The position numbers and the translations under genes are program-made. From contig NZ_AP023418.1 of assembly GCF_018408575.1 (NCBI RefSeq), forward strand, positions 124,001 to 188,000: 64,000 nucleotides of DNA. Direction: 5' to 3'. The notes below the pieces were generated by a model, which made no database searches, was not told the origin of the DNA, and saw nothing but the letters and a program-made list of their open reading frames with translations. Positions 1 through 64,000 of this stretch are shown one piece after another. Position 1 is the first letter of the stretch. Each line of letters begins with the position of its first letter. Source of the stretch: Vescimonas coprocola (GTDB lineage Bacteria > Bacillota > Clostridia > Oscillospirales > Oscillospiraceae).

Positions 1-2
1 CC

Positions 3-800
3 CGTGGAAAACACTGGGCGGGCCGTGCGGCACTGGCCGTGGCGGCGCTGGTGCTGGTCACGCACGTGATCCTCAGCGTGTCCCGCAGCGCCCTGATCGC
101 CCTGATCCTGTATGCCTTCTGCTTCACGGTGCTGCTGGTGCGTAACCGCTGCGGCAGTATGAAGCAGCTGAAACGGCTGGGTGTCAGCGTGTTGGCCGGT
201 GTGTGTGCTGTGGTGGTGTGCTGGGGCTGTACGGAGGGTATCTGGGCTGGTATGCAGCATATGGCCGTGGGTACCGTCGTCGAGGAGCCGGATGCCATCG
301 AGCGGTCACAGGAGGGCGATGTCTCCAACAACCGCTTTGAGATCTGGAGGGACTATATATCCCTTGCCGGTGAGATCGGCCCTGCGGGACTGTCCCTGTC
401 CAACTACAACGACTATATCGGCGACCAGCATCCGGAGATGTACATCGTGCGCTACTTTACCGATCAGTTCAAGGATACGGTGAAAACGGATCTGGTCTAC
501 GAGTCCCATAACAACTATTTGTTTGTGTTTATCAGCACAGGCTTTGTGGGAGCAGGGCTGTTCCTGTGCTTCTTGGTGCTGGTGCTGGTGCGGGTGATTC
601 GCTATATCCTGCGGCATCCGCAGCTGTCCCTGTGGACGATCACGACACTGGCGGTGGTGGCCTTCGGACTGGTGGAGGCGCTGTTCATGAACAGCGTATT
701 CCTGAAGATCAATGATGTGTCCTTTATTTTCTGGCTGGCGCTGGGTGCGCTGATGCTGGAAACGGAAGATAAGGTGCCTGCGGCAGAGCGTACTCTGTGA
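3..800 (+). CDS. O-antigen ligase/polymerase-like membrane protein (5' end outside window)
   Basis: The frame is open from the window edge, so the N-terminus is missing. At least four hydrophobic segments are visible. The pattern SRSALIAL in a membrane helix, a long polar extracytoplasmic loop of about 100 residues, and then SHNNYLFVFISTGFVGAG followed by a helix are typical of the Wzy/WaaL (O-antigen ligase) superfamily, which polymerises or ligates lipid-linked glycans on the outer face of the membrane. It precedes four other glycan genes on the same strand, so it is probably part of a surface-polysaccharide operon. Polymerase and ligase cannot be told apart from this fragment. Confidence 0.7.
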   Translation, partial: RGKHWAGRAALAVAALVLVTHVILSVSRSALIALILYAFCFTVLLVRNRCGSMKQLKRLGVSVLAGVCAVVVCWGCTEGIWAGMQHMAVGTVVEEPDAIERSQEGDVSNNRFEIWRDYISLAGEIGPAGLSLSNYNDYIGDQHPEMYIVRYFTDQFKDTVKTDLVYESHNNYLFVFISTGFVGAGLFLCFLVLVLVRVIRYILRHPQLSLWTITTLAVVAFGLVEALFMNSVFLKINDVSFIFWLALGALMLETEDKVPAAERTL

Positions 801-830
801 CAGGTACCGGTGAAAGGAGAATATAGTTTT

Positions 831-1931
831 ATGGACATCAAAAAGGATCATATCAACTTTGCGGTGGGTCCGGTTCAGATCTCGGAGGAGATCTCCCGGA
901 TCGGTGCAGACCCCGTGCCCTACTTCCGCACGCCGGACTTCTCCGCCCTGATGAAGGAGAACGAGGCGCTGCTCAAGGAGTTCATGGATGCTCCGGAGGA
1001 TGCCAGAGCGGTATTCCTCACCGGCTCCGGCACGGCCTCCATGGATGCCGTCACCCAGAACGTGTTCACCAAGGACGACCGGCTGCTGGTGGTGGCCGGC
1101 GGCAGCTTCGGTCACCGCTTCTGCGAGATCTGCGAGGTCTACGGCATCCCCCATACGGCCATCGAGCTGCGGCAGGGCCATGCTCTGACCCCCGCCGATC
1201 TGGCCCCCTATGCCGGACAGGGCTACACGGGCTTTCTGGTGAATATGCACGAGACGTCCACCGGCGTTTTGTATGATATGGACATGATCTCCGCTTTCTG
1301 CCGTGAAAACGGTCTGGTGCTGGTGGTGGATGCCATCAGTGCATTTCTGGCCGACGACGTCAGTATGAAGCGTTGGGGCGCCGACGTGGTGTTCACCGGC
1401 TCCCAGAAGGCGCTGGCCGTGCCTCCCGGCATCTCCATGATGGTACTCAGCAGCCGGGCTGTGGAGCGTATCTACGCCAACCGCCCTGCCTGCTACTATC
1501 TGGACCTGAAGGCCGCCCTGAAAAACGGGGAGCGGGGCCAGACCCCCTTCACTCCGGCGGTGGGCATCCTTATCCAGATCAATGCCCGCCTGAATCAGAT
1601 CAAACGGGACGGCTTTGCAAACGTACAGGCCAAGACCCGTGCCATTGCCAAGGATTTCCGCTCCCGCATCGGGAAGTATCCCTTCCACATCGTGTCCGAT
1701 TCCCTGTCCTATGCGGTGACGCCGCTGTCTCCCAACAATCCGGAGGTGTCCGCCCACCAGCTGTTCCTGACCCTGAAGGACGAGTACGGCATTATCATCT
1801 GCCCCAACGGCGGCGAGCTGGCGGATAAGGTGTTCCGGGTGGGCCACATCGGCCACCTGACCGTGGAGGATAACGACGCACTGTTCCGGGCCTTTGACGA
1901 CCTCATGGCCCGTGGGATTCTGAAGGCTTGA
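831..1931 (+). CDS. Class V PLP-dependent aminotransferase (AEP-transaminase/alanine-glyoxylate transaminase-like)
   Basis: 366 residues. The start was chosen at the ATG at 831 because AAAGGAG lies about 12 bases upstream; an in-frame ATG at 810 has no comparable site. The N-terminal FAVGPVQ, the GSGTASMDA substrate/PLP loop and the GSQKAL motif with the presumptive Schiff-base lysine at residue 193 mark a fold-type I, class V aminotransferase. The family includes 2-aminoethylphosphonate:pyruvate and alanine:glyoxylate transaminases. It overlaps the next gene (TTGA) and sits two genes before a LicC/PntC-like nucleotidyltransferase. That pairing resembles the PntC-AEPT pair, so an amino-phosphonate substrate is possible but not shown. 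Confidence 0.75.
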   Translation: MDIKKDHINFAVGPVQISEEISRIGADPVPYFRTPDFSALMKENEALLKEFMDAPEDARAVFLTGSGTASMDAVTQNVFTKDDRLLVVAGGSFGHRFCEICEVYGIPHTAIELRQGHALTPADLAPYAGQGYTGFLVNMHETSTGVLYDMDMISAFCRENGLVLVVDAISAFLADDVSMKRWGADVVFTGSQKALAVPPGISMMVLSSRAVERIYANRPACYYLDLKAALKNGERGQTPFTPAVGILIQINARLNQIKRDGFANVQAKTRAIAKDFRSRIGKYPFHIVSDSLSYAVTPLSPNNPEVSAHQLFLTLKDEYGIIICPNGGELADKVFRVGHIGHLTVEDNDALFRAFDDLMARGILKA

Positions 1932-3037
1932 AAGCGCAGCATAGAAATCTGGAGATAGACCTTCTCAAATTTTTGTATTCGTGGGTCATCGTGTTCTACC
2001 ACTTCTTTCAGGATAGTGTAGGATCGGAGGGTCCGAGGTACTTTATCGGCGGGTATTACGGCGTAGAGTTCTACCTGCTGACAGCGGGAGCCTTCCTGTT
2101 TTTGACCTACGAAAGGCAAAAGGAGAGACAGTCTGTCCGTATGCCGTACCAGTATTTGAAGCAGCGGTTTCTGCGGCTGTTTCCCTGGGCGCTGACCGCC
2201 TTTCTCTTTACGGTCATCACCAGACGCATCCTTTTGGATCACGTTACCTCACCGGGGGATCTGCTGGATTACTTTTCCGGGGACATCTGGGAGATTTTGC
2301 TGGTCAACTGGAACGGCATGAACGACGACGCACTGGCACTGAACGTCCCGGCCTGGACTCTGAGCGCCATGCTGCTGGTGGGCTTTGTCATCTGGTGCTG
2401 TCTGTACTTTGACGAAAAGCGGTTCCTGCACTTCTTCATGCCGGTGTCCCTGCTGCTGGGCTATGGCCTGTGGCGACACATCCCCGTGGGAACTACTCAG
2501 ACATGGATCGGCTTTACCACCGTGGGGACCTTCCGGGCCTGGCTGGCCATGAACATCGGCTTTTATTGCGTGATTCTCGCCCGCAGCCTGTCGCAGGTCC
2601 CTCTGAGTAAAGCTGGGAGGGTACTTCTTACGGTGGGTGAGGTGGGCCTGCACGTTTTCTGCCTGTGGGCCATGCTGAACCGTGATACCCGGTATTACCA
2701 ATGGCTGGTGACGTTGCTGCTGGCTCTGGCAGTGGCCATCGCCCTGTCGGGGAAGAGCTGTCTCGGTCCGCTGCTGGCCAGACTGCGGGTGATCCCGTTT
2801 TTAGGGGAGATCAGCCTTTCTGTCTACCTGACGCACTATGCGGTGTTGGAAGCGAATCATCGCCTCTGGCAGCATATGGGACAGCCTATGGAGGAGCATA
2901 TCCCCCTGTTCGTACTGCTGGTACTGGCCTTTGCACTGCTGCACTATTTCCTGACCAAGCTTTTCATGAAGCTCTGCCGCAGCGGCTGGGCCAAGCTGCG
3001 CCCGAAGCTGCTGACGGATGAAGCACATACATTCTGA
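1928..3037 (+). CDS. Acyltransferase 3 family membrane protein
   Basis: 369 residues, starting at TTG 1928 whose bases overlap the stop of the aminotransferase (TTGA), which implies translational coupling. The N-terminus (EIDLLKFLYSWVIVFYHFF) and about ten hydrophobic segments match the acyltransferase 3 family (OafA/WecH type), which transfers acetyl, succinyl or similar groups to extracytoplasmic glycans. The first-helix histidine (YHFF) is the family's expected catalytic position. The neighbours argue for O-acylation of the capsule or exopolysaccharide made by this locus. The actual acyl group and acceptor cannot be read from sequence. Confidence 0.8.
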   Translation: MKAQHRNLEIDLLKFLYSWVIVFYHFFQDSVGSEGPRYFIGGYYGVEFYLLTAGAFLFLTYERQKERQSVRMPYQYLKQRFLRLFPWALTAFLFTVITRRILLDHVTSPGDLLDYFSGDIWEILLVNWNGMNDDALALNVPAWTLSAMLLVGFVIWCCLYFDEKRFLHFFMPVSLLLGYGLWRHIPVGTTQTWIGFTTVGTFRAWLAMNIGFYCVILARSLSQVPLSKAGRVLLTVGEVGLHVFCLWAMLNRDTRYYQWLVTLLLALAVAIALSGKSCLGPLLARLRVIPFLGEISLSVYLTHYAVLEANHRLWQHMGQPMEEHIPLFVLLVLAFALLHYFLTKLFMKLCRSGWAKLRPKLLTDEAHTF

Positions 3038-3069
3038 TCATAAGCTACACATTACAAGGAGGAAGAAAC

Positions 3070-3810
3070 ATGAAAGTTCTGTTGCTTGCGGCGGGTCGAG
3101 GCACCCGCATCAGCCGGTATCTGGCCGGCAACCCCAAGTGTACCGTGGACATCGGCGGTCAGAAGCTGATCCAGTACACCATCGAGCTGTTCCACAAGAA
3201 GGGCATCACCGACATTGCCATGGTGCTGGGCTACCGGGCGGAGGTCATTCAGGAGACGCTGAAGGACTACGAGGGCATCCGCTACTTCTATAACCCCTTC
3301 TTCGACGTCACCAACAGCATCGCCTCGGCGTGGTTCGCTAAGGACTTCCTGTCCCAGTACGATGACACCCTCATCATGAACGCCGACGTGTATCTGGAGG
3401 AGACGCTGCTGGACCGCATTCTGGAGTGCCATAAGTCTCCGGTGATGTTTGCCGACGGCACCCGCAAGGAGGAGGCCGACTACAAGTATAAGTACGAGAA
3501 CGGCCTGCTGGTGAAGTACGGCAAGGAGCTCACCGGCAGCGATATCACCGGCGAGTACATCGGCATCGGCCGCTTCAGCAAGGATTTCATGCCGGAGTTC
3601 ATGGAGAAGCTGGACGGCATGATCCGCACCCAGCAGCACAGCGTCTGGTGGGAGAATATCCTCTATGAAATGGTGGGCAAGCGCCCGGTATATGTGGAGG
3701 AGATGGACGGCCTGTTCTGGGCCGAGGTGGACTATGTGGAGGACTATGAGCGCATCCTCCGCTTCCGTGGCTATAAGGCAGACTTCTCCCTGAACGTGGA
3801 GAAGATCTGA
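3070..3810 (+). CDS. Sugar-phosphate/phosphocholine/phosphonate nucleotidyltransferase (LicC/PntC-like)
   Basis: 246 residues, with AAGGAGG just upstream of ATG 3070. The N-terminal LLAAGRGTRIS signature loop, KCTVDIGG with the conserved lysine, and the NADVY metal-binding motif around residue 100 define a nucleotidyltransferase of the GT-A-like NTP_transferase family. Length and pattern resemble LicC (CTP:phosphocholine) and PntC (CTP:2-aminoethylphosphonate) more than the longer glucose-1-phosphate enzymes. It activates a small phosphorylated or phosphonate group, or a sugar phosphate, with a nucleotide for transfer to glycan. The upstream class V aminotransferase makes CMP-aminoethylphosphonate a reasonable hypothesis. 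Confidence 0.7.
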   Translation: MKVLLLAAGRGTRISRYLAGNPKCTVDIGGQKLIQYTIELFHKKGITDIAMVLGYRAEVIQETLKDYEGIRYFYNPFFDVTNSIASAWFAKDFLSQYDDTLIMNADVYLEETLLDRILECHKSPVMFADGTRKEEADYKYKYENGLLVKYGKELTGSDITGEYIGIGRFSKDFMPEFMEKLDGMIRTQQHSVWWENILYEMVGKRPVYVEEMDGLFWAEVDYVEDYERILRFRGYKADFSLNVEKI

Positions 3811-3860
3811 GGGAGGACAGGCGGCCCGGCGTCAGCCGGAGCCGCCGGAAGGAAGAACGG

Positions 3861-5729
3861 ATGAAACAAGAAAACGGCAAAAGAGCCATGACCGCCGGAC
3901 TGCGGCGGACGATGGTGATCTTCGTGCTGGATATGCTGTGCATCGCCGGGTCCTTTTTCCTGGCGCTGTGGATGCGGTTTGAGTTCCGTCTGGGGGCCAT
4001 CCCTCAGATGTACCTCAACGAGTATTTGAAGATCATCGGGCCGTGGATCGTCATCTGTCTGGTGGTGTTCCAGCTATTCCGGCTGTATAACAGCATCTGG
4101 AGCTTTGTCAGCATCGACGAGCTGTTCCGCATCATTCTGGCCTATGGCGTGCTGCTGGCAGCCGGACTGGCCTATGTGCTGATCCTGAAGATCGATATGC
4201 CCCGCTCCTTCTACTTTGCGGGCTTTATCATGAGCTTCATGTCCACCACGGCGCTGCGGTTCTCCTACCGATTCATGCGCCAGTTGATGGCGGGGATCAG
4301 CACGGAGAAGAGCGAGCGGGATCGCATTCTGATGATCGGCGCCGGTGAGGCCGGACGCCAGCTGATCCGGGAGATCAATTCCAATCCCCGGCTGGGCAGC
4401 CGTGTGGTGTGCATCATCGACGACAACCCCAGCAAGCGCCGCCGGTATCTGGACGGTGTGGAGATCGCCGGCGGGCGGCAGGAGATCCCCGATGCGGTGA
4501 AGAAGTACCAGGTCAATAAGATCATCTTCGCCATCCCCACCTGCGACGGACAGGACCGCAAGGAGATCCTGGACATCTGCAGCAAGACCGGCTGCCGGGT
4601 GCAGGCGGTGCCGGGGATGTTCCAGCTGGTCAACGGAGAGGTCAGTGTCAGCAAGCTCCGGGACGTGGAGCTGCAGGATCTGCTGGGCCGTGACCCTATT
4701 CAGGTGAATCTGGAGGAGATCTGCCGGTATATCTCCGGCAAGGTGGTGATGGTCACCGGCGGCGGTGGTTCCATCGGCAGCGAGCTGTGCCGCCAGATCG
4801 CCAAAAGCAACCCCGAACAGCTGATCATCTTCGATATTTATGAGAACAACGCCTACGATATCCAGATGGAGCTGCGCCACACCCATCCGGAGCTGAATCT
4901 GGAGGTGCTCATCGGCTCCGTGCGGGACATGGGCCGTCTGGACGACGTCATGGCCAAGTACCGGCCGGAGCTGGTGTTCCACGCCGCCGCCCACAAGCAT
5001 GTCCCCCTGATGGAGGATAGCCCCAACGAGGCCATCAAGAACAACGTGTTCGGCACCTATAAAATGGCCATGGCCTCGGTGAAGTACGGCGTGAAGAAGT
5101 TCGTGCTGATCTCCACGGATAAGGCGGTGAACCCCACCAACATCATGGGCGCCTCTAAGCGCCTGTGCGAGATGGTGGTGCAGATGATGAACCGCCGCAG
5201 CCCCAATACAGACTTCGTGGCGGTGCGCTTCGGCAACGTGCTGGGCAGCAACGGCAGCGTCATCCCCCTGTTCAAAAAGCAGATCGCTGAGGGCGGCCCG
5301 GTAACGGTGACGCACCCGGAGATCACCCGCTTCTTTATGACCATCCCCGAAGCGGTGTCGCTGGTGCTGCAGGCGGGATACTACGCCAAGGGCGGCGAGA
5401 TATTCATTCTGGATATGGGCCAGCCGGTGAAGATCGACACCATGGCCCGCAACCTTATCCGCCTGTCCGGTCATGAGCCGGATGTGGATATCAAGATAGT
5501 CTACACGGGCCTGCGCCCCGGCGAGAAGCTGTATGAGGAGATCCTCATGGCGGAGGAGGGCCTGCAGGAGACCTCCAACAAGCTGATCCACATCGGAAAG
5601 CCCATCGTCATGGACGACGAGGAGTTCTGCCACCAGTTGGATCGGCTGGAGAAGGCCTGTGAGGAGGAGACGGAGGACATGAAGGACATCGTGGCCTCGG
5701 TGGTCCCCACCTATCGCCGCAAAAAATAA
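3861..5729 (+). CDS. Membrane-bound nucleotide-sugar 4,6-dehydratase (CapD/PglF/FlaA1-like)
   Basis: 622 residues with an AAGGAAG ribosome binding site. The order is four N-terminal membrane helices (to about residue 115), a CoA-binding-like Rossmann domain (GAGEAGRQLI near 155), then an extended SDR domain with GGGGSIGSE near residue 300, AAHKHVPLME, and STDKAVNPTNIMGASKR. Met replacing the usual SDR tyrosine before the lysine is characteristic of the UDP-GlcNAc 4,6-dehydratase (FlaA1/PglF) group. It makes UDP-4-keto-6-deoxy sugars that feed diaminosugars such as bacillosamine or FucNAc for surface glycans. It is the last gene of the glycan operon and is followed by a strong terminator. Confidence 0.9.
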   Translation: MKQENGKRAMTAGLRRTMVIFVLDMLCIAGSFFLALWMRFEFRLGAIPQMYLNEYLKIIGPWIVICLVVFQLFRLYNSIWSFVSIDELFRIILAYGVLLAAGLAYVLILKIDMPRSFYFAGFIMSFMSTTALRFSYRFMRQLMAGISTEKSERDRILMIGAGEAGRQLIREINSNPRLGSRVVCIIDDNPSKRRRYLDGVEIAGGRQEIPDAVKKYQVNKIIFAIPTCDGQDRKEILDICSKTGCRVQAVPGMFQLVNGEVSVSKLRDVELQDLLGRDPIQVNLEEICRYISGKVVMVTGGGGSIGSELCRQIAKSNPEQLIIFDIYENNAYDIQMELRHTHPELNLEVLIGSVRDMGRLDDVMAKYRPELVFHAAAHKHVPLMEDSPNEAIKNNVFGTYKMAMASVKYGVKKFVLISTDKAVNPTNIMGASKRLCEMVVQMMNRRSPNTDFVAVRFGNVLGSNGSVIPLFKKQIAEGGPVTVTHPEITRFFMTIPEAVSLVLQAGYYAKGGEIFILDMGQPVKIDTMARNLIRLSGHEPDVDIKIVYTGLRPGEKLYEEILMAEEGLQETSNKLIHIGKPIVMDDEEFCHQLDRLEKACEEETEDMKDIVASVVPTYRRKK

Positions 5730-5773
5730 TTCTGCAATGACAAAAGCCTTTCAAGGACAACGGTAAGAACAAA

Positions 5774-5812
5774 AGCAGCCCCGGCGGAATTTTCCGCCGG
5801 GGCTGCTCTTTT
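5774..5812 (+). terminator. Rho-independent terminator after the glycan operon
   Basis: A perfect 15-bp GC-rich stem (5774-5788 with 5793-5807) and a 4-nt loop are followed by CTTTT. It closes the polysaccharide operon. Confidence 0.9.
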
Positions 5813-5870
5813 ACTGTCGGGAGACTGCTCTGTAAGGCTGCTCTGAGAGACTTCCCTTCCGCCGGGACGG

Positions 5871-5929
5871 TTTTGTGACGTTTTTGTAATGAAACCTGTC
5901 ACCGAAACGTCACCTTCGTGTGGTATACT
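5871..5929 (+). promoter_or_regulatory. ABC-exporter promoter with 11-bp-spaced direct repeats
   Basis: TTTTGT occurs at 5871 and again at 5882, and GTCACC at 5898 and 5909, each pair spaced 11 bp. The extended -10 TGGTATACT ends at 5929. Direct repeats at one helical turn upstream of a weak -35 region are typical of OmpR/VanR/BceR-class response-regulator sites. No two-component genes lie nearby in this window. Confidence 0.5.
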
Positions 5930-5960
5930 GGACAACAGAAAGTCAAGGAGGGACACGACT

Positions 5961-6653
5961 ATGGAGCTGATGCAGATCCAGCATCTCAGTAAGGTATACG
6001 GACAGGGTGAAAATCAGGTGCGGGCGGTGGACGACATTTCCTTCACCGTGGAGAAGGGGGAGTTCTTGGCCATCATCGGCCCCTCCGGCTCCGGTAAATC
6101 CACTCTGCTGCACATTTTGGGCGGTGTTGACTGCCCCACCTCCGGCAAGGTCTTTGTGGATGGGCAGGATGTCTACGCCCAGAACGAGGATCAGCTGGCC
6201 ATTTTCCGCCGCCGGCAGGTGGGGCTCATTTACCAGTTTTATAACCTGATCCCCGTGCTGAACGTGGTGGAGAACATGACCCTGCCGGTGCTGATGGACG
6301 GGCGACAGGTGAATCAGGAGCGGCTGGAGGAGCTGCTGGACGTGCTGGGTCTGCGGGGTCGGGAGAAGTACCTGCCCAATCAGCTCTCCGGCGGCCAGCA
6401 GCAGCGGGTGTCCATCGGCCGGGCGCTGATGAACGCCCCGGCGGTGGTGCTGGCGGATGAGCCCACCGGCAATCTCGACAGCAAGAACAGCCAGGAGATC
6501 GTGGAGCTGCTGAAGATGTCCAACAAGAAGTACGGCCAGACGCTGGTCATCATCACCCACGACGAGAACATCGCCCTGCAGGCTCACCGGGTCATCGCCA
6601 TCGAGGATGGCCGCATCACACGGGATGAGCGCATCCGGGAGGTGCTGGAATGA
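5961..6653 (+). CDS. ABC transporter ATP-binding protein (MacB/LolD family)
   Basis: 230 residues. The start is ATG 5961, about 9 bases after AAGGAGG; an in-frame ATG at 5889 lies upstream of the promoter -10 and is rejected. Walker [10 protein letters not shown] is near residue 42, the LSGGQQQR signature near 143, Walker [14 protein letters not shown] follows, and the H-loop sits in VIITHD. This is the ATPase of a type VII (MacB-like) mechanotransmitting ABC system. Its stop overlaps the permease start (ATGA), so the two form one exporter. In Firmicutes such pairs commonly handle antimicrobial peptides or lipoproteins, usually under two-component control. Confidence 0.95.
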
Positions 6654-9358
6654 ACGTCTTTCACCGCTACACCCGGCAGGCCCTGCGGGAAAACCGCTCC
6701 CAGACATGGGTGACCATCGTGGGCATCATCCTGTCGGTGGCCCTGTTCACCGCCGTGACGGAGGGTGCTTACAGCGGCGTGCGGTATCTCATAGGGGCCG
6801 CCGAGTACACCGTAGGCCGGTTCCACGGCTGCTACCAGAACCTCACGGAGCAGCAGGCAACGCAGCTGAGCCGTGATGAAAAGGAGATCACGGAGCAGTC
6901 TGCGTGGCAGCTGGTGGGCTGGGGGCAGGTAGGGGCGGACAATGATTATAAGCCCTATCTGCGGGTCATGTCCATGGACCCCGACCTGCCGGACCTTCTA
7001 TCCATCCGCCTGACCCAAGGCCGCCTGCCGGAGAAGGCCGGGGAGATCCTCCTGCCGGAGCATCTGTGGTCCAACGGCAGCGTCCGCCATGCGCTGGGGG
7101 ACACCATGGAGCTGGAGCTGGGCCACCGGACGCTGGACGGGGAGGAACTGACGGCCGATGACCCCTATACGAAGGGGGAGACGCTGACAGATACCACGTC
7201 CCACACCTACACCGTGGTGGGCTTTTACCAGCGGCTGGATATGACGACGGAGCCCTTCTCCTGCCCCGGCTATACTGCCCTGACCTGTCAGGAGCAGGGC
7301 TATCAGACGGATGAATTTTTCCGGGTGGCCCATCCCAGCCGCTTTTACAGCTATATGGAGGGAAATGCCGAGAAATATCCGGGACTGGCGTGGTACTCCA
7401 ACTCCGACCTGCTGAATTACTACGGCGCCACCACCTTCTTCTCCGTGAACCGGATGATCTACAGCTTTGCGGTGATCCTGCTGCTGATGATCTCCTTCGG
7501 CTCGGTGTCGCTGATCTATAACTCCTTCTCCATCTCCGTGGCGGAGCGGACCCGGCAGTTCGGCATCCTGAAATCCATCGGCGCCACCCGCAAGCAGATT
7601 CGGGACAGTGTCCTCTATGAGGCACTGGTGCTGTGCGCCGTGGGGATCCCACTGGGTCTGCTGGTGGGCTGTCTGGGCATCGGCATCACTCTGTACTGTC
7701 TGCGGGACAGCTTCGGATTCCTGATGGGGGAGAGCGGCAACGCCCTGCAAATGCACTTTGTGCTCAACGGCTGGGCGCTGCTGGCGGCGGCGGGCATCGG
7801 CCTTGTGACGGCCATCATCTCGGCATGGGTCCCCGCCAAGCGTGCCGTGCGGGTGTCGCCGGTGGAGGCCATCCGCCAGACCAAGGACGTGAAGCTCCGG
7901 GGCCGGGAGGTCAGGACCTCCCGCCTGACGGAAAAGCTCTTCGGTTTCTCCGGGATGTTGGCCGCCAAGAACTTCAAACGCAACCGCAAGCGCTATCGCT
8001 CCACGGTGGTGGGCCTGTTCCTCAGCGTGACGCTGTTCATCTCCGCCTCCTCCTTCTGCGCCTATCTGACGGACGCCGTAGACCAACTGGGGGGCAACAG
8101 CACACTGGGCGTGCAGCTGTATTGCAGCGAGGCCCTGCCGGAGGGCGTGACGCCGGAGCAGCGGCTGAGACAGCTGGCCGCCGCCGACGGCGTGGAATCG
8201 GGCTTCTACACCGCCGACAGCTACGCCAGCCTGCACTTTGCCAAGGAGGACATGGATCCGGACTACTGTAAGGACACCGGCCTGGAGGGAGACCACAGCG
8301 CCGCCATGTACTTCCTCCGGGATGAGGATTTCCGGCAGCTGCTGCGGGACAACGGCCTGCCGGAGGAGGATTACTTCCGTCCCGATGCACCTCAGGCGGT
8401 GGCGTGGGATATGCTGGACATCTGGCGCAGCACCGAGGGTAGTAAGTACAATAAGCTCTACCATTATCACCTGCTGAACGGCAGCAGTCTGCCCATCACC
8501 GGAACGGAGAGCAGCTATCAGCCCATGGATGGCTGGTTCACCACGGGCGACCGCATCACACGGGACGGTACGGAATATGTGCTGTACTATCCGGAGGACT
8601 ATATAGACGATTACTATACCGCCCGCAGCGAGGGGGAGACCCCGGACGAGAGCCGGGCACAGGCGGTGCCGGCATCGGAGGCCGTCCTGACCCGGAGCTA
8701 TACCGTGGGTGCTATTTTGAAGAAGGCTCCCGACTTCCTGCGTACCGGCGACTACCTGTATCTGCTGTACCCGTACAGTATGTATGAGACCGTCACCGGG
8801 CAGGCCCCTGCCGCCGACGCCTTCTGGTTCAGGAGCAGCGACCACGCCGCCTCCTACGAGAGCATGGGGCAGATCCTGATGGAACTGGGCAACAGCCGCT
8901 CTGATCTGGAAGATCTGGCCGCCAACGGTGAGAGCCAGCGGGCCATGGTGACGGTGGTGAACGTGTTTTCCTACGGCTTCATCATCCTCATCTCCCTGAT
9001 CTCCATGACCAACGTGTTTAACACCATCTCCACCTCCATCGCTCTGCGCCGCCGGGAGTTCGCCATGCTGCGGTCCGTGGGACTGACCCAGCGGGGCTTT
9101 GCCCGGATGATGGACTACGAGTGCATCATCTACGGCGCACGGGCGCTGCTGTGGGGCCTGCCGGCATCGGTGCTGGTGACCTATGGCATCTATCGCAGCG
9201 TGGCCCAGAGCATCGCCGCCCAGTTCTACATCCCGTGGTACAGCGTGGCCATCGCCGTGGGCAGCGTGTTCGTGGTGGTGTTCGCCACCATGCTCTATGC
9301 CACCCGGAAGATCCGCAGTGAAAACCCCATTGAGGCGCTGAAGCAGGAGAACCTGTAA
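6650..9358 (+). CDS. FtsX-like ABC transporter permease (two MacB_PCD/FtsX units)
   Basis: 902 residues, start codon overlapping the ATPase stop (ATGA). One N-terminal helix is followed by a large extracytoplasmic domain of roughly 230 residues. A three-helix FtsX block contains SVAERTRQFGILKSIGATR near residue 300. A second extracytoplasmic domain follows, with a final FtsX block (SIALRRREFAMLRSVGLT near 795). The duplicated FtsX architecture with large ectodomains is usual for Firmicutes BceB/MacB-like permeases. It likely exports or detaches a membrane-active substrate with the preceding ATPase. Substrate unknown. Confidence 0.9.
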   Translation: MNVFHRYTRQALRENRSQTWVTIVGIILSVALFTAVTEGAYSGVRYLIGAAEYTVGRFHGCYQNLTEQQATQLSRDEKEITEQSAWQLVGWGQVGADNDYKPYLRVMSMDPDLPDLLSIRLTQGRLPEKAGEILLPEHLWSNGSVRHALGDTMELELGHRTLDGEELTADDPYTKGETLTDTTSHTYTVVGFYQRLDMTTEPFSCPGYTALTCQEQGYQTDEFFRVAHPSRFYSYMEGNAEKYPGLAWYSNSDLLNYYGATTFFSVNRMIYSFAVILLLMISFGSVSLIYNSFSISVAERTRQFGILKSIGATRKQIRDSVLYEALVLCAVGIPLGLLVGCLGIGITLYCLRDSFGFLMGESGNALQMHFVLNGWALLAAAGIGLVTAIISAWVPAKRAVRVSPVEAIRQTKDVKLRGREVRTSRLTEKLFGFSGMLAAKNFKRNRKRYRSTVVGLFLSVTLFISASSFCAYLTDAVDQLGGNSTLGVQLYCSEALPEGVTPEQRLRQLAAADGVESGFYTADSYASLHFAKEDMDPDYCKDTGLEGDHSAAMYFLRDEDFRQLLRDNGLPEEDYFRPDAPQAVAWDMLDIWRSTEGSKYNKLYHYHLLNGSSLPITGTESSYQPMDGWFTTGDRITRDGTEYVLYYPEDYIDDYYTARSEGETPDESRAQAVPASEAVLTRSYTVGAILKKAPDFLRTGDYLYLLYPYSMYETVTGQAPAADAFWFRSSDHAASYESMGQILMELGNSRSDLEDLAANGESQRAMVTVVNVFSYGFIILISLISMTNVFNTISTSIALRRREFAMLRSVGLTQRGFARMMDYECIIYGARALLWGLPASVLVTYGIYRSVAQSIAAQFYIPWYSVAIAVGSVFVVVFATMLYATRKIRSENPIEALKQENL

Positions 9359-9381
9359 GGCCCGTCTCGCAAGTCGAAGCA

Positions 9382-9415
9382 ACAGCAGCCCCGGCAGAAT
9401 TGCCGGGGCTGCTGT
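9382..9415 (+). terminator. GC-rich hairpin after the ABC exporter
   Basis: A 15-bp perfect stem (9382-9396/9401-9415) with a GAAT loop. Its core resembles the terminator at 5774-5812, but the U-tract is poor, so termination may be incomplete. Confidence 0.6.
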
Positions 9416-9475
9416 GATAAGCTTGTTGCATGGCCTGAGGCAGGGCCGGATACCGGTGCGCCGGGCTAAAAGGGA

Positions 9476-9504
9476 TTGACAGACGGCGGCCGGGAGGCTA
9501 TCAT
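9476..9504 (+). promoter_or_regulatory. Sigma-70-type promoter of the TetR-family gene
   Basis: TTGACA (9476-9481), 17-bp spacer, TATCAT (9499-9504), 28 bases upstream of the start codon. Confidence 0.85.
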
Positions 9505-9531
9505 GAGGGCAGAAAGAAAAGGAGGGCCGCC

Positions 9532-10113
9532 ATGTCACAGGTCACCAAGCGGGCGCTGGAGGCGTCACTGAAGCATCTGCTGCTGCAAAAGCCGCTGAAC
9601 AAGATCACCATCAATGATATTGCGGAGGACTGCGGCATCAACCGCATGACCTTCTACTACCACTTCAAGGATATTTACGATCTGGTGGAGTGGAGCTGTC
9701 AGGAGGACGCCAGCCGGGCGCTGGCGGGGAAAAAGACCTACGAGACGTGGCAGCAGGGGCTTTTGCAGATCCTTCAGGCGGTGCTGGACAACAAGCCCTT
9801 CATCCTGAATGTCTATCGCTCCGTCAGTCGGGAGCAGGTGGAGAACTACCTCTACCGGGTCACCTATGACCTGCTGGAGAGTGTGGTGGAGGAGGAAGCT
9901 CAGGGGATGTCCGTGCGGCAGGAGGACAAGGAGCTTATCGCCACTCTCTATAAATATCTGTTCGTGGGACTGATGCTGGACTGGATCAAGGGGGACATGA
10001 AGGGCGACCCACAGGTGATGGTGCAGAAGCTGGAGCTGGTGCTCCACGGCAATGTGGTGGCCGCCCTGCAACGGATGCGGACGGACAAGCCTGCATCAAA
10101 CAGAGCGGAATGA
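9532..10113 (+). CDS. TetR/AcrR family transcriptional regulator (DhaS-like C-terminus)
   Basis: 193 residues with an AGGAGGG site before ATG 9532. The N-terminal helix-turn-helix reads ITINDIAEDCGINRMTFYYHF, with the hallmark F-YYHF of TetR proteins. The C-terminal region, with AVLDNKPFILNVYRSVSREQ, resembles the TetR_C_8 (DhaS-type) ligand domain. It has its own promoter and terminator and lies immediately before the separately promoted oleate hydratase gene. It may therefore sense fatty acids or regulate its neighbour, but no shared operator palindrome was identified. Confidence 0.85.
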   Translation: MSQVTKRALEASLKHLLLQKPLNKITINDIAEDCGINRMTFYYHFKDIYDLVEWSCQEDASRALAGKKTYETWQQGLLQILQAVLDNKPFILNVYRSVSREQVENYLYRVTYDLLESVVEEEAQGMSVRQEDKELIATLYKYLFVGLMLDWIKGDMKGDPQVMVQKLELVLHGNVVAALQRMRTDKPASNRAE

Positions 10114-10133
10114 TAAAAAACTGAACATCTTCC

Positions 10134-10170
10134 ATCCCGGTGATAAAAAACTTATCACCGGGATTTTTCT
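10134..10170 (+). terminator. Terminator between tetR-like gene and oleate hydratase
   Basis: A 13-bp perfect stem (10134-10146/10152-10164), AAAAC loop and TTTTCT tail. Confidence 0.9.
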
Positions 10171-10175
10171 GTTTA

Positions 10176-10204
10176 TTGAACAAATCGTGCCTGAGTTGTA
10201 TATT
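10176..10204 (+). promoter_or_regulatory. Promoter of oleate hydratase
   Basis: TTGAAC (10176-10181), 17-bp spacer, TATATT (10199-10204). It starts directly after the preceding terminator and leaves an untranslated leader of about 100 nt. Confidence 0.8.
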
Positions 10205-10309
10205 ATCCTCATCAAAGGAAAACATACCGGCGAGGACGCCGCTGCTCCCCATGCGAGTGCTGAGAAGGGGACGGGCGGCGTAGCGGTCAACAGAAAGGAG
10301 CGCATTTCT

Positions 10310-12085
10310 ATGTATTATTCCAGTGGTAACTATGAGGCCTTTGCCCGTCCCAAAAAGCCGGAGGGCGTGGACAACAAATCCGCCTACATCGTGGGCAGCG
10401 GTCTGGCGGCGCTGACTGCCGCCTGCTATCTGGTGCGTGACGGCCAGATGAAGGGCGAGCGGGTCCACATTCTGGAGAAGGGTCCCACTGCCGGCGGCGC
10501 CTGCGACGGCTGGAAGTTCGAGAACATCGGCTATGTCATGCGGGGCGGCCGTGAGATGGACAACCACTTTGAGGTCATGTGGGATCTGTTCCACTCCATC
10601 CCCTCCATTGAGACGGAGGGCGTCAGTGTGTTGGACGAGTACTACTGGCTCAACAAGGCCGACCCCAATTACTCCCTGTGCCGGGCCACGGTGAACCGTG
10701 GCGAGGACGCCCATACCGACGGTAAGTTCGACATCTCCGACAAGGGCGCCATGGAGATCATGAAGCTGTTCTTCACCCCCAACGAGGAGCTGCAGGACAA
10801 GCGCATCAGCGACTTCTTCGACGATGAGGTGTTCGGCAGCAACTTCTGGCTGTACTGGCGCACCATGTTCGCCTTCGAGAACTGGCACAGTGCTCTGGAG
10901 ATGAAGCTGTATATCCAGCGCTATATCCATCACATCGGCGGCCTGCCCGACTTCACCGCCCTGCGCTTTACCAAGTACAACCAGTATGAGTCCATGATCC
11001 TGCCCATGGTGAAGTATCTGGAGGGTTTCGGCGTCCAGTTCCACTTCGGCGTGCAGGTGACCAACGTGGAGTTTGACTGCACCGCCGAGCGGAAGGTGGC
11101 CAAGCGCATCGACGTCCTCCGGGACGGCAAAAGCGAGGCCATCGACCTGACGGAGAACGATCTGGTGTTCATCACCAACGGCGGCTGCGTGGAGAACTCC
11201 TCCATGGGCAGCCAGAATACACCCGCCCCCTACAACACCGAGATCAAGGAGGGCGGCGGCTGGGATATGTGGCGCAAGATCGCCGCTCAGGATCCCTCCT
11301 TCGGCCATCCGGACAAGTTCTGCTATGATCCGGAGCAGACCAACTGGATGAGCGCCACGGTGGAGACGCTGGATCAGCGCATCATCCCCTATATCAAGAA
11401 TATCTGCAAGCGGGATCCCTTCACCGGCAAGGTGGTCACCGGCGGTATCGTCACTGTGAAGGACTCCAGCTGGCTCATGAGCTGGACCATCAACCGCCAG
11501 CCCCAGTTCCGCCAGCAGCCCAAGGATCACTGCTTGGTATGGGTGTACGCCCTGTTCACCGATAAGCCCGGTGACTACGTGAAAAAGCCTATGCGGGAGT
11601 GTACCGGTAAGGAGATCTGCATGGAGTGGCTGTATCACATCGGTGTGCCGGAGAGTGAGATCGAGGACATGGCCGCCAATAGCGCCAACACCGTCCCTGT
11701 GATGATGCCCTATATCGACGCCTTCTTCATGCCCCGTGCCTACGGCGATCGGCCCAAGGTCGTACCCGACGGCGCTGTGAACTTCGCCTTCTTGGGCCAG
11801 TTTGCCGAGACGCCCCGTGACACCATCTTCACCACGGAGTACTCCATGCGGACCGGTATGGAGGCCGTGTACACCCTGCTGAACGTGGATCGTGGCGTGC
11901 CGGAGGTCTGGGGCAGCGTATATGATGTCCGGGATCTGCTGGATGCCACCGTGAAGCTGCGGGACGGCAAGAAACCCATCGATATGGAGTTGAATCTGGT
12001 GGAAAAGATGGTCCTGAAGAAGGCCCTCAGCAAGATCCACGGCACCGATATCGAGAAGCTGCTGAAGGAGTATCAGGTCATCTGA
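10310..12085 (+). CDS. ohyA: Oleate hydratase (myosin-cross-reactive antigen family)
   Basis: 591 residues. ATG 10310 follows AAAGGAG; the longer open frame from 10052 runs through the terminator and promoter and is not used. The FAD-binding IVGSGLAALTAA starts near residue 27. MRGGREM places the catalytic-loop glutamate at residue 82, the same motif as in characterised OhyA proteins. The family adds water to the cis-9 double bond of oleic or linoleic acid, giving 10-hydroxy fatty acids, and protects bacteria from toxic unsaturated fatty acids. Length is normal. The gene is single, with its own promoter, downstream of a TetR-type gene. Confidence 0.95.
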   Translation: MYYSSGNYEAFARPKKPEGVDNKSAYIVGSGLAALTAACYLVRDGQMKGERVHILEKGPTAGGACDGWKFENIGYVMRGGREMDNHFEVMWDLFHSIPSIETEGVSVLDEYYWLNKADPNYSLCRATVNRGEDAHTDGKFDISDKGAMEIMKLFFTPNEELQDKRISDFFDDEVFGSNFWLYWRTMFAFENWHSALEMKLYIQRYIHHIGGLPDFTALRFTKYNQYESMILPMVKYLEGFGVQFHFGVQVTNVEFDCTAERKVAKRIDVLRDGKSEAIDLTENDLVFITNGGCVENSSMGSQNTPAPYNTEIKEGGGWDMWRKIAAQDPSFGHPDKFCYDPEQTNWMSATVETLDQRIIPYIKNICKRDPFTGKVVTGGIVTVKDSSWLMSWTINRQPQFRQQPKDHCLVWVYALFTDKPGDYVKKPMRECTGKEICMEWLYHIGVPESEIEDMAANSANTVPVMMPYIDAFFMPRAYGDRPKVVPDGAVNFAFLGQFAETPRDTIFTTEYSMRTGMEAVYTLLNVDRGVPEVWGSVYDVRDLLDATVKLRDGKKPIDMELNLVEKMVLKKALSKIHGTDIEKLLKEYQVI

Positions 12086-12147
12086 GGCCCGTTGGTTCGG
12101 CTGCTGCGGCAGTCGATGACCTTCTGAAAACAGAAAAAGGAGAGGCC

Positions 12148-12192
12148 ATGTCACAGCCCTATAAGGCGGTAATTTCAAAATACGGAAAGTGA
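12148..12192 (+). CDS. Possible 14-residue leader or gene remnant after oleate hydratase
   Basis: AAAAAGGAG lies just upstream of ATG 12148, and the frame ends at TGA 12192 after 14 residues (MSQPYKAVISKYGK). A strong ribosome binding site before such a short frame suggests the beginning of a decayed gene or a leader peptide. A second strong AGGAGG before a 9-residue frame occurs at 12325-12354. No homology can be assigned. Confidence 0.3.
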   Translation: MSQPYKAVISKYGK

Positions 12193-12209
12193 CATTCGCA
12201 AAGGCAAGC

Positions 12210-12250
12210 AATAAGACTCTGGCTCACAAGGTCGGAGCCTTATTGTTTTC
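12210..12250 (+). terminator. Terminator of the oleate hydratase transcript
   Basis: A stem of about 14 pairs with one mismatch and G-U pairs (12210-12223 with 12231-12244), followed by GTTTTC. Confidence 0.65.
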
Positions 12251-12473
12251 TACCTGTAATATATCGCATCTTTGTGCCTCGGCAGCTTTCTGCGTATCAT
12301 GAAAGCGTCAGGAGGTGTCGGACAATGAGAAAACAGGACTATCACATTCCATGAACGTACCTTCCTCCCTGTGACTTGGCAGTTAGGGGAATTTGACCAT
12401 CGGGTAAAATGCTTGGTTAGAATGGGCGAACCGATATCCCGTGGAAAAGCCACATCGCTGCAGCCTTCCCCTG

Positions 12474-12944
12474 TTAAAACGGCTCCCGGCAGGCCCCGTG
12501 AACCAGCAGGGAGAGGACCTGCGGATACAGCTGCCCCATCTGATCCTGATGGGAGACCGTCAGGATCAGGCCCCGGACAGCGGCACCGGCAGCGGTGCCG
12601 CCACGGGGACACAGGCCGCTCTCCTCCGGCAGCGCCCGGATGTGTCCCTCATCGTCATGGTAGTGGGTGGAGAGGATGTCCTGCGGCAGACGGCGCAGCA
12701 GGGACTCGGCGTCGTTTTCCATGAACACCAGCGCCCGTGTCTCCGACAACCAGCGGCAGGCCGTCAGAATGGCCGCCGCCGCACGCTCTGCCGGGGGCAG
12801 GGCGGCGCTTCCCTGTAAGGAGTGCTGAGCCACGGCGAAGCCCTCGGTGTGGATATCCTCCGGCACCACGAAAAAGAGAAGCTCCTTGGAGTCAAAGAAT
12901 TTGTAGGCGGTAAAAATAACGGATCCCCATTTTGTTTTCGGCAT
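12474..12944 (-). CDS. Hypothetical protein
   Basis: 156 residues on the minus strand, with AGGAGGG eight bases before the start codon, which supports a real gene. The N-terminus starts MPKTKWGSVIFTAYKFF, and a histidine/acid-rich stretch (THYHDDEGHI) lies near residue 92. No signal peptide or obvious membrane segment is seen. I do not recognise the family. It is alone between two long non-coding stretches, so it may be an accessory or decaying gene; the C-terminal third is compositionally loose. Confidence 0.45.
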   Translation of the reverse strand: MPKTKWGSVIFTAYKFFDSKELLFFVVPEDIHTEGFAVAQHSLQGSAALPPAERAAAAILTACRWLSETRALVFMENDAESLLRRLPQDILSTHYHDDEGHIRALPEESGLCPRGGTAAGAAVRGLILTVSHQDQMGQLYPQVLSLLVHGACREPF

Positions 12945-13387
12945 AGATCGGCCCTCCTGCGTTCGTTGGAGCTGCTCTCATATCCCGGAGCACAAAAAAG
13001 AAATGCCCCTTCGCCGTCCGACATTGGCAGAGTGACATTTATGATCTCACATTCTCTATGGGATACCCGGTCAGATCCACCGGATACATTTTTACTATAA
13101 CCGAAGTATGACCTATCTGGTAAGCATTTTCCCCAAAGAACTTTTTTCGGCCAAGAGAAGGAATACTTCGACTTGACGCAGGGCAACTTTTGTATTATGG
13201 TGTACTTACCATTGCTGTCAGGCGTGGTTGCCCCTATCCATTGGCGATATCGATCGAGGTACCAAAAATGGACATTTACAGGACAGAGTTCGTGTCAGCG
13301 ATGGGTGAGAAATGTGTCCGGTCTGTGTCAGAAATCGGTCAGATCGGGGGAGACTTTGTTGTGACCGTTTCACCGTATCTGCTGCAA
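12945..13387. other. Non-coding stretch upstream of phosphoketolase
   Basis: No convincing gene. Base composition is more AT-rich than the flanks. A possible promoter TTGACG (13173-13178), 17 bp, TATGGT (13196-13201) would give the phosphoketolase mRNA a leader of about 280 nt that includes the 18-bp repeats. Open frames here lack ribosome binding sites. Confidence 0.4.
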
Positions 13388-13391
13388 AGAG

Positions 13392-13463
13392 CATTTCGGC
13401 AGCAGAGGACATTTCGGCAGCAGAGGACATTTCGGCAGCAGAGGACATTTCAGCAGTGAAGGA
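13392..13463 (+). repeat. 18-bp tandem repeat, four copies, in the phosphoketolase leader
   Basis: The unit CATTTCGGCAGCAGAGGA is repeated exactly at 13392, 13410 and 13428, with a diverged fourth copy at 13446. The array ends 24 bases before the phosphoketolase start. Copy number of such an array could vary by slippage. Confidence 0.95.
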
Positions 13464-13487
13464 TATTTTTAGTAAGGAGGATTTTCC

Positions 13488-15899
13488 ATGCCTACCATCA
13501 AAACCGGCATCCGCTTCTCCAAAAAGCAGCCGCTGAGCGAGCAGGAGCTGCGGCAGCTTCACGCCTACTGGCGTGCTGCCAACTACCTGACGGCCTGCCA
13601 GCTGTATCTGATGGATAACCCCCTCCTGGAGCGCCCGCTGGTCAAAAGCGACCTCAAGCAGACCATCGTGGGACACTGGGGGACCTGCCCCGGCCAGAAC
13701 TTCATCTACACCCATCTGGACCGGGTCATCAAGCGCAACGATCTGGATATGATCTATCTCTCCGGTCCCGGCCACGGCGGCAACGCCATGGTGGCGCAGG
13801 ACTGGCTGGACGGCAGCTACACCGAGGTCTATCCCAACATTACCAGAGACAAGGAGGGGATGCAGAAGCTCTTCAAGCGTTTCTCCTTCCCCGGCGGCAT
13901 CCCCAGCCATGTGGCGCCGGAGACCCCCGGCTCCATCCATGAGGGCGGCGAGCTGGGCTACTCGTTGGCCCACGCCTTCGGCGCCGTGGCGGATAACCCC
14001 GATCTGATCGCTGCCTGTGTGGTGGGCGACGGCGAGGCGGAGACCGGCCCGCTGGCCACCTCGTGGCACGGCAACAAATTCGTCAACCCCATCACCGACG
14101 GCGCTGTGCTGCCCATTCTGCACCTCAACGGCTTCAAGATCGCCAATCCTACCATCTTCTCCCGCATGAGCCATGAGGAGGTGGAGTGCTTCTTCCGTGG
14201 CTGCGGCTGGGAGCCGTACTTTGTGGAGGGCGACGACCCCATGGTCATGCACCAGCAGATGGCGGCGGTGCTGGACCGGGTGATCCGGGAGATCAAGCGC
14301 ATCCAGCGGGAGGCCCGCAAGACCGGCGAGGCCAAGCGGCCCCGCTGGCCCATGATCGTGCTGCGTACTCCCAAGGGCTGGACCGGCCCCAAGGAGGTGG
14401 ACGGGCTGCCGGTGGAGAACTGCTGGCGAGCCCATCAGGTGCCTATCTCCATGGGGACAGACACCGACCGGCACCTTGCCCAGCTGGAGGCGTGGCTGCG
14501 CTCTTATAAGCCGGAGGAGCTCTTTAACCCCGACGGTACGCCGGTGGAGCTCATCGCCTCCTTCCCGCCCACGGGCCGCCGCATGGGCGCTAACCCTCAT
14601 GCCAACGGCGGACTGCTGCTGCGGGACCTGCGGACCCCCGATTTCCGGGACTACGCCGTGGACGTCAAGGCCCCCGGCGCCGTGGAGGCGCAGGATATGT
14701 ATGTGCTGGGTACCTACGTCCGGGACGTGATGAAGCTGAACATGGAGTCCCGCAACTTCCGCATCTTTGCCCCCGACGAGACGGCCTCCAACCGCCTGCA
14801 GGCGGTGTTCGAGGTGACGGGACGCCGCTTCCTGGACCAGCAGATCCCCGGCATCGACGACCATCTGGACCCGGACGGCCGGGTCATGGATTCCATGCTC
14901 TCCGAGCATTTCTGCGAGGGCTTTTTGGAGGGCTATCTTCTGACGGGACGCCACGGCTTCTTCGACAGCTATGAGGCCTTTATCCGCATCGTGGACTCCA
15001 TGTTTGCCCAGCACGCCAAGTGGCTGAAGATGTGCAGCGAGCTGCCGTGGCGGCAGGATATCGCCTCGCTGAACTATATTCTGGCCTCCAACGTCTGGCA
15101 GCAGGATCACAACGGCTTTACCCATCAGGACCCCGGCTTTTTGGATCACGTGGCCAACAAGAAGGCCGACGTGGTGCGGATGTATCTGCCGCCGGATGCC
15201 AACTGTCTGCTGTCCTGCTTTGACCACTGTATCAAGAGCCGCAACTATGTCAACGTCATTGTGGCCAGCAAGCATCCCAGGCCCCAGTGGCTGACCATGG
15301 AGCAGGCGGTGAAGCACTGCACCCAGGGGATCGGCATCTGGAGTTGGGCCTCCAACGATCAGGGGCAGGAGCCGGATGTGGTCATGGCCTGCTGCGGCGA
15401 CACGCCTACGCTGGAGACGCTGGCCGCCGTGAGCATCCTGCGTCAGGAACTGCCGGAGCTGAAGATCCGTGTGGTGAACGTGGTGGATCTGATGAAGCTG
15501 CAGCCCCACACGGAGCATCCCCACGGCCTGACGGATGAGGAGTACGACGGCCTGTTCACCAAGGATAAGCCCATCATCTTTGCTTATCATGGCTACCCCA
15601 CACTGGTGCATGAGCTGACCTACCGCCGCCACAACCGGAACCTCCATGTGCGGGGCTACAAGGAGGAGGGAACCATCACCACCCCCTTCGATATGCGTGT
15701 TCTCAACGACATTGACCGCTTCGATCTGGTCATCGATACGGTCCGCCGGCTGCCCCAGTTGGGCAACCGGGGGGCGTATCTGGTGCAGAAGATGCAGGAT
15801 AAGCTGGTGGAGCATCGTCAGTATATCCGGGACAACGGCGTGGATCTGCCGGAGGTCCGCAGCTGGAAGTGGGACAGCAGTCTGAACGCCGCCGAATAA
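13488..15899 (+). CDS. xfp: Phosphoketolase (xylulose-5-phosphate/fructose-6-phosphate)
   Basis: 803 residues, ribosome binding site AAGGAGG before ATG 13488. The thiamine-diphosphate enzyme signature is present: [11 protein letters not shown] near residue 63, YLSGPGHGG near 85, and [11 protein letters not shown] near 178, the ThDP/Mg motif. It cleaves xylulose-5-P (and often fructose-6-P) with phosphate to acetyl-phosphate plus glyceraldehyde-3-P or erythrose-4-P. This gives an ATP-yielding route from pentoses. Length matches the family. The gene is monocistronic with an unusual repeat-bearing leader and its own terminator. Confidence 0.97.
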
Positions 15900-15980
15900 G
15901 GTTTGCTATACGGAAAAGACCTCCGCAGAATCTGGTTTGTAAAGGTTATAGCACGACACAAGGGCATCTAACAGAGAAGC

Positions 15981-16016
15981 GCCGTCTTGGAAGTGATTCC
16001 AAGACGGCACTTTTCT
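15981..16016 (+). terminator. Phosphoketolase terminator
   Basis: A 12-bp perfect stem (15981-15992/15997-16008), GTGA loop and a TTTTCT tail. Confidence 0.9.
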
Positions 16017-16212
16017 GTTGCGGATCAGAGCGAACACTTCACGGCGAAACCGCCGCTGAAGAAATAGGTGTTCGTCCAATACCTGTTTGGTAAATAGCCT
16101 TACTTTAATAGAATGAACCCCCGGACGCTTGGGGGGTGCATTTTCAATTTAAGGGAAAGTAGTGATTTTTATCGTTGCTCTTTGCTTATGGCACAGGCAA
16201 GGATATACACAG
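16017..16212. other. Intergenic region with a second structured hairpin
   Basis: A long imperfect hairpin spans about 16031-16077: outer CGAACAC/GTGTTCG, inner GGCG/CGCC. A hairpin with CCCCC/GGGGG arms lies near 16117-16137, followed by GCATTTT. No open frame is credible. Function unknown. Confidence 0.4.
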
Positions 16213-16785
16213 TCATCGACCACAAAGAATTTCGGAAAAGTTTCCTTTTAAGAAATGCCGATACTCCGGATGATTGGATGCGTTCTCGTATTCTTCCAAA
16301 ATCGTCTTTTTGTTCCATGCTTTCATTTTGTCATTCATTTCTTCATATCGGATAATAGTAAGCAGGCCTTCTCGCTCCGCCTGCAAAATTGCTTCATAGG
16401 CATCAGGGATAAACTCCACACCGGATATATCGACCGGTATGCTACTGGTAGCGACATCCGGTATTGGAACCGAAAAACCGGAATCTGAAATTGTCTCGGC
16501 AGAATAAATATAACCGGATACGCCTTTGTATGTGCTTATCAGAGCATTGGGATAATACTCTTCCAACCGTTGCCGCCCATCTTTACCAAAACCGTACGGC
16601 CCCCATTTTTGGCATTTTCCATCATAAGAAAAACCGGTTTCCACGCAATACTTTTCAATGGAATTGCTCAAATAGACCAATACGTTTTCTCTTTTTGTGG
16701 AAAAATAAACCAAAGGGATACCATGATTCGAGCTCTGCGGCGTTAGTTGTGTAATACCCTTAACAGATGATGCGTGATAGTACAT
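16213..16785 (-). CDS. Conserved hypothetical protein, AT-rich (MYYHAS N-terminus)
   Basis: 190 residues on the minus strand with GAAGGGAAG before the start codon. It begins MYYHASSVKGITQL; an early passage reads PLVYFSTKRENVLVYLSN. The middle and end are rich in acidic and aromatic residues. No signal peptide or membrane helix is evident. The codon and base composition are clearly more AT-rich than the flanking genes, which suggests horizontal acquisition. The N-terminal pattern recalls small ADP-ribosyltransferase-like or RES-like orphan proteins in Firmicutes, but no catalytic motif could be confirmed. A 37-residue basic frame overlaps its start upstream. Confidence 0.65.
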   Translation of the reverse strand: MYYHASSVKGITQLTPQSSNHGIPLVYFSTKRENVLVYLSNSIEKYCVETGFSYDGKCQKWGPYGFGKDGRQRLEEYYPNALISTYKGVSGYIYSAETISDSGFSVPIPDVATSSIPVDISGVEFIPDAYEAILQAEREGLLTIIRYEEMNDKMKAWNKKTILEEYENASNHPEYRHFLKGNFSEILCGR

Positions 16786-16873
16786 TAGCTTTCTTCCCTT
16801 CTAACGCAATTTGCTCCAAGCGTTTTCGACGGTGTACAGGTGCTCTGATAATTCTCGCATAGGCATATTTCAT
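16760..16873 (-). CDS. Possible short basic peptide overlapping the MYYHAS gene
   Basis: A 37-residue frame (starts MKYAYARIIRAPVHRRKR) ends 26 bases inside the next gene. The ribosome binding site is weak. It could be a leader or partner peptide whose translation is coupled to the downstream gene, or a remnant. The Arg/Lys-rich composition is notable. Confidence 0.3.
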   Translation of the reverse strand: MKYAYARIIRAPVHRRKRLEQIALEGKKANVLSRIIC

Positions 16874-16904
16874 CTTAGCAGATAACTGGCGCCGAAGCAA
16901 CAGA

Positions 16905-16943
16905 AAGATCCACCGTAATTCTATCAGAATTACGGTGGATCTT
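16905..16943 (-). terminator. Terminator of the tRNA-Ala gene
   Basis: A perfect 18-bp inverted repeat (16905-16922/16926-16943) with a 3-nt loop lies just after the CCA end. On the minus strand it is followed by TTTCTGTT. Confidence 0.9.
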
Positions 16944-16944
16944 A

Positions 16945-17020
16945 TGGTGGACCTGATGGGATTCGAACCCACGACCTCTCGGATGCGAACCGAACGCTCT
17001 CCCAGCTGAGCTACAAGCCC
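16945..17020 (-). tRNA. tRNA-Ala (anticodon CGC)
   Basis: 76 nt including encoded CCA. The acceptor stem GGGCTTG/CAGGTCC contains the G3-U70 pair that identifies alanine tRNAs. The D arm is GCTC-AGCTGGGA-GAGC, the anticodon loop TTCGCAT gives anticodon CGC (codon GCG), and the T arm carries GTTCGAAT. All four stems pair. It is a single gene with its own hairpin terminator. Confidence 0.95.
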
Positions 17021-17163
17021 GGATATGAAGTTGTAGAGCCATAATATATGGAGAGGATGCTCCGCTCCATATATTATACACACTTCTTTATAAAATGCAA
17101 CCATTTTCTCTCCGGCGGCGCAAAAAATTGCCCCTGCCGATGGAAAACGCCGTCCGGCGGGCC

Positions 17164-17727
17164 TTATTCCGCCGCCGGGATACGGGTATACGACACCGGC
17201 TGGCCCTCCCGGAAGGTCACCTGAAAGCCCTGACCGGGGGAGACGGAGTAGTCATAGCGCCCGCCGCCGAACCAGGCCATCATCAGCCCCGCCGTGACGC
17301 CGCCGTGGATGACGCAGACGGCGTCCTCCGGCCTCTGCACCACCGGGGCGATGGCCGCAAGGCTGCGCCGCAGCACCTGCGGGGCGCTCTCCCCGTGGGG
17401 GCAGGGGTTGTGCTCTACGTCGGTGATCCACGCCTGATAGGCCGGGGTGTCCTTCAGCTCCTTGTAGCTCTTCATCTCGAAGTCGCCGAAGTCCATCTCC
17501 CGCAGGCCCGGAAGCCGGGTGTGGGGTACGTTGCCATAGATGACCGCCAGCGTCTGCTCCGTCCGCAGCATCCCGCTGGTATAGTAGCGCTGGGCCGTGG
17601 GATAGTCCCCGGCCCGGCGGTGCAGCTCCGACAGAGACTCCGGCAGGGCGGGGATGTCCGCCGCCCCGTAATACAGGTTCCGCAGGCTGCCCTCCGTCTG
17701 GGCATGGCGCAGCAGGGTCAGCTTCAT
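17164..17727 (-). CDS. cobC: Histidine phosphatase, probable alpha-ribazole phosphatase (CobC-like)
   Basis: 187 residues. The start is at 17727 (MKLTLLRHAQTEG); its ATG overlaps the stop of the preceding gene. RHAQTEG is the phosphoglycerate-mutase-like RHG motif with the phospho-accepting histidine. GLREMDFGDFE and VIHGGVTAGLM supply the remaining conserved arginine, glutamate and second histidine. It is the last gene of the cobalamin nucleotide-loop operon, which supports the role of removing the 5'-phosphate from alpha-ribazole phosphate or cobalamin phosphate. Confidence 0.85.
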   Translation of the reverse strand: MKLTLLRHAQTEGSLRNLYYGAADIPALPESLSELHRRAGDYPTAQRYYTSGMLRTEQTLAVIYGNVPHTRLPGLREMDFGDFEMKSYKELKDTPAYQAWITDVEHNPCPHGESAPQVLRRSLAAIAPVVQRPEDAVCVIHGGVTAGLMMAWFGGGRYDYSVSPGQGFQVTFREGQPVSYTRIPAAE

Positions 17728-18077
17728 TTCAGCACCTCCGTCAGTCCGCAAAATACCCGGCGCACGCTGCCGGCCTGCTGGGCCAGCTGTCGCAGCAGGC
17801 GGCCATGGCGCTCCCGCCAGGCGCGCTCTCCGGCGTCCATGGGGACCACGCCGCTGCCGATCTCCCGTGCGATGACTACCTCTGCCGCCGCCAGCAGGGG
17901 GAGATAGGACTCGGTGTCCTCCTGCCGCCGGGTCAGCTCCTCCAGATGAATATAGCACCGGACACCCGGCACCGGATCGTCTGCGGCCAGATCGCAGATA
18001 TCCTCCGGCGTCAGGCCGTACTCCTGCGCCGCCAGCGTCAGCTTTCCCTGATATGCTCCGCCGATGATCAAGTCCAT
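17724..18077 (-). CDS. Short CobU-like protein (P-loop and C-terminal half of adenosylcobinamide kinase)
   Basis: 117 residues, much shorter than the usual 170-185 of CobU. It has an N-terminal P-loop (GGAYQGKLTLA) and retains the CobU C-terminal block REIGSGVVPMDAGERAWRE, equivalent to EVGMGIVP in classical CobU. The middle, where the guanylylated histidine and substrate loop should be, is missing. The full-length neighbour at 18809-19348 has the opposite pattern. It lies between cobS and cobC and overlaps cobC. It may act as a kinase subunit or partner rather than a complete bifunctional enzyme. Confidence 0.75.
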   Translation of the reverse strand: MDLIIGGAYQGKLTLAAQEYGLTPEDICDLAADDPVPGVRCYIHLEELTRRQEDTESYLPLLAAAEVVIAREIGSGVVPMDAGERAWRERHGRLLRQLAQQAGSVRRVFCGLTEVLK

Positions 18078-18081
18078 ATCC

Positions 18082-18816
18082 TCACCTCACCAAAGTCCAT
18101 ACGGCGGCTCCCGCCAGTTCACCCAGTGTCAGGGCAAAGCCGGAGATGTCACCGTTCATGCCGTCCAGCTGCCGGAAGCCGTACCATACCGCCAGCCCGT
18201 AGCCCGCTGCTGCCGCCAAGGGGGCGAAGCTGCGGTCCGTGACCAGCGGTACGGCGATCGCCGCCGCCAGCAGCACCGCCAGCGCCGCGGCATAGCCGCC
18301 GTGGCGGCCCATGGCGGCGTATTGGCTGGTCCCCATGGGCCGCAGCTTCAGTACCGCCAGTCCCGCACAGGCCCGTGTGGCCACCGGGATCAGCAGCAGC
18401 CCCCACAGGCTTTCGTCGGCGCTGCCGGAGAGGAATACGCTCCACTGGCACAGGGCCAGCAGCACCATGCCGATGACGGCGAAGGCTCCGCAATGGGAGT
18501 CCTTCAGGATGCGCTGGCGGGTGGCCAGCTCCCGGCGGGACAGCACGGCGTCGCATACGTCCATGTAGCCGTCCAAGTGCATGAAGCCCGTCACCAGCCA
18601 CGGGAGCGCCGCCATGAGGAAGGCGTACAGTCCACCGATGGCGGCATGGCGCAGCAGCAGATACAGGCCCAGCCAGATGCCGCCAACCGCCAGTCCCACC
18701 AGCGGCAGACACACCAGCATTTTCTCACGAGCCTTCTCGTTCCACCGCCGCAGGGGACAGGGGATCGCCAAAAACATCCCCCAGGCCATGGAAAACCCGT
18801 CCAGCCACTCACTCAA
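18082..18816 (-). CDS. cobS: Adenosylcobinamide-GDP ribazoletransferase (cobalamin synthase)
   Basis: 244 residues, an integral membrane protein with about six to seven hydrophobic segments. The family motif GFMHLDGYMDVCDAVLS, then R-ILKDSHCGAF, is intact; it binds metal and the nucleotide-activated cobinamide. CobS joins alpha-ribazole(-phosphate) to adenosyl-GDP-cobinamide at the membrane. Its start overlaps the upstream cobU-like gene by eight bases. Confidence 0.95.
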   Translation of the reverse strand: MSEWLDGFSMAWGMFLAIPCPLRRWNEKAREKMLVCLPLVGLAVGGIWLGLYLLLRHAAIGGLYAFLMAALPWLVTGFMHLDGYMDVCDAVLSRRELATRQRILKDSHCGAFAVIGMVLLALCQWSVFLSGSADESLWGLLLIPVATRACAGLAVLKLRPMGTSQYAAMGRHGGYAAALAVLLAAAIAVPLVTDRSFAPLAAAAGYGLAVWYGFRQLDGMNGDISGFALTLGELAGAAVWTLVR

Positions 18817-19348
18817 AGCGCCACGCTCCTTTCCACAGGCGGGGCAGTCCCGCCGTCAGCTCACATACCACGTCAAATTCCGCCGCCAGCCTGCGGCAGA
18901 TCTCCGCAAGGCCCCGGCGGTATGTCTCCGTCCACGTCTCGTAGGTCACGCCGTCCCGCCACAGCTCGTCGCAGACGCAGACAAAGTGGGCCGGGTGACG
19001 GCTGATGACCAGCAGTTCCTCCGTCGTGCGGCGGGGGGCTTCTCCGTCCGGCTCCGGGGCGGAGAACATCTGGCAGGCCAGGCACGCCGTAATGCTGTCA
19101 AAAAGCACCGTCCCCGCCGGGGACACCCATTTCAGCGCCTGCGGGAGCTGCCGTCCCTGCTCGATGGTCTCGAAGCCCCAGCCGTCCCGCTCCGCCAGAT
19201 GCCGCCGGACGATGGCCCGATCCTCTCCGTCTCTGGGCTCCAGCGTGGCCCAGTAGTACATGGGCGCCCCGGCGGAGAGCCGCCGGGCCATATGCTGGCC
19301 CATCATGCTTTTGCCGCTTTTGCTGCCGCCTAACAGAAGGATTCTCAT
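18809..19348 (-). CDS. cobU: Bifunctional adenosylcobinamide kinase/guanylyltransferase (CobU-like, degenerate C-terminus)
   Basis: 179 residues, normal CobU length. P-loop LLLGGSKSGKS, the ATLEPRDGEDRAIVRRHLAE segment with a histidine suitable for the covalent GMP intermediate, and LFDSITACLA are present. The conserved EVGxGIVP block is replaced by DELWRDGVTYETW. That block is instead intact in the short CobU-like protein two genes downstream. The start overlaps cobT by four bases. It converts adenosylcobinamide (phosphate) to adenosyl-GDP-cobinamide, perhaps together with the short homologue. Confidence 0.8.
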   Translation of the reverse strand: MRILLLGGSKSGKSMMGQHMARRLSAGAPMYYWATLEPRDGEDRAIVRRHLAERDGWGFETIEQGRQLPQALKWVSPAGTVLFDSITACLACQMFSAPEPDGEAPRRTTEELLVISRHPAHFVCVCDELWRDGVTYETWTETYRRGLAEICRRLAAEFDVVCELTAGLPRLWKGAWRFE

Positions 19349-20445
19349 GGCGTCACCGTAAAGCTGTCCTGCGCCCGGATGGGGGTCAGGTAGTCGTCCT
19401 CAATAGCTGCCTCCGGGAAGGTGGCCATACCGTCCATGACGGCGCAGGCGGCCCGCAGGATCTGAAACATCACCGGGCAGCCGCTGCCCTCGCCCAGCCG
19501 CATCCCCAGCAGCAGACAGGGCTCCTGCCCCAGTTCCTGTGCGGCGATGCGGTAGCCGATCTCATAGGAGGCGTGGGAGAGGAACAGATACTCTCCCGCA
19601 GCGGGGCAGAGACGCACCGCCGTCAGCGCCGCCACGATGGAGATGTAGCCGTCCACCACCGCCGGGACATGGTTCTGGGCGCAGCCCAGAAAGGCCCCCG
19701 TCATGGCGGCCAGATCCAGCCCGCCCACGGCGGCCAGTACCCCCACCGGGTCGGCGGGGTCGGGGCGATGCAGGGCCAGCGCCCGGTCGATGACCTGTTT
19801 TTTCTTTTCAAAGGCCGCATCCGTCAGCCCGCCGCCCCGGCCGGTGACGGTCTGCGCCGGGGCGTGGGTCAGGGCTGCCAGCACTGCCGCCGAGGTGGTG
19901 GTGTTGCCGATGCCCATCTCCCCGATGCCCAGCGCCTGTACGCCGTCCGCCGCTGCCTGCGCCGCCAGCTCCATGCCGGTCTCCAGCGCATGAAGGGCCT
20001 GCTGCCGGGTCATGGCGGGTTCTCTGGCGATGTTGCCGGTGGAGCGGCGCACCTTCCGATCCAGCACGCCGGGGATGGGGCGATCCGTGTCGATGCCCAT
20101 GTCCGCCACCACCACCTCGTTGCCGAAGTAGTGGGCCAGCGCCGACATTCCTGTCTTGTGGCGGGTCATGTTGATGACCTGCGAAAGAGTCACGGAGGTG
20201 GGGGCGGAGGAGATGCCCTCCGCCGTGACGCCGTTATCCGCCGCCAGCACCAGCACCCGGCACTTCTCGATATGGGGGCGCACCTGTCCGGTGATGCCCG
20301 CCAGCCGGATGGAGTAGTCCTCCAGCTTGCCCAGACTGCCGGGGGGCTTGGCCAGCTCCGCCTGACGGCGGCGGGCAGCGTCCATGATCTCCCGATCCGG
20401 GACGGTGACGGCCCCGCAGTACTGCTTCAATTCCTGATCTGTCAT
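19345..20445 (-). CDS. cobT: Nicotinate-nucleotide:dimethylbenzimidazole phosphoribosyltransferase
   Basis: 366 residues with a GAGGAG site. KPPGSLGKLEDY near residue 35, LVLAADNGVTAEGIS near 67, GEMGIGNTTTSAAV near 175 and the C-terminal LGMRLGEGSGC with the catalytic glutamate identify CobT. It activates the lower-ligand base as alpha-ribazole phosphate, so it sets which benzimidazole, purine or phenolic ligand enters the corrinoid. It starts four bases after the TIM-barrel gene. Confidence 0.97.
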   Translation of the reverse strand: MTDQELKQYCGAVTVPDREIMDAARRRQAELAKPPGSLGKLEDYSIRLAGITGQVRPHIEKCRVLVLAADNGVTAEGISSAPTSVTLSQVINMTRHKTGMSALAHYFGNEVVVADMGIDTDRPIPGVLDRKVRRSTGNIAREPAMTRQQALHALETGMELAAQAAADGVQALGIGEMGIGNTTTSAAVLAALTHAPAQTVTGRGGGLTDAAFEKKKQVIDRALALHRPDPADPVGVLAAVGGLDLAAMTGAFLGCAQNHVPAVVDGYISIVAALTAVRLCPAAGEYLFLSHASYEIGYRIAAQELGQEPCLLLGMRLGEGSGCPVMFQILRAACAVMDGMATFPEAAIEDDYLTPIRAQDSFTVTP

Positions 20446-20448
20446 AGG

Positions 20449-21210
20449 TCACTCCTCGCTGAGATAGCCCTGCTGCACCAGCCATGCAAGGGACGGGGCG
20501 CAGTCCTGATTTTCGATGGTCCATGTGGCCTCCGGACACTGCTCCAGCAGCGCCGCCAGTATCTGCTGCATAGGGATGCTGCCTTCTCCCAGACTGCTGT
20601 GGAGATCCCAATCCCCTAAGTTGTTGTGCAGATGTACGTGCCGCAGATAGGGGGCCATGGGGGCGATCCACTCCATGGGAGGTGTCCGGCTGGCGCAGGT
20701 ATTGGCGTGGCCTACATCCAGACACAGGCCCAGCCGGGGGTCGTCCACCTGACGGACGATGTCCGTCATCAGTCGAGGTGTCTCGTCCATGACGTTTTCC
20801 AGCGCCAGCACCATATCCTCCGGGACCTCCGGCAGGAACTCCCGCCAGAAGGCCACGGACTGCTCCGTGAACCACTCCGGAAAGTACACCAGCGGGATAT
20901 AGCCGCTGTGGATCACCAGACGGCGGATGCCCAGCTGCCGGGCGGCGGACAAAGCCTGACGATAGCGCCGGGCCGTCACCTCCCGCACCAGCGGGTCCAC
21001 GGCACAGGGAGCCAGCTCCGCAAACGGGGCGTGGAGCCAGAAATGGTCGATGCCTGCCATCTTCTCCCGAACCGCCGGAAGGGTGGCGGGGTCGTCCAGC
21101 ATGGGGGCGTAGCAGAAGTCCGTGACCTCCAGCCCCAGCCCCCATTTCCGGGCCAGCTCCGGGGCGTGGCTGTCCATGCCGGAGAGGTGTAAGCGCTGCC
21201 TGATGTCCAT
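20449..21210 (-). CDS. Sugar phosphate isomerase/epimerase-like TIM-barrel protein heading the cob operon
   Basis: 253 residues, AGGAGGG before the start. The AP-endonuclease 2/xylose-isomerase-like barrel shows as RRLVIHSGY, LALENVMDE with a metal-ligand glutamate, LCLDVGHANT with D and H, LRHVHLHNN and TIENQ at the expected strand ends. The family contains isomerases, epimerases and phosphoesterases acting on sugars. It is the first gene of the cobalamin operon, three bases before cobT. A role in the ribose/alpha-ribazole part of nucleotide-loop assembly is possible but unproven. Confidence 0.75.
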   Translation of the reverse strand: MDIRQRLHLSGMDSHAPELARKWGLGLEVTDFCYAPMLDDPATLPAVREKMAGIDHFWLHAPFAELAPCAVDPLVREVTARRYRQALSAARQLGIRRLVIHSGYIPLVYFPEWFTEQSVAFWREFLPEVPEDMVLALENVMDETPRLMTDIVRQVDDPRLGLCLDVGHANTCASRTPPMEWIAPMAPYLRHVHLHNNLGDWDLHSSLGEGSIPMQQILAALLEQCPEATWTIENQDCAPSLAWLVQQGYLSEE

Positions 21211-21242
21211 AGGGTCCCTCCTGTTTTTTACTCACTTTTGCC

Positions 21243-21271
21243 ATTATACACTATCTCCGCCGCATTTTCCA
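21243..21271 (-). promoter_or_regulatory. Promoter of the cobalamin operon
   Basis: On the minus strand, TGGAAA (21266-21271), 17 bp, TATAAT (21243-21248). The leader before the first start codon is only about 30 nt, which leaves no room for a cobalamin riboswitch. Confidence 0.75.
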
Positions 21272-21299
21272 GTGGGTACGGCAGGGAAGTGCGCCGAAA

Positions 21300-21328
21300 A
21301 ACCCCCGTCTGCGTGGCAGACGGGGGTT
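21300..21328 (-). terminator. Terminator of the ftsH-lipoprotein operon
   Basis: A 13-bp perfect stem (21300-21312/21316-21328) with a 3-nt loop. On the minus strand it is followed by TTTTCGG. Confidence 0.85.
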
Positions 21329-21341
21329 GGGGATCGCTTTA

Positions 21342-21911
21342 TCAATACTGAGACAGCTGGGACTCCAGCGCCGGATTGGCCACCGTCCACTGGTAATCCT
21401 CCAGTCCGGTGTCCACCTCCGTCCACAGCAGCCATGTGGCCATGTCGGCGGTGCCAACCTGCCCCTCGCCGGGGCCCTGATGGGTCAGCGTCACCACGGC
21501 GGCGTGGTCCGCCTTCAGGGACACGGACTCGATGCCCACCTCCACGGAGCCGGAGCTCACCGACTCCTGCACCAGCACCAGCGCATGGTCTTTGAAGAAC
21601 GCATCGTCGTAGGCGGACAGCTCCGGGTAGTCCAGCAGCTGGGCCGCCGAGGTGACGTACAGGGCGGAGCTGACGTTGCCGTTATAGGTCAGCCGCAGTC
21701 GGTTCACCTGCCCCGGCACGTAGGAGCCGTCCTCCCGGACGGTGCCGTCGCCGGTGTCGCCCACGGTCTGGGTGCCGCCGGGGGCGGCGGTGGGGGTGTC
21801 CGTCTTGGCGGGGGTATCGGCGCCGGGCGCATTGTTCTTTGTACCGCAAGCCGCTGCCACGATGCACAGGGCCGCAGCCAGCGCCAGCGTCAGTAGTCGT
21901 TTATATTTCAT
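21342..21911 (-). CDS. Lipoprotein of unknown function downstream of ftsH
   Basis: 189 residues. The start at 21911 is preceded by AAAGGAGG; an upstream in-frame ATG at 21944 has no such site. A lipoprotein signal peptide ends in AAACG (cysteine near residue 22), followed by a Thr/Pro/Gly-rich linker and a globular domain that ends in an acidic-aromatic stretch. The stop of ftsH is 29 bases upstream, so the two are co-transcribed. The family is not recognised. An extracytoplasmic role at the membrane alongside the protease is the most that context suggests. Confidence 0.75.
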   Translation of the reverse strand: MKYKRLLTLALAAALCIVAAACGTKNNAPGADTPAKTDTPTAAPGGTQTVGDTGDGTVREDGSYVPGQVNRLRLTYNGNVSSALYVTSAAQLLDYPELSAYDDAFFKDHALVLVQESVSSGSVEVGIESVSLKADHAAVVTLTHQGPGEGQVGTADMATWLLWTEVDTGLEDYQWTVANPALESQLSQY

Positions 21912-21940
21912 GGGTCCTGCCTCCTTTCGCAGGGAACGGG

Positions 21941-24079
21941 TCACTTCTGCTCACTTTCCTCCGGGTCACGATCCGGCTGGGCTTCCTCCGGGGACTTTTC
22001 CTCCGGGGTCTGCGGCTCCTCCGGGGACGGCACCGGCTCGGATACGATGTGGATGTGCTTGGCAGGGGCCTCGATGACCTCCGGGGAGGAGGGACGGAAC
22101 AGGGGCTGCTTCTCCTCACGGGTAGCGCCGTAGTTGTCCACCGTCTCCGGGTCACGGCCCTCGATGATAGCCATCATCTCCTGACCGGTGATGGTCTCCT
22201 TCTTCAGCAGATAGGCGGCGATCTTGTCCAGCAGCTCCCGGTTCTCCTCCAGCATCCGCTTGGCGTCCTCATGGCACTGGCGGATGATGGCGATGACGGC
22301 ACGATCTGCGGCGGCGTAGGTCTCCTGAGCGCAGCTCATGGAGTAGGTGCCGTCCAGATACTGGTTCTGTACGCTGCCCAGCGCCATCATGTCGAACTCC
22401 TCGCACATACCGAACCGGGCCACCAGATTCCGGGCCATCTCCGTGGCCCGCTCGATGTCGTTGGCGGCGCCGGAGGTCATGGTGTGGCACACCACCTCCT
22501 CGCTGGACCGGCCGGCCAGCAGCGTGCGGATCTCCGCCAGAATGTCCTCACGGGACATGAGGAACTTCTCCTCCTCCGGCAGGTGCAGGGTATAGCCCAG
22601 AGCGCCCTGCGTATGGGGGACGATGGTGATCTTGCTGACGGGCTGGGCGTTTTTCTGCTTGGCCGCCACCAGCGCATGGCCCACCTCGTGATAGGCGATG
22701 ATGCGCTTTTCCTCGTCGGTGATGACGGTACCCTTCTTCTCGGAGCCGGCAATGACGGTCTCGAAGGCCGCCAGCAGGTCATTCTGATTCACGGCGCTGC
22801 GGCCCAGCCGCACGGCCCGCAGGGCCGCCTCGTTGACAAGGTTCGCCAGATCTGCGCCCACGCAGCCGGCGGTGGCCTGAGCGATCTTCTCCAGATTCAC
22901 GTCCTCGGCCAGATGGATGTTCCGGGTGTGGACCTGCAGGGTGGCCAGACGGCCCGCCAGATTGGGACGGTCCACGGTGATGCGCCGGTCGAAGCGGCCG
23001 GGGCGCAGCAGGGCCTTGTCCAGCACCTCCGGGCGGTTGGTGGCGCCCAGAACGATGATGCCCTTGCCGGGATCGAAGCCGTCCAGCTCCGCCAGCAGCT
23101 GGTTCAGGGTCTGCTCCCGCTCGTCGTTGCCGCCGCCGAAACGGCCGCCGTCACGGGATTTGCCGATGGTGTCGATCTCGTCGATGAAGATGATGCAGGG
23201 AGCCACCTTGGCGGCCTCCTTGAACAGGTCACGGACACGGGAGGCGCCCACGCCCACGAACATCTCCACAAAGTCCGAGCCGGAGATGGAGAAGAAGGGG
23301 ACGTTGGCCTCGCCGGCCACGGCCTTGGCAAGCAAAGTCTTGCCGGTACCGGGAGAGCCCACCAACAGAGCGCCCTTGGGCAGTCTTGCGCCGATGGCCG
23401 TGTACTTCTGGGGGTTGTGGAGGAAGTCGATGATCTCCTCCAGCGACTCCTTGGCCTCGTCCTGACCGGCCACGTCCTTGAAGGTGACACCGGTGGACTT
23501 CTCCATATACACCTTGGCGTTGGACTTGCCCACGCTGCCGATGCCTCCGATACCGCCGCCGTTTTTTGCCATGATCCGCATCACCAGCATGAACAGGGCC
23601 ACTATGACGATCACCGGCAGGATATAGGCGATCATGAACTCCAGAATGGGGCTCATCTGGGTCTGGACGGGGCTGGTGTACTTGACGTTGTGTTCCTCCA
23701 GCAGAGGCAGGAGGCTGGCGTCGTTGAGAGCGGTGGTATACAGGATCAGAGGCGTTTTCTCGCTCTGGGTATAGCTCTTGGGTTCCTTGTTCTTATCGGC
23801 GGCCTCCTCGGTGTAGACGTAGCCGTCCACGGGGGTGGCATACAGGACGCCGTTCTCGATCTTCAGCTCCGCCACCTGATCCTCCTGAATGAGGTCGATG
23901 AGCTGGCTGTACGGGATCTCATGGCTGCTGGCCCGCTTGGTGAGATTGTTGCTGTAAGCGTTGATATAGTTGAACACCACCGTCAGCACCAGCGCCCAGA
24001 TGATGAGGGTCACCACCCCCCGCATATTGCGGTTGCGGTTCTGGTTATTTTTCTGGTCTTTCTTATTGTTGGGATCCAT
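21941..24079 (-). CDS. ftsH: ATP-dependent zinc metalloprotease FtsH
   Basis: 712 residues with GAAGGAG before the start. The order is: a basic/Asn-rich N-terminus, a first helix near residues 20-40, an extracytoplasmic domain, and a second helix near 145-165. The AAA domain has Walker A GSPGTGKT near 240, Walker B IIFIDEID and the second region of homology [20 protein letters not shown]. The zinc motif HEVGH is at 464-468. The acidic, proline-rich tail is usual. It degrades misfolded membrane proteins and selected regulators. Confidence 0.97.
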
Positions 24080-24139
24080 GTCGGTCTCCTTCCATGCAGC
24101 CCCGCCGGGCGGGGCGCAGAAGTGCTTTAATTTCCGTGT

Positions 24140-24168
24140 AGTATATCACAATTCGGATATCTTCACAA
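24140..24168 (-). promoter_or_regulatory. Promoter of ftsH
   Basis: On the minus strand, TTGTGA (24163-24168), 17 bp, TATACT (24140-24145), about 60 bases before the start codon. It diverges from the rlmB promoter. Confidence 0.75.
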
Positions 24169-24231
24169 GGCGAACGGCGGGAATTTTCCTGTAAAATTTC
24201 TATGAATGGCGCTTTATCTCCCGGCCAGAGT

Positions 24232-24241
24232 ATGGTATACT
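24232..24241 (+). promoter_or_regulatory. Extended -10 of the rlmB operon
   Basis: TGGTATACT ends at 24241, with no good -35 hexamer. It lies 37 bases before the rlmB start. Confidence 0.6.
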
Positions 24242-24277
24242 GAAACCAATTATGTATGCATTGCGAGGAAAATTCCT

Positions 24278-25048
24278 ATGAGAGACAACGAACAGAGACG
24301 GCCGGAGGCAGAGGCGGACGGCATCATCGAGGGCCGCAACGCCGTGATCGAGGCCCTGCGGGCCGGAACGACCATGGATAAGATCTATCTGGCCAAGGGG
24401 GAGACGGACAAGACCTTGGGCCACATCGCCTCCAAGGCACGGGCCCAGGGCATCGTGGTGGTGGAGGCCGACCGGCGGAAGCTGGACAATATGAGCCGCA
24501 CCCACGCCCATCAGGGGGTCATTGCGCTGGCTGCCGTGCGGGAGTATGTGACGGTGCAGAGCCTGCTGGACGCTGCCGCCGCCAAGGGGGAGCCGCCGCT
24601 GCTGGTGGTCTGCGATGAGATCTCCGACCCCCACAATCTGGGGGCCATCCTCCGTACCGCCGAGTGCGCCGGAGCCCACGGGGTCATCATCCCCAAACGC
24701 CGCAGCGCCGGTCTGACGGCCATTGTGGCCAAGACCTCCGCCGGAGCCGTCAGCTATATGCCGGTGGCACGGGTGGCCAATATCCCGTCCCTGCTGAAGG
24801 ATCTGAAAAAGCAGGGCATCTGGGTGTTCGGCACTGCCGCCGAGGGAACGACCCGGCTCTATGACGCCGATCTCAAGGGCCCGGCGGCCATTGTCATCGG
24901 CTCCGAGGGCGACGGCATGAGCCGGCTGGTGGCGGAGAACTGCGATTTTCTGGTGAGCATCCCCATGCGGGGGAGGATCTCTTCCCTGAACGCATCGGCG
25001 GCGGCTGCCATCCTGCTGTATGAGGCGGTGCGGCAGCGCACCGTGTAA
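24278..25048 (+). CDS. rlmB: TrmH/RlmB family 23S rRNA (guanosine-2'-O)-methyltransferase
   Basis: 256 residues. ATG 24278 follows GAGGAAA. The N-terminal L30e-like substrate-binding domain begins at IIEGRNAVIEAL. The SPOUT catalytic domain carries the three motifs DPHNLGAILRTAE (near residue 120), IVIGSEGDGMS (near 205) and IPMRGRISSLNASAAAAI (near 225). It 2'-O-methylates a guanosine in 23S rRNA (G2251 in E. coli numbering for RlmB). It is co-transcribed with the P-type-ATPase-like gene 29 bases downstream. Confidence 0.92.
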   Translation: MRDNEQRRPEAEADGIIEGRNAVIEALRAGTTMDKIYLAKGETDKTLGHIASKARAQGIVVVEADRRKLDNMSRTHAHQGVIALAAVREYVTVQSLLDAAAAKGEPPLLVVCDEISDPHNLGAILRTAECAGAHGVIIPKRRSAGLTAIVAKTSAGAVSYMPVARVANIPSLLKDLKKQGIWVFGTAAEGTTRLYDADLKGPAAIVIGSEGDGMSRLVAENCDFLVSIPMRGRISSLNASAAAAILLYEAVRQRTV

Positions 25049-25077
25049 GGACCCGGAGCATCTAAAAGAGAGGTACC

Positions 25078-27414
25078 ATGGAACACCGAGAGGATCACAA
25101 CGAAATACCGGAGTTTACCCTGGAGGATATTCTGGCGGAGTTCGGCAGCGGCAGCGACCTGTACCGGACGGAGGATCTGCCTGCGGAGGAAAACTCCCCG
25201 GAGCCTGCTCCGGCAGAAGCCCCTGCTCAGCAGAAAGCTCCCGCAGAGCCGGAGCCCCACGCTGAACCGGAGACCTCTGCTGCGGTGAAAACCACCCAAC
25301 AGCCGGAGGGACTGCGATTCACCCCCGGCGCCGACCCGGTGGATATGGATTTCCCGGCGGAGGTGCTGGAGGAGGTATTTTCCTCCGGCGGCCCATTGCT
25401 GCCGGAGGAGGACCGGCCGTCCGAAACCCAGATCATCCACTTCCCGCACCAACCGGTACCGGAGGAGGACGGGAAACCGGCGGCGGAGACCGCCCCCGAA
25501 GAAGTACCCGCAGAGGAGAAGGCCCCGGAGGAGGAACCGGCGGAGGAGCCGCAGGGATCAGCGGAGCCAGAGGAGCCACCCAAGGTCTCCTTAGAGCAGA
25601 TCATGAACGACACGGTCTCCTCCGTGCTGGAGGAGCAGGAGGACGGCATTCTGGAGGAACGCCCACCCCTGCGAGAGGTGCTGCGGCACTGGTGGGAGAA
25701 GCTGACAAGGCCACGCACCGCCACCCCCATCCCGCAGGATACGGAGACTCTGTGGGAGCAGCCGCAGGAGCCTCAGCCGGAGCCGGAACCCGATCCGGAG
25801 CCGGATATGGACGTGGCCGTCCGGGCCGAGAAGCGCCGCTGCGCCCGCTTAAAACGCCAGTGCTGGTGCGTGCTGCCGGAGGCGGTGTTGCTGACGGTGC
25901 TGTCCGTGCTGGACGGGCTGGGGCTGTATGTTCCCCAGCTGTGGGCGGCATTGCCCGTGCTGCGGGGGATCATCCCCGGCGGATTGCTGCTGCTGGCACT
26001 GGCCCTGTCGGGCCGGGTCTGGCGCAGCGCCCGCAAGCAGCTGTCCCAGCGCCGCATCACCTGCGAGACGGCGGCGCTGCTGGCATCGCTGGTGTGTTTG
26101 GGGGACTGCGTCTACGCCGCCTTGGGCTGCGGGGAGCAGCTGCCGCTGGCGGCCGTCCCGGTCATCTCCCTGCTGCTGTGTCTGTGGGGCCAGCTGCTGG
26201 CGGCCAAAGCCCGGCTCGCAGGCTTCCGGCTGGCCGATCTGGGGGGTGAGCCGCCCTATAACGTATCCGTGACTCCCGCCGGGGCCTGCAAGCAGCAGGG
26301 AACGGCGGAGGGCTTCTACCGGCTCTCCCACCAGCCGGATGTCTCCTATCGCTGGCAGATCATCCTGACACCGCTGGCGCTGGCCGCTACCTCCATTTTG
26401 GCGGCGGTGGTGTGCTTCGGCGGGGAGGGGCAGCCGGTGCGGCCCCTGTGGATCTGGTCGGCGCTGCTGTCCGGCGGGCTGCCGCTGGCTCTGCCGGTGG
26501 CGGGAACGCTGCCCCTGTCATCGTTGAACCGGCGTCTGAACCGTAGCGGCAGCGCCGTGGCGGGCTATGCCGGGGCCTCCGCCATCACCGCCGCCCGGCG
26601 GATGGTGGTGACGGATGACGACCTGTTCCCACCGGGAACGGTGAGCCTCAACGGACTGAAGCTGTACGGCGAGGAGATCGGCAAGGTGGTGTCCTATGCC
26701 GCCACGGCGGCACAGGCCGCCGGAAGCCAGCTGACGCCGCTGTTTGACCAGCTGCTGGCCAGCGAGGGCGGCACCCACCTGCATTTGGAGGACCTGCGTT
26801 TTTACGAGGACGGCGGCATCGGCGGTACCATCCGTGGGGAATCTGTCACCATGGGCAGCGCCTATTTCATGAAAAAGCACCATGTGTCCCTGCCCCGTGA
26901 CCTGAAGCTCAAGACCGGCGTTTTTCTGGCGGTGGACGGTCAGCTCATCGCCATCTTTGCCATCAAATACCAGCCCTCCCGCAACGTGGAGTGGGCCCTG
27001 CGGGCCATGCGCCGCAACCGCATCACTCCGGTGCTGGCCACCCGCAGCGCCAACATCACTCCGGCGCTGCTGAAGCGGAAATTCCGGCTGGACGCCCGGC
27101 CCCTGTACCCGGATATCTCCACCCGTCTGGCCCTGTCGGAGCTGACGGAGGGCCGTGGCCGGCCCCACGCCATCATCTACCGGGACGGGCTGATGGCCTT
27201 TGCCGAAACGGTCATCGGCAGCCGCCGGATGCGGCGTGCCGTCCGGGACGGAACGGTGCTGTCGTGGCTGGGCGGGCTGTCGGGCCTGCTGCTGGCGTAT
27301 TATTTCACCTCCGTGGGGGCCTTTGCCGCTCTGTCGGCCCTGAATTTCCTGTGTTTTTTGCTGCTGTGGCTGCTGACGGTGCTGCTGCTGGCAGGACTGG
27401 TGCGCCACTACTGA
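25078..27414 (+). CDS. Degenerate P-type ATPase-like membrane protein with long acidic N-terminus
   Basis: 778 residues with a GAGAGG site. Residues 1-245 are Pro/Glu/Ala-rich and probably disordered; the start (EFTLEDILAEFG) may be a short docking motif. Then come membrane helices arranged as in P1B-type ATPases, an A-domain-sized gap, more helices, a P/N-domain-like part and two C-terminal helices. At the DKTGTLT position the sequence reads MVVTDDDLFPPGTVS (aspartates at 513-515). The TGD and GDGxND motifs are also lost, while GSAYFMKKHHV and FLAVDGQLIAIFAIKY keep N/P-domain spacing. Ion pumping is therefore unlikely; a scaffold or sensor role is inference. Confidence 0.7.
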   Translation: MEHREDHNEIPEFTLEDILAEFGSGSDLYRTEDLPAEENSPEPAPAEAPAQQKAPAEPEPHAEPETSAAVKTTQQPEGLRFTPGADPVDMDFPAEVLEEVFSSGGPLLPEEDRPSETQIIHFPHQPVPEEDGKPAAETAPEEVPAEEKAPEEEPAEEPQGSAEPEEPPKVSLEQIMNDTVSSVLEEQEDGILEERPPLREVLRHWWEKLTRPRTATPIPQDTETLWEQPQEPQPEPEPDPEPDMDVAVRAEKRRCARLKRQCWCVLPEAVLLTVLSVLDGLGLYVPQLWAALPVLRGIIPGGLLLLALALSGRVWRSARKQLSQRRITCETAALLASLVCLGDCVYAALGCGEQLPLAAVPVISLLLCLWGQLLAAKARLAGFRLADLGGEPPYNVSVTPAGACKQQGTAEGFYRLSHQPDVSYRWQIILTPLALAATSILAAVVCFGGEGQPVRPLWIWSALLSGGLPLALPVAGTLPLSSLNRRLNRSGSAVAGYAGASAITAARRMVVTDDDLFPPGTVSLNGLKLYGEEIGKVVSYAATAAQAAGSQLTPLFDQLLASEGGTHLHLEDLRFYEDGGIGGTIRGESVTMGSAYFMKKHHVSLPRDLKLKTGVFLAVDGQLIAIFAIKYQPSRNVEWALRAMRRNRITPVLATRSANITPALLKRKFRLDARPLYPDISTRLALSELTEGRGRPHAIIYRDGLMAFAETVIGSRRMRRAVRDGTVLSWLGGLSGLLLAYYFTSVGAFAALSALNFLCFLLLWLLTVLLLAGLVRHY

Positions 27415-27429
27415 TACCATTCCATACCC

Positions 27430-27465
27430 ATGCCGGGAGAGCCAAAGGCTCTCCCGGCATTTTTC
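27430..27465 (+). terminator. Terminator of the rlmB/P-ATPase-like operon
   Basis: A 14-bp perfect stem (27430-27443/27447-27460) with an AAA loop and TTTTC tail. Confidence 0.9.
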
Positions 27466-27490
27466 ACAAAAAAGACGCTGAAAGTTGTAT

Positions 27491-27519
27491 TTGTCAAGTG
27501 CAAAAAAATAGTATATACT
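27491..27519 (+). promoter_or_regulatory. Promoter of the EF-G paralogue
   Basis: TTGTCA (27491-27496), 17 bp, TATACT (27514-27519), with an A-rich spacer. Confidence 0.85.
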
Positions 27520-27581
27520 CTCCTTATTGACTGGCTGCGCCGGACGGCGCATTCGTACCAAACGAAGGGAGAATACTGTAT

Positions 27582-29645
27582 ATGACTGCCAATGACATTC
27601 GCAACATCTGCCTGCTGGGTCACGGTGGCTCCGGCAAGACGACTCTGGCCGAGCAGATGCTCTTCATGACCAAGGGAACGGATCGTCTGGGCCGTACCGC
27701 CGACGGCAACACCGTCTGCGACTACGACGCCGAGGAGATCAAGCGCCAGATCTCTATTTCTCTGGCCTTTGCCCCGGTCAAATATAAGGACGTCCGCATC
27801 AACGTCATGGACGCTCCCGGCAACTTTGATTTCTCCGGCGAGGCCATTTCTGCCATCCGTGCTGCCGAGTGCGCCGTGCTGGTGGGTGCCGCCAAGGACG
27901 GCCTGTCCGTGGGTATGGAGCGCAGCTGGAAGCTGCTGGGCAAGAAGCCCCGCATGATCTTCGTCAACCGCACCGACGAGGACAACAGCGACTATCAGGC
28001 CTGCCTGGATGCTCTGAAGGGCAAGTTCGGCCAGTCCGTGGTTCCCATTGTGGCCCCGGTCATTGACGGCAACAAGAAGGTCACGGGCATCGTGGATCTG
28101 CTGCATAACACCGCTTACGAGGTCAAGGGCGGCAAGGTCGCTGCCTGCGCCATTCCTGCCGATATGGCCGACGAGGTGGAGGCCCTGCGGGCCGAACTGA
28201 TGGAGGCCGCCGCCGGCTCTGACGAGGAGCTGATGGAGAAGTTCTTCGACACCATGGAGCTGTCCGCCGAGGACATGGCCCGCGGCCTGAAGCTGGGCGT
28301 CCGGGACGGCAGCGTTTGCCCGGTGCTGTGCGGCTCCGCCGTCACCGGCTTGGGCGTGGAGATGCTGATGCAGACCATCGTGGATCTGGTCCCCGTGGCC
28401 ACAGATATGCCGGCTGAGACGGCGCAGGATGACGACGGCAACGACGTCGAGGTGGCCTGCGATCCCAACGGCCCCACCGCTGCCATCGTCTTTAAGACCA
28501 TCTCTGACCAGTACGGTAAGTACTCCATGGTGAAGGTGCTCCGTGGCAGGATCACCAGCGATATGGCCCTGTATAACCCCGCCACCGGCAACACCGAGAA
28601 GCTGGGCCGCCTGTACATCATGAAGGGCAAGAAGGGCGAGGAGGTCAAGGAGATCTGCTGCGGCGACATCGGCGCCATCGGCAAGATGGATAAGGTCAAG
28701 ACCGGCAACACCCTGTGCGACCCCAAGCGCATCGTGCGTCTCCACGGCATGGATTATGCCCAGCCCTGCTACAGCCGTGCCATCTCCCCCAAGACCAAGC
28801 AGGAGGTGGAGAAGCTGGGTACCGGCCTCAACAAGCTCAACGAAGAGGACCCCACCTTCCATGTGGTCAACAACGCCGAGACCCACCAGACCGTGATCTC
28901 CGGCGCCGGCGATATCCAGATCGACGTGCTGTGCTCCAAGCTCAAGACCCGCTTCGGCGTGGATGCCGAGCTGTCCGCTCCCAGAGTGGCTTACCGTGAG
29001 AAGATCCGCTCCACCGTCCGCAAGCAGGGCCGCTATAAGAAGCAGACCGGCGGCAGCGGCCAGTTCGGTGACGTGCATATCATCTTCGAGCCTCAGACCG
29101 AGCAGGAGGATATGATCTTCGCTGAGAACGTGTTCGGCGGCTCCGTGCCAAAGAACTACTTCCCCGCCGTGGAAAAGGGCCTGCGTGAGAGCTGCCTGCA
29201 CGGCGTGCTGGCGGGCTATCCCGTGGTGTACCTGAAGGCGACGCTGGTGGACGGCTCCTACCACCCGGTGGACTCCTCCGAAATCGCTTTCAAGCTGGCC
29301 GCCAATCTGGCCTTCAAGGCCGCTCTGCCGGAGGCCAAGCCCGTGCTGATGGAGCCCATCGGTGAGCTGAAGGTCACGGTGCCTGACAACTACGTGGGCG
29401 ACGTCATGGGTGACCTGAACAAGCGCCGGGGCCGCGTCATGGGCATGAACCCCACCGGCGACGGCGAGACCGTGCTGGAGGCCGAGGTTCCCATGGCCGA
29501 GATGATGAGCTACGCCATCGATCTGCGGTCCATGACCCAGTCCCGTGGTACCTTCACCTTCAACTTCGTCCGCTACGAGGATTGCCCCGCTGCGGCGCAG
29601 GAGAAGGCCATTGCCGAGGCCAAGGCTCTGGCCGATGCCGAGTAA
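27582..29645 (+). CDS. Elongation factor G paralogue (EF-G-like GTPase with non-canonical switch II)
   Basis: 687 residues with AAGGGAG before ATG 27582. All EF-G domains are present: G domain, domain II (about 285-370), and domains III-V ending with YVGDVMGDLNKRRGRVMGM and the domain IV/V block. Unlike translational EF-G, the P-loop is GHGGSGKT instead of AHIDAGKT, switch II is DAPGNFDF instead of DTPGHVDF, and the NKxD motif is NRTD. The missing histidine is the residue that activates water for GTP hydrolysis. This places it in the EF-G-like group found beside a canonical fusA. It stands alone with a strong promoter, and its function is probably a specialised ribosome factor. Confidence 0.85.
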   Translation: MTANDIRNICLLGHGGSGKTTLAEQMLFMTKGTDRLGRTADGNTVCDYDAEEIKRQISISLAFAPVKYKDVRINVMDAPGNFDFSGEAISAIRAAECAVLVGAAKDGLSVGMERSWKLLGKKPRMIFVNRTDEDNSDYQACLDALKGKFGQSVVPIVAPVIDGNKKVTGIVDLLHNTAYEVKGGKVAACAIPADMADEVEALRAELMEAAAGSDEELMEKFFDTMELSAEDMARGLKLGVRDGSVCPVLCGSAVTGLGVEMLMQTIVDLVPVATDMPAETAQDDDGNDVEVACDPNGPTAAIVFKTISDQYGKYSMVKVLRGRITSDMALYNPATGNTEKLGRLYIMKGKKGEEVKEICCGDIGAIGKMDKVKTGNTLCDPKRIVRLHGMDYAQPCYSRAISPKTKQEVEKLGTGLNKLNEEDPTFHVVNNAETHQTVISGAGDIQIDVLCSKLKTRFGVDAELSAPRVAYREKIRSTVRKQGRYKKQTGGSGQFGDVHIIFEPQTEQEDMIFAENVFGGSVPKNYFPAVEKGLRESCLHGVLAGYPVVYLKATLVDGSYHPVDSSEIAFKLAANLAFKAALPEAKPVLMEPIGELKVTVPDNYVGDVMGDLNKRRGRVMGMNPTGDGETVLEAEVPMAEMMSYAIDLRSMTQSRGTFTFNFVRYEDCPAAAQEKAIAEAKALADAE

Positions 29646-29656
29646 AGCTGCTATAA

Positions 29657-29691
29657 AAATACGCCGGAGGACCCTCCTCCGGCGTATTTTC
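29657..29691 (+). terminator. Terminator of the EF-G paralogue
   Basis: A perfect stem of about 15 bp around a CCC loop (29657-29671/29675-29689), with a T-rich tail. Confidence 0.9.
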
Positions 29692-29728
29692 TCTGCCGCA
29701 AAAAAGTTCATGGAAAGTTTTTCTAAAT

Positions 29729-29771
29729 GTTGCATTTGCAACTTATAATCCTCTGGATTCCGTGCTATACT
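29729..29771 (+). promoter_or_regulatory. Rubrerythrin promoter region with a palindrome
   Basis: GTTGCATTTGCAAC (29729-29742) is a perfect inverted repeat directly before TATAAT (29744-29749). A second -10-like TATACT is at 29766-29771. The palindrome position fits a repressor operator; the regulator is unknown. Confidence 0.5.
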
Positions 29772-29848
29772 TAGACCATCCCAAGGGGGGAACGCCCCCG
29801 AAGAGTAAAAAACCATCAACGAATGATAAAAATATGGAGGTAATGATT

Positions 29849-30418
29849 ATGAAGAAGTGGGTATGTCCTGTTTGCGGTTACGTTCACGAAGGTGAGAATC
29901 CCCCGGCCGAGTGTCCGGTGTGCCACGTCAGCGGTGACAAGTTCACCCTGCAGGCAGAGGAGAAGTCTTGGGCCGCCGAGCACGTGGTGGGCGTAGGCAA
30001 GGTGTTCGGTGAGGATGTTCCCGCCGAGGTCCGTGAGGAGATCATCGCCGGTCTGCGTGCCAACTTCGAGGGCGAGTGCTCCGAGGTGGGTATGTATCTG
30101 GCCATGGCCCGTGTGGCTCATCGTGAGGGCTATCCCGAGATCGGTATGTACTGGGAGAAGGCCGGTCTGGAGGAGGCCGAGCACGCCGCCAAGTTCGCTG
30201 AGCTGCTGGGCGAGGTGGTCACCGATTCCACCCAGAAGAACCTGCAGATGCGTGTGGATGCCGAGAACGGCGCTACCGCCGGCAAGTTCGAGCTGGCCAA
30301 GCTGGCGAAGAAGTACAACCTGGATGCCATCCACGATACCGTCCACGAGATGGCTCGTGACGAGGCCCGGCACGGCAAGGCCTTTGAGGGTCTGCTGAAG
30401 AGATACTTCAACAAGTAA
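29849..30418 (+). CDS. Rubrerythrin, reverse type (rubredoxin domain first)
   Basis: 189 residues. ATG 29849 follows TGGAGG. Residues 1-35 form a rubredoxin-like centre with two CxxC pairs ([10 protein letters not shown] and CPVC). The rest is a ferritin-like four-helix domain with the di-iron ligands in [24 protein letters not shown] and [13 protein letters not shown]. The reversed order, rubredoxin before the di-iron domain, is seen in clostridial NADH peroxidase/oxidase-type rubrerythrins that remove hydrogen peroxide and oxygen. Monocistronic, strongly biased codons and a strong terminator suggest high expression. Confidence 0.95.
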
Positions 30419-30435
30419 TTTTACAGGGAATTTCA

Positions 30436-30470
30436 GAGGGGAAGCGGAAAAATCCGCTTCCCCTCTTTTC
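30436..30470 (+). terminator. Rubrerythrin terminator
   Basis: A 13-bp stem (30436-30448/30453-30465) with an AAAA loop and TTTTCC tail. Confidence 0.9.
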
Positions 30471-30480
30471 CTTAAATCGT

Positions 30481-30706
30481 TTATTTACCTGATTCCGTAT
30501 GGTAGTTCTTATAGTCCCCCATTAGCTCCTCAGCATTCGGGGTTTCCGTTTCTCTGCGACGCTGTTTCTGTCTGCTGGTTCTCATTCGATGTATTTTCCG
30601 TGTTCTGTCCCTGCGAATGATCTGTATTTTCCGTCTTGCCATTGTCGCAAGCCGCAAGGCTCAGGCACATTACCGCCGCCAAAAGCAGCGCAATCAGCTT
30701 TTTCAT
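30481..30706 (-). pseudogene. Small lipoprotein, frameshifted
   Basis: On the minus strand a lipoprotein signal peptide (MKKLIALLLAAVMCLSLAAC) begins at 30706, followed by an Asn/Gln/Thr-rich stretch and a stop at 30530 (58 residues). From about 30560 a shifted frame stays open to 30481 and reads as coding (ETPNAEELMGDYKNYHTESG). One frame change joins the two into a protein of about 75 residues. The start lies only 35 bases after the terminator of the upstream gene, leaving little room for a promoter. I read it as a decayed lipoprotein gene; a short functional lipoprotein is the alternative. Confidence 0.5.
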
Positions 30707-30740
30707 GCGCTCTTTCCGCTCATTTCTTTTGAATACATGA

Positions 30741-30773
30741 AAAATGGGACAGGATGTTCTCCTGTCCCATTTT
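30741..30773 (-). terminator. Terminator after the DUF5684 gene
   Basis: A stem of about 14 bp (30741-30754/30760-30773) with a 5-nt loop. The minus-strand tail is TTTTTC; the structure could work in both directions. Confidence 0.85.
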
Positions 30774-30784
30774 GTTTGGTGCAG

Positions 30785-31195
30785 TTACTGCTCCTTGTGG
30801 TCGTCCCGGTTGCCGGAAACGGCATCCTTGGCCTTGTTGACCACATTCTCCACCATGTCGGGCTGGGTATTGGTATAGCTGCCATCCCGATACTGCTCAC
30901 CGCCGAAGGCCAGGATCAGCTGGAAAATGAAGGGCAGCAGCAGAAGGCCGATACCGAAGCCGGCGCCCTGATTGAAGGCCTTGGCCCAGTCGATGTTCAT
31001 CTTGATGACGAAATAGATGTTGTAGATGGGGATCAGCAGCAGAAGGAACTTCCAGCCGTTGCCGTACAGCTCCTGACACAGCACGTAGGTGTTGTAGAAG
31101 GGGACGATGCCCTCCCAGCCCTGACGGCCCATCTTCTTGAAGATCATCCACTCTGCCACCAGCGTCAGGATGCCGATAATCAGTTCCAAAATCAT
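30785..31195 (-). CDS. DUF5684-like small membrane protein
   Basis: 136 residues. The start at 31195 follows AAAGGAGAG; the upstream ATG at 31200 is out of frame. Three to four hydrophobic segments surround the pattern GRQGWEGIVPFYNTYVLCQELYGNGWKF, typical of the DUF5684 family, often predicted as a signal-peptidase-I-associated or uncharacterised membrane protein. The C-terminal 35 residues are polar and probably cytoplasmic. No functional partner is visible. Confidence 0.75.
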   Translation of the reverse strand: MILELIIGILTLVAEWMIFKKMGRQGWEGIVPFYNTYVLCQELYGNGWKFLLLLIPIYNIYFVIKMNIDWAKAFNQGAGFGIGLLLLPFIFQLILAFGGEQYRDGSYTNTQPDMVENVVNKAKDAVSGNRDDHKEQ

Positions 31196-31314
31196 ACCAT
31201 ACTCTCTCCTTTTGTTTTTTTGCAGAACGCACAAAATACACCGTACGCCCCTTCATCGGGTATATCAGATTTTTTGCAAAAATCAACCGATTTCTTGAAA
31301 AACCGGCAAAAATT

Positions 31315-32091
31315 TCACTGCTCGCTCTGGGCCTGACAGAACTGCCGCCCGGCGTGGTCGATGGTATAGTTCTCCCGATAGATCAGCTGGCTGATGGGCA
31401 GCAGGGAATACCCCTCACGGGCCATGTGGTCCAGAATGGCCGGCAGCGCCTCCGACGTGTGGAGGGCGGCGTTGTGGAATAGCACGATGCTGCCGGGAGA
31501 GAGCTTGGAGGTGACCCGCTGGCAGATGGTGTCGGCGTCATAGTCCTTCCAGTCCAGACTGTCCACGTCCCACTGGATGGGCTCCATGCCCATGGAGCGG
31601 ATGGCGGAGATCACATGGTCGTCGTACTCGCCGTAGGGGCAGCGGATGAGGCAGGGGGTCACGCCGGTGATGGCGGCGATCTTCTCGTTGCAGGCGGTGA
31701 CGTCCGCCACCACCTGATCGGCGGTGAGGGCGTTGTAGTGGTCGTGGTGGAGGGAGTGGTTCATGACCTCATGCCCGGCGTCGTGGAGGGCCTTTACGGA
31801 CTCCGGGTACTTATCCACCCAGTCACCCACCACGAAGAAGGTGGCCTTGACGTTGTATTTGCCCAGAATGTCGATGAGGGCCTGGGTGTCCTCGTTGCCC
31901 CATGCGGCGTCGAAGCTGATGGCGCAGACCTTCTCCTCCCGTTCCACCGAGTAGATGGGAAGCTGCCGCTTGGCGGCGGAGGCGCTGACGAAGCCGGGGC
32001 CTCCCACAGCCATGAAAATACCGGCGGCCACCAGCGCCGTCAGGATCAGCAGCAGCGTGCCACGGCGCAGCAGTAAGACTTTTCCCCGCAT
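31315..32091 (-). CDS. Polysaccharide deacetylase (CE4/NodB, PdaB-like)
   Basis: 258 residues. A single N-terminal membrane anchor (residues about 8-30) is followed by a NodB domain. ISFDAAWG holds the first metal/catalytic aspartate (the second D of the usual FDD is alanine, as in PdaB-type proteins). HSLHHDHY is the histidine-histidine motif, RCPYGEYDD the RxPY motif, and SIVLFHNA the C-terminal histidine motif. Such enzymes de-N-acetylate peptidoglycan or related glycans outside the cell. PdaB-like forms are linked to spore cortex muramic-lactam formation, though no sporulation gene adjoins it here. Confidence 0.88.
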   Translation of the reverse strand: MRGKVLLLRRGTLLLILTALVAAGIFMAVGGPGFVSASAAKRQLPIYSVEREEKVCAISFDAAWGNEDTQALIDILGKYNVKATFFVVGDWVDKYPESVKALHDAGHEVMNHSLHHDHYNALTADQVVADVTACNEKIAAITGVTPCLIRCPYGEYDDHVISAIRSMGMEPIQWDVDSLDWKDYDADTICQRVTSKLSPGSIVLFHNAALHTSEALPAILDHMAREGYSLLPISQLIYRENYTIDHAGRQFCQAQSEQ

Positions 32092-32147
32092 AATGCATCC
32101 CGTCCTTTCACGGACAGTGTATGCGCCCCACCCCTCCGGATATGAAA

Positions 32148-32556
32148 GAAACCGCCGCAGGAGATGCGGCGGTTTCTGGGCCAGCCAAAAGAGCGGGAAC
32201 CTTTCGTCAACGGGGCGGAAGGGTGTGTGCGGGAAACCCGGGAAGGGTGTCCTGCACGATGATGATCATCATTTTTCAGGGCTTTTTGAAGCTCTGAAAA
32301 ATGTCTCGTCGTGGCGAAAAGACTTTTTCGCCACGACGAAACCGCTGCAGGAGATGCGGCGGTTTCTGGGCCAGCCAAAAGAGCGGGAACCTTTCGTCAA
32401 CGGGGCGGAAGGGTGTGTGCGGGAAACCCGGAAGGGGTGTCCTGCACGATGATGATCATCATTTTTCAGAGCTTTTTGAAGCTCTGAAAAATGTCTCGTC
32501 GTGGCGAAAAGACTTTTTCGACACGACGAAACCGCCGCAGGAGATGCGGCGGTTTC
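32148..32556. repeat. 190-bp hairpin-rich tandem repeat (two full units and a partial third)
   Basis: Near-identical units start at 32148 and 32338, and a 29-bp terminal copy at 32528. Each unit opens with a perfect hairpin GAAACCGCC...GGCGGTTTC. It also contains the palindrome ATGATGATCATCAT, a hairpin with arms TTTTCAGAGC/GCTCTGAAAA, and a long hairpin with arms GTCGTGGCGAAAA/TTTTTCGCCACGAC. Differences between units are few, so the duplication is recent or maintained. It lies between a deacetylase and a merR gene, both on the minus strand. Confidence 0.95.
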
Positions 32557-32561
32557 TTTCA

Positions 32562-33347
32562 TCATACCTCATTCCACACCAGCGGCAGAGCCACCTGCGT
32601 GACGAACTTCGATTTGTCCTTGTGGTGGGGCGGGCCCTCCAGATAGATGTTGCGGCAGGTACCCTTCAGCTTCAGGCCCTGCTGCCTGGCGTAGGCCACC
32701 AGTCGCTCCCGGACCTCCGGGATCTCGTCATAGTCCCCGTGGAAGAAGAGGCACAGAGCCTCCTCCTCCGGCCAGTCCTGCACATAGGGGCCCTTGCTGC
32801 CATCCGGCACCGCCACACAGAAGTTGATGTCGTTGGGCTCGTCGATAGGGTAGTCGATGAAGTACATCCGCTTGGCGGAGTCCGTGCCGTACTGGCGCAT
32901 GGCGGCGGGGATCACGTCCCGGAAGATCTCCATGCGGTCCTCCACCGTAGGGGAGGGGCAGCGGTAGACGTACACCGTCTGGGAGGGGATAGTGCGGATG
33001 ATGGGGGCGTCGTTGCTGTTCTCCCGGACCCGCAGCTGCAGCTTCTCAATGCACAGGTTCAGCTCGTCCCGTAGTTTCTCCAGCCGGGCGATGATATCCC
33101 GCAGGTCGGCGGCATCCTCGAAATAGAGCTTGATCTCATCCAGCGAGATACCCAGCGTCTGCAAGCGCCGGATGGCCCGGATGCGGGTCAGGGTCTCCGG
33201 GGTATAGTAGCGGTTCCCGCCGGAGCCGGTTTTTACGTCGGGCAGCAGAATGCCCTTGTCCTCATAGTTGAGGATCATGCGTCGGGTAATATGCAGGGAC
33301 TTGGCCACCTCACCGATGGACATCAGACGGCTGTTGCGCTCACTCAT
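32562..33347 (-). CDS. MerR family regulator with GyrI-like effector domain (BmrR/BltR-like)
   Basis: 261 residues. The start at 33347 is preferred because GGAGAG lies about 8 bases upstream; an ATG at 33371 lacks a site. The winged helix-turn-helix reads MSIGEVAKSLHITRRMILNY. A dimerisation coiled coil (about 80-115) follows, and then a GyrI-like small-molecule domain (from TVYVYRCPSPTVEDRM, including YFIDYPIDEPNDINFCVAV). Such proteins untwist promoters with 19-bp spacers in response to drugs or other ligands. A matching promoter lies 42 bases upstream in the divergent direction, before the giant surface protein gene. Confidence 0.88.
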   Translation of the reverse strand: MSERNSRLMSIGEVAKSLHITRRMILNYEDKGILLPDVKTGSGGNRYYTPETLTRIRAIRRLQTLGISLDEIKLYFEDAADLRDIIARLEKLRDELNLCIEKLQLRVRENSNDAPIIRTIPSQTVYVYRCPSPTVEDRMEIFRDVIPAAMRQYGTDSAKRMYFIDYPIDEPNDINFCVAVPDGSKGPYVQDWPEEEALCLFFHGDYDEIPEVRERLVAYARQQGLKLKGTCRNIYLEGPPHHKDKSKFVTQVALPLVWNEV

Positions 33348-33388
33348 GACGAACTCTCCATATTTTGCCATATTTTTTTAAAAAGTAC

Positions 33389-33419
33389 TTGCATCGTACA
33401 TTGGTGTACGGTATATGCT
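33389..33419 (+). promoter_or_regulatory. MerR-type promoter with 19-bp spacer before the giant surface protein
   Basis: TTGCAT (33389-33394) and TATGCT (33414-33419) are separated by 19 bp. The spacer starts with the perfect inverted repeat CGTACA-TTGG-TGTACG (33395-33410). Long spacer plus spacer palindrome is the hallmark of MerR-activated promoters. It points to the surface-protein gene; the adjacent divergent MerR is the obvious activator. Confidence 0.75.
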
Positions 33420-33492
33420 CAGTATACAGAAAGATGCAGGTCATTGCAAGCGGTAATTGCAAAATACAAAAGACCTGCCAGGGAGGAAATCT

Positions 33493-36400
33493 ATGAAAAA
33501 GCGAATCGCCAGCGTACTGGTAGCGTTGGTGATGGTACTGAGTCTGGTCCCCAAGACGTCATGGGCGTGGACCTCGACGGTGACTACCCTCGAGCAGCTC
33601 AAAAGCGCCATGAGTGAGCTCTCTTACAACAATACCATCGAAATCGTTGTAAGCGGTACCATCGAAATCAGCGAAACTCTGAACATCAGACCCACCCGCA
33701 CCACCAACGGCAGCATGGCTTGGTATGAGTATTACAACCAGCGTGTGGTCATCAGCGGCGCCGATGCCAATAGCAAGCTGGTGCGTGCCGAGGGCTTCAA
33801 GGGCAGCCTGTTCAATCTGACGGGTGAGCAGGGGTATAGCGGCGCAGGCGGCTCGGATCATCCCGCCTATGCCGCCCTGACCCTGAAGGACATCACCGTG
33901 GACGGCGGCGGCGACAAGACGACTGCCACAAATCCTGCCATCTACGTGAGCCGGTACGGCACGCTGACGCTGGAGGACGGCGCCGTGCTCCGCAACTGCA
34001 AGAGCCAGTATTACGCCGGCGGCGCTGTGGGCCTGTTTGCTGGCACGTCGGAATTTGTCATGAACGGCACCGCCCGCATGGAGGATAACGAGGCCGATTA
34101 CGGCGGCGGTGTGTATGTGGCGAATATACTGGCTGCCTTCACCATGAATGGCGGCACCATCGCCAATAACACCGCCCGGAAGTACGGCGGCGGCGTATAT
34201 TGCGAGGCCAACAAGCAGTATGGCTCCAACGACACCGCCAAGATCAATCTCAACGGCGGCACTATTACCGGCAACACCGCCGGGATCGCCGGCGGCGGTG
34301 TGTACTTCGGTGGTATGACCACCTGCAAGGTAGCCGGTACAGTGAATATCACCGGCAATACGCAGGGGGACGACAAGGCCGCCAGCAATCTGCACGTGGC
34401 TGCCTCGGCGGAGGATCAGGCCGTCCTTGCAGGCAATGTTTCCTCCGACTCCCGCATCGGACTCAACGCCGATCTGATCCCCGCCTATCGCATCGTGCGG
34501 GGCTCCTCCGATACCAATGTGTTTACCAGTGACCGCGCCAACTGCGCCGTCACGAAGAACGGGTCCGTCAGCTTCAATCTGGACCTGCTGGCCAATGAGG
34601 AGCACACTCACTGCGTGTGCCTGCAGAACCAGAGCTATGGTCCCTACCACGACCACGATAAGAACACCAAGTGGGTCGGCATCAGCAGCCTGAAGTCCGT
34701 CAAGAGCTACGGCTGCTACTATCTGCTCAATGATGTAACCGCCACCGATGAGGGGTGGGGCAGCAACCTGGATGATGTGCGGATCTGCCTCAACGGGCAT
34801 AATATCATTCTGGAAAACGGGTATTATCGCCCATACATTCATGTGACGAACTATCATACCCTGACCATCACCGACTGCGCCGAGGAGGCCGGTCAGATCA
34901 CCTGCAAGGACACGGCGGATCCCAAGGGTGCCTGCATCGTAGAGATCGACGCCGGCTGCAAATTTAATATGTTCGGCGGCGAGATCACCGGCTTGGACAG
35001 CTCCGAAAACAGCGCCCCTTACCCCGCCGCTGTGTTCAACAGGGGTACCTTTAACCTCTGCGGCGGCAAGATCACCGGCAATAAGTCCCATGCCGTGTAT
35101 AATGAGAACGCCACTATGAATCTGTATGGCGGCGAGATCAGCGGCAATGATACCACCTACACCGATGCTTCCGCCGGTGCTGCCGTTGTCCTGGTTTCCG
35201 GCTCCACCCTGAATATGAGCGGCGGCACCATCAAGGATAACATCTCCAACACCCTCGGCGGCGGTGTATACGTCAAGGGCATCCAGAGCCGCAGCAGCAC
35301 GCTGAACATCTCCGGCGGCGAGATCAGCGGCAACCGTGTCAACAGCACCAATGACGACCTGGGCTTTGACGGCGGCGGCGGTGTGTATGTGGATCTGTAT
35401 GCGACTCTGGACCTCTCCGGCACCGCCCGCATCGCCGGCAACTACGCCTGTGCGGTCGACTATAAGGAGAGCGCCACCTTCGGCGGCGGCTTCGGCGGCG
35501 GCGTGTACGTGGCGGGCACCTTCGACATGAGAGGCGGCGAGATCTGCGACAACTTCGCCGGTCTGGCCAACTATAAGAACAAATACGGGAACGATGATCG
35601 CCGTGGCGGCGATGGCGGCGGCGTGTACCTCTATTCCAAGAGTGACTTCAGCATGAGCGGCGGCTCCATTCAGGACAACACCGTCGATGACCGTGGCGGC
35701 GGCGTGTTTGTCCGTGGTTACGGCCACACCATCACCCTGTCCGGCCGCTCTATCATCCAGAACAACGTCGATAAGGACAATCAGGACAACAACCTGTATC
35801 TGGAGAACTCGTCGCAGCAGGTCAGCGCCAGAAGACTCAGCAGCGGTGCCGATATCGGCATCAGCAGCGGCAGGACCCTCGCCAGCGGACAGACCGTCCA
35901 GATCAGCAGCGACGCCTGCACAGGCAGCATCCAGTACGTCAGCGCCGACCGAGCGGGCTATGAGACCTATCTGAACTCTGAGGGCCTGATCTATCTCCGC
36001 CTCAAGACCTATCAGGTCAGCGTCACCCTGCCGAACGGCCTCACCTATAAGAACGGCGGCCGGCTGACGCAGGATTGTCTGGATCTGACGCCCATCACCA
36101 TCAGCGTTACCGATCCCGACAATTACTACATCCCCGACGGGTACAGCGTGACGCTCAACGGCATCACCGCCGCCAAGGTCGACAGCTATACCATCCGTGT
36201 CACAGGTACGGCCACGGCGGATACCGCCATGACACTCACCGCCCCCACGGAGAAAACGGCCCAGACCCAGCCCCCCACGGGTCTCACCGTGACCCATCCC
36301 CAGAGTCGGACGGGCTACGGCCGCATCAACGGCACCAACAACAGCATGGAGTATCGCCCCGTGGGCGGCACCAGATGGAGCCAGTGCGGCAGCGCCTTCA

Positions 36401-38109
36401 CCTCCGCTCTGGCCGGCACCTATGAGGTCCGCTATGCGGCTACCGAGACCCGGAAGCCCTCTCCGTCCACTACTGTCACCCTGAACCAGTATCTGGAGGC
36501 CATCCCGGTTCCCACGGTCTACGGCCCCTTCACCTATAACGGCAACTGGCAGTACGGTCTGCTGCCCGGCGAAGTCTACGGCTACGAGCTTTTGGGCAGC
36601 GGCTATAGAGCCTGCCGCGTGGGTACCTATACCGTTACCGTCCGCCCCGCAGCGGGTTTCAAGTGGAGTGACGGCACCACCGGCGAAAAGAAGCTCCAGT
36701 GGGAGATCGTGAAGCGCACTCCCGCAGCAGGCGACTTCACCTTCACCGCTCCGGAAAATCTGGAGTATGACGGCACCGCCAAGGAGGCCACCGTTCGCTG
36801 GAGCACCGGAGGCGACCGGACCATGGGCATGGGCTATTGGCCCGACAACACCTTTACCGTCATCTATAAGCAAAACGGCAAGGTCGTGGCCGCTCCCACG
36901 GATATGGGTACCTATCAGGTCTACGTCACCGTTCCCGGCAACGAGGACATCAACGCCGTCAGTGAGTTGACCGATCCCAGCTGGACCTTTACCATCACCC
37001 ACACCGGCAACCACCAGTGGGGCGATTGGCAGCACGATGACACCCAGCACTGGCGGTCCTGCGCCGTTCCCGGCTGCCAAGTGAAGGGCTCTCTGGGCAG
37101 CCATGACGGCACCGCCACCTGCACCGAGAAGGCCACCTGCAGCATCTGCGGCGCCACCTATGGCACCACGGATCCCAACCATCATGACCTGACCCATCAC
37201 GACGGAACCGCCGCCACCTGCACCCAGCCGGGAAGTCTGGAGTACTGGCAGTGCAGCGACTGCCACAAGCTGTTCGCTGACGCAGGGGCTACCCAGCCCA
37301 TCACCGATACCGTCATTCCGGCTACCCACCACGCCAATGCCCAGCGCACGGCGGGCGACCCCGCCACCTGCACGCAGGACGGCTACGCCGCCTACTGGTA
37401 TTGCCCGGATTGCGGCAGCTACTTCGCTGATGCCGACGGCAAGCTGGACGAGAGCAAGACCTACACTGGTCCGGAGGATTTCTATCAGGCGGCTCTGGGT
37501 CACAGCTTCACCCACTACGTCTACGACAACAACGCCACCTATGACGACGACGGCACGGAGACGGCTCAGTGCGACCACGGCTGCGGCCTGACGGATACCC
37601 GCACCAAGGTGGGCTCTAAGCTCATCGACGAGGCGGCTCCTGCGGTGGAGGGCGTCACGGACGGCGGCACCTACTGCCTGACGGCAGAGATCACCGTTAC
37701 CGACCCCAATCTGGAGAGCGTGACCCTCAACGGCCAGCCCGTGGAGCTGGTGGACGGTAAGCTCACCGTTTCCGCTGCCGAGGGCGTCCAGACCCTGACG
37801 GCCACCGACCGCTTCGGCAACACCGTTACCGTCACCTTTACTGTGAACGCCCAGCATACGGAGGGCGAGGGCAAGATCACCACGCCTGCCACCACGGAGC
37901 GTGAGGGCGTCAAGACCTACGCCTGCACCGTGTGCGGTGAGGTGCTGCGGACCGAGTCTGTGGCCAAGCTGCCCGCTCCCGCAGAGCCCACCACCCCCGC
38001 CGTTCCCACCGGAGACACCGGCGACACCGGCCTGTGGATGGGGCTGGCGGCCCTGTGCAGCATGAGCCTTGCAGCCCTGCTGCGTACCGGCAAGCGCAAA
38101 GAACAGTAA
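33493..38109 (+). CDS. Large cell-surface protein with beta-helix repeats and C-terminal wall-sorting-like signal
   Basis: 1538 residues; ATG 33493 follows GGGAGG. A Sec signal peptide ends near residue 25 (SWA). Residues about 100-290 and 460-800 carry many right-handed beta-helix turns of the type GGxISGNxAxxxGGGVYV (pectate-lyase/PMP-like). Ig-like or MBG-like domains cover about 840-1170. Repeats with paired CxxC (CTEKATCSICG, CSDCHKLFAD, CPDCGSYFAD) span about 1170-1350, then another beta-rich domain. The end reads PTGDTGDTG, a hydrophobic segment and KRKEQ, a sortase-like signal with a variant motif. It is probably an adhesin or glycan-binding surface protein. No catalytic residues were identified. 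Expression is probably MerR-controlled. Confidence 0.85.
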   Translation: MKKRIASVLVALVMVLSLVPKTSWAWTSTVTTLEQLKSAMSELSYNNTIEIVVSGTIEISETLNIRPTRTTNGSMAWYEYYNQRVVISGADANSKLVRAEGFKGSLFNLTGEQGYSGAGGSDHPAYAALTLKDITVDGGGDKTTATNPAIYVSRYGTLTLEDGAVLRNCKSQYYAGGAVGLFAGTSEFVMNGTARMEDNEADYGGGVYVANILAAFTMNGGTIANNTARKYGGGVYCEANKQYGSNDTAKINLNGGTITGNTAGIAGGGVYFGGMTTCKVAGTVNITGNTQGDDKAASNLHVAASAEDQAVLAGNVSSDSRIGLNADLIPAYRIVRGSSDTNVFTSDRANCAVTKNGSVSFNLDLLANEEHTHCVCLQNQSYGPYHDHDKNTKWVGISSLKSVKSYGCYYLLNDVTATDEGWGSNLDDVRICLNGHNIILENGYYRPYIHVTNYHTLTITDCAEEAGQITCKDTADPKGACIVEIDAGCKFNMFGGEITGLDSSENSAPYPAAVFNRGTFNLCGGKITGNKSHAVYNENATMNLYGGEISGNDTTYTDASAGAAVVLVSGSTLNMSGGTIKDNISNTLGGGVYVKGIQSRSSTLNISGGEISGNRVNSTNDDLGFDGGGGVYVDLYATLDLSGTARIAGNYACAVDYKESATFGGGFGGGVYVAGTFDMRGGEICDNFAGLANYKNKYGNDDRRGGDGGGVYLYSKSDFSMSGGSIQDNTVDDRGGGVFVRGYGHTITLSGRSIIQNNVDKDNQDNNLYLENSSQQVSARRLSSGADIGISSGRTLASGQTVQISSDACTGSIQYVSADRAGYETYLNSEGLIYLRLKTYQVSVTLPNGLTYKNGGRLTQDCLDLTPITISVTDPDNYYIPDGYSVTLNGITAAKVDSYTIRVTGTATADTAMTLTAPTEKTAQTQPPTGLTVTHPQSRTGYGRINGTNNSMEYRPVGGTRWSQCGSAFTSALAGTYEVRYAATETRKPSPSTTVTLNQYLEAIPVPTVYGPFTYNGNWQYGLLPGEVYGYELLGSGYRACRVGTYTVTVRPAAGFKWSDGTTGEKKLQWEIVKRTPAAGDFTFTAPENLEYDGTAKEATVRWSTGGDRTMGMGYWPDNTFTVIYKQNGKVVAAPTDMGTYQVYVTVPGNEDINAVSELTDPSWTFTITHTGNHQWGDWQHDDTQHWRSCAVPGCQVKGSLGSHDGTATCTEKATCSICGATYGTTDPNHHDLTHHDGTAATCTQPGSLEYWQCSDCHKLFADAGATQPITDTVIPATHHANAQRTAGDPATCTQDGYAAYWYCPDCGSYFADADGKLDESKTYTGPEDFYQAALGHSFTHYVYDNNATYDDDGTETAQCDHGCGLTDTRTKVGSKLIDEAAPAVEGVTDGGTYCLTAEITVTDPNLESVTLNGQPVELVDGKLTVSAAEGVQTLTATDRFGNTVTVTFTVNAQHTEGEGKITTPATTEREGVKTYACTVCGEVLRTESVAKLPAPAEPTTPAVPTGDTGDTGLWMGLAALCSMSLAALLRTGKRKEQ

Positions 38110-38145
38110 ACTCCCTATCACGCACCATAACTCCCTATAAAAAAA

Positions 38146-38182
38146 CCACGGGCCCTCCCCCCAAGTGGGGGAGAGCCCGTGG
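38146..38182 (-). terminator. Terminator between the surface protein and convergent XRE gene
   Basis: An outer stem CCACGGGC/GCCCGTGG (38146-38153/38175-38182) encloses a C-run/G-run inner stem. On the minus strand a TTTTTTT tract follows. It could also act on the plus strand. Confidence 0.8.
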
Positions 38183-38249
38183 CTGGCGACACAAAACCAA
38201 CCGGAGCCGCAAATCTCCGGCAGATCTTGTCACAGCTCTGTTTGGTAGG

Positions 38250-38684
38250 TTACAGACTGTGATGGTCGCTGAGTACCTGGAGCGGCTCCACCGAGGAGCC
38301 GCCCAGGTCGGAGGAGACGTTGACACTGGGGCGGAGCTCATAATCGCTGCCGCTTGTGCTTCGGGCGCCCTGCGTGGAGCAGCGGTCGTATTCCACCTTC
38401 ATCACCGAGGCAATGGTGTGGCGGCCGTAGTCGTCCAACTGGGCATACTGATCCAGCAGCTGCTGGGTGTCCTCCGTCAGATAGAAGGAGGCATCGCTGG
38501 AGATGGCCTTGATCCCCAGCGTCTGGCAGATCTGCACCACCGTATCAAAGGAGGAACCTCCGATGCCGTTGTGCAGCGCACTGTTGATGGTAGATAGGGG
38601 GATATTGACCGCAAAAGCAAACTGCCGCACGCTCTTGTACTGACGGGAAATTTCGGTTTTGACGATTCTCGTTAAGTTATCCAT
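38250..38684 (-). CDS. XRE-like helix-turn-helix protein
   Basis: 144 residues with AGAGGG before the start. The N-terminal 70 residues form a Cro/C1-type HTH (KSVRQFAFAVNIPLSTINSAL, then FDTVVQICQTLGI). A helical middle (TEDTQQLLDQYAQLDDYGR) and a polar, probably flexible tail follow. The middle resembles the short dimerisation segment of phage-like repressors. It is single, convergent with the surface protein gene and divergent from the BrkB-like gene across an AT-rich spacer. Target unknown. Confidence 0.8.
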   Translation of the reverse strand: MDNLTRIVKTEISRQYKSVRQFAFAVNIPLSTINSALHNGIGGSSFDTVVQICQTLGIKAISSDASFYLTEDTQQLLDQYAQLDDYGRHTIASVMKVEYDRCSTQGARSTSGSDYELRPSVNVSSDLGGSSVEPLQVLSDHHSL

Positions 38685-38950
38685 AGTTTAGACCCTCTTT
38701 ACAAATTTTTCCATGCACGGGAGACAACTCCGATTGTACGTATTATAACACGCTTTTTTTCAAATGCCAATACTAAATAGTGAATAGTTTCTAAATTTTC
38801 AGCGGAAAAAACAAAATTTTACAAAAAAGAAACATTTTTGGAATATTTATGATAAAAAACAGGTGGGAGATTTCCGTGTAATGGAAAATCTCCTTTTATT
38901 TTGCTCACAGCTGTGCTACAATAATAAGCTGAAACAGAGAGGTGCGAACT

Positions 38951-40048
38951 ATGCGTAAAGGTACTCACCCCCGCACGGCGCTGGGGCAAACGGCGGCGCA
39001 GATGATCCGCCGGTACTATCTCCATGACGTGGCACGGGACAGCGCAGCCCTGACCTACTACCTGCTGTTCGCTATTTTCCCGCTGCTGATCTTCGTCAGC
39101 ACCCTGCTGGGTATTCTGGAGCTGGATGTGGACAGCATCGTCACCGGCCTGCGGCAGATCGTGCCGGGGGACGTGGCGGAGGTGGTGCGGGGCTATCTGG
39201 AATACGTTTCCGGCAACGCCAGCCGCCAGCTCATGTGGTTCAGTCTGGTGTTTTCCATCTGGTTCCCCATGCGGGCCACCGGCTGCCTGCTGCACTCGCT
39301 GCGCAAGGCCTTCGGTAAGGGCCAGCCCAAGAACATCCTGCTGGATCAGCTGAAAATTTTTCTCTTCGCCATCTGGCTCATGGTATCCATCGGCCTGACG
39401 CTGCTGATGATCACCGTGGGCCGCCGGGCGCTGTACTTTGTGTCGGGGATCATCACCGTACCGGACGGCTTCATCAACCTCTGGAGCAAGCTCCGCTTCG
39501 TGGCGGTGGCGCTGCTGATGTTCGTGCTGGTGACGGTGCTGTATATGCTGGCGCTGGGCCGCCGATGCCCGTTGCGGGAGGTGGCACCGGGCGTGGCCGT
39601 GTCGCTGGCGGCGTGGATGCTGCTGTCGCTGGCCTTCTCCTATTATGTGGAAAATCTGGCACACTATACCCAGCTCTACGGCTCCATCGCCACCATTGTG
39701 GTGGTGCTGCTGTGGCTGTATATGAGCGGGACGGTGCTGATTTTAGGCGGTGAGCTGAATGCGGTGGTGCTGCACCGGCGCACCCAGCGCCGTCGTGCGG
39801 CAGAGGAAAAGGCGGCGGAAAAGGCTGCCCGGCCGACACGGCAGGAAGCTGCGGCGCAGAAGCCTTCCGGGGCGACGCAGCCGCCCCGACAGCCACAGCC
39901 GCCAAAACCGGCAGAGCAGCCGGGAAAGGCGGATCCACCCAAACCGGCGGAGCCACCTAAGCAGACGCAGGGGCAGCCGCCGCAAGAAGCAATACCTCCG
40001 GAAAAAGAGCAGCCGGAACGACCGGGAAAGGAACAGTCAGGCTCATGA
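38951..40048 (+). CDS. YihY/BrkB family membrane protein with Pro-rich tail
   Basis: 365 residues. ATG 38951 is 8 bases after GAGAGG; GTG 38942 lies inside that spacing and is rejected. Six hydrophobic segments and the family motifs SAALTYYLLFAIFPLLI at the N-terminus and YGSIATIVVVLLWLYMSG near residue 250 identify the BrkB/YihY family, of uncertain transport function. Residues 275-365 are charged, then Pro/Gln-rich and probably cytoplasmic. The stop overlaps the trkA start (ATGA), suggesting a functional link with potassium uptake or envelope homeostasis. Confidence 0.88.
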   Translation: MRKGTHPRTALGQTAAQMIRRYYLHDVARDSAALTYYLLFAIFPLLIFVSTLLGILELDVDSIVTGLRQIVPGDVAEVVRGYLEYVSGNASRQLMWFSLVFSIWFPMRATGCLLHSLRKAFGKGQPKNILLDQLKIFLFAIWLMVSIGLTLLMITVGRRALYFVSGIITVPDGFINLWSKLRFVAVALLMFVLVTVLYMLALGRRCPLREVAPGVAVSLAAWMLLSLAFSYYVENLAHYTQLYGSIATIVVVLLWLYMSGTVLILGGELNAVVLHRRTQRRRAAEEKAAEKAARPTRQEAAAQKPSGATQPPRQPQPPKPAEQPGKADPPKPAEPPKQTQGQPPQEAIPPEKEQPERPGKEQSGS

Positions 40049-41403
40049 AGATCATCATTGTAGGAAACGGAAAGGTGGGCTACGCTATCGCCCGCCAGCT
40101 GGCGGTGGAGGGCCACGACATCACCATGGTGGACTCCTCCCCGGTGGCGCTGGCCCGTGCTGACAGCACCCTGGACCTTATGTGCGTGGAGGGCAACGGC
40201 GCCAGCATCAGCGTGCTGGAGGAGGCCGGCGCCCGGACGGCGGATCTGGTCATCGCTGTCAGCAATCTGGACGAGACGAATCTGGTGTGTTGCCTCATCG
40301 CCAAAACCATGGGGGCCAAGCACACCATCGCACGGGTGCGGAATCCGGACTACCGCCGGGACGCCGCCCTGCTGAAGCGGGAGATCGGGATGGACATGGT
40401 CATCAACCCCGATCTGGCGGCGGCACGGGAGATCGCCCGCATCCTCAGCTTCCCCTCCGCCTCCTCCGTGGAGCCCTTCGCCGGCGGCCGTATCGACATG
40501 ATCGGCATACAGGTGACGGAGCGGGACCGGTTTTACGGGGTGGCCCTCAGCGAGTTCCATCGTATCCGCTCGGCGGAGGTGCTGATCTGCGCTGCCCAGC
40601 GGGGGGACGAGTGCATCATCCCCAACGGCAACTTTGTGCCGAGAGAGGGCGACAAGCTCTACATGGTGGGTACCAAGTCCGAGCTCCAGAAGATGCTGCG
40701 GGCTATGGGCCGCACCCAGCAGCGGGTCAAGACCGTGTCCCTGCTGGGGGGCAGCCGCATCGCCATGTATCTCACGTGGGAGCTGGCGGTGAGCAATACC
40801 AAGGTCTGCATCGTGGAGCAGAAGCACGATAAGTGCCTTCAGCTGGCGGCCCAGCTGCCTACGGCCATGATCATCGAGGGCGACGGCACGGAGGAGGAGC
40901 TGCTGACCAGCGAGAATATCTTCGAGGCGGATGCCTTCGTCTCCCTGACAGGCCGGGACGAGGAGAATCTGCTGATGGCCCTGACGGCTCGGCGGGCGGG
41001 GGTCCCCAAGGTGCTGGCCAAGATGACCCGCCCCAACTACATGGATCTGGTCCGGGATATGCGGGTGGGCAGCATCGTCAGTCCCAAGGATATCGTGGCC
41101 AACCAGATCACCCGCTACGTCCGGGCGTTGGCCAATTCCGAGGGCAGCGCCGTGGAGAGCTTGTATAAGATGCTGGGCGGCGCCGTGGAAGCGCTGGAGT
41201 TCACCGCCACGGCCCGGAGCCATGCGGTGCTGAATAAGCCCCTGCGGGCACTGTCCCTGAAGGACGACGTGCTGGTGGCGGCCATTGCACGGGGCAGCGA
41301 GATCATCATCCCCAGCGGCACCAGCATCATTCAGGAGGGCGACCACGTGGTGGTGGTCACCAATGCCCATACCTTCGACGATCTGGGGGACATTCTGGCG
41401 TGA
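40045..41403 (+). CDS. trkA: Trk potassium uptake system regulatory protein TrkA
   Basis: 452 residues, with two complete RCK units. Each has an N-terminal Rossmann nucleotide-binding subdomain (first IIIVGNGKVGYAIARQL; second TVSLLGGSRIAMYL near residue 230) and a TrkA_C subdomain (about 140-220 and 370-450). TrkA binds NAD(H)/ATP at the cytoplasmic face and gates the TrkH/TrkG potassium channel. No trkH is adjacent; the partner is the overlapping BrkB-like gene, an unusual arrangement. A strong terminator follows. Confidence 0.95.
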   Translation: MKIIIVGNGKVGYAIARQLAVEGHDITMVDSSPVALARADSTLDLMCVEGNGASISVLEEAGARTADLVIAVSNLDETNLVCCLIAKTMGAKHTIARVRNPDYRRDAALLKREIGMDMVINPDLAAAREIARILSFPSASSVEPFAGGRIDMIGIQVTERDRFYGVALSEFHRIRSAEVLICAAQRGDECIIPNGNFVPREGDKLYMVGTKSELQKMLRAMGRTQQRVKTVSLLGGSRIAMYLTWELAVSNTKVCIVEQKHDKCLQLAAQLPTAMIIEGDGTEEELLTSENIFEADAFVSLTGRDEENLLMALTARRAGVPKVLAKMTRPNYMDLVRDMRVGSIVSPKDIVANQITRYVRALANSEGSAVESLYKMLGGAVEALEFTATARSHAVLNKPLRALSLKDDVLVAAIARGSEIIIPSGTSIIQEGDHVVVVTNAHTFDDLGDILA

Positions 41404-41407
41404 ACGC

Positions 41408-41438
41408 AAAAGCCGTGGCCCATGGCCACGGCTTTTTT
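41408..41438 (+). terminator. trkA terminator
   Basis: A 13-bp stem (41408-41420/41424-41436) with CAT loop and a TTTTTT tract. It ends only 20 bases before the next start codon. Confidence 0.9.
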
Positions 41439-41457
41439 CGCAAGGAGGGGAGACTGC

Positions 41458-42825
41458 ATGACACGGGACCGTGAGACGGCCCGCCGCATCGCACAGGAGG
41501 TGCGGCCGCTGGGCGGCAGCGTCTACTATGTGGGCGGCTGCGTCCGGGACCGCCTGCTGGGCCGGGAGAGCAAGGATCTGGATATCGAGGTCCACGGCGT
41601 CACCCCCCAGCAGCTGGAGATCGTGCTGGACCGGATGGGCGGTCGTCGGACGGTGGGGGCCAGCTTTGGCGTCTACGGACTGGCAGGCTGCGGACTGGAC
41701 ATCGCCATGCCACGGCGGGAGGCTGCCGTGGGTCGGGGGCACCGGGACTTCACCGTGGAGGTGGACCCGTGGCTGGGGCCGGAGAGAGCCGCCCGCCGCC
41801 GGGATTTCACCGTCAACGCCCTGATGGAGGATGTGCTCACCGGTCAGGTGCTGGACTTCTTCGGCGGCCGGGAGGATCTCCGCCGGGGCCTCCTGCGCCA
41901 TGTGGATGACCACTCCTTTCCGGAGGATCCCCTGCGGGTGCTGCGGGGAGCGCAGTTCGCCGCCCGCTTCGGCTTCACCGTGGCGGAGGAGACGGTGGCC
42001 TTGTGCCGCACCATGGATCTGTCGGCCCTGTCTCGTGAACGGGTGGAGGGGGAGCTGCAAAAGGCCCTCCTGCAGGCGCCCCGCCCTTCCATCTTCTTCC
42101 GCACACTGGATATCATGCACCAGCTGCGCCCGTGGTTCACGGAGGTGCAGCGCTTACAGGGCGTCCCCCAGCCGCCCCGCTACCACGGGGAGGGGGATGT
42201 GTGGGAGCACACCATGGCGGTGCTGGATACCGCCGCCGAGCTGCGGCCCCAAGCAGCCCAGCCCATGGCCCTGATGCTGGCGGCACTGGCCCACGACTTC
42301 GGCAAGGTCACCGCCACCACGGAGTCCGGCGGCGTCATCCACGCTTACGGCCACGAGGAGGCGGGTCTGCCGCCGGCGGAGGACTTCCTGCGCCGGGTGA
42401 TCGGGGAGAAAGCTCTCCACCGGTGCGTGAAAAATCTGGTGGCCCTGCACATGAAGCCCAACGCCATGGCGCAGAGCGGGGCCTCCGTCAAGTCCACCAA
42501 CCGTCTGCTGGACGCCGCCATAGAGCCGGAGGACCTGATCCTGCTGGCGCTGGCGGATCACCGTGGCTCCCGGTGCGACCCGCCCCGTCCGGACCCGGAA
42601 CCCTTCCTGCGGCAGCGGCTGGAGGTCTACCGGGCCACCATGGCCCGCCCTATGGTCACCGGCAGCGACCTGATCTCCGCCGGACTGACCCCGGATCGGG
42701 ACTTCTCCCAGCTGCTGGCCTACGCCCGCAAGCTCCATCTGGCGGGGCTCGACCGGGAGGCAGCCCTGCGGCAAACGCTGGCCTACGCCCGCAAGCTTTC
42801 AAAAAAGCATCAAAAAGAAGGCTGA
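41458..42825 (+). CDS. cca: CCA-adding tRNA nucleotidyltransferase with HD domain
   Basis: 455 residues. ATG 41458 follows AAGGAGGGG; the upstream in-frame ATG at 41422 lies within the terminator. The class II nucleotidyltransferase head shows YYVGGCVRDRLLG, then KDLDIEVHG with the metal-binding DxD-like pair. The RNA-binding segment RRDFTVNAL and the neck follow. An HD domain (LAHDFGK near residue 281) is in the C-terminal half. It adds or repairs the 3' CCA of tRNAs; the HD part may hydrolyse cyclic phosphates. The stop codon lies inside the stem of the terminator. Confidence 0.92.
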   Translation: MTRDRETARRIAQEVRPLGGSVYYVGGCVRDRLLGRESKDLDIEVHGVTPQQLEIVLDRMGGRRTVGASFGVYGLAGCGLDIAMPRREAAVGRGHRDFTVEVDPWLGPERAARRRDFTVNALMEDVLTGQVLDFFGGREDLRRGLLRHVDDHSFPEDPLRVLRGAQFAARFGFTVAEETVALCRTMDLSALSRERVEGELQKALLQAPRPSIFFRTLDIMHQLRPWFTEVQRLQGVPQPPRYHGEGDVWEHTMAVLDTAAELRPQAAQPMALMLAALAHDFGKVTATTESGGVIHAYGHEEAGLPPAEDFLRRVIGEKALHRCVKNLVALHMKPNAMAQSGASVKSTNRLLDAAIEPEDLILLALADHRGSRCDPPRPDPEPFLRQRLEVYRATMARPMVTGSDLISAGLTPDRDFSQLLAYARKLHLAGLDREAALRQTLAYARKLSKKHQKEG

Positions 42826-42847
42826 GCATCCGCTCAGCCTTCTTTTT
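42812..42847. terminator. Bidirectional terminator overlapping the cca stop codon
   Basis: A 16-bp perfect stem (42812-42827/42832-42847) with A/T-rich ends works for both convergent genes. The cca TGA (42823-42825) is inside the left arm. Confidence 0.9.
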
Positions 42848-42857
42848 ATGGAGTTTT

Positions 42858-44945
42858 TTACAGCAGGTGGAAGTTCACCACCAGACCGGCGAACACGATG
42901 GAGACCATGCTCAGCAGCTTGATGAGGATGTTGATGGCGGGGCCGGAGGTATCCTTGAAGGGATCGCCCACGGTGTCGCCCACCACGCCTGCCTTGTGGC
43001 AGTCGGAGCCCTTGCCGCCGAAGTGGCCGGCCTCGATATACTTCTTGGCGTTATCCCACGCACCGCCGGCGTTGGCCATGTAGATGGCCATCAGGAAGCC
43101 GGTGACGGTAGCGCCGGCCAGCATACCCACAACGCCCATGTAGCCCAGGATCAGACCCACCACGATGGGGCAGACCACAGCGATGATGGTGGGCAGGATC
43201 ATCTCGTGCAGAGATGCCTTGGTGCACAGGTCCACGCAGCGGGCATAGTCGGGATCGGCCTTGCTGTCCATCAGACCGGTGATCTCCCGGAACTGACGGC
43301 GCACCTCCAACACCACACTCTGGGCGGCACGGCCCACGGAGTTCATGGTAAGGGCGGCGAACACGAAGGGCAGGCAGGCACCGATGAACAGACCCACCAG
43401 CACCACGGGGTTCATGAGGCTGAAGTCCTGGAAGGTGACGTCAGCGCCTACCTCCTTGACCTTCTCGATGTAGGAGGCCATCAGGGCCAGAGCGGTCAGA
43501 GCGGCGGAACCGATGGCGAAGCCCTTACCGGTGGCGGCGGTGGTGTTGCCCAGAGAGTCCAGAGCATCGGTGCGCTGGCGGACCTCAGGAGCCAGACCGG
43601 CCATCTCAGCGATGCCGCCGGCGTTGTCGGCCACGGGGCCGTAAGCGTCGGTGGCCAGCGTGATGCCCAGCGTGCTCAGCATACCCACGGCGGCCAGAGC
43701 GATGCCGTACAGGCCCATGCCGGTGGAGGCGGCGCCGCCGGAGCAGAGGTAGGCCACCAGAATGCAGATAGCCACGATGATGATGGGGACGGCGGTGCTC
43801 AGCATACCCAGACCCAAACCGCCGATGATGATGGTGGCGGCACCGGTCTGAGACTTGGAGGACAGATCCTGCGTGGGCTTGAAGGTGTCGGAGGTGTAGT
43901 ACTCCGTGGCCTTACCGATGAGCACACCGGCGATCAGGCCCGCCAGAATGGCGAAGTACAGGCCCAGATGCTCCTTGCCCAGCAGGAGGATCACCAGCGG
44001 GCAGGCGATGATGGCAATGAGGATAGCGGACAGGTTGGTACCACGGGACAGGGCCTTCAGCAGGGTGCGCTGGTCGGCCTGCTCGTCGGTGCGGACGAAG
44101 AAGGTGCCGATGATGGAGCAGATGATGCCGATGGCCGCCATGACCATGGGGATGGCCATGGCCTTGAAGGCCTGATCGGAGAAGGCGGCCACGCCCAGCG
44201 CAGAGGCGGAGATGATAGAGCCAACATAGGACTCGTACAGATCGGCGCCCATACCGGCCACGTCGCCCACGTTGTCGCCTACGTTGTCAGCGATGACGGC
44301 AGGGTTCCGGGGGTCGTCCTCCGGGATACCGGCCTCCACCTTGCCCACCAGATCGGCGCCCACGTCGGCGGCCTTGGTGAAGATGCCGCCGCCCACACGG
44401 GCGAACAGAGCCATGGAGGAGGCGCCCATACCGAAGGTCAGCATGGCGCTGGTGATGGCGGAGGCCTCCAGCTTGAACACGAAGCGCAGCAGGAAGAACC
44501 ACACGGAGATGTCCAGCAGGCCCAGACCCACCACGGTGAAGCCCATGACGGAGCCGGCGGAGAAGGCCACCCGCAGACCACGGTTCAGCCCCTCCTGGCA
44601 GGCATTGGCGGTGCGGCAGTTGGAGGCGGTGGCGATCTTCATGCCGATGAAGCCGGACAGGCCGGAGAAGAAGCCGCCGGTCAGGAAGGCGAAGGGTACG
44701 AACCACGTCAGCAGACCGCAGGCTGCCATGACGCACAGCACCACCACCATGCAGGCGAAGAACACGCCTACCACGGAATACTGGCGCTTGAGGTATGCGT
44801 TAGCACCCTGACGAATGGACTGGGAGATCTTCTGCATGAGGGGGGTGCCCTCCGAGAAGCGCAGCACCTTCTTTGCGGTGATGACCACAAAGAGAAGCGC
44901 AATGATGGAGCCAACAAATGTGGCTAGGACCAGGTACTTTTCCAT
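42858..44945 (-). CDS. hppA: Membrane-bound ion-translocating pyrophosphatase, K+-dependent type
   Basis: 695 residues; start at 44945 after GAGGAAAAG, rather than the in-frame ATG at 45017. About 16 membrane segments. The substrate motifs are present: [34 protein letters not shown] and [16 protein letters not shown], with the C-terminal [24 protein letters not shown], with alanine where K+-independent enzymes have lysine, marks the K+-dependent group. It couples PPi hydrolysis to H+ and/or Na+ pumping. The pumped ion cannot be settled here. Confidence 0.95.
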
Positions 44946-45401
44946 AAAGTCTTTTCCTCTCTTTTCCTTGTTTTCTCCCGGAGCCGGCAGAGGGACGGGA
45001 GATTCTTTTTGTCCCACTGCACATTATAAAAAACGCTGTCCGCCCCGTCAAATTTTCAAACTTTTTTTCGTAGTGCCTAAAAATTAGTTTGGAGCCGTTC
45101 GTCATTTTTATATAATATTTTTCTTGCAAAGAAAACCGTTTAAAATGGAAAAACGGGGCAAAAATCGGCGGCAGCGACGGAACGATTGCGGAATTTGTGA
45201 CAGGATTTTCTTGCGGGAAGCAGGGGAAAATGTTTTTAAAAATTTTTTTCGAAAACATTTTTCCTTCAAATAAAAGCAAATTCACAAAAAATACACAAAA
45301 AGGCTCCCATTCACTTTTTGCGGGAAAAATGATGAATCAAAAATTGGATACAGAAATTCTTTCGTCATTTTTCACAATCGCGGAAAATGGCTTTAAATGT
45401 C
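44946..45401. other. AT-rich intergenic region between hppA and the FMN oxidoreductase
   Basis: No gene is visible. The sequence is markedly AT-rich, with a long A/T hairpin around 45227-45262 (arms GGAAAATGTTTT/AAAACATTTTTCC, one base bulged). The hppA promoter should lie at its left end, but I could not define convincing hexamers. Confidence 0.5.
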
Positions 45402-45430
45402 TTGAAAAGCGCCCAAAACGGGAGTAAAAT
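45402..45430 (+). promoter_or_regulatory. Promoter of the FMN oxidoreductase
   Basis: TTGAAA (45402-45407), 17 bp, TAAAAT (45425-45430), 32 bases before the start. Confidence 0.75.
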
Positions 45431-45462
45431 AGCCCCATCAATCTCTGGGAGGTTTCAAACAT

Positions 45463-46482
45463 ATGGAATATCAGGAAGTTTTGCAAAACGCCCGCACCTG
45501 TATGGGACCCTACTGCAAGGCGTGCTCCGTATGCAACGGTCAGGCGTGTAAGAATACCATCCCCGGCCCAGGCGCCAAAGGCTCCGGCACCGGCTTTGCC
45601 CGGAACTACCAGAAGTGGCAGGAGCTGCGGGTGAATCTGGATACCATCGGGGAAAACCGTCCCGCCGACACGTCCTTCGACTTCTTCGGCCACCGGCTGG
45701 CCCTGCCGGTGATGGCGGCTCCTGTGGGAGCCATGCAGCTGCACTACGGAGATAAGTACGACGATCTGACCTATAACCGGTTGCTGCTGGCGGCCTGTGC
45801 TAAGGCGGGCATCGTGGCCTTCACCGGCGACGGCGTGGACCCGGCGGTGATGGAGGGCGCCACGCAGGCCATCCGGGCCCAGCAGGGCTGCGGTGTGCCT
45901 ACGGTGAAGCCCTGGGACCGGGAGACCCTGATGCAGAAGCTGGACTTGGCCCTGACCGCCGATCCCATGGCCATTGCCATGGACATCGATGCCGCCGGTC
46001 TGCCCTTCCTCCGCAACCGGATGCCGCCTGCCGGCAGCAAGACCGTGGCGGAGCTGCGGGAGGTGGCGGAGTACGCCCGAAAGCCCTTTATCCTCAAGGG
46101 CATCATGACCGTCCGTGGGGCGGAGAAGGCGGTGGAGGCCGGGGCCTCCGCCATCGTGGTGTCCAACCACGGCGGCCGGGTGCTGGATCAGTGTCCCGCC
46201 ACGGCGGAGGTGCTGCCCGCCATTGCCGACGCCGTGGGCGACCAGGTCATGGTGCTGGTGGACGGCGGCATCCGCACAGGGCTGGATGTGTTCAAGGCGC
46301 TGGCGCTGGGAGCGGACGGCGTTCTCATTGGCCGTCCCTTCGTCACCATGGTCTATGGCGGCGGCGAGGAGGGCGTGGCAGCCTACGTCCGCAAGCTGAC
46401 GGATGAGCTGTCGGATACCATGGCCATGTGCGGCGCCCACAGCCTGAAGGAGATCAACCGGGAGATGCTCTGGCAGGGCTGA
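45463..46482 (+). CDS. FMN-dependent alpha-hydroxy-acid oxidising protein with N-terminal cysteine cluster
   Basis: 339 residues. Starting around LPVMAAPVGAM the protein follows the lactate oxidase/glycolate oxidase TIM barrel: LKGIMTVRGAEKA with the flavin-contacting lysine, VSNHGGRVLD with the catalytic histidine and arginine, VDGGIRTGLDVFKALALGADGVLIGRP for the FMN phosphate. The first 30 residues hold five cysteines (C13, C18, C21, C24, C29), absent from classical family members, possibly for a metal or Fe-S site or redox switch. It may be a 2-hydroxyacid dehydrogenase adapted to anaerobic life. No operon partner. Confidence 0.85.
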   Translation: MEYQEVLQNARTCMGPYCKACSVCNGQACKNTIPGPGAKGSGTGFARNYQKWQELRVNLDTIGENRPADTSFDFFGHRLALPVMAAPVGAMQLHYGDKYDDLTYNRLLLAACAKAGIVAFTGDGVDPAVMEGATQAIRAQQGCGVPTVKPWDRETLMQKLDLALTADPMAIAMDIDAAGLPFLRNRMPPAGSKTVAELREVAEYARKPFILKGIMTVRGAEKAVEAGASAIVVSNHGGRVLDQCPATAEVLPAIADAVGDQVMVLVDGGIRTGLDVFKALALGADGVLIGRPFVTMVYGGGEEGVAAYVRKLTDELSDTMAMCGAHSLKEINREMLWQG

Positions 46483-46606
46483 TGCGGACTGATGCGGTCT
46501 GATGCACACATCATTCTATTCGGCTATCATGGGAACATATTCTGCTGCTATGACATTTTGATCGGATTTGTTCCGATCTTCTAAAAATTCGTGACAGGAG
46601 GCGCTT

Positions 46607-47218
46607 ATGTACATTACATGGTTGGGCCACAGCTGCTTTCGGCTGGAGTCGGCGGGCTACGGGCTGGTCATTGATCCCTATCGGGTTGTGGCGGGCTATC
46701 CGCCGCTGCGGGTGGAGGCCAACGCCGTTTATATCAGCCACCACCACTTTGACCACGACTGTCTGGAGGCGGTGACACTGCTGCCCGGCGGGGAAAATCC
46801 CTTTACGGTGGAGACGTTCTCTACCTTCCATGACGACTGTCAGGGCGCTCTCCGGGGCGATAACACCGTTCATATCTTCCGGGCGGAGGGCATGACCGTG
46901 GTACATCTGGGGGACTTGGGCTGCGCCCTGACAGCGGCGCAGGAGGAGAAAATTTCGGGCTGCGATGCGCTGATGCTGCCGGTGGGCGGCACCTATACCA
47001 TCGATGCCGCTGCGGCGGCGGAGCTGGTGCGTCGGCTGCACCCCCGACTGGTGCTGCCCATGCATTTCCGGAGAGGGGAGCAGGGCTTCCCGGAGCTGAC
47101 CACGCTGGAGGACTTTCTCTCCCGCCTCCCGGAGCAGCCGGTACACCGACTGACGGGAGAGACGCTGGATCTGACGTCCAAAGGGACGTCGGGTGTTGTG
47201 ATCTTCCCCCGTCGGTAA
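46607..47218 (+). CDS. Metallo-beta-lactamase fold hydrolase (UlaG-like)
   Basis: 203 residues, AGGAGG before ATG 46607. The N-terminal WLGHSCFRLE, metal motif SHHHFDHD (HxHxDH-like), the DLG third-ligand segment (VVHLGDLG) and PMHFRRGE with the last histidine match the compact UlaG-like MBL group (metal-dependent hydrolase). Substrates in this group range from sugar lactones to phosphodiesters and cannot be predicted. A promoter-like TACACT region separates it from the next gene. Confidence 0.85.
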   Translation: MYITWLGHSCFRLESAGYGLVIDPYRVVAGYPPLRVEANAVYISHHHFDHDCLEAVTLLPGGENPFTVETFSTFHDDCQGALRGDNTVHIFRAEGMTVVHLGDLGCALTAAQEEKISGCDALMLPVGGTYTIDAAAAAELVRRLHPRLVLPMHFRRGEQGFPELTTLEDFLSRLPEQPVHRLTGETLDLTSKGTSGVVIFPRR

Positions 47219-47333
47219 GGGAAAATTCTGTCCGGTTTTTGTCCGGAAAATGTCCAAAAACCAGAGTAGGTATAAGCCCCTCCGTTTTCGTGTACACTGA
47301 GGTATCAGGTACATGGAAACGGAGGGCTTTTAC

Positions 47334-47873
47334 ATGGCAGAAAAACGGTGGCGCACTTGGGAGACGGTGGGCCTGCTGGTGGTGCTGGCGGCGGGGAACC
47401 TGCTGCACTTTGTTTACGACTGGACGGGGCAGAGTCCCATAGCGGCACCGCTGGCCGCCGTCAACGAATCCACATGGGAGCACATGAAGCTTTTCATCAC
47501 TCCGTGGGTGCTGTGGTCACTGGTGGAATGCATCGCCCTACGGGGCCACGGCGCCCTGCTGCCCGCCCGTGGATTGGGGCTGCTGACGGGCCTTGCGGCC
47601 ATCCCGGCGCTGTTTTACACCTATCAGGGAATTTTGGGCCGGGGGATCATGTGGGTGGATGTACTGATTTTCCAGCTGGCGGTGCTGCTGGCCTTTTGGG
47701 TCAGCTGGAGCGTTCAGGCCCGGCGGGTGCTGGACGGGCCGGTGTGGCAGATCTTAGGCGGCGTGACGCTGCTGGCGGTGTGGGGGCTGGCCATCTGGTG
47801 GACCTACGCACCGCCCCAGCTGCCGCTGTTCGTGGATCCCACCGACGGAAGCCGGGGCATCCCACTGCGGTAG
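47334..47873 (+). CDS. DUF6512-like membrane protein
   Basis: 179 residues. ATG 47334 follows ACGGAGG; an in-frame ATG at 47313 lacks a site. Five hydrophobic segments are visible. The conserved early part HFVYDWTGQSPIAAPLAAVNESTWEHMKL, with charged residues flanking a PxxAxNES-WEH core, is characteristic of the DUF6512 family, whose function is unknown. The short C-terminal tail is polar. Single gene followed by a GC-rich hairpin. Confidence 0.75.
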   Translation: MAEKRWRTWETVGLLVVLAAGNLLHFVYDWTGQSPIAAPLAAVNESTWEHMKLFITPWVLWSLVECIALRGHGALLPARGLGLLTGLAAIPALFYTYQGILGRGIMWVDVLIFQLAVLLAFWVSWSVQARRVLDGPVWQILGGVTLLAVWGLAIWWTYAPPQLPLFVDPTDGSRGIPLR

Positions 47874-47914
47874 GTCTGCGGGTGGGGGAGACGGCTTGCA
47901 AAATGTGATAAGCG

Positions 47915-47954
47915 GGCAAGGGCAGGCACGCCGGAGGGCATGCCTGCCCTTGCC
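47915..47954 (+). terminator. GC-rich hairpin after the DUF6512 gene
   Basis: A 14-bp perfect stem (47915-47928/47941-47954) with a 12-nt loop; the following GATTTGCC is a weak tail. Confidence 0.55.
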
Positions 47955-48053
47955 GATTTGCCGCATCCGCTTGCCGGTGGGAGAGCATCGTCCGGGTTTC
48001 GGCGACCGGAGGGGCGATGACCCGATTGGATGTCCCGATATTGGGATTTTTTC

Positions 48054-48082
48054 TTGACCGGGAGGAGCGCATGGGGTATAAT
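48054..48082 (+). promoter_or_regulatory. Promoter of the xpaC-telA-TPM cluster
   Basis: TTGACC (48054-48059), 17 bp, TATAAT (48077-48082). Confidence 0.85.
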
Positions 48083-48123
48083 CGAACCAACTGTATATGA
48101 CAGGTCAGAAACGGAGGCGTGCA

Positions 48124-48834
48124 ATGAAAAAGATCGTGCATAAATCGGCTGCGCCCATATACGCAGCGGCGGTGGTGTGGGTGCTGTATGCCCTGCTGCT
48201 GCCCCTGTACAAGCCGGGCCACTTTATCATGGCGGCTGCGGCGTCGGTAGTGGTATTTCTCATCGCCCGCATCTTCTGCAAGGACGTTGTGGAGGAGGTG
48301 GAGGAGAAGCCCCAGCCCACCGGTAACCCGGAGCTGGACAAGATGATCTCCGACGGTGAGCTGGCCATCCGGGAGATGAAGCGCCTCAACGACAGCATCA
48401 AGGACGAGACCATCAGCCGGCAGATCGACCGGCTGGAGGAGGTCTCCAACAAAATCTTCGACTGTGTTAAGGCAGATCCCAAGAAGCTGCCGCAGATCCG
48501 TAAATTCATGAACTACTACCTGCCTACCACGCTGAAGCTCCTCAACGCCTATGACCGCATGAGCAGTCAGGGCGTGGAGGGTCAGAACATCAGCGGCACC
48601 ATGGAGCGGGTGGAGAGCATGATGAGCACCATTGTCACTGCCTTTGAACGGCAGCTGGACAGTCTCTTTGGGGATCAGGCGCTGGATATCTCCACGGATA
48701 TCACGGTGCTGGAGAACATGATGGCCCGTGAGGGACTCAGCGACGACCCCATCCACCAGACCCAGAAGGAGACTCCGGCGGCGGAGGAGAAGGAGAGCGG
48801 CGAGGACGGCGACGGCATCCAGCTGGAGCTGTAA
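48124..48834 (+). CDS. xpaC: XpaC-like protein (5-bromo-4-chloroindolyl phosphate hydrolysis family)
   Basis: 236 residues; start at 48124 after ACGGAGG. Two N-terminal membrane helices (about 10-50) precede a helical cytoplasmic domain with DKMISDGELAIREMKRLND and RKFMNYYLPTTLKLLNAYD, the recognisable XpaC core. The acidic tail is low-complexity. XpaC-family genes are typically next to telA, as here. The biochemical activity is not established; membrane-associated stress response is the usual interpretation. Confidence 0.88.
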   Translation: MKKIVHKSAAPIYAAAVVWVLYALLLPLYKPGHFIMAAAASVVVFLIARIFCKDVVEEVEEKPQPTGNPELDKMISDGELAIREMKRLNDSIKDETISRQIDRLEEVSNKIFDCVKADPKKLPQIRKFMNYYLPTTLKLLNAYDRMSSQGVEGQNISGTMERVESMMSTIVTAFERQLDSLFGDQALDISTDITVLENMMAREGLSDDPIHQTQKETPAAEEKESGEDGDGIQLEL

Positions 48835-48918
48835 AAAGACCCTGAGAGGAGGGCGGCCCATGGGGCGGCGTCTTTCGGGAAATGCGAGTAAACAAACAAT
48901 ATGAGATAGAAAGGAACT

Positions 48919-50088
48919 ATGACCATGACAGACAACATGATGCCTGAACTGACCCTGGAGCCTACGGCGGCGGCCGAGGCCGTTCCCCAGCTGACGCTGG
49001 AGCCTACGGCTCCCGAAGTGCCGGAGCCGGAGGAGAAGAAGATCGAGCCGGTGGAGATGGATGAAAAGCTCCTGACCGACGAGGAGAAGAAGGCGGTGGA
49101 GGAGTTTTCCCACAAGATCGACGTGCGGGATACCAACATGATCCTGCAGTACGGCGCCGCCGCACAGAAGAGCGTGGCGGGTTTTTCCGAGAGCGCCCTG
49201 AATAACGTTCGTAGCAAGGATCTGGGCGAGATCGGGCAGGACCTGAGCCGTCTGGTGGTGGAGCTGAAGGGCTTCGGCGACGGCGAAGAAAAGAAGGGTC
49301 TCATGGGCCTGTTCAAGAAGGCCGGGAACCGACTGGAGAGCATGAAGGCCCAGTACGGCAAGGTGGAGGCCAACGTGGAGAAGATCGCCCAGTCTCTGGA
49401 GCAGCACCAGATCACGCTGCTCAAGGACGTGGCCATGTTCGACCAGATGTATGAGCTGAACCTGAAGTACTACAAGGAACTGACCATGTACATTCTGGCC
49501 GGTAAAAAGCGGCTGGAGGAGGTACGCAGCGGTGAACTGGAGGAGCTTCGCAAGAAGGCGGAGCAGTCCGGCACGGCAGAGGACGCACAGGCCTATAACG
49601 ATCTGGTGAACCTGTGCAACCGGTTTGAAAAGAAGATCCACGATCTGGAGCTGACCCGGATGGTGTCGGTGCAGATGGGCCCCCAGACCCGGCTGCTGCA
49701 GAACAACGACACGTTGATGATCGAGAAGATCCAGTCCTCGCTGGTGAACACCATTCCCCTGTGGAAGAGCCAGATGGTGCTGGCGCTGGGGCTGGAGCAC
49801 AGCCGTCAGGCCACGGCGGCTCAGAGCGCCGTGACGGAGATGACCAACGAGCTGCTGAAGAAGAACGCCGACACCCTGAAGATGGGGACCATCGCCACCG
49901 CCAAGGAGGCCGAGCGCTCCATCGTGGACATCGAGACGCTGCAGCACACCAACCAGCAGCTCATCGAGTCTCTGGACGAGGTGGCCCGCATCCAGCAGGA
50001 GGGCGCCGCCAAGCGCAAGGAGGCCGAGGCCCAGCTGGGCCGCATCGAGGGCGAACTGAAGCAGAAGCTGCTGGAGCTGCGTGGTTAA
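48919..50088 (+). CDS. telA: Toxic anion resistance protein TelA
   Basis: 389 residues. AAAGGA precedes ATG 48919; ATG 48925 is an equally possible start. After a repeated acidic N-terminus (two LTLEPTA segments) the protein is almost wholly alpha-helical. It has the TelA/KlaA core (DIGQDL-like EIGQDLSRLVVELK, LLKDVAMFDQMYELNLKYYKELTMYILAG, NTIPLWKSQMVLALGLEHSRQA). The family was named for tellurite resistance in plasmid systems but is widespread in chromosomes. It pairs with xpaC upstream and a TPM protein downstream. Confidence 0.92.
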   Translation: MTMTDNMMPELTLEPTAAAEAVPQLTLEPTAPEVPEPEEKKIEPVEMDEKLLTDEEKKAVEEFSHKIDVRDTNMILQYGAAAQKSVAGFSESALNNVRSKDLGEIGQDLSRLVVELKGFGDGEEKKGLMGLFKKAGNRLESMKAQYGKVEANVEKIAQSLEQHQITLLKDVAMFDQMYELNLKYYKELTMYILAGKKRLEEVRSGELEELRKKAEQSGTAEDAQAYNDLVNLCNRFEKKIHDLELTRMVSVQMGPQTRLLQNNDTLMIEKIQSSLVNTIPLWKSQMVLALGLEHSRQATAAQSAVTEMTNELLKKNADTLKMGTIATAKEAERSIVDIETLQHTNQQLIESLDEVARIQQEGAAKRKEAEAQLGRIEGELKQKLLELRG

Positions 50089-50125
50089 GCTGAGAGATAC
50101 GACTTCTCCGTGAAGGGAGACTACC

Positions 50126-51136
50126 ATGAAATTTTATCAAAAACGTGGCTTTGCGCTGGTGGTGCTGGTGCTGGCCATTCTGGGCTCCTGCGTCTACGGC
50201 ATCAGCAAAAAGCCCGCCGACCTGCCCCAGGTATCCTACGGCAACTGGCTGCGGGACGACGCCGACCTGTTGACGGACGAGACGGAGGCCTCCCTGCGGC
50301 AGTATGACCAGAGCTGGGACAGCGACTATCGGGCCATCATCGCCGTGGCGACGCTGGACACGCTGAACGGCTGGACCTATGAGAAGGCAGCGGCGGAGCT
50401 TGGCTCCCAGTGGGGGCTGGGCGGCAATGATATGCTGCTGCTGTTGGTAAAGGACAGCGACTACTACGTGGCGCTGGGCGACAACGTGCTGGACGCCATG
50501 ACGGACACCTATCAGGCGGGCCTGCAGGGCGCTGTGGAGGCTCCCTACTATCAGGGGGATTACGACGCAGCGGCGCTGGCCTTCTTCCGGCAGGCGGATG
50601 TGTTCTATGCCCAGACGCTGGGCCGTCAGCAGAGCGGCGGCAGCTATTCCGATTATGAGGATAACGGTGCGTGGCAGGGCAATGACTCCGGCTCTGTGGC
50701 GGCTGTGGTGCTGCTGGTGGTGGGCATCTTTGTGGTGTGGATCCTGCTGGATGGCCTGCGGTATCGCCGGTATCGCCGCCGCCCGGTGGTGGTAGGCGGG
50801 CCTGTGTACTATCCCGTGTTCTGGGGACGGCATCCCCGTCCGCCACGGCGGCCTGCACCGCCCCGTGGCCCCCGTCCGCCCATGGGCGGTGGTCCTCGGC
50901 CTCCTATGGGGGGCGGCCCCAGACCGCCGATGGGCGGCGGTCCTCGGCCCGGTGGATCCCGGCCCAGTACCCCTCGACCCTCCCGGCCTTCCGGTTCCCG
51001 GCCCTCCCGGAGCTTCGGCGGCGGGAGCCGCAGCGGTGGCTTCAGCGGCAAGGGCTTCGGCGGGAGCTCCCGTTCCGGCGGAGGCAGCCGTGGCGGCGGC
51101 TTCAGCGGGAAAGGCTTCGGCGGAGGCAAGAGATAA
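50126..51136 (+). CDS. TPM-domain membrane protein with Gly/Arg/Pro/Ser-rich tail
   Basis: 336 residues, AAGGGAG before the start. A signal-anchor helix (8-25) precedes an extracytoplasmic TPM (Psb32/YgcG-like) domain from DDADLLTDETEASL to about residue 170. A second helix (about 193-212) follows, then a basic, Pro/Gly-rich tail with the repeat GPRPPMGG (four near copies) and a final GFSGKGFGG repeat pair. TPM domains act in membrane protein quality control or phosphatase-like roles. Co-occurrence with XpaC and TelA suggests a shared envelope-stress module. The cytoplasmic tail is likely disordered and could bind RNA or partners. Confidence 0.85.
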   Translation: MKFYQKRGFALVVLVLAILGSCVYGISKKPADLPQVSYGNWLRDDADLLTDETEASLRQYDQSWDSDYRAIIAVATLDTLNGWTYEKAAAELGSQWGLGGNDMLLLLVKDSDYYVALGDNVLDAMTDTYQAGLQGAVEAPYYQGDYDAAALAFFRQADVFYAQTLGRQQSGGSYSDYEDNGAWQGNDSGSVAAVVLLVVGIFVVWILLDGLRYRRYRRRPVVVGGPVYYPVFWGRHPRPPRRPAPPRGPRPPMGGGPRPPMGGGPRPPMGGGPRPGGSRPSTPRPSRPSGSRPSRSFGGGSRSGGFSGKGFGGSSRSGGGSRGGGFSGKGFGGGKR

Positions 51137-51145
51137 GCTAAATAA

Positions 51146-51184
51146 AAAAATAGCGGCAGGAACGAAGTTCCTGCCGCTATTTTT
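51146..51184. terminator. Bidirectional terminator after the TPM gene
   Basis: An 18-bp perfect stem (51146-51163/51167-51184) with GAA loop, A-run before and T-run after; it serves the convergent XRE genes too. Confidence 0.92.
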
Positions 51185-51192
51185 TCAGCTGG

Positions 51193-51432
51193 TTATGATT
51201 CCCGGAATAATTCGTCATAGGTGGTGTGCAGGGCGTCTCGGATGCCCCGGAGCTGGGTGGCTTCAATATGTCGGACACCACGTTCGATCTTCACCAGTGT
51301 CTCACGGGTCATGTTGATGCCCTCCAGCTGCAGCAGCTGCACCAGCTGGGTCTGCTTGATGTGTTGAGCCAGACGGATGCGGCGTATATTCTCTCCGATG
51401 CGGATGCTGTCCTGCTTGATTTTCTGTTCCAC
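51193..51432 (-). CDS. Small XRE-family regulator (second of a tandem pair)
   Basis: 79 residues. The start is taken as GTG 51432, preceded by GGGAGGT; an in-frame ATG at 51447 overlaps that site. It is a single Cro/C1-type HTH (IRIGENIRRIRLAQHIKQTQ, INMTRETLVKIERGVRHI). It starts 19 bases after the stop of another 79-residue XRE protein, so the pair is one operon. Sequence similarity between the two is low beyond the HTH. Confidence 0.8.
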   Translation of the reverse strand: MEQKIKQDSIRIGENIRRIRLAQHIKQTQLVQLLQLEGINMTRETLVKIERGVRHIEATQLRGIRDALHTTYDELFRES

Positions 51433-51451
51433 GGGCTTACCTCCCATAAAA

Positions 51452-51691
51452 TTATGGTTCGGGGTACTCTGATATTTGCTGCTCAATTTGCCGGACGATA
51501 TCGCTGGGCGGAATATCCAGCGCCTGTGCGATTTTGAAAAGGGTATCGAGGGTGGGACTCCGCAGTCCACGCTCGATTTTGCTGTAATGGGTGCGGTCCA
51601 GACCGGCCAGACCGCTGAGGACCTCCTGTGACATTCCCTTTCGGAGCCGATAGCTTTGAATCACCTGCCCCACCAGAGCGGCGCTGACCAT
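51452..51691 (-). CDS. Small XRE-family regulator (first of a tandem pair)
   Basis: 79 residues; start at 51691 after AAGGTGAGG. HTH core VIQSYRLRKGMSQEVLSGLAG and HYSKIERGLRSPTLDTLFKI is canonical, with SinR-like spacing. The promoter region contains a perfect 17-bp palindrome over an extended -10, which fits autoregulation by this protein or its partner. Confidence 0.85.
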   Translation of the reverse strand: MVSAALVGQVIQSYRLRKGMSQEVLSGLAGLDRTHYSKIERGLRSPTLDTLFKIAQALDIPPSDIVRQIEQQISEYPEP

Positions 51692-51707
51692 GACCTCACC
51701 TTCTTTC

Positions 51708-51724
51708 CCTGTTATCATAACAGG
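51708..51724 (-). promoter_or_regulatory. Palindromic operator over the -10 of the tandem XRE operon
   Basis: CCTGTTATCATAACAGG is a perfect 17-bp palindrome. On the minus strand it contains TGTTATGAT, an extended -10. A second inverted repeat, GGTCACTTGACC, lies at 51744-51755 in the same intergenic region. Confidence 0.7.
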
Positions 51725-51806
51725 AAGCAAAGAACGGAATGAGGTCACTTGACCCCGACGACAAAAAGGTGTAGAATGGACCTATCTAAATTGGGGGGTG
51801 GAATAG

Positions 51807-51971
51807 ATGAAGCGGGTGGAGATACTGGTGGAGGAGAGCCTATACGAATTCTACCGGAAGGTAGGGGCGCAGGCCGGGGGCCTGCCGGCGGAGCGGGTCA
51901 TGGCGGATGCACTGCTGAAGCTGGCAGGGGAGTTGTCGCTGCAGGCGCTGGAGAAAAAGCGGCGGCCGTGA
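51807..51971 (+). CDS. 54-residue protein, ribbon-helix-helix-like
   Basis: ATG 51807 follows GGGGGGTGG. The product starts MKRVEILVEESLYEFYRKVG, and the middle (LPAERVMADALLKLAGEL) gives a strand-helix-helix pattern as in CopG/Arc-type small DNA-binding proteins, though the family is not certain. It is divergent from the XRE pair and convergent with rpmA, with a shared terminator. It could be an antitoxin-like or accessory regulator; no toxin is adjacent. Confidence 0.6.
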   Translation: MKRVEILVEESLYEFYRKVGAQAGGLPAERVMADALLKLAGELSLQALEKKRRP

Positions 51972-51977
51972 GAAAGG

Positions 51978-52012
51978 AAAAAACCGTGGAAGCTGTGCTT
52001 CCACGGTTTTTT
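51978..52012. terminator. Bidirectional terminator between the 54-residue gene and rpmA
   Basis: A 15-bp perfect stem (51978-51992/51998-52012) with A-run and T-run at the ends. Confidence 0.92.
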
Positions 52013-52023
52013 GAACGTAAATT

Positions 52024-52305
52024 TTACTCGGCGGGGTAAACAGAAACCTGCTTACGATCCTTGCCCAGACGCTCGAAGCGAACCACACCGTTAGCCTTGG
52101 CGAACAGGGTGTCGTCGGAGCCACGGCCCACGTTGGCACCGGCGTGGATATGCGTGCCACGCTGGCGAACCAGAATGTTGCCGGCCAGAACGTGCTGACC
52201 ATCCGCACGCTTGGGACCCAGGCGCTTGGACTCGGAATCACGGCCGTTCTTGGTGGAGCCCATACCTTTTTTGTGGGCGAAGAATTGCAGACCAATGTTC
52301 AGCAT
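52024..52305 (-). CDS. rpmA: 50S ribosomal protein L27
   Basis: 93 residues. The N-terminal MLNIGLQFF precedes AHKKG, the Firmicutes-type extension that Prp protease must cleave to expose the conserved N-terminus near the peptidyl transferase centre. [19 protein letters not shown] and [15 protein letters not shown] are diagnostic. It is last in rplU-prp-rpmA; the GTPase gene obg that often follows is absent here. Confidence 0.98.
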
Positions 52306-52350
52306 ATTTCAGTACCATCCTTTCTGTAAGGGTAGAGAAGAGGAGGGCGG

Positions 52351-52680
52351 TCAGCCTTCCATAACTTCAATGTTATCGGGATATTCGTCGTGAAGCTGCG
52401 CCAGATAGACCATCAGCCCCGTCAGGAGATTCTGACAGGTGGACTCGGCCGTGTTGGCCAGTCCGCCGGGGAGCCGAAGGGAAATCGAGGCATCCGCTTC
52501 CCGCACCTTTACCGCAGCACACAGACCCATCACGTCGTTTACGGTGGCCTCCACCAGACGGACGGCGCTGGTAATGGCGGCGCAGACGATGTCTTCGCCG
52601 GATTCTCCCCAGCCGCTGTGGCCCTGCACGTCAAACCCGATGATGCGTGCATCCTCCGTGAGGAATGTAACGGTCGTCAT
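52351..52680 (-). CDS. prp: Ribosomal-processing cysteine protease Prp
   Basis: 109 residues. GHSG (catalytic histidine at about residue 21) and GEDIVCAAITSAV (catalytic cysteine at about 33) match Prp. It removes the N-terminal extension of L27. It lies between rplU and rpmA, its usual place, with a 3-base gap from rplU. Confidence 0.95.
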   Translation of the reverse strand: MTTVTFLTEDARIIGFDVQGHSGWGESGEDIVCAAITSAVRLVEATVNDVMGLCAAVKVREADASISLRLPGGLANTAESTCQNLLTGLMVYLAQLHDEYPDNIEVMEG

Positions 52681-52683
52681 GCC

Positions 52684-52995
52684 TTAGAAAGAGATCTTGC
52701 CGATCTCCACCTTGGTGTAGGGCTGACGATGACCCTGCCGTTTGCGGTAACCCTTCTTGGGGGTGTACTTGAAGATACGGATCTTCTTGCCCTTGCCGTT
52801 CTTCACCACGGTGGCATCCACCTTGGCACCCTCCACCACGGGAGTGCCGAACTTGGAGTTCTCGCCGTCCACGATGGCCAGCACCTGATCAAAGACCACG
52901 GCGTCGCCGGCGTTGACGTCCAGCTTCTCGATGAAAAGCGTATCACCCTCGGAAACGTTGTACTGCTTACCACCGGTCACGATAATTGCCTGCAT
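52684..52995 (-). CDS. rplU: 50S ribosomal protein L21
   Basis: 103 residues; ATG 52995 is preferred to the in-frame GTG at 53007 because it has GGCAGG at a suitable distance and gives the usual L21 N-terminus ([17 protein letters not shown]). The C-terminal [18 protein letters not shown] is diagnostic. First gene of the L21-Prp-L27 operon. Confidence 0.98.
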
Positions 52996-53119
52996 TACTT
53001 GTTGCACCTGCCTTTCCTTTATAACGGACTCGCTGTCGGGGGCGTCGGCTGCGGGAGCCGAAACTTCTACCCATTCAAAGCGGCTTATAAAGTATACCAG
53101 CCGGGCGAGGCTTTGTCAA
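52996..53119 (-). promoter_or_regulatory. rplU promoter and structured leader (possible L21 leader)
   Basis: On the minus strand TTGACA (53114-53119), 17 bp, TATACT (53091-53096) is a near-consensus promoter. The roughly 90-nt leader has a hairpin CGGCT/AGCCG near 53050-53063, a GGGGGC-rich segment and a closing helix possibility (TTATAA at both ends). Firmicutes rplU leaders are known autoregulatory RNAs; membership in that class is inferred from position. Confidence 0.6.
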
Positions 53120-53233
53120 CGCCTTTTGGGGAGATTTTGCGGCATTTTCTCCGGAATATTCAAAAAAATGTCATGACTTTTTCCGTACAATGGGGTACAA
53201 TGAATGAAAATAAGTGTTTGGAGGAAATTTCCC

Positions 53234-54094
53234 TTGAGAAAGCTCTATGACGCCGCAGACCGGTTCTGCGCCCGGCATCCCCGCTTCGGCGTGCCGGATC
53301 TGATGCGCTATATCGTTATCGGCAATGTGGTGGTGTTTTTTCTGATCATGCTGACCAGAGGCACCAACGCCAATGCCCTGAACTTCCTGTATTTTGATCC
53401 GCAGATGGTGCTGCGGGGTGAGGTGTGGCGCATCGTCACCTACATTTTCGTACCCAGTACCACCAGTGTGTTCTGGCTGGTGGTGGAGCTGTATTTCTAC
53501 TACTGGATCGGCTCCACGCTGGAGCGGGAGTGGGGAACGGCACGGTTTAACCTCTACTATTGGAGCGGCGTGCTGCTGACGGTCATCGGCGCTCTGCTGG
53601 CCAGCGCCATTACGGGCGGCAACTTTGCGGTGGCGGGGACGAGCTACGTGAACCTGTCCATGTTCCTGGCCTTTGCGCTGCTGTTCCCCAATACGCAGGT
53701 GCTGCTGATGTTTATCATCCCGGTGAAGATGAAGTGGCTGGCCTACATCGATGTGGGACTGTTTGCGGCGGGCATCATTCGGGCCATTCTGGTGCGGAAC
53801 TGGGGTGGGGTAATCCTGCCGGTCATGGCGCTGCTGAACTTCCTGATCTTCGCATGGCCCACCCTGCAGGGCTGGGCGCAGCGGCAGCAGTATCAGCACT
53901 CCCGGCAGGCGGTGAACTTCAAGAAGGCCGTCCATCAGCAGCAGAAGCAGCAGGGGTATCACCACAAGTGTGCCGTGTGCGGCCGCACGGATACGGACTA
54001 TCCGGATCTGCAGTTCCGGTATTGCAGCAAGTGCGTGGGCTATCACTGCTTCTGTCAGGATCATATCTTCTCCCACGTTCACTTTACGGAGTGA
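53234..54094 (+). CDS. Rhomboid-like membrane protein with C-terminal zinc-ribbon-like tail
   Basis: 286 residues starting at TTG 53234, 8 bases after GGAGG; the in-frame ATG at 53204 has no site and contains that GGAGG. Six hydrophobic segments and LRGEVWRIVTYIFVPSTTSVFWLVVE plus GSTLEREWGTARFN follow the rhomboid fold. The expected GxSG is replaced by VAGTSYVNLS, so protease activity is doubtful. The end carries CAVCGRTDTD, CSKCVGYHCFCQDH, a likely zinc-binding module in the cytoplasm. Monocistronic with a strong terminator. Confidence 0.75.
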   Translation: MRKLYDAADRFCARHPRFGVPDLMRYIVIGNVVVFFLIMLTRGTNANALNFLYFDPQMVLRGEVWRIVTYIFVPSTTSVFWLVVELYFYYWIGSTLEREWGTARFNLYYWSGVLLTVIGALLASAITGGNFAVAGTSYVNLSMFLAFALLFPNTQVLLMFIIPVKMKWLAYIDVGLFAAGIIRAILVRNWGGVILPVMALLNFLIFAWPTLQGWAQRQQYQHSRQAVNFKKAVHQQQKQQGYHHKCAVCGRTDTDYPDLQFRYCSKCVGYHCFCQDHIFSHVHFTE

Positions 54095-54107
54095 GGAAAA
54101 CAGAAGA

Positions 54108-54147
54108 AACAGAGCGCCGATCCATACGGATCGGCGCTCTGTTTTTG
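54108..54147. terminator. Bidirectional terminator after the rhomboid-like gene
   Basis: A stem of about 16 bp around an ATAC loop (54108-54123/54128-54143), followed by a T tract; it also ends the convergent lipoprotein operon. Confidence 0.9.
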
Positions 54148-54161
54148 CCTTTTTGTGCGCT

Positions 54162-55025
54162 TTATGTATCCAGCTCCAGCAGGTGGAGGCCGTAGTCGTT
54201 GAGGTAGGGCTTCACCAGATCATAGGGGATGAAGAAGGTCTGCTCACCGGCGGAATAGGGGGCGATGTCGTAGGTGTTGAAGACGATGGTCACACCCTTG
54301 GCGTTATAGAACACGCTGCGCTCGATCCAGTCCAGCACCGTTTTGTCGTAGTCGCTGAAATAGGAGGTGTCGCCGCTGTCCTGAATCTGACGGAGGATCA
54401 GCTGGTACACGGCCTCCTCCAGTTGGTTGATGTCGGTGGCCAGATCCGTGACGGACACGGTCTTGCCGGTGGAGAGGTCGAAGGAGACGGCCTGCCGCCA
54501 GGTGCTGGGGTGGGCGCCGCCGGTATAGGAGACATAGGACAGGGTGACGCACAGCAGGCGCTCATTCTGCCACCAGGAGATCCCTGCCTCATCCCGATAG
54601 GCGAAGTCCTCGGTTTTCCAGCGCTCTCCGCCGGTGGTCTCGTACTCCTCACGAGCCATCTGCTCCATCTCGTCCAGCATATCCACCTGCTGATCCCGCC
54701 AGTCGGTGAACCAGTCGTTGATGCGCTGCACGGCGGCCTGCCGGTTCTTGGCGGCGGTGTCGCTGTTGTCGGGACTGCCGGTGAGGGTCAGCACGGGGAT
54801 CTGATATCGGGCGGTGAGCAGCACTGTCTCGTCCTGCTCGCTGACGGTATATTGCCGCTCGGTCCACTCCGTGGAGATGACAGGGACGTCCGGGGAGGTC
54901 ACGGCCACCTTCGGGGTGTCGTCTACCATCATGGTGTTGGCGGCGGAGACCTTACAGCCGGTCAACAGGCCCGTCAGAACGGTACACAGGACCAGCAGCA
55001 TGGCCAGAGCCAGTAGCTTTTTCAT
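54162..55025 (-). CDS. Lipoprotein with DUF3298/RsiV-like domain
   Basis: 287 residues. The lipoprotein signal ends in LLTGC (cysteine at 24). A DUF4163-like N-terminal part leads to SYVSYTGGAHPSTWRQAVSFDLSTGK, the conserved GGAHP segment of the DUF3298/RsiV family, then a C-terminal IVFNTYDIAPYSAGEQTFFIPY. RsiV-type domains bind lysozyme in an anti-sigma factor; here there is no cytoplasmic anti-sigma part, so it may be a soluble homologue or inhibitor-like lipoprotein. It is 11 bases downstream of tmcAL. Confidence 0.8.
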   Translation of the reverse strand: MKKLLALAMLLVLCTVLTGLLTGCKVSAANTMMVDDTPKVAVTSPDVPVISTEWTERQYTVSEQDETVLLTARYQIPVLTLTGSPDNSDTAAKNRQAAVQRINDWFTDWRDQQVDMLDEMEQMAREEYETTGGERWKTEDFAYRDEAGISWWQNERLLCVTLSYVSYTGGAHPSTWRQAVSFDLSTGKTVSVTDLATDINQLEEAVYQLILRQIQDSGDTSYFSDYDKTVLDWIERSVFYNAKGVTIVFNTYDIAPYSAGEQTFFIPYDLVKPYLNDYGLHLLELDT

Positions 55026-55036
55026 GGGGGTTCACC

Positions 55037-56221
55037 TCACAGAAGGATGGGGTTCGTGCGCCAGTCGCTGCCGCAGACGCTGCGGGAGGACTGGGGATAG
55101 GTCAGGACGTAGAGATCCGTCCAGAGAGACTCCTGACGGAAAAGAGTCTCCGCCGCAGGCCCCAGGCGGGACACGTCACCGGGGCGGGTCAGTACCGGTG
55201 CGCCCTGCCGCTGCATCTGCCGCAGCAGATCCCGGCCCCGCTCGTTGGCAGCCAGCACACGGAGATAGGGGATACCGCCCGCCGGGGGCGTGACATCCAG
55301 CCACGCCGACAGCAGCATCCGCCTCAGCCGGGAGGTGGGGTAGCGCTTGGTTTTGGCGGTCTCCAGCAGCGCCTCAGGGGAACAGGAGGTGCGTACTGCC
55401 TGATAGAACCGGTGGTACAGGCCCTCCTTGCCGCCGTCGTAGGGGAGGAAGTCCTCCTCCCGCAGCTGCCGAAGCCGGGCCAGAATAGCCCGTTGGCAAT
55501 AGGAAAGGTCCGCCGGGGCCTGTCCCAGCGCCAGTTCCCGCCGCAGCACCTGCGCCGCGGGGGCGGGAAGATAGGAGAGGGCCTCGTCGGTACGGCCGGA
55601 GCGCAGCAGCGTCCGCAGATAGGAAGCGGAGGCCGTGTCGCCGGAGGGTGTGCCGTCGTGGCCGGCACCCTGACGCAGGACGGCCAGCGGCTCCATGGGA
55701 GCCTTCTGCCGCCGCAGAGCCTTCAGGTACTCGATGGCCAGAATGTCATTGGGACGGGAGAGCATCCGGGGGGGAGCGCCCAACTCCTCCGCCGCCTGCT
55801 GCCGGGCCGGGGCATAGGCCATGCCTTGGGCCAGCAGCTGCCGGATGCGGGGCATCAGCTCCGGGCGGGAGAGGGCCGCCTCCGCCGCCTGTAAGGCGGT
55901 CAGGTCACCGCACTCGCTGCCGAAGGCCAGATGGGACACCACGCCGGTGGAGGTCAGCAGCGCCACACCGCCGTCGGCAAACCGCTCCGCCGAGGCCATG
56001 GCCCACGGGGTGGGCAGCTCCAGAACCAGATCGGCGCCGCAGCGGACGGCCATCTCCCCACGGGCGTGCTTGTGCGCCACGGCGGCGTCGCCCCGCTGGA
56101 CAAAGTTGCCGCTCATGGCGCATACAAGGGGGGCGTCGTACTGCCGCCGCAGGCCCTCCAGCATCCGGGCATGGCCCAGATGGAAGGGATTGTATTCACA
56201 TATGATACCAATGGCGTTCAC
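55037..56221 (-). CDS. tmcAL: tRNA(Met) cytidine acetate ligase TmcAL
   Basis: 394 residues from GTG 56221, preceded by AGGGGG. The HxGH nucleotidyltransferase motif CEYNPFHLGH, GNFVQRGDAAVAHKHARGEMAV and GADLVLELPTPWAM are the YlbM/TmcAL signatures. In Bacillus it forms N4-acetylcytidine at the wobble base of elongator tRNA-Met from acetate and ATP. It is followed by the DUF3298 lipoprotein. Confidence 0.92.
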   Translation of the reverse strand: MNAIGIICEYNPFHLGHARMLEGLRRQYDAPLVCAMSGNFVQRGDAAVAHKHARGEMAVRCGADLVLELPTPWAMASAERFADGGVALLTSTGVVSHLAFGSECGDLTALQAAEAALSRPELMPRIRQLLAQGMAYAPARQQAAEELGAPPRMLSRPNDILAIEYLKALRRQKAPMEPLAVLRQGAGHDGTPSGDTASASYLRTLLRSGRTDEALSYLPAPAAQVLRRELALGQAPADLSYCQRAILARLRQLREEDFLPYDGGKEGLYHRFYQAVRTSCSPEALLETAKTKRYPTSRLRRMLLSAWLDVTPPAGGIPYLRVLAANERGRDLLRQMQRQGAPVLTRPGDVSRLGPAAETLFRQESLWTDLYVLTYPQSSRSVCGSDWRTNPILL

Positions 56222-56391
56222 GATGTTCCCCCTTAAAATGTTACAAAAGGTTACAATTCAGTTGCGGGATGCACGGATTTGTGGAAATTTCTCTGGTTTC
56301 AACGGAGAAATAAACAATTTGTCGGGTATTTACGAGATCTTGCCAGAATCATACCATACATCCGCAGATTTTGCAACGGAACACTTGGGCG

Positions 56392-56419
56392 TTGCTTTTT
56401 TCCGGCGGTGTGGTACAAT
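56392..56419 (+). promoter_or_regulatory. Promoter of the M24 peptidase
   Basis: TTGCTT (56392-56397), 16 bp, and extended -10 TGGTACAAT (ends 56419). Confidence 0.7.
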
Positions 56420-56453
56420 AGGGCCAACTGATAAATGAAAGGCGGTAATCGCA

Positions 56454-58247
56454 ATGAACAGCGCTGAAAAGCTCCGACTGCTGCGGCAGCGGATGCAGGA
56501 GCAGGGCATGGACGCCTATGTGGTGGTAACGGATGATTTCCACGGCTCGGAGTACGTGGGTGACTATTTTAAGGCACGGGAGTACCTGTCGGGCTTCACC
56601 GGCTCTGCCGGTACGCTGGTGGTGCTGCCGGACAGCGCCGCCCTGTGGACGGACGGGCGGTACTTTTTGCAGGCGGCGGATCAGCTGGCCGGGAGCACCA
56701 TCGACCTGATGCGGGCGGGGCAGCCCGGCGTTCCCACCATCGGGGCTTTTCTGGCACAGAGGGTGCCGCAGGGAGGCACCGTGGGCTTTGACGGACGCAC
56801 CGTCAGCAGTCTTTTTGCCCGGACGATGGCCGCTGCGCTGGAGGGGAAGAACGTCCGCTTCGCCTATGAGCAGGATCTGGCCGGGGCCGTGTGGCCGGAC
56901 CGGCCGGCGCTGTCGGCGCAGCCGGTGTGGGAGCTGCCGGCGGAGTGCGCCGGGCTGACCCGTGAGGAGAAGCTGCATCTGCTGCGGGAGAAGATGCGGG
57001 AGACCGGGGCAGAGGTACTGGTGCTGACGGCGCTGGACGAGGTGGCGTGGACGCTGAACCTCCGGGGCGACGACGTGCGCTGCACGCCGGTGTTCCTGTC
57101 CTTCCTGCTGCTGCGGCAGGAGGAGGCCACCCTGTGTGTGCAGGAGCAGATCCTGTCCGGAGAACTGAAGGAGAAGCTGGTGGCCTGCGGCGTGGCGCTG
57201 GCCCCCTATGAGAGCATTTATGACCGGCTGCGGGCCATCCCGGCAGGGACGGCGGTGCAGACGGACAGCGCCACGGCCAACTACTGCGTATTGCAGAGCC
57301 TGTCCGGGGCCAAGGTGCTGGACAGACCCAGCCCGGTGCAGCTGATGAAGGCCATGAAGACCCCGGCAGAGCAGGAGAACTTCCGGGCCGCCCACATCAA
57401 GGACGGTGTGGCGGTGTGCCGGTTCATCTGCTGGCTGCAGAGCCATGTGGGCAAGGAACCCATCACCGAGTGCAGCGCTGCCGCCAAGCTGGAGAGCTTC
57501 CGGGCTCAGCAGCCGGACTATCTGGGGCCAAGCTTTGACTCCATCATGGCCTTCGGCCCCCACGGAGCCATCGTCCACTATGAGCCTACGGCGGAGACGG
57601 ATGTGCCGCTGGAGCCCCGCAGCTTCTGTCTGGCGGATACCGGCGGACACTATTTGCAGGGAACCACGGACATCACCCGTACCATCCCGCTGGGGCCGCT
57701 GACGGAGGAGGAACGCCGGGCCTATACGGTGGTGCTGAAGGGTCATCTGCGGCTGGGAGCGGCCCGGTTCCCGGAGGGCCTGTGCGGGCAGAATCTGGAT
57801 ATTCTGGCCCGGCTGCCTCTGTGGGAGCAGGGGATGGACTACAACCACGGCACCGGTCACGGCGTGGGGTATGTGCTCAGCGTCCATGAGGGGCCGCAGC
57901 GGCTCCACTGGCGGCTGCCGGAGAACCAGAAGGTCACGGCGCTGGCAGAGGGCATGGTGGTATCCAATGAACCCGGCTACTATGCCGCCGGACAGTTCGG
58001 CATCCGCCATGAGAATCTGGAGCTGGTGCAGCGGGACGGCGAGAACGAGTATGGCCGCTTCCTGCACTTCGAGCCGCTGACCATGGTTCCCTTTGACCGG
58101 ACGGCGCTGGAGCTGAGCCTGCTGTCGGAGGAGGAGCTGGCGCTGCTGAACGCCTATCATGAGAAGGTGCGGGCTGCCATCGCACCCCATCTGGATGGAG
58201 AGGAGCTGGCGTGGCTCATGGCCGCTACGGCACCCATCCTGCGGTAA
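56454..58247 (+). CDS. M24 family Xaa-Pro aminopeptidase (long, three-domain type)
   Basis: 597 residues, GAAAGGCGG before ATG 56454. Two creatinase-N-like domains (about 1-125 and 165-310) precede the pita-bread catalytic domain. The metal ligands appear in order: ADTGGHY with Asp, TTDIT with Asp, GTGHGVG with His, NEPGYY with Glu, and HFEPLT with Glu. This is the APP1/XPNPEP1-like architecture and length, which removes N-terminal residues before proline from peptides in the cytoplasm. Single gene. Confidence 0.93.
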   Translation: MNSAEKLRLLRQRMQEQGMDAYVVVTDDFHGSEYVGDYFKAREYLSGFTGSAGTLVVLPDSAALWTDGRYFLQAADQLAGSTIDLMRAGQPGVPTIGAFLAQRVPQGGTVGFDGRTVSSLFARTMAAALEGKNVRFAYEQDLAGAVWPDRPALSAQPVWELPAECAGLTREEKLHLLREKMRETGAEVLVLTALDEVAWTLNLRGDDVRCTPVFLSFLLLRQEEATLCVQEQILSGELKEKLVACGVALAPYESIYDRLRAIPAGTAVQTDSATANYCVLQSLSGAKVLDRPSPVQLMKAMKTPAEQENFRAAHIKDGVAVCRFICWLQSHVGKEPITECSAAAKLESFRAQQPDYLGPSFDSIMAFGPHGAIVHYEPTAETDVPLEPRSFCLADTGGHYLQGTTDITRTIPLGPLTEEERRAYTVVLKGHLRLGAARFPEGLCGQNLDILARLPLWEQGMDYNHGTGHGVGYVLSVHEGPQRLHWRLPENQKVTALAEGMVVSNEPGYYAAGQFGIRHENLELVQRDGENEYGRFLHFEPLTMVPFDRTALELSLLSEEELALLNAYHEKVRAAIAPHLDGEELAWLMAATAPILR

Positions 58248-58258
58248 GAGAAGAATAG

Positions 58259-58297
58259 AAAAGCCGTCCCCGGCCACTGGCCGGGGACGGCTTTTTT
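58259..58297. terminator. Bidirectional terminator after the M24 peptidase
   Basis: A 17-bp perfect stem (58259-58275/58279-58295) with flanking A/T runs. Confidence 0.92.
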
Positions 58298-58308
58298 ATA
58301 CGGGAAGC

Positions 58309-58824
58309 TCACCGTTTCAGCAGGGCTTGGCGGCGCCGCCAGTCCGGCAGGTAACGCTCCACCTCGGCGTAGAAGGCGGGGCTGTGGTTTTTATGGCGGA
58401 TATGGGCCAGCTCATGCACCACCACATACTCGATGGCCTCCGGGGGATAGGCCATCAGGTACAGGGAGAAGCAGAGGCTGTTTTTCCCGGAGCAGCTGCC
58501 AAATCGTGTCCGGGCGGAGGTGATCTTGATCCCGGTGGGCCGGACGCCCATGACCCCGGCCCAATAGGCTACCCGCTGGGGCAGAAGGGTCTTGGCCTGC
58601 TGGCGAAGGGCCTCCTGCTCCTGAGGGGTGGGTTCCGGGTGTTCCGCCCGATACCGAACCTGACGCTGCTGCTGGCGATGGATCCATGTCTCGTGCTTTT
58701 CCACGAAGGTGCGGATCTCCTCTGCCGGGAGGGTCATGGGCGCCCGCACTATCACGCTGCCGGACTGGTCCACCTGCAGGGCCACGGTGCGGCGGCGGCT
58801 CCGCACCACCCGATAGTCCGTCAT
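58309..58824 (-). CDS. YgjP-like metallopeptidase (M48/DUF45 family)
   Basis: 171 residues; start at 58824, overlapping the stop of the DUF1653 gene. It begins DYRVVRSRRRTVALQVDQSG, the usual YgjP N-terminus. RTRFGSCSGKNSLCFSLYL and the zinc motif HELAHIRHKNHSPAFY (HExxH plus downstream histidine) complete the family pattern. Role unknown; the family is linked to protein turnover. Confidence 0.88.
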   Translation of the reverse strand: MTDYRVVRSRRRTVALQVDQSGSVIVRAPMTLPAEEIRTFVEKHETWIHRQQQRQVRYRAEHPEPTPQEQEALRQQAKTLLPQRVAYWAGVMGVRPTGIKITSARTRFGSCSGKNSLCFSLYLMAYPPEAIEYVVVHELAHIRHKNHSPAFYAEVERYLPDWRRRQALLKR

Positions 58825-59039
58825 CGCTCTGCCACCCAAGTGAACCGGGGGCCGTGATAGCCGTCCCGCTCCACGGTCTCCGTCCACATGGACGCAGGGC
58901 GCACCCATAGGCCGCCGTCGCCGTAGAGGGCACGGTACACCACCAGCTCCTCCAGTGTTTCCGAGTGGTGGGCGATGCCCAGCACCTGATATTCATTGCC
59001 CTTGAAGTGGCGATACCGCCCCGGTTGGATGTCCGCCAT
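58821..59039 (-). CDS. DUF1653 domain protein
   Basis: 72 residues; start at 59039 after GGAGG. The sequence GRYRHFKGNEYQVLGIAHHSETLEELVVYRALYG defines the compact DUF1653 beta domain. It is the first gene of a two-gene operon with the YgjP-like peptidase (ATGA-type overlap). Function unknown. Confidence 0.9.
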   Translation of the reverse strand: MADIQPGRYRHFKGNEYQVLGIAHHSETLEELVVYRALYGDGGLWVRPASMWTETVERDGYHGPRFTWVAER

Positions 59040-59064
59040 ATACTCCACCTCCGTTTTTGGGATC

Positions 59065-59093
59065 AGTATACCACATCGGTTCCCAAAAGGCAA
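59065..59093 (-). promoter_or_regulatory. Promoter of the DUF1653-peptidase operon
   Basis: On the minus strand TTGCCT (59088-59093), 17 bp, TATACT (59065-59070). A weaker divergent -10 (TATCAT, 59103-59108) may serve the NUDIX gene. Confidence 0.75.
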
Positions 59094-59145
59094 AAACTGT
59101 GTTATCATACAGGAAAGGACATATGCTGAAAGGGGAGACTGCACC

Positions 59146-59622
59146 ATGAAGAACACCACCCTGTGCTACATCGAAAATCCGGCCGGGGAGTATCTGATGC
59201 TCCACCGGGTGAAGAAGGAGAACGACTGCAACCACGACAAATGGATCGGTGTGGGCGGGAAATTCGAGGACGGAGAGAGTCCGGAGGAGTGTGTCCTGCG
59301 GGAGACGCTGGAGGAGACGGGGTTGACTCTTACCGACTATCGGTATCGGGGGATCGTCACCTTTGTCTCCGACCGATGGGAGACGGAATATATGCACCTG
59401 TTCACCGCCACCGGCTGGACGGGCCGCATCCGGGAGGACTGCGACGAGGGCGTGCTGGAGTGGATCCACCGGGATCGGCTGGCAGCCCTGCCCCAGTGGG
59501 AGGGGGACCGCATCTTTCTGGAGCTGCTGCGGCGGGAGGTGCCGTTCTTCTCCCTGAAGCTGCGCTATGAGGGGGAGCGGCTGGCCTATGCCGCCCTCAA
59601 CGGAAGGGAGATGGAGCGATGA
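59146..59622 (+). CDS. NUDIX hydrolase (MutT/8-oxo-dGTP diphosphatase-like)
   Basis: 158 residues; ATG 59146 after AGGGGAG. The full Nudix box GX5EX7REUXEEXGU runs from GKFEDGE to EETGL (about residues 38-60). Early NTTLCYIENPAGEYLMLHR and the C-terminal arrangement match the clostridial 8-oxo-dGTP diphosphatase group that sanitises oxidised nucleotides. The stop overlaps the next start (ATGA). Confidence 0.9.
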   Translation: MKNTTLCYIENPAGEYLMLHRVKKENDCNHDKWIGVGGKFEDGESPEECVLRETLEETGLTLTDYRYRGIVTFVSDRWETEYMHLFTATGWTGRIREDCDEGVLEWIHRDRLAALPQWEGDRIFLELLRREVPFFSLKLRYEGERLAYAALNGREMER

Positions 59623-60101
59623 AGCTGCTGGTCAGTGCGTGTCTGCTGGGAGTGGCCTGCCGCTACGACGGGCAGAGCAAGCTCCACCCGCTGGCGCAGG
59701 AGCTGTGCCGCCGCCATGAGGTGATCCCCGTGTGCGGGGAGATCTTCGGGGGGCTGCCCACGCCCCGGCTCCCCTCCGAACGCTGGGAGGGCGGCGTGTT
59801 TGCAAGCGACGGCGGTGATGTCACCGATGCCTTCCGTCGGGGGGCGGAGGAGGTGGTGCGTCTGGCCCGGCTCACCGGGGCGCAGGCGGCCATTCTGAAG
59901 GAGCGCAGCCCCTCCTGCGGCTCCGGGGAGATCTATGACGGCACCTTCACCGGTACGGTGGTGGAGGGCTGGGGCGTGACGGCGGAGCTGCTGCGCCGGG
60001 AGGGCATCCCGGTGCTGGGGGAGTCCCGGATGGGAGAACTGCTGACAGAGGGCGAGGCGTGTTTGGTCAAAATCACAAGAGACCCGGCGAAAAAACTGTG
60101 A
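59619..60101 (+). CDS. DUF523 domain protein
   Basis: 160 residues, translationally coupled to the NUDIX gene. The N-terminal SACLLGVACRYDGQSK, PVCGEIFGGLPTPRLP and KERSPSCGSG are the DUF523 hallmarks, with three conserved cysteines (about 8, 14 and 39, plus the one in PSCG). These may bind a metal or Fe-S centre. Function not established. Confidence 0.9.
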   Translation: MKLLVSACLLGVACRYDGQSKLHPLAQELCRRHEVIPVCGEIFGGLPTPRLPSERWEGGVFASDGGDVTDAFRRGAEEVVRLARLTGAQAAILKERSPSCGSGEIYDGTFTGTVVEGWGVTAELLRREGIPVLGESRMGELLTEGEACLVKITRDPAKKL

Positions 60102-60127
60102 GATTCTGAAAAAATGGTCCGGCCCCA

Positions 60128-60156
60128 TTGACAGCCTATGTATAAGTTGCTAAGAT
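60128..60156 (+). promoter_or_regulatory. Promoter of the LacI-family regulator
   Basis: TTGACA (60128-60133), 17 bp, TAAGAT (60151-60156). Confidence 0.85.
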
Positions 60157-60170
60157 GGTAGCGTCAACAA

Positions 60171-60208
60171 ACCGAAAACGTTACCGGAAAGGTTTCCAAG
60201 TTTTCGGT
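60171..60208 (+). promoter_or_regulatory. Nested inverted repeat in the lacI-like leader, candidate operator
   Basis: ACCGAAAAC (60171-60179) is the inverse complement of GTTTTCGGT (60200-60208), and GGAAAGGTTTCC sits between them. The half-sites contain GAAAACG, common in LacI-family operators. It is just downstream of the promoter, where an autorepressor would bind, or could fold as an RNA hairpin. Confidence 0.55.
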
Positions 60209-60230
60209 ACTATCTCCGGAGGGATCACCG

Positions 60231-61244
60231 ATGACCATCAAAGATATTGCCCGGCTCTGCGGCGTCAGCGTCAGCACGGTATCCCGTGTGCTCAATGACC
60301 GACCTGACGTCAGCGAGGAGAATCGACGCCGGGTGCTGGAGGTCATTGAAAGCTCCAACTACATCCCCAACAACACCGCACGGGATCTGGTCAAGACCAA
60401 GTCCGACGCCATTGGATTGGTGGTGCGGGGCGTGTCCAACCCCTTCTACACCGACATCATCCGGGCCGTCGAGGACAGCATCACCGCCGAGGGCTTTACC
60501 ATGGTGATGCAGCAGATCGGCACCTGCGATGACGAGATCAAGCGGGGGGCTATGATGGAGCGGGAGAAGCGGCTGCGGGGCATCGTGTTTCTGGGCGGAC
60601 GATCCGACTACACGCCGGAGGAGCTGACCGTGCTGAACGTCCCCTTTGTCTGCTGCTCCTACGCCAATCAGTACGGCACGCTGCCGGAGGGCTCCTACGC
60701 ATCGGTGTCCATCGCTGACGAGGAGGAGGCCTATCGGGCCGTGACGGAGCTGTATCGCTGCGGACACCGCCGCATTGCGGCGCTGGTGGCCCGCACCGAT
60801 GACCGGGCCATCAGCCAGCTGCGCTATCAGGGGTATCTCCGGGCGCTGGCGGACTGCGGCCTGCCGACGGAGGAGGAGCTGGTGATCCGCGCCGGGTCCT
60901 TTGACATCGGGGACGCCTACCGGGCCACGGCGGAGAAGCTGCGGCAGGAGGCGGACTTCACGGCGGTGTTTTCCATTGCCGACAACATGGCGCTGGGCGC
61001 CATGCGGGCGCTGCGGGAGGCGGGACGCCGGGTACCGGAGGACTGCTCCGTTATCGCCATCGACGGGCTGACCATGTCGGAGTATTTCCATCCCATGCTC
61101 ACCACACTCTGTCAGCCCATGGAGGAGATGGGGCGGCGCAGCGTGGAGATCCTGATGGACATGATCCACGGCCGGGGACGGCCTCGCTGCGAGACGGTGC
61201 GGACCGTGCTGCGCCGGGGAGCGTCCGTGCGGCGGATCAACTGA
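60231..61244 (+). CDS. LacI family transcriptional regulator
   Basis: 337 residues, CGGAGGG before the start. The LacI HTH TIKDIARLCGVSVSTVSRVLND and hinge helix region (NNTARDLVKTKSDAIGLVV) precede a periplasmic-binding-protein-like ligand domain (to about 335). It lies directly upstream of a sugar-binding protein and two permeases and presumably controls them by a sugar ligand. Confidence 0.95.
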   Translation: MTIKDIARLCGVSVSTVSRVLNDRPDVSEENRRRVLEVIESSNYIPNNTARDLVKTKSDAIGLVVRGVSNPFYTDIIRAVEDSITAEGFTMVMQQIGTCDDEIKRGAMMEREKRLRGIVFLGGRSDYTPEELTVLNVPFVCCSYANQYGTLPEGSYASVSIADEEEAYRAVTELYRCGHRRIAALVARTDDRAISQLRYQGYLRALADCGLPTEEELVIRAGSFDIGDAYRATAEKLRQEADFTAVFSIADNMALGAMRALREAGRRVPEDCSVIAIDGLTMSEYFHPMLTTLCQPMEEMGRRSVEILMDMIHGRGRPRCETVRTVLRRGASVRRIN

Positions 61245-61296
61245 GTTTTTCCCATCCCAAGGGATGTGAAAAATAATAAATGAAGGAGAAATGAAA

Positions 61297-62613
61297 ATGA
61301 AGAAGTTTCTTGCATTGGCTCTGGCTCTTGCTATGGCGCTGTCTCTGGCAGCCTGCGGCAAGAAGGCAGATGACAACAACAAGGGCAATGGAGACGAAGC
61401 GAAGGGTTCCGTGTACTACCTGAACTTCAAGCCCGAGGCCGACAAGGCCTGGCAGGATCTGGCCAAGACCTACACCGAGACGACCGGCGTGGAGGTCAAG
61501 GTCGTCACCGCCGCCTCCGGCCAGTATGACACCATGCTGACCTCCGAGCTGGACAAGTCCGCTCCTCCCACCATGTTCCAGGTGGGCAATCAGGGCGCCG
61601 TCAACTCCTATGGCGATTTCTGCTATCCTCTGGATAACACCGACGTCATGAAGGAAATGACCACCCAGGACTTCAACCTGAAGAATGCCAACGGCGAGAC
61701 CGTGTCCATCGGCTACTGCTATGAGGCCTATGGCATCATCGTCAACAAGGCTCTGCTGAAGCAGGCCGGTTATGAGATCACCGACATCACCAACTTCGAG
61801 TCTCTGAAGAAGGTGGCCGATGATATCCACGCCCGTGCCAACGAACTGGGCTTTGACGCCTTCAGCTCCGCCGGTCTGGAGGGCTCCTCCAGCTGGCGCT
61901 TCTCCGGTCACCTGGCCAACATGCCCCTGTTCTATGAGTTCCGGGATGACAACGTCACCGCTCAGCCCGCCACCATCAAGGGCACCTATCTGGACAACTT
62001 CAAGAACGTCTGGGATCTGTACACCACTGACTCCGCCACCACCGGCGCTGCTCTGACCACCGCCACCGGCGACACCTCCGAGGCCGAATTCGGTCAGGGC
62101 AAGGCCGTGTTCTTCCAGAACGGTTCCTGGGAATATGCCAACCTCACCGGCGAGGAGAAGGGCTTTAAGATGAACCCCGAGGATCTGGCCATGATCCCCA
62201 TCTACTGCGGCGTTGAGGGCGAGGAGAAGTCCGGCCTGTGCTGCGGCACCGAGAACTGCTGGGCTGTTAACAAGAACGCCAAGGAAGAGGACATTCAGGC
62301 CACTCTGGACTTCATGAAGTGGGTCGTTACCTCCGACGAGGGCACCACCATGCTGGCTGAGCAGTTTGGCCCCTGCCCCTTCAAGAACGCCAAGACCCCC
62401 GAGAACGTGTTCTTTGCCGATGCCAACGCCTATACCACTGCCGGCAACTACATTGTGACCTGGGCCTTCAACTGGACTCCCGCCGTGGATGACTGGCGTG
62501 CGGGCGTGGTGGACGCTCTGACCCAGTACACCGTCAACGGCGGCAGCTGGGACAACGTCAAGACCGCCTTCGTGGACGGCTGGGCCACCCAGTATGCCAA
62601 GGAGAACGGCTGA
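61297..62613 (+). CDS. ABC sugar transporter substrate-binding lipoprotein
   Basis: 438 residues. The start is put at ATG 61297, 8 bases after AAGGAG; ATG 61291 is only two bases from that site. The lipoprotein signal ends in LSLAACG (cysteine near 20). An Asp/Asn-rich linker leads into an extracellular solute-binding domain of the CUT1 type (family 1), with WAVNKNAKEED near residue 320. Codon use is strongly biased, indicating high expression. It is followed by a hairpin before the permease genes. Confidence 0.92.
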   Translation: MKKFLALALALAMALSLAACGKKADDNNKGNGDEAKGSVYYLNFKPEADKAWQDLAKTYTETTGVEVKVVTAASGQYDTMLTSELDKSAPPTMFQVGNQGAVNSYGDFCYPLDNTDVMKEMTTQDFNLKNANGETVSIGYCYEAYGIIVNKALLKQAGYEITDITNFESLKKVADDIHARANELGFDAFSSAGLEGSSSWRFSGHLANMPLFYEFRDDNVTAQPATIKGTYLDNFKNVWDLYTTDSATTGAALTTATGDTSEAEFGQGKAVFFQNGSWEYANLTGEEKGFKMNPEDLAMIPIYCGVEGEEKSGLCCGTENCWAVNKNAKEEDIQATLDFMKWVVTSDEGTTMLAEQFGPCPFKNAKTPENVFFADANAYTTAGNYIVTWAFNWTPAVDDWRAGVVDALTQYTVNGGSWDNVKTAFVDGWATQYAKENG

Positions 62614-62645
62614 GCTATAAGCGCTCCGTTGTAACGCAATAGGAC

Positions 62646-62677
62646 CGGGGGCGGGCTTATCGCCCGCCCCCGATTTT
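62646..62677 (+). terminator. Intercistronic hairpin between the binding protein and permeases
   Basis: An 11-bp all-GC stem (62646-62656/62662-62672) followed by ATTTTCT. Partial termination or 3'-end stabilisation would give more binding protein than permease. Confidence 0.8.
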
Positions 62678-62769
62678 CTCACCTGCGGCGCACAGAGCTG
62701 TTGGCCGGTATGGACCGGGCAAGAGCTCCGGGCGCCGCCCGGAAAAAACATAGATAGGAGAGAGGCGTC

Positions 62770-63693
62770 ATGAAACTTCCGAAACACCGCCGGGATGAGG
62801 CCGCGCTGAATTCCCGGCTGATCCGCCGCCCCATCAAGCGCATGGTGTGGCTGTTTTTGCTGCCCACCTTTGCCGCCTTCTGCATCGGCTTCCTGTACCC
62901 CTTCTTCAAGGGGCTGTTTCTGTCCTTCTGCAACTTCCGCATTACCAGCCAGTGGACATGGACGGGGCTGGAAAACTACCGGAAGGCCTTCCAGGACCCC
63001 GGCTATATGCACGCATTCTGGTACACGGCGCTGTTTGCTCTGGTGAGCCTGATCGTTATCAATCTGTTTGCCTTTACCATTGCCTATGCACTGACCCAGA
63101 AGTTCAAGGGTACCAACGTGTTCCGCACGGTGTTTTTCCTGCCCAACCTCATCGGCGGCATCGTGCTGGGCTATATCTGGTCCATGATCTTCGACGGCAT
63201 CCTCATCAAGTACAACACCTCCGTGATCCTGGAGACGAAATACGGCTTCTGGGGTCTGGTGATCCTGGTGTGCTGGCAGCAGATCGGCTATATGATGATC
63301 ATCTATATTGCCGGACTCCAGGCCGTGCCGGAGGATATGCTGGAGGCGGCCCGCATCGACGGCGCCAACCGCTGGCAGACCCTGTGGCGGGTCACTATCC
63401 CCAACGTGATGCCCTCTATCACCATCTGCATGTTCCTGAGCCTGACCAACGGCTTCAAGCTGTTTGACCAGAACCTGGCCCTGACCGCCGGGCGTCCCTT
63501 CCAGCAGCTGGGCAACGGAGAGACCATCAAAACAACGGAAATGCTGGCCCTGAACATCGTCAACGCCTTCGGCACCAGCGGCGGCGGCAACCGCGGCGTG
63601 GGTCAGGCCAAGGCCGTGATCTTCTTCATCGTGGTGGCGGCCATCAGTATCATCCAGCTTCAGGCCAGCCGCCGCAAGGAGGTGCAGCAATGA
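62770..63693 (+). CDS. ABC sugar transporter permease (MalF/UgpA-like)
   Basis: 307 residues, AGGAGAG before the start. Six membrane segments. The EAA loop EAARIDGANRWQTLWRVTIP near residue 195 contacts the ATPase. CUT1 family inner-membrane component. The stop overlaps the next start by four bases. Confidence 0.93.
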   Translation: MKLPKHRRDEAALNSRLIRRPIKRMVWLFLLPTFAAFCIGFLYPFFKGLFLSFCNFRITSQWTWTGLENYRKAFQDPGYMHAFWYTALFALVSLIVINLFAFTIAYALTQKFKGTNVFRTVFFLPNLIGGIVLGYIWSMIFDGILIKYNTSVILETKYGFWGLVILVCWQQIGYMMIIYIAGLQAVPEDMLEAARIDGANRWQTLWRVTIPNVMPSITICMFLSLTNGFKLFDQNLALTAGRPFQQLGNGETIKTTEMLALNIVNAFGTSGGGNRGVGQAKAVIFFIVVAAISIIQLQASRRKEVQQ

Positions 63694-64000
63694 TCAAAAC
63701 CGAAGCTCTGCGCCGCAGAGAGCGCCGTCAGGCGCTGCTGACGGTGGTGTTCACCATCATCTCCGTGATCTATCTGATGCCGGTGCTCCTGGTGCTCATC
63801 AACTCCCTGAAGGCCAACGCCTTTGTCAACACCGAGACCTTCAAGCTGCCCACGGCGGAATCCTTTGTGGGGCTGAAGAACTATGTCAAGGGCATGACCT
63901 TCGGCAACTTCGCCTTCTATAAGGTGGTATTCTACAGCTTCTTCATCACCATTACCTCTACAGCGCTGATCCTGCTGTGCACGTCCATGGCGGCGTGGTA
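63690..64000 (+). CDS. ABC sugar transporter permease (MalG-like), truncated by the window end
   Basis: The frame starts at ATG 63690 (ATGA overlap) and runs off the window after 103 residues. A basic N-terminus, first helix (TVVFTIISVIYLMPVLLVLI) and a NSLKxN segment typical of MalG-type permeases are visible. The second helix starts near residue 85. The ATPase is not in the window. Confidence 0.85.
   Translation, partial: MIKTEALRRRERRQALLTVVFTIISVIYLMPVLLVLINSLKANAFVNTETFKLPTAESFVGLKNYVKGMTFGNFAFYKVVFYSFFITITSTALILLCTSMAAW

Follow-up and report, generated by a model that had tools for sequence, protein, structure and literature searches.

Gene organization of the locus

The window, meaning the whole stretch of 64,000 nucleotides of Vescimonas coprocola DNA analysed here, carries on its plus strand a gene pair formed by the rRNA methyltransferase gene rlmB and a gene whose product we call the pseudo-pump. 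An ORF check bore out the position and length of the latter reading frame (25078-27414). The following features were assigned at the pair:

24206-25048, plus strand: rlmB, 23S rRNA (guanosine-2251)-2'-O-methyltransferase gene, first gene of the pair (TIGR00186 above cut-off)
25078-27414, plus strand: pseudo-pump gene, encoding a 778-aa putative pseudoenzyme derived from a P1B-ATPase (ORF, profile, model and fold matches)
27430-27460, plus strand: terminator-like hairpin 3' of the pair (-29.3 kcal/mol, z -8.5)
27491-27519, plus strand: promoter-like site of the next gene, which is EF-G-like (10/12 matches)

The stop codon of rlmB and the start of the pseudo-pump gene are separated by a gap of 29 nt, in which the pattern scan listed no terminator-like site. 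The hairpin directly 3' of the pseudo-pump stop, which is absent from the pattern-scan list, has a 14-bp stem with a U run behind it. The EF-G-like gene 3' of the pair (27582-29645; best-scoring model a generic EF-G subfamily) has its own promoter-like site, from a promoter scan that found two such sites against 0.5 expected. Based on the short gap, the hairpin and the separate promoter-like site of the EF-G-like gene, rlmB and the pseudo-pump gene look like a two-gene unit. The co-transcription proposed in the preliminary description is thus supported from sequence by the gap without a listed terminator and the strong hairpin after the second gene.

Elsewhere in the window, at positions 32148-32557, a unit made of several palindromes is repeated in tandem slightly more than twice (190 nt, 97% identity). 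The repeat lies in the gap between two minus-strand genes read from their sequences as a polysaccharide deacetylase and a MerR-like regulator.

A P1B-ATPase fold with two deleted segments

The relation of the single sequence to P1B-ATPases is weak, with a best NCBIfam E-value of 0.015 and sub-threshold P1B hits only. Pfam gave nothing near its cut-offs and no HMA match for the single sequence, the curated family cut-off of TIGR01511 was missed (14.2 bits against 397), PADLOC returned no hit at E 0.01, and a single-sequence PDB search gave nothing usable, whereas family profiles did match. The profile of 31 orthologues aligned with canonical CopA along the CopA length (hhalign E 8e-40), an hmmsearch of the family profile reached the CopA structure 3rfu at E 4e-33, and PRK10671, a CopA model, was matched by 25 of 31 family members (best E 7e-17). 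The core of the AlphaFold model has a pLDDT of 91, and its best fold matches are copper P1B-ATPases. Model, fold search and profile alignment thus agree on a predicted P-type fold with P and N domains and the P1B helix layout that had been proposed for this protein. Its segments, with helix names that are putative assignments, are as follows:

25078-25806, plus strand: acidic, Pro/Glu-rich, mostly disordered tail, residues 1-243 (composition, pLDDT)
25114-25146, plus strand: short conserved helix motif 1, FTLEDILAEFG, residues 13-23 (relaxed pattern, alignment columns)
25585-25638, plus strand: short conserved helix motif 2, VSLEQIMNDTVSSVLEEQ, residues 170-187 (alignment columns, helix 172-189)
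25807-26235, plus strand: first helix block at the P1B MA, MB, M1 and M2 positions, residues 244-386 (model helices, hhalign)
26236-26340, plus strand: linker of about 35 residues at the place of the A domain with TGES (template-only gap in hhalign; two strands only in the model)
26341-26544, plus strand: M3 and M4 positions, CPC metal motif absent (model, hhalign; CP[CH] 0/87)
26614-26631, plus strand: DDDLFP (D513-P518) in place of DKTGT (513 and 515 both acidic in 27/31)
26668-26973, plus strand: N (nucleotide-binding) domain, which holds more of the highly conserved columns than any other segment
27040-27063, plus strand: TRSANITP in place of TGDN, usually DxN-I/V-T in relatives (N659 in 28/31, D657 in 24/31)
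27190-27408, plus strand: M5 and M6 positions, GDGxND segment before them missing (hhalign, model; G[DE]GxND 0/87)

The C-terminal half had been described as resembling A, N and P domains. The N and P parts of that description hold, but the A domain is reduced in the window protein to the linker, which carries one beta-hairpin.

Loss of the catalytic motifs

Motifs were checked in 113 orthologue proteins (58 whole-genome loci and 55 named loci), 89 of which are distinct; two split ORFs were dropped, such that the check covers 87 proteins and not all 276 matches of the order sample. DKTGT was found in none of the 87, nor were TGE[ST], G[DE]GxND or CP[CH], the CPx metal motif of M4. The A-domain region is a template-only gap and the GDGxND segment is deleted in the hhalign alignment. 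Proline 469 is kept in 23 of 31 order-wide rows. The looser string DK[TSQ]G occurs in two of 87 rows (L033 and L041), and the L033 copy sits in the tail. A TGD string is present somewhere in 13 of 87 rows, but the aligned place (655-657) reads otherwise, with V, T, S or A at its first position, R as the usual second residue, and D (57 rows), S (25) or G (5) at the third. At aligned position 550, which corresponds to the His of P1B SEHP, S or G mostly stands, and His does not rank in the top six residues (31 rows); an [SE]HP string occurs somewhere in seven of 87 rows. The first Gly of GxG is also not generally kept, and with the His of SEHP replaced, nucleotide binding may be gone.

The preliminary description had reported that DKTGTLT is replaced by VTDDDLFPPGTVS (residues 511-523, with aspartates 513-515) and that the TGD and GDGxND hinges are absent. 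All three observations were confirmed, and the loss is fixed among the orthologues compared, none of which keeps DKTGT. Both conditions given there as refuting, a predicted structure lacking the P-type fold and orthologues that retain DKTGT, thus failed to materialize.

Conservation of a rebuilt site and purifying selection

Throughout the order, the DKTGT place reads D-x-D-[LI]-F-P, with an acidic residue at 513 in 29 and at 515 in 28 of 31 rows. Position 657 is S or G in seven of 31 rows, the window protein included. In all three profile alignments, T512 takes the place of the catalytic Asp and D513 that of the Lys; an alternative register with D513 on the catalytic Asp is possible. The stretch 496-530 with DxDxFP has the highest mean conservation and is followed by the N domain, which holds 21 of the 52 most conserved (top-decile) columns order-wide, and in which G593 is kept in 31 of 31 and G580 in 30 of 31 rows. 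Conservation around the old active site is high at D513, D515, F517, P518, Y631, D657, N659 and T661. The most conserved single column is W764, which lies in the last helix, outside the putative pocket. Cys and His are missing from the list of the 45 top-ranked columns, which does contain helix Trp, Pro, Gly and Phe.

Among the 15 closest pairs, dN/dS is 0.04-0.20 for the core and 0.17-0.50 for the tail. The low core values, together with an old catalytic site that is conserved with new letters, indicate that the gene is not decaying, as such a site would not be expected of an eroding gene. At the level of sequence, inactivated catalytic motifs shared by the orthologues compared, together with purifying selection, are the marks of a pseudoenzyme. 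Fold, motif loss, deletions and selection hence support the earlier designation of the protein as a pseudo-pump.

The acidic N-terminal tail

The roughly 245 Pro/Glu-rich residues noted earlier ahead of the first helix were borne out, with 27% D+E, 17% P and a net charge of -51 over the first 245 residues. Residues 1-166 mostly have a pLDDT below 50, and weak helices are predicted at 15-23, 95-101, 172-189 and 198-210. The relaxed pattern of motif 1 was found in 59 of 85 orthologue tails compared with 0 in each of 50 shuffled sets, and I18 and E21 are invariant in 54 rows; the motif is modelled with middling confidence (pLDDT about 62) and is not docked in the model. In motif 2, T179, V180 and V183 are nearly invariant in 54 rows, and the pattern is limited to 32 of the 85 orthologues. 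In one of the orthologues, L051, the core is preceded by no more than about 20 residues. The DNA pattern of motif 1 occurs at two places in the window's own genome, the pseudo-pump gene and one outside any likely gene, and a docking motif shared with another protein of the genome was consequently rejected.

Distribution in Oscillospirales

Among relatives, 59 of 60 genomes match at E 1e-3, and most of the relatives that carry names are Oscillospiraceae, Oscillibacter and Dysosmobacter. One relative (L089, about 57-60% identity) is titled Candidatus Cacconaster and filed by NCBI taxonomy under Bacteroidales, which is at odds with its neighbours among the relatives, mostly named Oscillospiraceae.

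In the order sample, 276 of 295 genomes match at E 1e-40 (220 of 226 near-complete genomes), and 271 of these matches lie beyond E 1e-60. The remaining five (E 6e-51 to 2e-58), known by score alone, are in the range of an ordinary CopA (G070). In the class sample of 196 genomes, all seven of the order, including the window's own, match full-length with at least 290 bits, and none of the other 189 has a pseudo-pump as judged by score. An E-value of 1e-10 or better is reached by 176 of these 189 genomes, with an ordinary CopA on top (182 bits); the other matches listed outside the order score at most 131.5 bits, mainly over the P1B M3-P-N part. The best 23 of the matches outside the order (L066-L088) all carry DKTGT; the rest were judged by score. 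The full-length match G070 from outside the order (E 7.5e-54) was rejected as an orthologue because it is a CopA with DKTGT and GDGIND. The phylum sample gave two matches in 249 genomes, the window's own and one of its family. The order, taken from its named relatives to be Oscillospirales, keeps the pseudo-pump, as a rule in single copy. Rather than a lone degenerate copy, the window gene belongs to an order-wide pseudo-pump family whose site is rebuilt and whose genomic partner is fixed.

Six near-complete genomes of the order have no match at E 1e-40, and rescoring found only weaker P1B-like matches in them (best E 2e-33). Five of the six also lack a close RlmB, which every near-complete genome of the class sample otherwise has (159 of 159). 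In the sixth, rlmB lies 422 nt from a contig end, and the stretch behind it is closed in the one frame read. Since the two genes are neighbours, an assembly gap explains the absences as well as joint loss does. Two near-complete genomes of genus g192 (G288 and G358) are without both rlmB and the pseudo-pump gene, and three other g192 genomes have both.

Genomic association with rlmB

Across 22 families, rlmB is the immediate upstream neighbour in the same orientation at 57 of 58 loci, including L046, where it precedes a split ORF. It adjoins in 54 of 55 named loci, a set that overlaps the 58 loci in genomes, and the last named locus is cut at a contig end. In family f2, the genes are adjacent in 14 of 15 genomes with both. 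The conserved link with an rRNA methyltransferase gene that the preliminary description raised is thus strongly supported. The outer flanks vary, with metK, MATE, lysC, tsaD or RNase R upstream and an EF-G-like gene, era, isocitrate dehydrogenase or lon downstream (all named by sequence reading); the EF-G-like gene follows in 33 of 55 loci with room and, at order level, in only nine of 26. In the exception, L037 (2637-6284), sequence reading gives the order L21-like gene, obgE-like gene and, 22 nt further on, the pseudo-pump gene; rlmB is elsewhere. We take the immediate upstream neighbour to be obgE, the gene for a 50S-assembly GTPase.

The pairing might be a transcriptional convenience, such as a shared promoter or translational coupling, that is silent on function. 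This explanation, which is compatible with the other readings discussed below, falls just short of an even chance. L037, with rlmB elsewhere, is consistent with it, as are the 27 of 28 rlmB loci outside the order that have no family-profile match in about 1.5 kb of flank, which indicates that RlmB works without the pseudo-pump. However, the pair is kept across the 22 families while the outer flanks change, and even the lone exception presumably sits behind a gene for 50S assembly.

Possible origin

In family f42, from another order of the class, a canonical CopA gene is located directly behind rlmB in five genomes (L192-L196), which are five of 14 genomes with rlmB in that order. These CopA proteins have all catalytic motifs intact and an N-terminal CxxC domain. 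The same adjacency was seen in no other family among the matches listed (coordinates compared by eye). In an RlmB tree, f42 falls among other Clostridia on a branch with SH-aLRT 95 that separates it from the rows of the window's order, one row excepted; this speaks against close kinship of the two, although this quick tree also breaks up the window's own order. In the pump tree, the pseudo-pumps are monophyletic (SH-aLRT 100). The branch leading to them is very long, and its position among P1B pumps is uncertain, with warnings of long-branch effects. The shared place behind rlmB suggests descent from CopA, and the f42 arrangement is a candidate ancestral state that the trees did not confirm. 

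Possible function

We infer that the pseudo-pump does not pump. In our favoured reading, to which we assign a probability of roughly 0.5, it would be a retired CopA-like P1B-ATPase behind rlmB that now serves as a nucleotide- or metal-binding membrane sensor or scaffold signalling through its tail. The N domain and the rebuilt predicted pocket (D513, D515, F517, P518, Y631, D657 or S657, N659 and T661) would bind a nucleotide or metal ion, binding would change the cytosolic head, and the change would be passed on via the long acidic tail, where the two short helix motifs might serve as docking sites for partner proteins. The protein would thereby act as a membrane-anchored sensor or scaffold, and the rlmB pairing suggests partners in ribosome or envelope biogenesis. 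This reading is favoured because conservation clusters at the former active site (DxD-L/I-FP, Y, DxN-I/V-T) and within the N domain. Counting against it are the replaced His of SEHP and the poorly kept first Gly of GxG, the top rank of W764 outside the pocket, the middling confidence of motif 1, the very short N-terminal extension of L051, the S or G at position 657 in seven of 31 rows, and the limited occurrence of the EF-G-like gene downstream. Among the roles proposed earlier, the conservation pattern points to sensor or scaffold, and nothing found supports a chaperone. An unlikely extension is that the whole order converted a copper pump into a membrane sensor. The former phosphorylation site would then be a rebuilt ligand pocket, the protein would report nucleotide or ion state at the membrane to 50S maturation via RlmB or its neighbours, and it might stem directly from a working CopA of the kind still found behind rlmB in another order.

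A purely structural scaffold, with a head and pocket that bind nothing small and a tail that recruits partners, is somewhat unlikely but would accommodate the deletion of the Mg-binding loop, the short motifs of the tail, and top columns with helix Trp, Pro, Gly and Phe and no Cys or His; the conserved residues would then only hold the fold or form a protein-binding face. The conserved acidic pair, Tyr, Asn and N-domain columns, however, rather resemble a binding site that has been retained. HAD motif I generally reads DxD, and with both positions usually acidic, D513 (or D515) might accept phosphate at an HAD-like site, making the protein a non-canonical enzyme or transporter with a changed cycle. 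Mutation of the Asp in the DKQGI loop of ERMA is reported to have abolished transport though GDGVND and TGES are missing (PMC13322241), which would favour such activity, whereas another group found TMEM94 to have no ATPase activity (PMC12134183). Because the whole A domain and not only TGES is deleted, the GDGxND segment and CPC are gone, and the profile alignments set T512 rather than D513 on the catalytic Asp, we consider an active enzyme improbable. The last alternative, a copper-pump gene degenerating towards loss, is disfavoured on the present results and highly improbable: fast divergence, visible as long branches in the pump tree, and ORFs split in two of 58 loci (L046 and L054) are what it would predict, but it is opposed by order-wide retention, the low core dN/dS and only one inner stop among the matches listed.

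Comparison with known systems

Papers on uncharacterized P-type families (FUPA) exist. An order-wide bacterial pseudo-P-type ATPase was not described in the literature searched, which covered few subscription papers, and the available parts of PMC13322241, PMC10654040 and PMC12134183 contain no description of this family.

The pseudo-pump resembles P1B copper ATPases (CopA, including Legionella CopA 3rfu, and ATP7B) in helix layout, P and N domains and segment order. It differs from CopA in having no DKTGT, TGES, GDGxND or CPC, in the deletion of the A domain and the GDGxND segment, in lacking a Pfam HMA match, and in its long acidic tail and order-wide rlmB pairing. The f42 CopA shares the place and strand behind rlmB and the P1B body; unlike the pseudo-pump, it has intact catalytic motifs and an N-terminal CxxC domain, and sisterhood of the two is a candidate only.

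Compared by description only, the pseudo-pump and ERMA/TMEM94 are both P-type in architecture, lack TGES and GDGVND and have a changed DKTGT motif; ERMA/TMEM94, by contrast, keeps an A-like domain and DKQGI and is a eukaryotic protein of the ER membrane. Its function is disputed between transport (PMC13322241) and no ATPase activity (PMC12134183). The micromolar affinity of TMEM94 for AMPPCP, reported in PMC12134183 together with the lack of ATPase activity, may serve as a precedent for nucleotide binding without turnover. The pseudo-pump would be a prokaryotic counterpart to this dispute over whether a P-type protein that has lost its motor parts can still have a function, and as nearly all sampled genomes of a major gut order carry it, its function would bear on the basic physiology of that order.
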